Part shown: piece by piece, positions 1 through 21,464 of the stretch
How the letters are laid out: every line of letters begins with the position of its first letter
Numbering within the stretch: the stretch's first letter is position 1
The notes under the pieces: model-generated
The model's input: the letters and a program-made list of their open reading frames with translations, nothing else
The model's database searches: none
Told to the model about the DNA's origin: nothing
Position numbers and translations under genes: made by a program
Source of the DNA: a virus
Strand: one strand, 5' to 3'
Virus record (IMG/VR): IMGVR_UViG_3300027972_000060
Coordinates: 1-21,464 of that record
DNA: 21,464 nucleotides

Positions 1-850
1 AAGAAGTAGTAAGATTTGAAGTATTTGCAGTTAATCCATATCCTCCTACCTGTAATACACAAGTTCCAATATTTACTTTAGCTTTAAACCATACTCTATA
101 TTTTTGTCCTACTATTAAATTCTCAGTAAGAGTTCCATATGCTAATGTACGATATGCACCCAATTGATCATTTATATATGTTATTTTTAAAGCACCATCT
201 TCATTAGCAATTAAATTATTAGAGTAAGGAGTCCAGCCTTCTGTACTTAAATTGAAACTGCCAATCGAAGGTGAGTTGATTATATTAACCCACTGTTCTC
301 CATGATTCACATTCAACCCCTTATGTGTTTTGTTCTCATACAGGTTCTTTACTTCATTAGCTGTGAGAGTGCCGGAGTAGATTTCGAAGAGTTCGATCTC
401 CGCTTGTAAATTGTTAGATTTAGTATTGATTGCTCCGATAACAAAAACATTACTTGCTGAACTAATGTTAGTTATAACAATTTCTTTTGTATTATTATTA
501 ACATTGGCTGTACTAACTCCATCGGCATATCTGTTTCCACTCGTATTTGAAACAAAATCTGTTACTCCAAAATATACAGCCGTTCCAGTAACACCAGTTC
601 TTCTTGTGTCAAATAAATAATCAGTAGCTACAACATTTAATGATTTGAACTTAAATCGTATTGAAAATATTCCAGAGACAGGAATTGTATATGAGACATA
701 GGTTCCTGCAGCACCGCTAAATACCGCTACTCCTTTATCAAAAGTCACACCAACAGGAGTTCCACCATTCCTCCTCACCTCAGCTTCACTGGAAAAGGTC
801 TCTCTGAAGATCAATCGTTTATCAATACCGTATGGACTTTCTTTAGCCAT
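1..850 (-). CDS. LamG-domain virion adhesin or fibre protein, C-terminus cut by window edge
   Basis: This open frame starts with ATG at 850-848 (MAKESPYGIDKRLIF) and runs off the left edge after about 283 codons, so its C-terminus is unknown. Residues about 15-190 look like a concanavalin A/LamG fold: many beta-strand-like stretches, ending in a segment (EIELFEIYSGTLTANEVKNL) typical of the last strands of LamG domains. The following part (YRVWFKAKVNIGTCVLQVGG) resembles a CBM4/9-like carbohydrate-binding module. There is no signal peptide, as expected for a virion protein. It lies 20 bases after the preceding gene with no terminator between, so it is probably the end of the same operon. A role in binding host surface glycans is inferred from the fold and from the adhesin genes upstream. 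Codon choice looks less A/T-biased than in most of the window, which may reflect a swapped module. Confidence 0.7.
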   Translation of the reverse strand, partial: MAKESPYGIDKRLIFRETFSSEAEVRRNGGTPVGVTFDKGVAVFSGAAGTYVSYTIPVSGIFSIRFKFKSLNVVATDYLFDTRRTGVTGTAVYFGVTDFVSNTSGNRYADGVSTANVNNNTKEIVITNISSASNVFVIGAINTKSNNLQAEIELFEIYSGTLTANEVKNLYENKTHKGLNVNHGEQWVNIINSPSIGSFNLSTEGWTPYSNNLIANEDGALKITYINDQLGAYRTLAYGTLTENLIVGQKYRVWFKAKVNIGTCVLQVGGYGLTANTSNLTTS

Positions 851-870
851 AATACTTTAATACTTTTATT

Positions 871-1668
871 TTATGCTTCATACGTATGTAATCCTACTAG
901 GTAGCTTATAGTAATAGTAGAACCTGTTTCAGATTTTGCTCTTATGAATATCCTTGAATTACATGGGATTCTTGGAGATATTATTATATACGGATGTGCA
1001 TCAGATGTAACACCGGGGGCACTTATCACTGCTTTAGTAAGAGAAGTCTGAGTAAGCTTTTTGACTGTAAATGTCCCATCAGATCCTCCAAGAGCAACAG
1101 ATGATCCACCAATGGTTCTTGATAATTTGAAAGTGCTTCCTGACACATCAGTAACATAATACACCTCTGTTGCAATAGGGCCCGTAATATTCGTTAATGC
1201 AGTAATAATAACCTTGTCGTTATCAATAAGCATAGGATCACCACCAGTTCTCGTGTATACTTCCGTTGATTCCTCAACTGTACCTGTAATGTCATTCCCT
1301 GCTGTTCCATATAAAAGTTCAATTATACTTATCTTATTTGCAGTACTTACAGCAACAACATATAGCGTGTTGATGTCCATCTTTTTCACAGAAGATCCTG
1401 ATTCAATAACATCTCCTGCATGAATATGATTTTCTGTTCCCCAAGCATTGTCTCCGCCAATAACGGTTAATACTACAGGAAGATCTGCACCAAGATATCC
1501 ACTATTATTTCCGAACACCTGTTCTGAATTATGCAAGTGTCTTTCAATTTCATGTACTTTATAAGCTAAAGAATTATTAACCCCATTAAGGCCATTAACA
1601 GCTACAAGATCTATCTTGTCTGTTTGTAACTTAATAAGATTTTCTATTATTTGTGAGAACCAACTCAT
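871..1668 (-). CDS. Probable virion structural protein of unknown role (265 aa)
   Basis: The protein starts with a helical segment (MSWFSQIIENLIKLQTDKIDL), followed by a short motif with paired histidines and aromatics (EIERHLHNSEQVFGNNSGYLG) and then beta-rich, Gly/Thr/Ser-rich sequence to the end. The C-terminal part (CNSRIFIRAKSETGSTITISY) looks like a closing beta-sandwich domain. I recall similar helix plus beta-domain proteins among virion genes of Bacteroidota phages, but I cannot name a family. It has no signal peptide or membrane segment. It follows the 160-residue gene by 3 bases, so the two are probably co-transcribed and translationally linked. A head or tail decoration or fibre-base role is inference only. 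Confidence 0.7.
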   Translation of the reverse strand: MSWFSQIIENLIKLQTDKIDLVAVNGLNGVNNSLAYKVHEIERHLHNSEQVFGNNSGYLGADLPVVLTVIGGDNAWGTENHIHAGDVIESGSSVKKMDINTLYVVAVSTANKISIIELLYGTAGNDITGTVEESTEVYTRTGGDPMLIDNDKVIITALTNITGPIATEVYYVTDVSGSTFKLSRTIGGSSVALGGSDGTFTVKKLTQTSLTKAVISAPGVTSDAHPYIIISPRIPCNSRIFIRAKSETGSTITISYLVGLHTYEA

Positions 1669-1671
1669 ATC

Positions 1672-2154
1672 TTAAAGTATTATTTGTGATTTATAGAAAG
1701 CAAATGTACCACTTGCATCATATTTACTCCAAGCAATCATTGCATTAACTGCATTACTACAAAAAGACACGGGGTAGTCTTCTGAAAATAATGGTGCAAT
1801 AGCTTGACGTAATTCTACTGCTGTAGCAGGTACTGGAGCAAAAACAGTTGGAGTATCTATAACAATTTCTCCTGTGTCAGAGTCTATATGGCTTACTTCA
1901 GGAGTAACTATATATTCTCCTCTCATAAGAAGTCTACTAGTTTCTTCAATAGCATCTATCCCATCATATACATAATCAATTAGTTCTTTTGATAAAAGAA
2001 CCATACGGTCAAGATGTGCAGCAGGTATCTTATTTGCAAAACCGTTAAGTAGTGCTTGTCTTTGTTCATCTTTTAATGCAACTACCTGTTGTCTTAATGT
2101 AAGAGGTACAGGTTTTTCCGGTGATGTAAAACATCTAAATCCTAATTTACTCAT
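1672..2154 (-). CDS. Small protein of unknown function in the tail-fibre operon (160 aa)
   Basis: I do not recognise this protein. The N-terminal half is mostly alpha-helical with charged residues (LRQQVVALKDEQRQALLNGF, then LDRMVLLSKELIDYVYDGID). The middle is a short beta-rich Thr/Val/Pro stretch. The C-terminus is again helical (FCSNAVNAMIAWSKYDASG). No membrane segment, signal peptide or catalytic motif is visible. Its ATG at 2154-2152 lies 2 bases after the stop of the 476-residue fibre-like gene, and the next gene starts 3 bases after its stop, so it is in the middle of a tight operon. That context suggests a small virion component, a chaperone or an assembly factor for the neighbouring fibre-like proteins. 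Confidence 0.7.
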   Translation of the reverse strand: MSKLGFRCFTSPEKPVPLTLRQQVVALKDEQRQALLNGFANKIPAAHLDRMVLLSKELIDYVYDGIDAIEETSRLLMRGEYIVTPEVSHIDSDTGEIVIDTPTVFAPVPATAVELRQAIAPLFSEDYPVSFCSNAVNAMIAWSKYDASGTFAFYKSQIIL

Positions 2155-2156
2155 AG

Positions 2157-3587
2157 TTAACTAGATTTTTTAATAAACACTATTGCAGAACTACCTGTTG
2201 CAGCTGCTTGATCTCCCTCAGCAATAATCTTAATCATATATTTAAGCATTGGCGTAGGTGTATCTAATATCTTTAATCCTTCTGTAACTACACTTGCTCC
2301 AGCAGCAATACCATCAGCTGTAATACCAGCAGCGACTCCAAAGATCGTTGTTGTAAGATCTACCCAATTTACTGTAGAATCTACAGTAGCTGAAGAATCA
2401 AGTGTGCCATATATTTTCATATAATAAGAAGTATGAAGATCGGCTGTAAGCCTCCAATGTAACGTGAGATGATTATATGATTCCATATTGATTTCATAGG
2501 TCTTGGCTTCCGGCATTTTGTATGCATCCGTCGCCCAGGAAGTCACGGTTCCTCCGGTTGTATTGATTGTGGTCGTGGAAACCCAACTCAGGACATTTGC
2601 ATAGGTTCCTTCTGTAATGTTGTAAACCTTATAGCCTATCAATCCTGCATTCCCTCCTGCAACACCAATCTGTGCAAGCGTGAATGGCGCGGCCGAGTCT
2701 ATGATTTGCGTAGCACTACCTGTCTCGTCAACCGTTGATGTAAGTCCTGGCCATGCAGATTCATTTGCAAGAGTTTCAACAGAAGTATAATGTCCATATT
2801 GAGGATTAAGTGTAATTACTTTTAATGTATCTAGTGTATCATCATATGCTTTATCAGGGCCTATAAAAGTACAAAGTAATACATCACCTGCAACAAAATT
2901 ATCAATATTATCTAAAGTTATTACTCCACCTGCAACAGCTACATCAGTTAAATCTAAAGTAGTTACTACTCCCGCACTTGTAATTTTTTTTATGCTTCCT
3001 GCTACAACATTAATTGCCTCTAATGTAAAAGGTAATCCAGTAATAGTAATAGTTTTAGCACCAGTAGTAGGAGTAGCTACAAAATCTCCAGCAGCATTTG
3101 TATAAACTATACTTCCACCACCAGCTCCCGCTGCACTAGAAGCAACTGGTCTAGGAATATTAGTTCCTACAACAAAAGTATCTGTGGCGACAAAAGACGC
3201 ACCTGCAACTGTAATTATTGCACCAGACATTGTAATTGCAGAATCTTCTTTAGTATAAGTTGCTACTATTTCTCCAGCTGCATTTATTTGTCTGATAAAC
3301 TCAATATCTTCATCATAGATAGCAGCTAATCCTGCCGGATATCCTGATAAAGTAATTTGAGTTGCACTTGTATAAGCAGTAATAATATCTCCATTAGCCG
3401 GTTTAGCTATATATGCAGAACTTACACTACCAGCACCTCCTCCTTCAAGTCCTCCAATCGGATTACCTGTAGAGTCTACTAACATAACCTCTCCCGAAAC
3501 GCCTATAGATTTCTTACCTCCTTTAGTAAGATAACCCACGTCCTTCAGGTTAGGGTCTAGTTTTGTGTGAACTAAATTTTCTAACAT
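2157..3587 (-). CDS. Modular fibre or head-fibre-like virion protein with a tandem repeat (476 aa)
   Basis: The first 50 residues are a linker-like segment with a Gly-rich end (GGLEGGGAG). Residues about 66-147 and 167-246 form two copies of one beta-rich module, aligning as NGDIITAYTSATQITLSGYP with AGDFVATPTTGAKTITITGL, joined by an Ala/Gly linker (SSAAGAGGG). Residues about 275-360 are a different module (IGYKVYNITEGTY and following). Residues about 362-476 form a C-terminal beta-sandwich-like domain (YNHLTLHWRLTADLHTSYYM) of the kind found at the ends of phage fibre and decoration proteins. The DNA coding for the third module is visibly richer in G and C than the rest of the gene. The gene has its own promoter (3611-3642) and is first in the last operon. 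A structural or host-binding role is inferred. Confidence 0.7.
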   Translation of the reverse strand: MLENLVHTKLDPNLKDVGYLTKGGKKSIGVSGEVMLVDSTGNPIGGLEGGGAGSVSSAYIAKPANGDIITAYTSATQITLSGYPAGLAAIYDEDIEFIRQINAAGEIVATYTKEDSAITMSGAIITVAGASFVATDTFVVGTNIPRPVASSAAGAGGGSIVYTNAAGDFVATPTTGAKTITITGLPFTLEAINVVAGSIKKITSAGVVTTLDLTDVAVAGGVITLDNIDNFVAGDVLLCTFIGPDKAYDDTLDTLKVITLNPQYGHYTSVETLANESAWPGLTSTVDETGSATQIIDSAAPFTLAQIGVAGGNAGLIGYKVYNITEGTYANVLSWVSTTTINTTGGTVTSWATDAYKMPEAKTYEINMESYNHLTLHWRLTADLHTSYYMKIYGTLDSSATVDSTVNWVDLTTTIFGVAAGITADGIAAGASVVTEGLKILDTPTPMLKYMIKIIAEGDQAAATGSSAIVFIKKSS

Positions 3588-3610
3588 TGGTATATATTTA
3601 TTATAAGTTA

Positions 3611-3642
3611 CAAAAATAAAAATTTAAAATTATATCTCCAAA
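3611..3642 (-). promoter_or_regulatory. Bacteroidota-type promoter for the 476-aa fibre-like gene
   Basis: Read on the minus strand, a -33 box TTTG (3642-3639) is followed by exactly 20 bases and a -7 box TATTTTTG (3618-3611). This fits the known Bacteroides consensus TTTG-N19-21-TAnnTTTG. Transcription would start about 17 bases before the ATG at 3587. The same boxes and spacing occur before the scaffold gene at 21018-21049. Confidence 0.7.
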
Positions 3643-3681
3643 TATTATTTTAAAAATAGTCTAATGCTTTTTAATATATAG

Positions 3682-4344
3682 TTAACTAACTTTCAATATC
3701 TTCTTAGTTAAAGTAACATCAATATCATCAACTACATTCCAATAATGTTTAACTGCAAAATTTCTTTGAGCCTCATGTTTATTAACAAAATCTTGTTGCA
3801 TATTATAACCGTATACAAAACCAAAATCACAAGAAGATGTTGTATAATGTTGTAATTTATTTAGTTCTCTCCAATCTTTATTAAAATACATAAAAGTTAC
3901 TTCTCCTATAGATCTTACATGAGTAGGATCTTGGATAGCTCTCATACTAGTATAATAGGGAGCTATAATTCTAATTTTACCATTAGGCTTAAGTATTCTG
4001 TATACTTCTTCCATAAATCTAAATAATCCATCACTAGGCATAAAAGGATGATTTAACTTATCTTTTATATAATCTACTTTAATTAAAAAAGATTGTCTTA
4101 ACTCCTGATATGTATTAGAATGTGCAAAACACTCTACTAAGTCTTTTAAAGTAGAATCATGATTAATATGCTCTACATAGTGAGAACATATTATTTCTTC
4201 TACGGATTCTGATTTAATATCCCAAGGATATTTCTGTAAATCCATTACATAATCACATGCTTCTGTTTTAAAAGCATCTATACCAAAGTATCCTTCGATA
4301 CGATTATTTCCACATGCTAAATTCAATTTTAATTCTTCAATCAT
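3682..4344 (-). CDS. Class I SAM-dependent methyltransferase, glycan-associated type (220 aa)
   Basis: The SAM-binding motif I is clear (LNLACGNN, residues 7-14), followed by an acidic residue at the end of the second strand (GIDAF, 21-25), a post-motif SHYVEHI at 54-60, and the RILKPNGKIRIIAP strand at 116-129. DPTHVR (139-144) followed by FMYF is typical of small methyltransferases found in surface-polysaccharide loci. Compared with the usual form, residues about 61-105 hold an extra, mostly helical insertion between the SHYVEHI and RILKP motifs. The substrate is unknown. It sits 16 bases after a FISUMP gene and two genes after a glycosyltransferase, so methylation of a sugar on a virion protein or on a glycan is the likeliest role. 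Methylation of DNA is less likely because I see no DPPY-type motif or DNA-recognition domain. Confidence 0.85.
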   Translation of the reverse strand: MIEELKLNLACGNNRIEGYFGIDAFKTEACDYVMDLQKYPWDIKSESVEEIICSHYVEHINHDSTLKDLVECFAHSNTYQELRQSFLIKVDYIKDKLNHPFMPSDGLFRFMEEVYRILKPNGKIRIIAPYYTSMRAIQDPTHVRSIGEVTFMYFNKDWRELNKLQHYTTSSCDFGFVYGYNMQQDFVNKHEAQRNFAVKHYWNVVDDIDVTLTKKILKVS

Positions 4345-4348
4345 TTTA

Positions 4349-4355
4349 CTGTAAT
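4349..4355 (-). promoter_or_regulatory. ATTACAG leader element before the methyltransferase start
   Basis: The minus strand reads ATTACAG, then 4 bases (TAAA), then the ATG at 4344. The same heptamer lies 2-4 bases before three other start codons in the window. It is not a Shine-Dalgarno sequence; its role is unknown. Confidence 0.45.
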
Positions 4356-4360
4356 CTTAA

Positions 4361-5032
4361 TTATAAATTAATCCAATTATTATCATATACACAAAAAGCT
4401 CCCGTAGTTAAAACAGACCAAATTCCTCCATCGGTTACTTCACTAATAGGATCTAAATTACTATATAAAGTTTCAGAAAGATTCTGGCTCATCCACTCCT
4501 GAGTTCCTATACAAATTGTGTTATATACTTTACCATCATTACCAATATAATAACTAGTTTCTCCGTCAGATAGAATAGTAGATTCTTTTATTAATCTTAG
4601 AGATAAACCAGTGTTTTCATGAAACCCTACTATATAGAAAGTACCATTATCATATGCAAATTGATATCCATAATAATAATCACCTACAAAATTTGTACTA
4701 CATCTAAATATTCCTAATTCTGTTAAAGAACTGAAAGCTCCTGTATCATGAGCTCTATATCCACCACCTCTAGCTGAAAATCCAGAGGAATTAGTAGCAT
4801 TAGTATTCGGAGAAGTCCAATATTTAGAAGACACCTCTTTAGCATCTCCACCAAAAGTTATTCCTCCTAATGTAGTTCTTAATGTAGCAACATCATCATA
4901 AGTAGGAACTCTCCAATTAAGTCCGACTATACCTCTAACATCTGTTATTACAAAGTTATTATATAGTAATCCATAATCACTAGTTTTTACACTAGTTCCA
5001 TATATACCAGTTAGAACAGCTTCTACAGACAT
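4361..5032 (-). CDS. FISUMP-domain adhesin-like protein (223 aa)
   Basis: I chose the ATG at 5032 (MSVEAVLTGIYG); an upstream in-frame TTG at 5044 would overlap the end of the glycosyltransferase gene. Residues about 20-150 match the second half of the Fibrobacter succinogenes major paralogous (FISUMP) domain, a C-type-lectin-like fold: YGLLYNNFVITDVRG, WRVPTYDDVATL, KYWTSPNTNATNSSGFSARG and a closing LSLRLIKES. Residues about 158-218 match what is normally the first half: DGKVYNTICIGTQEWMSQNL and VLTTGAFCVYDNNW. The halves are therefore in swapped order, as in the paralogue at 7754-9115, but here there is no LamG domain after them. A role as a small receptor-binding or tail-tip adhesin is inferred. 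It starts one base after the glycosyltransferase stop codon. Confidence 0.8.
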   Translation of the reverse strand: MSVEAVLTGIYGTSVKTSDYGLLYNNFVITDVRGIVGLNWRVPTYDDVATLRTTLGGITFGGDAKEVSSKYWTSPNTNATNSSGFSARGGGYRAHDTGAFSSLTELGIFRCSTNFVGDYYYGYQFAYDNGTFYIVGFHENTGLSLRLIKESTILSDGETSYYIGNDGKVYNTICIGTQEWMSQNLSETLYSNLDPISEVTDGGIWSVLTTGAFCVYDNNWINL

Positions 5033-5033
5033 A

Positions 5034-5753
5034 TTACCATACAATATCTTCTGTTAAAGAATAATGACCTACTAATATTCTTGTATCACAAGCAAATCTA
5101 TATCCACATTTTGCGGCATTCTCATAGAAGTAAAGATCTTGTGTATAAGCTCTTGCTCCACCCTGAACTACTTCTTGTACGGTACGAAACCAAGGCTTAG
5201 GAAGATTAGGATTCTTAAAAATATCTAATTTAAATAAGTTGAATCCCATTCCTAATCCATTACATTCCATAATAGTGTTTGCTATAGGTTTTTGCGGTAT
5301 AAAATTCTTAGGGAATACTTTAGGATCACCATATATCATAGGTTGACCTCCCTCACCCTTAGTCCAATATAAGCCTTGAACAACATCGTATTTATCCATA
5401 TTTTCATATAGTTTAAGTAATCCATCTGCAGGAGGCATATTATCTTCTTCTATAGTAAGGATATATTTCCAATTACTTAAATCAGGACTATTTAAAATCA
5501 TCTGTATTAAATTACTATATGCTGCACCTACTTCCATTCCTATAGCAAATATAGGCCCAATAACCTTTTGATTCATTGGTCTCATTAACCCCATCCAAGA
5601 CTGAACAACTCTTGCAGGAATAACTCCTCTTGTAGGACAAATAATTATAGTAGAGAGATCCTGATAGGATTTAGCTTTATCTAATCTATCTATAGAATAC
5701 TCTATATCTCTATTATGAACTCCTACATCTGGTACATAAATTTTTGCTTCCAT
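5034..5753 (-). CDS. GT-A fold glycosyltransferase (family 2-like, 239 aa)
   Basis: The N-terminal strand and loop (STIIICPTRGVIPARVVQSW, residues 34-53) and the segment YILTIEEDNMPPADGLLKLY (97-116) are typical of GT-A glycosyltransferases, with EEDN at 102-105 at the place of the metal- and nucleotide-sugar-binding DxD motif. The following VVQGLYW, the GLGMGFNLFK stretch (166-175) and TQDLYFYENAAKCGYRFACD (204-223) ending in VGH are the later conserved parts of this family as seen in many phage copies. It is probably cytoplasmic and transfers a sugar from an activated donor. The donor and acceptor cannot be read from sequence. It lies between the tailspike and FISUMP genes and is followed by a methyltransferase, so decoration of virion adhesins or of a host or phage glycan is plausible. 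Confidence 0.85.
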   Translation of the reverse strand: MEAKIYVPDVGVHNRDIEYSIDRLDKAKSYQDLSTIIICPTRGVIPARVVQSWMGLMRPMNQKVIGPIFAIGMEVGAAYSNLIQMILNSPDLSNWKYILTIEEDNMPPADGLLKLYENMDKYDVVQGLYWTKGEGGQPMIYGDPKVFPKNFIPQKPIANTIMECNGLGMGFNLFKLDIFKNPNLPKPWFRTVQEVVQGGARAYTQDLYFYENAAKCGYRFACDTRILVGHYSLTEDIVW

Positions 5754-5756
5754 TTA

Positions 5757-5763
5757 CTGTAAT
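5757..5763 (-). promoter_or_regulatory. ATTACAG leader element before the glycosyltransferase start
   Basis: The minus strand reads ATTACAG, 3 bases (TAA), then the ATG at 5753. A TAACTTTG sequence at 5781-5774 just upstream matches the -7 consensus TAnnTTTG, but I see no good -33 box at the right distance, so a promoter here is doubtful. Confidence 0.4.
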
Positions 5764-5804
5764 TTAATTTTTACAAAGTTATTAATTATATTATTAATAT
5801 CCTA

Positions 5805-7742
5805 TTAAACTATAAAAAATCTTACTAAAGGGATTTGAGCAAGACATCCTTCTGGAGGATTAGGATTTAATACAACCATATAATTAACTTTTATTTCCTC
5901 ATCATTTCCATACTCGTTTTCTACAGATAATGATACTGTATATATTCCAGGAGTATTGTATATATGAGTAGGACTCTGTAAAGTACTTGTAACACCATCT
6001 CCAAAAATCCAAGACCATGAAGTAGGAGTATTAAGGGATTGATCTGTAAAATAAACTGTTTCTCCTGTATAAGTGCCTGTTGTATTTGCAATAAAAGCTG
6101 CTACAGGGGCATCTCCTAATGGTGGAGGTGGAGGTGGATTAACTACTGTAATATAATCAGTTTTAACTTCTGTATCATTACCATAGCTATTATAAACAGT
6201 TAGTTGAACAGTATAAGTTCCCGCTACACTATATTGATGTGTAGGATTCTGACTTGTACTGGTAGAACCATCCCCAAATACCCACATCCAAGAGGTAGGA
6301 CTTTCAGATGATGTATCTGTAAATTCTATATCAGTATTTGGATATGTGGATAAAGGATCTGCTGTAAAACTTGCTGTTGGCTCAACTCCTATAATAGAAG
6401 GGTATTCGAAAGCTCCTAAATCAGGAGCATCTCCAGAATACTCTAATCCAACGTCTATACCTGCGTCTATTAAATCACTATCTGATGCTAAGTGCAAAAA
6501 AGTAAGTTCTGGTAATTCTCCATTTGGCCCTCTAGCACCGTCTACTCCTGTATTAGTTAAACTAGCAAAATCTGCAGCCTGAACACTAAAATTTCTTTGA
6601 TACCAAAGAGATGCATTACTAGCATTATAAGTATCATCTACACCTGCATTTACATAATCATAACCAGTTCCAGAAGCATAGGATATACAATTACGTATAG
6701 TATCCACAGCTACATCTAATGATCCAAAATTAAATCCTAGACTACCATTAGCATATGCAGTACAATTATATACTACAGCAGCAGAATCGGCTTCATAATA
6801 AGTAACTCCTCCATAAACGGTACTATCTGTACCACGAGCATGTTGATATCCAGTATGATAATTTTGAAATGACACACATCTAGTAAGAGTTCTTTCTACC
6901 AGAGCAGTGTCAACACTATATCTACTACCTAATTTAAAACCATAGCCATCACCACCACCACTTGGATGTACAAAGGAATCAGGATCATCTTCAGTTTCTC
7001 CAGGCTCGAATCCATTCCAGAATGCCCAACACTTATCATAGAAAATAGTAGCATTACAAAGACGATTATCCCATCCATCGTCAGAATTCATCCAGGCACG
7101 ACATTCAGTAAAATAGATATTTAATGATCTATTTGCAGGATTAACTCTGCTATAACTATTAATAAGAAACCCATCCGATCCTTCCCAAGGATCACTACCA
7201 TATCTATCTGCATGATGATGACTATCACACCTATAAAAAGTATTATTAGAAGATTGATTACCAGGTGTTGCTGACCCTGCGGATACTACAATACCCCAAC
7301 CACCACAATGATGAATATTTAATTGTTCAAATAAAGAGTAATTAACTCTTTCTTTAACTCTCATTCCATACCCTAATCTATATGGGTATGTTGAATTTTG
7401 TAGATTATGTTTTAATTCAAATCCTCTTACATGAAGATAATCGCAATTTTCTACTTCAATCATTCCAGTAGCAGAACTTCCTCCATAATCTGTAAAATCA
7501 ATTACAGGTGTTTCACCTGGATAATTAAGAACACTTAATCTGTTATTTATATCTACTCCGTCTTTATTAGTAAGATTAGTTATACCTAATATAGAATAAG
7601 TATACTCTCCTCCTCTAACATATATTATGTCATTAGTTCCACTAGAAACTCTAGACCACGCCTCATTAATAGTTGCTAATGGATGAGTTATTGTTCCAGG
7701 ATTTGCATTATTGCCTCCGATTGCTACATAATAAGTTGCCAT
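5805..7742 (-). CDS. PL9-like parallel beta-helix tailspike lyase with two PKD domains (645 aa)
   Basis: Residues 1-445 look like a right-handed parallel beta-helix: the N-terminal YYVAIGGNNANPGT and DIIYVRGGEY, then repeated short strands with Asn/Cys/Gly turns. The pattern matches family 9 pectate lyases. SDGF (Asp190), NSDDGWD (Asp221, Asp222, Asp225) and GFKLG (Lys270) correspond to the calcium-binding aspartates and catalytic lysine known in Pel9A of Dickeya. Two PKD domains follow at about 455-536 and 546-626 (each with a VFGDG or IFGDG core), joined by a run of six prolines at 536-541, and a short hydrophobic tail (QIPLVRFFIV). There is no signal peptide, so it is probably a virion tailspike that cleaves acidic polysaccharide on the host capsule rather than a secreted enzyme. 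The real substrate is unknown. It starts 11 bases after the FISUMP-LamG gene stop. Confidence 0.82.
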   Translation of the reverse strand: MATYYVAIGGNNANPGTITHPLATINEAWSRVSSGTNDIIYVRGGEYTYSILGITNLTNKDGVDINNRLSVLNYPGETPVIDFTDYGGSSATGMIEVENCDYLHVRGFELKHNLQNSTYPYRLGYGMRVKERVNYSLFEQLNIHHCGGWGIVVSAGSATPGNQSSNNTFYRCDSHHHADRYGSDPWEGSDGFLINSYSRVNPANRSLNIYFTECRAWMNSDDGWDNRLCNATIFYDKCWAFWNGFEPGETEDDPDSFVHPSGGGDGYGFKLGSRYSVDTALVERTLTRCVSFQNYHTGYQHARGTDSTVYGGVTYYEADSAAVVYNCTAYANGSLGFNFGSLDVAVDTIRNCISYASGTGYDYVNAGVDDTYNASNASLWYQRNFSVQAADFASLTNTGVDGARGPNGELPELTFLHLASDSDLIDAGIDVGLEYSGDAPDLGAFEYPSIIGVEPTASFTADPLSTYPNTDIEFTDTSSESPTSWMWVFGDGSTSTSQNPTHQYSVAGTYTVQLTVYNSYGNDTEVKTDYITVVNPPPPPPLGDAPVAAFIANTTGTYTGETVYFTDQSLNTPTSWSWIFGDGVTSTLQSPTHIYNTPGIYTVSLSVENEYGNDEEIKVNYMVVLNPNPPEGCLAQIPLVRFFIV

Positions 7743-7753
7743 AAATAATTGTT

Positions 7754-9115
7754 TTAAAATGGGTATTCTCTTCCTAACCCGCTATTATAAAGATATTGAA
7801 TTTCTGATAATGATAATACTTTGGTAAAAATACCAAAACTGTCTGCTCTTATATGACCATAATATCCCCATAAAGCAGATCCTATATTTCCTATATTGAA
7901 AGTATTAGTATTAGTAATATCTAATCCTGAATATGCAGATATATCTACAGTATCCATTTGCTCTATAGCATTTATATACATCTTCATTAAACCATCACGG
8001 TCTAATACTAATGTTACAAAATAAAATGTACCTACAACAGCACCTCCATTACTGGTAATTTCTAATGTTGTACTATAGTTTATATTTAATCTTGCAATGA
8101 AGAAGTCGTCTAGTCCATTTCCAAAATGCATTTGATACGATGGATATGACCCTTGATTTCCAAAAATACCATTATAAGTATTTACACTGGATAATAAAGA
8201 TACCCATCCTATAATAGTTATATCTCCTGTACCTATATCTCCAACCGTTGATCCACAGTTAAGATAATCTCCACTACCATCAAAATCTATAGCATAGTTA
8301 ATAATCCCAGGAGACCCCAAAGTAGGTGTACCTACTATAGATCCGTTATATAATCCTACAGAATCGTATGCAGTACTACCAACAAGTTCGTTTAAAGCCC
8401 AATAAGCTTTCAAATCTGGAACTATAGGCCCAGGAGTAGTTTCTGTACAAAATTTTATATATTTAGCATTTAAACAAATTCCTTCATATATACAAATTAT
8501 ACTGTTATCTATGTCATTATCGTAGTAACACATTGCTCCCGTTGTAAGTGCTGCCCACTCTGTGTTATCTGTTACGTTAGGTATATTAGTCCCGTCCCTG
8601 TATTTTGTCTCCGCTAAATTCTCAGAAAGCCATTCCTGAGTGCCTATGCAAACTGTATTGTAAACTTTCCCGTCATTGCCGGTATAGCTTCCCGTTTCTC
8701 CATGTGAAAGGCTTGTGGAGTCTTTTATGAGGCGAAGTGCGAATCCTAATTTAGAATCATTGCCACTAAGATTCCATGTCGGTGAAGTGTCCCATTGGAT
8801 TCCAAAATCGTAACCCTCATCAGCAGACCATAATTCGATATATGATTTCAAGTCATAAAAAGTACCGTCAGTATCTCGTAATGCAGAACCACGAGCATTA
8901 AATCCGCTTGTATTAGTACCGTCATTACCTGTATTCCAATATGTATCTCCTACTTCTTTCAAAGCAGCGGCAGCATCCGTACCCCCTCCTAAAAATGTGA
9001 TTAATGTTGTCCACTCCGTATTTGTCGGAACGTGCCAACCATCGGCAGCTATATTTCTTACATCGGTAGCAGCATACCAGTTATATAAAGCTCCATATTC
9101 TATTGTACAAACCAT
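7754..9115 (-). CDS. FISUMP plus LamG adhesin protein (453 aa)
   Basis: Residues about 7-133 are a C-type-lectin-like FISUMP segment (YGALYNWYAATDVRN, GWHVPTNTEWTTL, TSGFNARGSALRD, FALRLIKDS). Residues about 139-200 carry the part that normally comes first in FISUMP domains (GNDGKVYNTVCIGTQEWLSE, ALTTGAMCYYDND). A Cys-containing linker (residues 205-225) leads to a LamG/concanavalin-like domain from about 235 to the end (AYWALNELVGSTAYDS, YAIDFDGSGDYLNCG, VLSLSEIQYLYNSGLG). It is probably a virion protein that binds host glycans or surface proteins. The FISUMP part uses visibly more G and C than the LamG part and than the FISUMP paralogue at 4361-5032, which suggests recent module exchange. 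It follows the 653-residue gene by 10 bases. Confidence 0.82.
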   Translation of the reverse strand: MVCTIEYGALYNWYAATDVRNIAADGWHVPTNTEWTTLITFLGGGTDAAAALKEVGDTYWNTGNDGTNTSGFNARGSALRDTDGTFYDLKSYIELWSADEGYDFGIQWDTSPTWNLSGNDSKLGFALRLIKDSTSLSHGETGSYTGNDGKVYNTVCIGTQEWLSENLAETKYRDGTNIPNVTDNTEWAALTTGAMCYYDNDIDNSIICIYEGICLNAKYIKFCTETTPGPIVPDLKAYWALNELVGSTAYDSVGLYNGSIVGTPTLGSPGIINYAIDFDGSGDYLNCGSTVGDIGTGDITIIGWVSLLSSVNTYNGIFGNQGSYPSYQMHFGNGLDDFFIARLNINYSTTLEITSNGGAVVGTFYFVTLVLDRDGLMKMYINAIEQMDTVDISAYSGLDITNTNTFNIGNIGSALWGYYGHIRADSFGIFTKVLSLSEIQYLYNSGLGREYPF

Positions 9116-9125
9116 ATTCTAATTA

Positions 9126-11087
9126 TTAAGGTACTTCATAAACTATTTCCCAATCTGTTGAATCTAAATCATTACAGTCATCTGTACGTAATCCTATTAA
9201 TCGTTCTAATCTCCAATTAGCTAATCTGCTTGCATGATCAGTAGGGTCAGTAAGAGTTAATCTATCATATAGTCTATATATAGTCCACATTGTTTCTAAC
9301 TTACAAAAACCATGAATAGATAAATCACACAATCCATTAATCATAGCATCTTCTATACGTACAAAAGCATATCTGTAACCAGTATTAGTTGCATTAACAA
9401 CACCATACGTCCAATTAGCATATATTAAACCAATGGTTCTTACATTACTTAATAATCCTCCAACAGGAATTGCATAGAAAGAAAAAGAATTATCTCTTGT
9501 TCTTATAAACCAAGTAATATCTGTATCTATACTTTCTTTTACATTATCACAAGTAATATCTGATAATACATTAGTAGGAACAGTACAAGTAACTGTCATT
9601 TTTTGATTAATATCATCAAAAGTAAAAGTAGATCCAAACCAGACATAAAAGTATCTAGTAGTAGATATATCACCACAACTTGTAGCAGTATAATGATATA
9701 TTAATATTCTAGCATAATATCTTGGATCAGAATCTGTTAGTCCTGTCCAAGTTATATATTCTGCATCTGCTTGAAATGCTGCATAATCAGCTTTATATTT
9801 ATCATAATCATCTACATCTGAAAATGTATATATTATATCTCCTGCATTATATTCCACTAATACAGTTTCGCTCCCTAAATCTAAACAAGTATTAAAACCT
9901 GTTGAAGTATGTATTTGTGTACTAGCAGCGGTTGTATTATAACCTAAACCTATATAAACAGGATTAGGACTCGTAGAGGTACTACTAAAAACACTTGCTC
10001 CTCCAGAACCTACAGCATTTGTAAAAGTAAGATATTTCTCTAAAAAATGAGTAGATGGATCGCTTCTTACAGGAGCTACATATCTGTCTAAAGTATTATA
10101 ATATACCCGATATTGACAGGTAGGGTCTCCCTCATATACCATATAAGGAGTACTTATTATCTTACCTATATCTGAGTTTACACTAAGCCCACATTCAAAG
10201 TCCAGACTATAAAGACATTTAAGTTTTATAGACCAGTTAGTGTTTGTAGTGGTTGGTTCTAATACACTGCCTGTTATTTCTATTAATAAGAAATCACCAA
10301 CTGACCAAGTAAAATCTGTAAATTTAGATACAAATCGTAAGGGAGCATATGCAAAAGTGCCTCCAAAAACTCTTCTGGAAATAATAGAACCTCTAGTTCC
10401 TGGATATCCTACTGGGTATAAACTAGTAGATAATGCAACTCCTGGAGCACTTTGCTGTCCATCAATAAAACTATCTACTAATGTTCCTTCAGGATTTAAC
10501 TCAGTACAATAATAAATATCTAATCGTTCAGCTATTATATCTCCTTCAAATTCCCAAGCTAAATATGGTGTTTCTGATAAAAGATCAAATTTTAATACTC
10601 TCGATTTATTATCTCCAAAATCAGCTATATTATCATATTCTAAGTGATATGGATACACAAGATCTGTTCCTAAAGTACTTGCACAGTTTAAAGCATCTAC
10701 TATATAAGGGCCAAGACATGTTAACAAAGAAGGAGCATATACCCCCTCATCGTCTGAATAGGCAGAATATCTTATTCCATTAACATAAATATATTTAAAA
10801 ACTGGATATAGAGTACCGGCTAAAACTGGTTGAGGAGAGCTAAAAGGATGTTGCATCTGTACTTCTCCAGGATCTGTAGTAATACCTGAAGTAAAAACAG
10901 TAGTAGCATCCTGAGAAGCTTCGTCTAATTTCCATTCTATATGATAATCTCCTAATGAACCTGTTGTTAATATTAAATCTCCACAATCTAATAATGTCTC
11001 ATGATCTATAGGCGGAGAATCAAAGTAAGGAACGAATATAGCACATACATCACAAATAGATCTTACATGTTTCCAAGCAAATTCCAT
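9126..11087 (-). CDS. Cys-rich probable tail structural protein of unknown family (653 aa)
   Basis: I do not recognise a named family. The sequence is beta-rich and Tyr/Thr/Asp-rich throughout. Residues about 30-115 look like an Ig/fibronectin-type sandwich (CGDLILTTGSLGDYHIEWKL). There are 16 cysteines, at 12, 15, 35, 124, 135, 194, 291, 299, 324, 401, 471, 501, 513, 587, 595 and 638, a high number for a phage tail protein. The C-terminal 60 residues are Leu/Arg-rich and partly helical (LANWRLERLIGLRTDDC). There is no signal peptide or membrane segment. The gene starts 1 base after the stop of the His-x-His fibre gene and is followed after 10 bases by the FISUMP-LamG adhesin gene. That position suggests a fibre, fibre adaptor or baseplate/tail-tip component. 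Confidence 0.7.
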   Translation of the reverse strand: MEFAWKHVRSICDVCAIFVPYFDSPPIDHETLLDCGDLILTTGSLGDYHIEWKLDEASQDATTVFTSGITTDPGEVQMQHPFSSPQPVLAGTLYPVFKYIYVNGIRYSAYSDDEGVYAPSLLTCLGPYIVDALNCASTLGTDLVYPYHLEYDNIADFGDNKSRVLKFDLLSETPYLAWEFEGDIIAERLDIYYCTELNPEGTLVDSFIDGQQSAPGVALSTSLYPVGYPGTRGSIISRRVFGGTFAYAPLRFVSKFTDFTWSVGDFLLIEITGSVLEPTTTNTNWSIKLKCLYSLDFECGLSVNSDIGKIISTPYMVYEGDPTCQYRVYYNTLDRYVAPVRSDPSTHFLEKYLTFTNAVGSGGASVFSSTSTSPNPVYIGLGYNTTAASTQIHTSTGFNTCLDLGSETVLVEYNAGDIIYTFSDVDDYDKYKADYAAFQADAEYITWTGLTDSDPRYYARILIYHYTATSCGDISTTRYFYVWFGSTFTFDDINQKMTVTCTVPTNVLSDITCDNVKESIDTDITWFIRTRDNSFSFYAIPVGGLLSNVRTIGLIYANWTYGVVNATNTGYRYAFVRIEDAMINGLCDLSIHGFCKLETMWTIYRLYDRLTLTDPTDHASRLANWRLERLIGLRTDDCNDLDSTDWEIVYEVP

Positions 11088-11088
11088 A

Positions 11089-13176
11089 TTAAGCAGTTGA
11101 TAGTCCTACAGTAGTAGATACACCGTCTGTAGAAGAAGTAAAACTAAATCCTAAAATATCGTTAAAAAATAAATATCCTAATGGAGGTACAGATAATCTT
11201 AAATATTGACTACTTCCTGTAGTAGAACTATTAACAGTAAGATTATCTCCAGATAAAATAACCGTCCCAGATGAATACGTGGTTTCACTATTAGCAATAG
11301 CTATGTTTCCTCCACCGCCCCCACCACCACCTGCAGTTAAGAAGATAGAGGTGTTATTGCCATCTACAGAAGATCCCCAAGTAACATTACTACCGTCAGT
11401 AAAACAAATACTACCTACTTCTCCTATTATATCAATTCTATTGCCATTTTGACTAAGAGTAATACCATCTCCTCCTCCTAATGTTAATGTACCAGAAGAT
11501 ACTATAGTAGATGTACCAGAAGTATTGGAAGTTATCCTTAACTGAAATCCTCCAGATCCTCCTGATAAAATAGTTCCACCATCAACAGAAGCATATATAC
11601 TTGTAGAACCCGCAGATTCAGACGAGTACCAAGTAAGATTAGTGTTCAAAGAATTAACAAAATACACAGATCCTAAAGAAGCAGATAAGGATAAACCATC
11701 ACTTGAACTAGTTCCAAAAAGATTAGTTAAAGCTAAATCTCCATGAGTATGATCTGATAGAATATAAGTACTTAACTCAGAAACATTAACGAATTGAGTA
11801 CTATTAGATATATTAATATATAAGTTACTATGTGTGTGTAATATATCTGCAAAATATTGAGATATCTGACTACTTGCAGAATATGCATTATGTGAAGCAG
11901 TCATCTGATTGTCTGTTAATCCAAATGTAATACCATTAGAATTAGCAAATTGTATCGTACCTGTATTTTGAGTATAAGTGCCTGAGCCCTGTAAAGCAGC
12001 CCCACCTGCTCCACCTCCCCCTACTATAGAAGCTATAATAGTAGTAGATAATCCAGAAGTAGAAGAACTCCAAGATATTCCATTAGAATCACTAAAAACA
12101 AGACTATGAACTGGAATACTAGCTGTCATTTGGTTATCCGTTAATCCAAAGGAAACACTGTTGCTATTAGCAAACTGTATAGTCCCAGAGTCTTGTGTAT
12201 AAGTTCCACTTCCTTGTAATGCTAATGTGTTAGTTTGTATACCATATACTGATACTGTAGTAGCAACACCATCAGTAGATAGAGATATATAATCTCCTGC
12301 ATATACTGCATTAGCTCCTGTAGCTGTTGCTGTTAAACCTGCTCCTATAATAGTAAAGGCATTACCATCCTGGCTTAATGTAATATTGTCTCCTCCTGCT
12401 ACTGTAACTACTCCACTACTCATTATAGTAAGAGTTCCAGAAGTATTTCCATCTAGTGTAAGATTATTTCCAGCTGTTACAAAATTGGGTAAATTAAGAG
12501 TTAAACCACTGGTATTGCCTATCATATTGGGAACTGATCCAGTAATAGTAGCTATAGAGGTATTAGTTCCTAGTGCATCTCCTACTGATAATGCTAATCC
12601 ATTAGAAGAAGATCCTATAGTAATATTAGTGCCAGAAGCAACTCCGTGTATATGAGTGCTATTAGCAGCTGTAGTAAGAAAGGTATTAACTAAATAAGAT
12701 GTAGCATATTGAGTGCTATTACCTATTGGAATATATTGAGAATGGGTATGATCTGATTCGGCAGCTGTAAGCAAAAAGTCTGGTATGCTTAATGACCAAT
12801 TAGTTCCTGATCCGATAGTTCCACTAATCATTCCTGTAGCAGCTGCAATTCCATGAGAATGGTTGCTCTCTGCCGCAGTAGTCAGATAAGCCCCAGCAGG
12901 TTGTAATCCTGTTACATGAACTGTGGTACTAACTCCAGAAGTTACTAATGATATATAACTACCTCCAAAAACAGCATTTGCAGCTGCAGATGGAGGAGCA
13001 GCAGATAATGTTAAACCATTACTGGCACTTGTTCCAGTAAGATTAAATAAAAATAAATTACCATGAGTATGAGTGCTATCAGCCCAATGAGGAACTCCTG
13101 AGTAAAGAATATCTGCACTATATCCTAGTGTTATAGAAGAAGAGTTATTAAAATCTATATTGATGGTTTTTTCCAT
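11089..13176 (-). CDS. Repetitive tail fibre protein with six His-x-His motifs (695 aa)
   Basis: The protein is dominated by Ser, Thr, Gly, Asn and Ile in short beta repeats. Six H-x-H motifs stand at residues 36-38, 106-108, 143-145, 175-177, 447-449 and 476-478 (HTHGN, HSHGI, HTHSQ, HIHGV, HTHSN, HTHGD). In T4 fibre proteins such motifs bind metal ions along a trimeric fibre axis, so a trimeric fibre is likely here. There are internal duplications: LQGSGTYTQ...GLTDNQMTAS at 320-353 and 395-428, and a TLSQDGN/TLSQNGN module at about 246-280 and 553-586. Gly runs occur at 386-389 and 617-623. The first duplication keeps the protein sequence but differs at many third codon positions, so it is old. 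The gene begins 2 bases after the 85-residue gene and is the first of the large fibre-type genes. Confidence 0.85.
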   Translation of the reverse strand: MEKTINIDFNNSSSITLGYSADILYSGVPHWADSTHTHGNLFLFNLTGTSASNGLTLSAAPPSAAANAVFGGSYISLVTSGVSTTVHVTGLQPAGAYLTTAAESNHSHGIAAATGMISGTIGSGTNWSLSIPDFLLTAAESDHTHSQYIPIGNSTQYATSYLVNTFLTTAANSTHIHGVASGTNITIGSSSNGLALSVGDALGTNTSIATITGSVPNMIGNTSGLTLNLPNFVTAGNNLTLDGNTSGTLTIMSSGVVTVAGGDNITLSQDGNAFTIIGAGLTATATGANAVYAGDYISLSTDGVATTVSVYGIQTNTLALQGSGTYTQDSGTIQFANSNSVSFGLTDNQMTASIPVHSLVFSDSNGISWSSSTSGLSTTIIASIVGGGGAGGAALQGSGTYTQNTGTIQFANSNGITFGLTDNQMTASHNAYSASSQISQYFADILHTHSNLYINISNSTQFVNVSELSTYILSDHTHGDLALTNLFGTSSSDGLSLSASLGSVYFVNSLNTNLTWYSSESAGSTSIYASVDGGTILSGGSGGFQLRITSNTSGTSTIVSSGTLTLGGGDGITLSQNGNRIDIIGEVGSICFTDGSNVTWGSSVDGNNTSIFLTAGGGGGGGGNIAIANSETTYSSGTVILSGDNLTVNSSTTGSSQYLRLSVPPLGYLFFNDILGFSFTSSTDGVSTTVGLSTA

Positions 13177-13178
13177 AG

Positions 13179-13436
13179 TTATATACCTTTATAACGATTA
13201 TGCTTTGTTAAAGTTTTAGTATATAAAGAATAAAAATAATCTAATTCATCGTTTGTAAAAATAGATGAATCCTCTTCTAATGAAAACACCACATTACAGA
13301 TTAAATACCAATAATCAAGATATCCATCTATAGGTTGTCCTAAATCACTTTTTCTAGCTATTACCAAAGCTAATTTAATAGCTAAATTCTTACAATTAAG
13401 TTTTAGCGTAGTTACCGAAGTGCTAGTCCAAATCAT
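13179..13436 (-). CDS. Small protein of unknown function (85 aa)
   Basis: I do not recognise this protein. It looks alpha-helical: a hydrophobic N-terminal helix with lysines (LNCKNLAIKLALVIARKSD), a middle rich in Tyr and Trp (IDGYLDYWYLICNVVFS) and a charged C-terminus (LYTKTLTKHNRYKGI). No clean transmembrane segment is visible, although the middle is quite hydrophobic. It lies 9 bases after the 190-residue gene and 2 bases before the fibre gene, so it is clearly part of the lysis-to-fibre operon. It could be a small tail component, a fibre-assembly helper or, less likely, a lysis accessory protein. Neighbour spacing and stop usage (TAA) support it as real. Confidence 0.65.
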   Translation of the reverse strand: MIWTSTSVTTLKLNCKNLAIKLALVIARKSDLGQPIDGYLDYWYLICNVVFSLEEDSSIFTNDELDYFYSLYTKTLTKHNRYKGI

Positions 13437-13445
13437 ACTCTAAGA

Positions 13446-14018
13446 TTAAGTAGACCAAATTTCATTGATGCTTCTAGCATCTAAAAAAGTATTGATCTTA
13501 TTGGTAAGTGTAGTAAATTCTGTTTGTCTTCCTAACTCTGCTGCCCAAGTAGCAGATCTTAACATAGCTATAGTAAGAAATTGCAATCTATTTTCTTCGT
13601 AGTCAAAATTATCAGGATCTATCAATAGTGGTAATTTTGATGCCATAAGATAAGATTCTGCTAAAAACCCTTGATTACTTACATCAGAATCCGCAACTCC
13701 ATCATAAACTATATCTAAAGTAATCTCATAGTATCCATCAGGAAAGTATGTAGTATTTAAAGGAGTTGCTCCATTTAAAAGTTTATCAGGATATACTTCA
13801 AAATATGAATTTAAAGAATCTCCAAATAAAGTAATAAAGGATGCATCTAATCCTATATCTGCTAAAATATCATAAGTATATGTATTTCCTAGATACTCAA
13901 TACTCAATACTGCTGAAGATACTAAGGCGTGATTAAACAAACCTCCCCAAACTGTTAAATCATATAATTTAAAGTAGGAAGCGTCTTCTTTTTCTATAAC
14001 TTCTATTATTAATGCCAT
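13446..14018 (-). CDS. Probable virion protein with beta N-domain and helical C-domain (190 aa)
   Basis: Residues 1-105 are beta-rich (MALIIEVIEKEDASYFKLYD, then FPDGYYEITLDIVYDG at about 91-106) and look like a small beta-sandwich. Residues about 115-190 are helical (FLAESYLMASKLPLLIDPDN, ENRLQFLTIAMLRSATWAAE, TLTNKINTFLD). I recall Bacteroidota phage proteins with this two-part design among virion genes, but I know no defined function. It starts 5 bases after the lysozyme stop and has no signal peptide. A structural role such as a tail adaptor or fibre attachment protein is inferred from its place before the fibre genes. Confidence 0.65.
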   Translation of the reverse strand: MALIIEVIEKEDASYFKLYDLTVWGGLFNHALVSSAVLSIEYLGNTYTYDILADIGLDASFITLFGDSLNSYFEVYPDKLLNGATPLNTTYFPDGYYEITLDIVYDGVADSDVSNQGFLAESYLMASKLPLLIDPDNFDYEENRLQFLTIAMLRSATWAAELGRQTEFTTLTNKINTFLDARSINEIWST

Positions 14019-14023
14019 TATTA

Positions 14024-14509
14024 TTAAAATTTAGTATGATCTACTCTACGTAACCATCCTCGTAAAAAAACTTGTAATTGTGGTTTCTTTGCAGCTAAAT
14101 TCATATAGAATATTTTTCTACGCATTTTAAACTTATCTACTAATTCAATAGGCTGATCATTAACAACTTTAGTAGTTATTTTGCCTATTATACCATCATC
14201 AGTTACTCCTACTAATCTTTGTAACATTCTAATAGAAGTCTTTATGCCTGCATTTACACCAAAATCAAATACTTGTAATACTAATTCATCGTTTTGTATT
14301 CCTTTAAGATTCATGGGAGTCCAATAATCTTTATAATATAAATAAGTAGCTCTATCCTTAGTCATATTTTTAATATCTTCATCAGGATAAAATTTCTTAG
14401 CTATACCAAAATTAGTTTCTCCTCCGGGATCATTTGGATGATTTACATATCCTCCTTCATTTCTCAAGATAATTTTTATACAACGAGAGAAGAGTTCTGA
14501 ATAAATCAT
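14024..14509 (-). CDS. Lysozyme, glycoside hydrolase family 108 type (161 aa)
   Basis: The N-terminal motif NEGGYVNHPNDPGGETNFGI (residues 17-36) is the signature of GH108 N-acetylmuramidases, with Glu18 as the probable catalytic acid. VFDFGVNAG (about 109-117) and the segment LQRLVGVTDDGIIGKITTKV match the second half of the fold and the peptidoglycan-binding part usual in this family. Length is close to the family norm of about 160-180 residues. It would hydrolyse the beta-1,4 bond between N-acetylmuramic acid and N-acetylglucosamine. There is no signal peptide, so release needs a holin or other route, and I see no obvious holin next to it. It is the first gene after a promoter at 14525-14556, and it is followed by structural genes, so it could be an endolysin or a virion-associated lysozyme. 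Confidence 0.9.
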   Translation of the reverse strand: MIYSELFSRCIKIILRNEGGYVNHPNDPGGETNFGIAKKFYPDEDIKNMTKDRATYLYYKDYWTPMNLKGIQNDELVLQVFDFGVNAGIKTSIRMLQRLVGVTDDGIIGKITTKVVNDQPIELVDKFKMRRKIFYMNLAAKKPQLQVFLRGWLRRVDHTKF

Positions 14510-14514
14510 AAGAT

Positions 14515-14534
14515 AATATTTTTACAAAAATATT
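14515..14534 (-). promoter_or_regulatory. Perfect inverted repeat over the lysozyme -7 box, candidate operator
   Basis: Arms AATATTTTT and AAAAATATT (9 bp each) are separated by 2 bases and cover the -7 box at 14525-14532 and the expected transcription start, 5 bases before the lysozyme ATG. A protein dimer bound here, or a hairpin in the transcript, could control the gene. A/T-rich DNA makes chance palindromes more likely, so this is tentative. Confidence 0.45.
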
Positions 14535-14556
14535 AGTTTATTTCGTAAAATCCTAA
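14525..14556 (-). promoter_or_regulatory. Bacteroidota-type promoter for the lysozyme operon
   Basis: On the minus strand TTAG (14556-14553, one mismatch to TTTG) is followed by 20 bases and a -7 box TATTTTTG (14532-14525), the same box and spacing as the promoters at 3611-3642 and 21018-21049. The leader before the ATG at 14509 would be under about 10 bases. It lies after the hairpin terminator that ends the capsid operon. Confidence 0.65.
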
Positions 14557-14572
14557 TTTATAATTAGAAATT

Positions 14573-14593
14573 ATGTATTAAAGATTAATACAT
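14573..14593. repeat. Inverted repeat upstream of the lysozyme promoter
   Basis: ATGTATTA and TAATACAT form a perfect 8-bp inverted repeat with a 5-base spacer. A second, smaller one (CTAATT, TAT, AATTAG at 14553-14567) covers the -33 box. Either could be a protein-binding site; neither has a T-run as in a terminator. Confidence 0.4.
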
Positions 14594-14604
14594 TATCTAT
14601 TAAA

Positions 14605-14643
14605 AAAGAATAGGGGAAGAAATCCTCCTCCCCCATCCTATTT
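14605..14643 (-). terminator. Hairpin terminator of the capsid operon
   Basis: On the minus strand an AATAGG...CCTATT stem with G-rich and C-rich inner arms is followed by TTCTTTTTT. It begins 17 bases after the stop codon of the 403-residue gene, and no gene other than that one ends here. It has the form of a Rho-independent terminator. Confidence 0.75.
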
Positions 14644-14659
14644 TTAAGTTAGATAACTA

Positions 14660-15871
14660 TTAAGCAGTATTACCAACTGTTGAAGCCAGTACTGTACCAA
14701 ATGCATCTCCTGCAACAGCAGTAGTTTCATTAGCTATTATAACCCTATACTTAGAAACGGGTTGTTGACCAGAAGCTACATTAATATATTTACTATCGGT
14801 AACTTCAAAAGTAAATAAAGAATAGGTACTTCCTGCAACAGCACTCTGAAGATATGAAGTTTGTGGATAACGAGATACTTCTCTTGTCTTATTCTGGAAT
14901 TGAGTATAAGCTTCCAAAGCAGCAACTAACTGATATGTTCCACGACCTATAAAAGGCTGAGTAGCTTTAGTAACAGTAGCAGTTTCAAAGTTTTCTCCTA
15001 ATTGTACATCAAAACTAACTACAATAGGTTGATCATACAGAGGGTTAAATTCAGCATCAGTAGGACTGATTCCAGTGAATTTAAGACCCCAGTTGCCCTC
15101 AGTAACAGTACTGCAATGATCGTGATCAGCGTTAGTTACTCCTTGGAAAGGTTGATCTAATTCATAAATACGAGCATTACCTGCTCCACTATCATGAGCA
15201 ACAACTACATAACAAGGATCAGTAACAGCATCTCCATCGTTCTCAGGTTCTTCTACCCTTATAATAGATCCTACAAGAATACTGGCAGTGTCATCATCTG
15301 CTGAAGTAAAATAGGTACTTCCATGTACAAAAGAAAGATTATTGAGGTCTACTAATTGAGCTCCTGCATTAACTCTTTCAATTTTAATAGGTTTATGAGC
15401 TTGTCTGTCTAATACTTTAGTACCAGCAATAGCAAGACCGGCCGCTACTTCACTTTGAGTAGCAGAGGAGTCGCTTTTATAAGGAATAGTAAGTAACAGA
15501 GGACTGTTATTAAGCATACCAAAAGTATGATTAAGAGCTAACCTTATTGAATAATAAGTACTATTAGCAGCATCCAGAGATCCCGATGTGCCATTATATC
15601 CAACATAAGTAACTTGTTCCACTCTTGCTGTAGTAGCCATAGAAGTAGAATTACTTATATCAGCAGAAGTAAAAGGTTTAGTCTTATTAAGAACACCTGC
15701 AGAATTCCTAAAACGAAATTCATATTCTACTCCTGCCTCAAGAGCTCCTTCTTCAAGAGTATTATCCGATACTTTATAAAAAGCACCGGAATTGTTAGGA
15801 AGTGCTCCAGTAAGAGCATTTCCATTAGTTACTGAACAAACATAGAGTTCAGTTTTTGAATCTTCAAACAT
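14660..15871 (-). CDS. Probable major virion structural protein (403 aa)
   Basis: The protein is beta-rich and acidic, with Thr/Ser/Gly/Ala-rich repeats and no signal peptide or membrane segment. Residues about 85-150 (VTYVGYNGTSGSLDAANSTY, LLLTIPYKSDSSATQSEVAA) resemble segments I recall in virion proteins of Bacteroidota phages. The C-terminal 130 residues include a helix (YQLVAALEAYTQFQNKTREV) inside beta sequence and end in Thr/Ala-rich sequence. Codon use is orderly, as in the MCP gene, and the gene ends at a strong terminator, which fits a highly made protein. Possible roles are a tail-tube or ring protein or an auxiliary capsid protein. I see no sheath-protein pattern. Its leader shares an 18-base element with the 213-residue gene. 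Confidence 0.75.
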   Translation of the reverse strand: MFEDSKTELYVCSVTNGNALTGALPNNSGAFYKVSDNTLEEGALEAGVEYEFRFRNSAGVLNKTKPFTSADISNSTSMATTARVEQVTYVGYNGTSGSLDAANSTYYSIRLALNHTFGMLNNSPLLLTIPYKSDSSATQSEVAAGLAIAGTKVLDRQAHKPIKIERVNAGAQLVDLNNLSFVHGSTYFTSADDDTASILVGSIIRVEEPENDGDAVTDPCYVVVAHDSGAGNARIYELDQPFQGVTNADHDHCSTVTEGNWGLKFTGISPTDAEFNPLYDQPIVVSFDVQLGENFETATVTKATQPFIGRGTYQLVAALEAYTQFQNKTREVSRYPQTSYLQSAVAGSTYSLFTFEVTDSKYINVASGQQPVSKYRVIIANETTAVAGDAFGTVLASTVGNTA

Positions 15872-15882
15872 TTTATTAATGT

Positions 15883-15900
15883 ATTAAGTTAAACAAAAAA
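15883..15900 (-). promoter_or_regulatory. 18-base leader element, copy 1 (before the 403-aa gene)
   Basis: TTTTTTGTTTAACTTAAT on the minus strand ends 11 bases before the ATG at 15871. An identical copy is at 16555-16572, at nearly the same distance (10 bases) from its start codon. It could be a weak -7 promoter variant or a shared 5' untranslated element. Confidence 0.5.
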
Positions 15901-15902
15901 TA

Positions 15903-16544
15903 TTATAAACCAGTTACATGAGTTCTAATAGTACAGATGATCTTAAGAGTTCCGGCAGCTGTACCTGGTTGAGTCCAAGCAGTTCCACTGAAAATATTAA
16001 GAGCCTCTGCTTGAACAAGAGGAATACCTGCAGTTGCTAGAGGATACATAACAACAATTTTATCTCCGGCAGCTCCCAATAAATTAGCAGAAGTTACAAC
16101 ACCAGTAACAGCAGTTGTACCTATTCTTAAAACAGTATCATTACCACCGCCAGTATAGGCAGCAGTATCAAAATCATATATAAGTACAGCCGATACAAGC
16201 TCAACTACATTCCCACTAGCGGGACTATATAATGTTACACCACTTGCATGAGCAAGATCGCCAGCTGTGTTACCTACGATTTCAGTAGCAGTAATTGTGG
16301 TTTCAATAGTCCTGAGATTATAGGCCTCAACCATTCCATCTCCTAACGCTACCCCATCTATATTCACAACTCCCAAATCTCCTGGATATACATAATCAGT
16401 AGTTAATTGAGTATACCCCCCAGATTCAGTGATATTAATTGTATTTAGTTTATCTACTAGTAAGTTATACCAGTAGTCATAAACTGGAAAAAACGGAGGA
16501 TGATCAACAAAATTATCCTTCGTTAAATAGTCTAATAAAGCCAT
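15903..16544 (-). CDS. Probable capsid decoration or connector protein, jelly-roll-like (213 aa)
   Basis: An N-terminal helical, aromatic-rich segment of about 45 residues (FFPVYDYWYNLLVDKLNTIN) precedes a beta-rich domain rich in Ala, Gly, Thr and Val (LVSAVLIYDFDTAAYTGGG, then TLKIICTIRTHVTGL at the end). The last 110 residues have the strand pattern of a jelly-roll decoration or fibre-base domain that I recall in many phage head proteins. There is no signal peptide or membrane segment. It follows the 224-residue connector-like gene by 29 bases and precedes the 403-residue gene by 31 bases, in the middle of the capsid operon. A role on the head surface or at the head-tail junction is inferred. 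Confidence 0.7.
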   Translation of the reverse strand: MALLDYLTKDNFVDHPPFFPVYDYWYNLLVDKLNTINITESGGYTQLTTDYVYPGDLGVVNIDGVALGDGMVEAYNLRTIETTITATEIVGNTAGDLAHASGVTLYSPASGNVVELVSAVLIYDFDTAAYTGGGNDTVLRIGTTAVTGVVTSANLLGAAGDKIVVMYPLATAGIPLVQAEALNIFSGTAWTQPGTAAGTLKIICTIRTHVTGL

Positions 16545-16554
16545 TTTATATTAT

Positions 16555-16572
16555 ATTAAGTTAAACAAAAAA
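16555..16572 (-). promoter_or_regulatory. 18-base leader element, copy 2 (before the 213-aa gene)
   Basis: This is an exact second copy of TTTTTTGTTTAACTTAAT, here 10 bases before the ATG at 16544 and partly in the gap after the 224-residue gene. Confidence 0.5.
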
Positions 16573-16573
16573 A

Positions 16574-17248
16574 TTATTGTTTTGAAAATTCAGCTAATGA
16601 TAATTGATATCCTTGTGCGTCCGTTACAGACATCCTTGCTAAAGTAACTGCTTCCTGAACTATATCAGAATGAATTCCTTCGTTTAACTGACAGTCATGA
16701 GCTATATCTATAGGATAATTATCAGGATGATATACTCCAACTACATAATATCCAGAAACTAATGAACCATCAGTAATAAAAACTGGAGTATTATCATATT
16801 GTAATACCCAGAATCCATCTATCTGATTAGGAGATCTAAAGGGATTTTCAATATTTTTTCTATAAAACTCATAATTTATTTTTAACAAAGGAATATTATC
16901 TGTTGTACTTGTAGTAGCATATTCATCTAATATCCAAAAATACATAGAATCAAATTCTTTTCCTACAGGAGGTGTAGTATTTAATCTACGAGCTGGAGAA
17001 CCATCAGTATTTTTAAAATGAGTATCTAATGCAAAAGCTGAATAACTATCTTCTTTTACTAAAAACTCAATAGCCAACTGATTAAAAGCATTTTTGTTTA
17101 TACCATCATTAAGAATACGTCTAACTACTCTTCTTTGAGCAACAGTTAAAAGTCCTCCCCATTCAGTATTAGTAAAACCAGGAGCATCACTGCTATTTAT
17201 ACTTTCATATAGCAGTTCTGCTTCGGCTCTCATCTCTAAAAAAGTCAT
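16574..17248 (-). CDS. Head-tail connector or portal-ring-like structural protein (224 aa)
   Basis: The N-terminal half is helical: MTFLEMRAEAELLYESINSS, then APGFTNTEWGGLLTVAQRRV and VRRILNDGI. The APGF..TE...LL..AQ..V pattern resembles a family common in crAss-like and other Bacteroidota phages next to the capsid gene, thought to form a tail or portal ring. The middle (PLLKINYEFYRKNIENPFRS) and C-terminus (HSDIVQEAVTLARMSVTDAQ) are mixed strand and helix, with helix at the end as in connector proteins. Its ATG overlaps the stop of the 295-residue gene (TAATG at 17250-17246), so their translation is coupled. The family call is from memory of the motif and not from a search. Confidence 0.7.
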   Translation of the reverse strand: MTFLEMRAEAELLYESINSSDAPGFTNTEWGGLLTVAQRRVVRRILNDGINKNAFNQLAIEFLVKEDSYSAFALDTHFKNTDGSPARRLNTTPPVGKEFDSMYFWILDEYATTSTTDNIPLLKINYEFYRKNIENPFRSPNQIDGFWVLQYDNTPVFITDGSLVSGYYVVGVYHPDNYPIDIAHDCQLNEGIHSDIVQEAVTLARMSVTDAQGYQLSLAEFSKQ

Positions 17249-18135
17249 TACTTACTTACTTTAATTTGTGCAGCAATTTTTAAATATACATCTGCTTTTA
17301 TTTCTTCGGCATTCTTCAAGTAAGAAATTAATTCTGAATAAGTATAAGATGTTCCTTCTCCTGGAATATCATACTTATTTCTAGCTGATTTTATAATAGC
17401 ACCTGCTCTTATTCCTTGTAGAATGAAGTTCTTTATCTTTCCCTCAGGATCATTTATAATTTTAAGAGCTAATGTAGTTTCATTATCAATAATTTTTCTA
17501 ATCTCTTTCTTTAACCAATCTCTATCAGAGTCTTCTTCTACATGTTTTAATTCGTTTTTTTCCATGTAATATACACCCATAAAATCTTTCATAGCTCTTG
17601 CAGAGTTTTGAATAGATCCCAGATAAGTATAAGCTTCTATAAGCTTATTGGTTTCAGTTTGTTCTTTTTCTTCAGCATATCCTTCTTCTACTAAAGCGAA
17701 TCTATATTCCCCTCTTGCAGTTCTACTATCCCAATTAGGAGCAACTTGTGGTTGTAATTTAGTAACCCTGTATCTCAGGTTATCTAAGGGATCAGCCAGA
17801 TTAAAAGCATATCCATTATGCATTAATCCATAATCCTTTATTACTTTAACAAAAAAAGTATGCCAGAAATTATCTTTCTTTTTGTTTACATTAAGATCCA
17901 AATCCAACTCTTTTTCAAAGAACTCTCTTTCTTCATTACTAATAAAAGGATCAACTAAAACATTTAATCTGTTTTTTGGTAATTGAAACCAATTACTAGC
18001 ACCTTCATATTGAAAATATGCAACATGTTCCGGAGAGCTAATCATTTTTCCTCCCCTTATTACTGGTTTTAAAAAAACTTTTTTATTCTGTAAATAACCT
18101 TTTTTAAATGCTTCTTCTTTACTAATTGTACTCAT
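17248..18135 (-). CDS. Conserved phage protein of unknown function after the capsid gene (295 aa)
   Basis: I cannot assign a function. Residues 1-130 are mixed: FLKPVIRGGKMISSPEHVAY, NWFQLPKNRLNVLVDPFISN and KDNFWHTFFVKV. DPLDNLRYRVTKL (115-127) and APNWDSRTARGEYRFALVEE (133-152) look like conserved landmarks that I recall in other large Bacteroidota phages. Residues about 155-295 are helical and highly charged (TNKLIEAYTYLGSIQNSARA, KKEIRKIIDNETTLALKIIN) and end in a small domain (NKYDIPGEGTSYTYSELISY). Lys-rich and without signal peptide, it could be a virion or assembly protein, or bind DNA. It follows the Lys-Gly peptide by 23 bases and overlaps the next gene. Confidence 0.7.
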   Translation of the reverse strand: MSTISKEEAFKKGYLQNKKVFLKPVIRGGKMISSPEHVAYFQYEGASNWFQLPKNRLNVLVDPFISNEEREFFEKELDLDLNVNKKKDNFWHTFFVKVIKDYGLMHNGYAFNLADPLDNLRYRVTKLQPQVAPNWDSRTARGEYRFALVEEGYAEEKEQTETNKLIEAYTYLGSIQNSARAMKDFMGVYYMEKNELKHVEEDSDRDWLKKEIRKIIDNETTLALKIINDPEGKIKNFILQGIRAGAIIKSARNKYDIPGEGTSYTYSELISYLKNAEEIKADVYLKIAAQIKVSK

Positions 18136-18137
18136 TT

Positions 18138-18144
18138 CTGTAAT
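18138..18144 (-). promoter_or_regulatory. ATTACAG leader element before the 295-aa gene
   Basis: ATTACAG is followed by 2 bases (AA) and the ATG at 18135, in the 23-base gap after the Lys-Gly peptide. Confidence 0.45.
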
Positions 18145-18158
18145 CTTTTAAATTAATA

Positions 18159-18203
18159 CTAACAACCTTTTCCTTTGCCTTTGCCTTTACTTTTTTTAGC
18201 CAT
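18159..18203 (-). CDS. Tiny basic peptide MAKKSKGKGKGKGC (14 aa)
   Basis: This short frame between the capsid gene and the 295-residue gene starts with ATG at 18203-18201 and stops with TAG at 18161-18159. It encodes six lysines and four Lys-Gly pairs in a row, ending in cysteine. The glycine codons vary (GGC, GGC, GGA, GGT), so the peptide pattern is kept without an exact DNA repeat in every unit. Its leader is A/T-rich like the other starts in the window. It begins 17 bases past the hairpin behind the capsid gene, so it is likely read from the same transcript. It could bind DNA or RNA, attach to the capsid through its cysteine, or act as a leader peptide for the next gene. Because it is so short, chance cannot be excluded. 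Confidence 0.45.
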   Translation of the reverse strand: MAKKSKGKGKGKGC

Positions 18204-18220
18204 AATCTACTTTTTAAATA

Positions 18221-18258
18221 AATAGTTAGGGAAGCAATAATTCACCTCCCTAACTATT
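18221..18258 (-). terminator. 12-bp hairpin after the major capsid gene
   Basis: Arms AATAGTTAGGGA and TCCCTAACTATT are perfectly complementary over 12 bp with a 14-base loop, starting 7 bases after the capsid stop codon. On the minus strand it is followed by TATTTAAAAAG, not a full T-run. It is probably a partial terminator or an mRNA-stabilising end that lets some transcription reach the genes downstream. Confidence 0.7.
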
Positions 18259-18265
18259 GGAATTA

Positions 18266-19756
18266 TTAACGAAGAATTGCGGGAAGTATACGAGCAGTCT
18301 TCTTAGGATTAGTGATTTTAACACCACCAATAAACCCTTTAAATACAGAGTAACCATCAACAGATGTAGCCATCATCCTAGGATCAGTACGCTTATTATA
18401 AGGTGAGAATGGATCTCTAAGCCCTGGAATATATCCGAAGAACTCTTCTTCATCCTTAACACTCACTTTACTAATATTAGCAGTACCATTAGTTGTACCT
18501 ACATCGAAGATCTCATAAATATAAGAACTTGCAAGACCACCATTCGGATGCCTAAGAGTATTAGGATAACCATCTTTCATAGGATCTATAGTCAATTTAA
18601 ACTTAATACCATTAACAGCTACATAGTTAAGGAACTGTCCTTCATCTAACGTAAGCTTACCACCTTCAGCCCTGATGTTGAAATTAGCATCAAGATAAGT
18701 AATAGAATTAGCCTTGTTAACAGCATCTTTATGGAATTGATATGCACCATATTCACCAGTGGATACTATGAATTCCCTCTTGTCTTCAGGAATTTTACCA
18801 TAGGACATATCCATAGCAAAATCAGTAAGCATATCAAGTGAGAAAGTATTGTAAGTTAATATGTTACCATATTCCATCTGCTCATATAAACCATAACCAG
18901 ACCTTATAACATTACCACTTTCTCCATTATGACCAAAAGTACCGTCAGCAAGTTTATTAGACTTACCGTGTCCTATCAGTCGTGCTTTGTCTCTTTCAAA
19001 TTGTACATAGAAATCCCACCCAAGTTTGTCAATCCAACGAGTCTGTGTCTTTCCATTCTGATCAATAAAAGCAAATGCAAGAGGTTTATTTTTACCCTTG
19101 GATATCATATTTCCAGGAACTTCGTAATTCTTACGAATCATAGAAAGTACGTTTTCCATCTGGTAAGGAGCAGTATGATGAACACCGTTACCTCTCTTAG
19201 AGAGTTCTTGTTCAACCATACCAAAGAGCTCAGACCACATTGTATTAGCTGCTAAATCATCAGCAAGAATCCAGAGAGTGTCGTCTCCTGTAAACAACTG
19301 TATTTTATAACGCCATGTATTACCAAACTGTACAGGATCTTCAATAACCCTTAATTGATATACATCCGGTTTGTCTCCTACGATATGTGAAGTAGCCTCA
19401 AAATATCTTTCTGGAAACCACATATAGAAGATGCCTCTATTCAAACCGACCTGAGCAGCATCGGTAACTACAGTAGCTCCGAGAGCATCAGTGGTTGCTT
19501 TAATAAGAGGAATACTACGTTCATCTGATCCTTGTAAGAACCAACGATAAACAACATCATCATTAATGTACTCAGTAGGAAGACCATTTATAAAGGAAAC
19601 AAAGTTGTCTGAACCAACATTAAGTTCGTAAAGACGATTCATTGTTTGACTTATAATTTCTGGTTCTTGCATACCAAGCCATCCAAGATGACTTTCTCTT
19701 GTTAACCCACTCCAATATTTAGGATCAACAATCTGCAACGGTGAAATTTTATTCAT
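18266..19756 (-). CDS. Probable major capsid protein (496 aa)
   Basis: Length, position after an acidic scaffold-like gene and portal-like C-terminus, a strong hairpin right after the stop, and well-ordered codons all fit a major capsid protein. Features include the start MNKISPLQIVDPKYWSGLTR, a long mixed domain with RGIFYMWFPERYFEATSH and FGNTWRYKIQLFTGDD, and FIVSTGEYGAYQFHKDAVNK at about 330-350, which resembles the helix region of HK97-fold proteins in crAss-like phages. The C-terminus (DPRMMATSVDGYSVFKGFIG) is typical of a beta-rich end. There is no signal peptide. HK97 fold is expected from the family setting but cannot be proven from sequence alone. Its leader has the AAACAATTA element shared with two other genes. 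Confidence 0.8.
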   Translation of the reverse strand: MNKISPLQIVDPKYWSGLTRESHLGWLGMQEPEIISQTMNRLYELNVGSDNFVSFINGLPTEYINDDVVYRWFLQGSDERSIPLIKATTDALGATVVTDAAQVGLNRGIFYMWFPERYFEATSHIVGDKPDVYQLRVIEDPVQFGNTWRYKIQLFTGDDTLWILADDLAANTMWSELFGMVEQELSKRGNGVHHTAPYQMENVLSMIRKNYEVPGNMISKGKNKPLAFAFIDQNGKTQTRWIDKLGWDFYVQFERDKARLIGHGKSNKLADGTFGHNGESGNVIRSGYGLYEQMEYGNILTYNTFSLDMLTDFAMDMSYGKIPEDKREFIVSTGEYGAYQFHKDAVNKANSITYLDANFNIRAEGGKLTLDEGQFLNYVAVNGIKFKLTIDPMKDGYPNTLRHPNGGLASSYIYEIFDVGTTNGTANISKVSVKDEEEFFGYIPGLRDPFSPYNKRTDPRMMATSVDGYSVFKGFIGGVKITNPKKTARILPAILR

Positions 19757-19780
19757 ATTTTATAATTGTTTAAAAAAATT

Positions 19781-21001
19781 TTACTTACCAAAGATTCCTC
19801 TCATAGAATCTATGTTATCTTTAACAGTTTTATCCTGTTCAGGACTATTTATAACAGGGCTTCCTATAGAGGTTTTTGTGTTTTTTCTGGACTCAAGAGC
19901 ACTTTCCAAGCTGTTTATTTCCTTTGTAACTTTAGCTTGACCGGCTTTATTCCAAGGTTTTCCTTTCTCAAAGAAGCCAGTTTCAAGAAGATAAGCCAGT
20001 TTAGAATCAAAGAAGATAGGATCTTCAGCCCTTTTAGCCCAAAGATTATTTGTTATTCTGCCTTTAGAATCCCTTACTTCTTTTGTTAAATGTTCGTACA
20101 TTTTAGTCTTTACTTGCTTATTAATAGCAACACCTGGAATTACATCTTCCAGAGTATTGATAGTTTCTTTTAAAGAGTTTAATATTCTTTTCTTTTCGTC
20201 TTCTTTTAAAGCCAACTGATTAGCTGCTTCTGCTTCTTCTTCAGTAATTTGTTCTTTTATTGCTGCTTTTAAAGATGTCAGGTATTCTTTAGAGTCTTCA
20301 ATATCATCTCCTAAATCTATACTACTTTGTACTAATCTTTCTATCTTTGCATCTGACATAGAAGTAGTTAGTTTAAAATAGTCGATCATTACTTTTTTTC
20401 GTAACTCTGTATTTTCTTCTTTTACTAAATCTTCATTTTTAATAGCCTCAAATCTTGTTTTAAGATCTATTAAGCTACTTGCAGATTCAGCAGGAACACC
20501 TTTTCCTGTTAAAGCTAAAAATTCTTTATATCCAAGATCTAAATCAGCTTTTGCAGCTTCTACATTTGCATCAATCTCTTCTCTTATAAGATTCCTTAAA
20601 GCATCTGCCTCACCTAATTCTTTAATATTTTTATTAAATTCATCCTCATCAAAGGATGAAAGAAGCCCCTGCTTCACCAAGTCCTTAGCAAAGATTACAG
20701 TAAAAGGAGCATCAGAAGATTTTGTATCAGAAGATTGTACGTTGGTGGCAGGGGCCTTTTCATCTTTTTTCTTAACGTCTTCTTCTTCTTCTGTGTCTTT
20801 ATCTGTCTCAAGGACTTTATTAATATCTATTTTTTTATCGTCTTCAGAACCGTCGTCTTCTTCTTTTTTATCAGGCTCATCTTCAGGTTCTTCTTTTTCT
20901 GTGTCTAATGCCGGAAGATTTTCAAGCATAGAATTTATATCTAAGCTCTTATCTAATTCCAACATATCTTCAATACTCTGATCAAATACTCCTTTACTCA
21001 T
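19781..21001 (-). CDS. Probable capsid scaffold protein, acidic coiled coil (406 aa)
   Basis: Residues about 35-85 are very acidic and low in complexity (EPEDEPDKKEEDDGSEDDKK). Most of the rest is helical with coiled-coil-like charged heptads (LVKEENTELRKKVMIDYFKL, ITEEEAEAANQLALKEDEKK), and the C-terminus is basic with Ser and Thr and ends MRGIFGK. The place between a portal-like gene and the major capsid gene, the charge pattern and the length fit a head scaffold, which is needed for shell assembly and later removed. No protease triad is visible, so the phage may remove it by another enzyme or by exit through the shell. The gene has a well-matched Bacteroidota promoter (21018-21049), and the capsid gene starts 24 bases after its stop. 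Confidence 0.75.
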   Translation of the reverse strand: MSKGVFDQSIEDMLELDKSLDINSMLENLPALDTEKEEPEDEPDKKEEDDGSEDDKKIDINKVLETDKDTEEEEDVKKKDEKAPATNVQSSDTKSSDAPFTVIFAKDLVKQGLLSSFDEDEFNKNIKELGEADALRNLIREEIDANVEAAKADLDLGYKEFLALTGKGVPAESASSLIDLKTRFEAIKNEDLVKEENTELRKKVMIDYFKLTTSMSDAKIERLVQSSIDLGDDIEDSKEYLTSLKAAIKEQITEEEAEAANQLALKEDEKKRILNSLKETINTLEDVIPGVAINKQVKTKMYEHLTKEVRDSKGRITNNLWAKRAEDPIFFDSKLAYLLETGFFEKGKPWNKAGQAKVTKEINSLESALESRKNTKTSIGSPVINSPEQDKTVKDNIDSMRGIFGK

Positions 21002-21003
21002 AA

Positions 21004-21010
21004 CTGTAAT
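21004..21010 (-). promoter_or_regulatory. ATTACAG leader element before the scaffold gene
   Basis: ATTACAG is followed by TT and the ATG at 21001. It overlaps the shared AAACAATTA element (21015-21007) and lies at or just after the expected transcription start. Confidence 0.45.
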
Positions 21011-21017
21011 TGTTTTA

Positions 21018-21049
21018 CAAAAATAATATCTAAAAAATTATTAAACAAA
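21018..21049 (-). promoter_or_regulatory. Bacteroidota-type promoter for the scaffold and capsid genes
   Basis: On the minus strand TTTG (21049-21046), 20 bases, then TATTTTTG (21025-21018). It fully fits the TTTG-N19-21-TAnnTTTG consensus, and the leader would be about 10 bases. It would give the scaffold and capsid genes their own transcript apart from the portal. Confidence 0.75.
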
Positions 21050-21073
21050 TTATTTGCAATTTACAAAATCCTG

Positions 21074-21113
21074 GTATAGCGTAAACTTACATTTATGTAT
21101 AAGTTTTCTATAC
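21074..21113 (-). ncRNA. Stem-loop after the portal-like gene
   Basis: Outer arms GTATAG and CTATAC (6 bp) enclose inner arms AAACTTA and TAAGTTT (7 bp) around a 10-base loop. It begins 8 bases after the portal-like stop and ends 24 bases before the scaffold -33 box. No T-run follows, so it may be an mRNA end-stabiliser or processing site and not a Rho-independent terminator. Confidence 0.5.
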
Positions 21114-21121
21114 TATATCCA

Positions 21122-21464
21122 CTATTTTTTCTTAGATACAACTGGTTTATTGGCTAATTTTTTCTTAATTTCTAATTCTTTTTCTTTTTGAGTTTCTTTA
21201 ACTTTATTAGCTCTTTTTTGCTCTTCCAATTGTTCTCTCTTTAATTGTGTATCTGCATCGTCAGTATCGTAAGTAATACTATTTTCATTAGAAAACTTAC
21301 GTTCCTGATTCATAGCAGCTATTTCTAATTTAACTCTGTTATTCTCATCAATCTCATATTTCTTAAGATCTCTATCTGCTTGTTCTTGTGCAGCTTCTGC
21401 TTCAAGTTGCATCTGCTGAGCCTCAAGTTGTTGTTGAGCCTGTTGCTGAGCTTGCTGCTGAAGT
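21122..21464 (-). CDS. C-terminal end of probable portal protein, start outside the window
   Basis: The open frame enters from the right edge and ends in TAG at 21124-21122, giving about 114 residues. It begins with a Gln/Ala repeat (LQQQAQQQAQQQLEAQQMQ) and continues as a long charged helix (EAAQEQADRDLKKYEIDENN, LKREQLEEQKRANKVKETQK), ending in KPVVSKKK. Gln-rich, charged C-terminal helices are typical of portal proteins in crAss-like and related phages. Its place just before a scaffold-like and a capsid gene agrees with portal, although another structural protein remains possible. There is no ATG near the edge that would be a natural start. It is one of only two genes here with a TAG stop. 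Spacing to the scaffold gene is 120 bases. Confidence 0.6.
   Translation of the reverse strand, partial: LQQQAQQQAQQQLEAQQMQLEAEAAQEQADRDLKKYEIDENNRVKLEIAAMNQERKFSNENSITYDTDDADTQLKREQLEEQKRANKVKETQKEKELEIKKKLANKPVVSKKK

Follow-up and report, generated by a model that had tools for sequence, protein, structure and literature searches.

Protein J of phiX174 and VP8 of the gokushoviruses and SpV4 are microvirus proteins of ~25-40 residues that bind the packaged DNA of these single-stranded DNA phages. The protamines of animal sperm are Arg-rich polycations that contain Cys, and cross-linking on DNA through disulfides is possible in principle. In VP8, the C-terminal Phe sits buried in a hydrophobic pocket (PMC11281519).

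We found a peptide gene in a tailed phage that is similar to these systems in some respects and different in others. Like J and VP8, the peptide is tiny, strongly basic, and encoded with capsid genes. Unlike them, it has 14 residues, ends in Cys, and belongs to the genome of a double-stranded DNA phage. The aromatic or hydrophobic capsid anchor at the C-terminus of J and VP8 (PMC11281519) is absent; the peptide has no hydrophobic residue and its end is Gly-Cys. Judged by its predicted residues, the peptide is not a member of the J/VP8 family. It is like the protamines in combining a polycation with Cys, but protamines are longer and Arg-rich, and we claim no relation.

The peptide is encoded in the window, the whole stretch of viral DNA that was analyzed (21,464 nucleotides; IMG/VR record IMGVR_UViG_3300027972_000060). 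The gene, identified by its reading frame and by Markov and codon-change tests, is at positions 18159..18203, stop codon included, on the minus strand, and encodes MAKKSKGKGKGKGC. The codons are ATG GCT AAA AAA AGT AAA GGC AAA GGC AAA GGA AAA GGT TGT TAG. A first-pass annotation of this DNA had described a frame with six lysines and a terminal Cys, located between a capsid hairpin and the next gene in a late head region, with Gly codons that differ between repeat units. All of this is correct: there are six Lys, Cys is the C-terminal residue, the Gly codons are GGC, GGC, GGA and GGT, and the coordinates place the frame as described. The strand, which had not been stated, is minus.

Chance origin of this frame is very unlikely: none of 150 order-2 Markov copies of the window contained a Lys/Gly-rich frame of this kind. 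The frame looks translated. Its start context is A+T-rich (AAAAAGTAGATTATG). No clear Shine-Dalgarno site was seen in the start contexts that we listed for the window genes, so this context is normal for the phage. We also considered a frameshift at the A7 run (GCTAAAAAAAGT); judged by eye, neither alternative frame joins the next gene.

The neighboring genes are all on the minus strand. Upstream of the peptide is the gene for the major capsid protein (MCP; 18266..19756), which matches Pfam Crass_capsid PF23898 (E 5.5e-117) and gp32 of phicrAss001 (E 3.9e-79). This MCP confirms that the window phage belongs to the Crassvirales. Upstream of the MCP is a gene for an acidic protein of 406 residues (19781..21001), assigned to the gp31 position of phicrAss001 by position only and scaffold-like by composition. 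Downstream, 23 bases separate the peptide stop from the start (18135) of a gene for a 295-residue protein (17248..18135), which has the gp33 position, again by position only. Between the MCP gene and the peptide there is a hairpin of 17 bp (18221..18258, minus strand; RNA z-score -4.8). It is a candidate terminator, processing signal or mRNA-end signal, and it was present in all 19 of the clade gaps that we folded, with or without the peptide. Across the clade members folded, it is kept as structure rather than sequence, with stems of ~7-17 bp.

Evidence for coding came from comparisons of closely related frames. We pooled pairs of the same length across phage groups (window/L003, cr10_1/cr50_1, cr55_1/cr1_1, cr125_1/L242 and L246/L248, plus identical pairs). 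Synonymous changes numbered 17 and non-synonymous changes 7, against an expected synonymous share of 24% (P 1.8e-6). Changes between stop codons made up 2 of the 17, and the excess persisted after their removal. The window's own pair had 4 synonymous changes and 1 non-synonymous change. The first-pass annotation had suggested selection at the level of amino acids and had proposed looking for mainly synonymous change; the synonymous excess agrees with that suggestion. In addition, the variation in the repeat is located at the third codon positions of Gly, which disfavors a non-coding repeat produced by slippage. That the frame is a protein-coding gene, so far unannotated, is well supported by these predictions.

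We compared the same gap in relatives with the same MCP, for which 41 loci were found in IMG/VR. Five lineages with this capsid gene have a Lys-Gly-Cys frame in the gap after the MCP gene. Near copies of the window are in L001 and L051, and the L001 peptide is identical. The other peptides are MAKKGKGKGKGKGC (L002/L003), MAKKKGRGKGKGC (L004), MACKGGGKKGGKKGGRK (L006) and MGKCGGGKKGKGKGKK (L014). The Lys/Gly make-up is kept, although the Cys, C-terminal in the window subclade, is close to the N-terminus in L006 and L014. The peptide is an extra cassette of ~45-70 bases that follows the hairpin and precedes the leader of the next gene. On the MCP tree, 20 of 26 MCPs are without the peptide, and at least two gains or losses are required to explain the pattern; for example, L014 has the peptide and its sister L015 does not. 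The gap of the relatives without the peptide had no trace of a broken frame, and no copy was found elsewhere in three relatives for which almost the whole sequence was read (100, 100 and 92 kb). That is, the peptide gene is optional, or dispensable, in the window clade. The first-pass annotation had held that absence of the frame from such relatives, or its breakage there, would count against a gene. The first of these was found, as the frame is absent from the majority of relatives that share the capsid gene. The second was not: the cassette is missing cleanly.

We also considered the possibility that a K/G tail is fused to a structural protein where the free peptide is absent. No such tail was found in the genomes examined. 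One relative without the peptide in its MCP gap (L239) encodes a protein of 41 residues (MKKVIKKKPCPGSKIRSGGKGRGMGTGRGKGPINRSAGRRK; 7838-7963, minus strand) that is rich in Lys, Arg and Gly, has one Cys, and is located near small membrane-type genes.

Similar frames were found in other Crassvirales. We scanned 326 kb of annotated Crassvirales head regions for frames of 9-45 residues that start with ATG and have at least 60% K/R/G/C and at least one Cys. The number of hits expected by chance was 0.8. Unannotated frames were found in cr10_1, cr50_1, cr55_1, cr1_1, cr115_1, cr125_1, cr4_1, cr118_1 and phicrAss001, and when the criteria were relaxed slightly for additional genomes, frames were also found in cr114_1, cr60_1 and cr113_1. 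In 11 of the 16 Suoliviridae surveyed, the frame follows the portal gene or the portal and protease genes, and in 10 of these 11 an AGGAG-type site is ahead of it. No frame was found in the regions read of Oafivirinae and of the termite-gut phage ProJPt-Bp1. In Culoivirus (cr55_1, cr1_1), the peptide stop almost touches the next start (5896/5898 in L211 and 5668/5670 in L215), an arrangement that suggests translational coupling to the next gene.

The copy in phicrAss001 (MAKTCKSGGKMPPKGGKKPTKK) is between gp30 and gp31, at 26877-26945 of MH675552, with AGGAGA upstream, and the peptide of Kehishuvirus 'tikkala' is identical to it. A strong hairpin is on the 3' side, gp31 is 155 bases from the frame, and the frame appears to be the last in its transcription unit. 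Gene finders that apply cutoffs of 90 bases remove such frames, and the first-pass annotation was right that they would skip this gene. In the published annotation of phicrAss001, ORFs were counted from 90 bases up (PMC6235969), and the 69-base frame was left out for this reason.

Frames of this kind are not limited to the Crassvirales. We scanned sequence collections with four patterns: ...KGKGKGC followed by a stop; KGKGKG-x-stop, which is blind to Cys; MACKGGxKK; and AGGAGG, a spacer and MAC followed by a run of purine codons. These scans gave many independent short frames. The AGGAGG-spacer-MAC pattern had 22 matches in IMG/VR, all of them frames of 11-27 codons, and one match in the bacterial and archaeal genomes of GTDB (257 Gb). 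The single GTDB match is a frame in a Blautia MAG and is beside a gene for the small subunit of terminase. The frames are thus phage-specific.

We used PHROGs to name the flanking genes outside the Crassvirales. In the L111 group, the peptide follows a coat gene of the P22 type, with a head-tail adaptor as the other neighbor. It is located between head-tail connector and scaffold genes in L072, next to a scaffold gene in L160, and in the order head-morphogenesis gene, peptide, scaffold, MCP in L188. The neighbors are a minor head protein, scaffold and MCP in L336 and, in part, in L342 and L349; scaffold and MCP in L339; a protease in L330; the portal in L333 and L108; the MCP in L052; and TerS or TerL in L352, L334, L128, L137, L044 and L050. 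Elsewhere, the peptide follows an endolysin gene, with a lysozyme as the neighbor (L331 group), or has a reverse transcriptase (L338) or PAPS reductase (L102) as its neighbor. Frames that look analogous therefore recur in the head modules of many tailed phages. Genes for the head or packaging are neighbors in about half of the independent contexts, an enrichment that is a descriptive tabulation, with unknowns included in the remainder. The window peptide, directly downstream of an MCP gene, is one of those next to a head gene.

The peptides have a common design. We defined the Cys-KG class as ORFs of 11-27 residues that have a charge of at least +5, are mainly K and G, and have a Cys no more than ~6 residues from an end. 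Members have charges of +5 to +8. About half of the residues are Lys or Arg and the rest are mostly Gly, with Gly between the Lys residues and almost no hydrophobic or acidic residues. There is usually one Cys near an end, and three members have Cys at both ends. The window peptide belongs to this class by size, charge, composition and Cys position. Among 24 short K/G frames from searches blind to Cys, 14 contain Cys, compared to 14% expected (P 8e-7). Some short K/G frames that lack Cys or a start site (e.g., MAPKGKGKGK and MLEFKGKGKGK) may be due to chance, and we did not include them as members. Such a design predicts a chain that is disordered and cationic and has a thiol at one end.

For peptides this short and low in complexity, homology between phage groups is beyond demonstration, and convergence or exchange is as possible. 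The longer members had no match in PHROGs, Pfam or NCBIfam up to E 10; the 14-residue peptide is too short to scan. With tblastn, two longer members had no match among annotated phages, not even to themselves, because queries that are short and low in complexity go undetected in such a search. A search of text outside the published microprotein catalogue for the strings MACKGG, GKGKGC and MACGGK also gave no match. That catalogue (Fremin, Bhatt and Kyrpides, 2022) reportedly contains thousands of predicted, unannotated small phage genes, and Cys-KG peptides may be listed in it without a function.

A different basic protein was found in phages with a P22-like coat. It has 48-60 residues (MPLKKGYS..ISxNI..GKPQKQAVAIAL..KK, ending KKGKK) and is encoded directly after the coat gene, with carriers that include L246, L248, L249, L251, L254 and L262. 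Like the window peptide, it is small, Lys-rich and directly downstream of an MCP gene. Unlike the Cys-KG peptides, it is longer, has a conserved segment, and lacks the Cys-KG design. In L246-L248, this protein is followed by a Cys-KG peptide.

What might such a peptide do? We favor, at even odds, the idea that it is a flexible polycation with a terminal thiol, made late, that acts in head assembly, packaging or cargo loading. The peptide would be made together with the head proteins, and its Lys residues could bind DNA or the acidic surfaces of proteins. Through the thiol at its end, the peptide could dimerize or become attached to a virion protein by a disulfide. During assembly, packaging or cargo loading, a positively charged tail would thereby be tethered close to the portal, the scaffold or the inner shell. 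Disulfides have been established in the portal-vertex and tail proteins of the phicrAss001 virion (PMC10172136), and therefore oxidizing maturation of such virions is realistic. A broader proposal, that these peptides are a widespread new class of micropeptides of tailed-phage virions or assembly, reinvented or exchanged among phages, tethered through the thiol to a head or portal protein, and unnoticed in phicrAss001, is one that we make tentatively and consider possible but doubtful.

About half of the contexts elsewhere do not have head genes, for example after the endolysin gene (L331) and after gp30 (phicrAss001). The copies in phicrAss001 and the L331 group follow lysis-type genes, and many small phage proteins target the host (reviewed in PMC11323111). 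It could be that the peptide is a polycation directed at the host or at lysis, acting on host nucleic acid, ribosomes, RNA polymerase or the envelope, and that its head neighbors reflect late expression only. However, the peptide has no hydrophobic residues and so is not a typical membrane-active peptide, and in independent lineages its neighbors are repeatedly genes for the portal, scaffold, MCP or terminase. We regard this explanation as unlikely, although it deserves to be kept in mind.

It is improbable that the frame is a leader peptide or translational coupler that regulates only the next gene, by stalling, coupling or attenuation, with its product discarded. The short distance to the next start in the window, the distances of 2-40 bases in several Suoliviridae, and the hairpin that precedes the window peptide would all fit such a role. 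A leader should be upstream of the gene that it regulates, on the same transcript, in every member. In contrast, the phicrAss001 copy is followed by its hairpin and appears to end its transcription unit, and the downstream genes vary among phages; both make a leader role unlikely. In addition, these peptides vary in length, repeat number and the position of the Cys, and keep their composition and a Cys at an end. Such a pattern is at odds with a specific stalling motif.

Apart from K and G, Cys is the only residue with strong enrichment, and it is near an end. This is consistent with a role centered on Cys (redox buffering, metal binding or thiol-capping of assembly intermediates), with the Lys-Gly tail serving as a solubilizer or localizer. 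Yet 10 of the 24 short K/G frames found without regard to Cys lack it, although some of these are perhaps chance frames, and there is no known motif. We think that such a role is very improbable.

We give slightly less credence still to the main idea of the first-pass annotation, that the peptide neutralizes packaged DNA in bulk as J of phiX174 does. The peptide resembles J and VP8 in charge and size and is late and adjacent to the capsid gene. However, in a 103-kb genome, 535 copies (one per MCP), each with a charge of +6 to +8, would offset only ~1.6-2.1% of the phosphates, and bulk neutralization is not supported. In addition, there is no hydrophobic capsid anchor, compared to the buried C-terminal Phe of VP8 (PMC11281519). 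The amount of peptide is probably sufficient for a local role, rather than for bulk charge balance of the genome, and it is more plausible that the peptide acts locally, at the portal, the scaffold, the inner wall or internal cargo.

The least probable explanation is that the frame is a repeat produced by slippage, (AAAGGN)n, that does not code or has no function and is open by chance: it is a low-complexity purine repeat with a period of 6 and is patchily distributed in the clade, but changes are concentrated at synonymous positions, copies elsewhere have ribosome-binding sites and include non-repetitive variants such as the phicrAss001 peptide, and the Cys-blind search still recovered Cys.

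The Cys-KG design is unannotated across crAss-like, P22-coat-like, podovirus-like and Firmicutes phages. The crAss-like phages are the most abundant human gut viruses. Since a copy is present in phicrAss001, which is cultured and structurally solved, the question of its role is testable now. The phicrAss001 peptide (AKTCKSGGKMPPKGGKKPTKK) with a reduced thiol has a mass of 2156.23 Da without Met and 2287.27 Da with Met. Trypsin would cut these peptides to pieces of a few residues, probably too short to detect, and proteomics would then miss them; for this reason, absence from published lists of virion peptides likely has little meaning.

Two other features of the window are of interest. In the window genes that start at 4344, 5753, 18135 and 21001 on the minus strand, an A+T-rich stretch is followed by the sequence ATTACAG, 2-4 bases upstream of the ATG (e.g., TTTGTAAAACAATTACAGTTATG). 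This sequence also precedes the gene for the 295-residue protein in many clade relatives, and may serve this phage group as a promoter or leader signal. In addition, two window proteins (4361-5044 and 7754-9115, minus strand) contain segments of the LYNWYAATDVRNIAADGWHVPT type, which we take to be the Fibrobacter succinogenes major paralogous domain; these are probably parts of tail fibers or adhesins.
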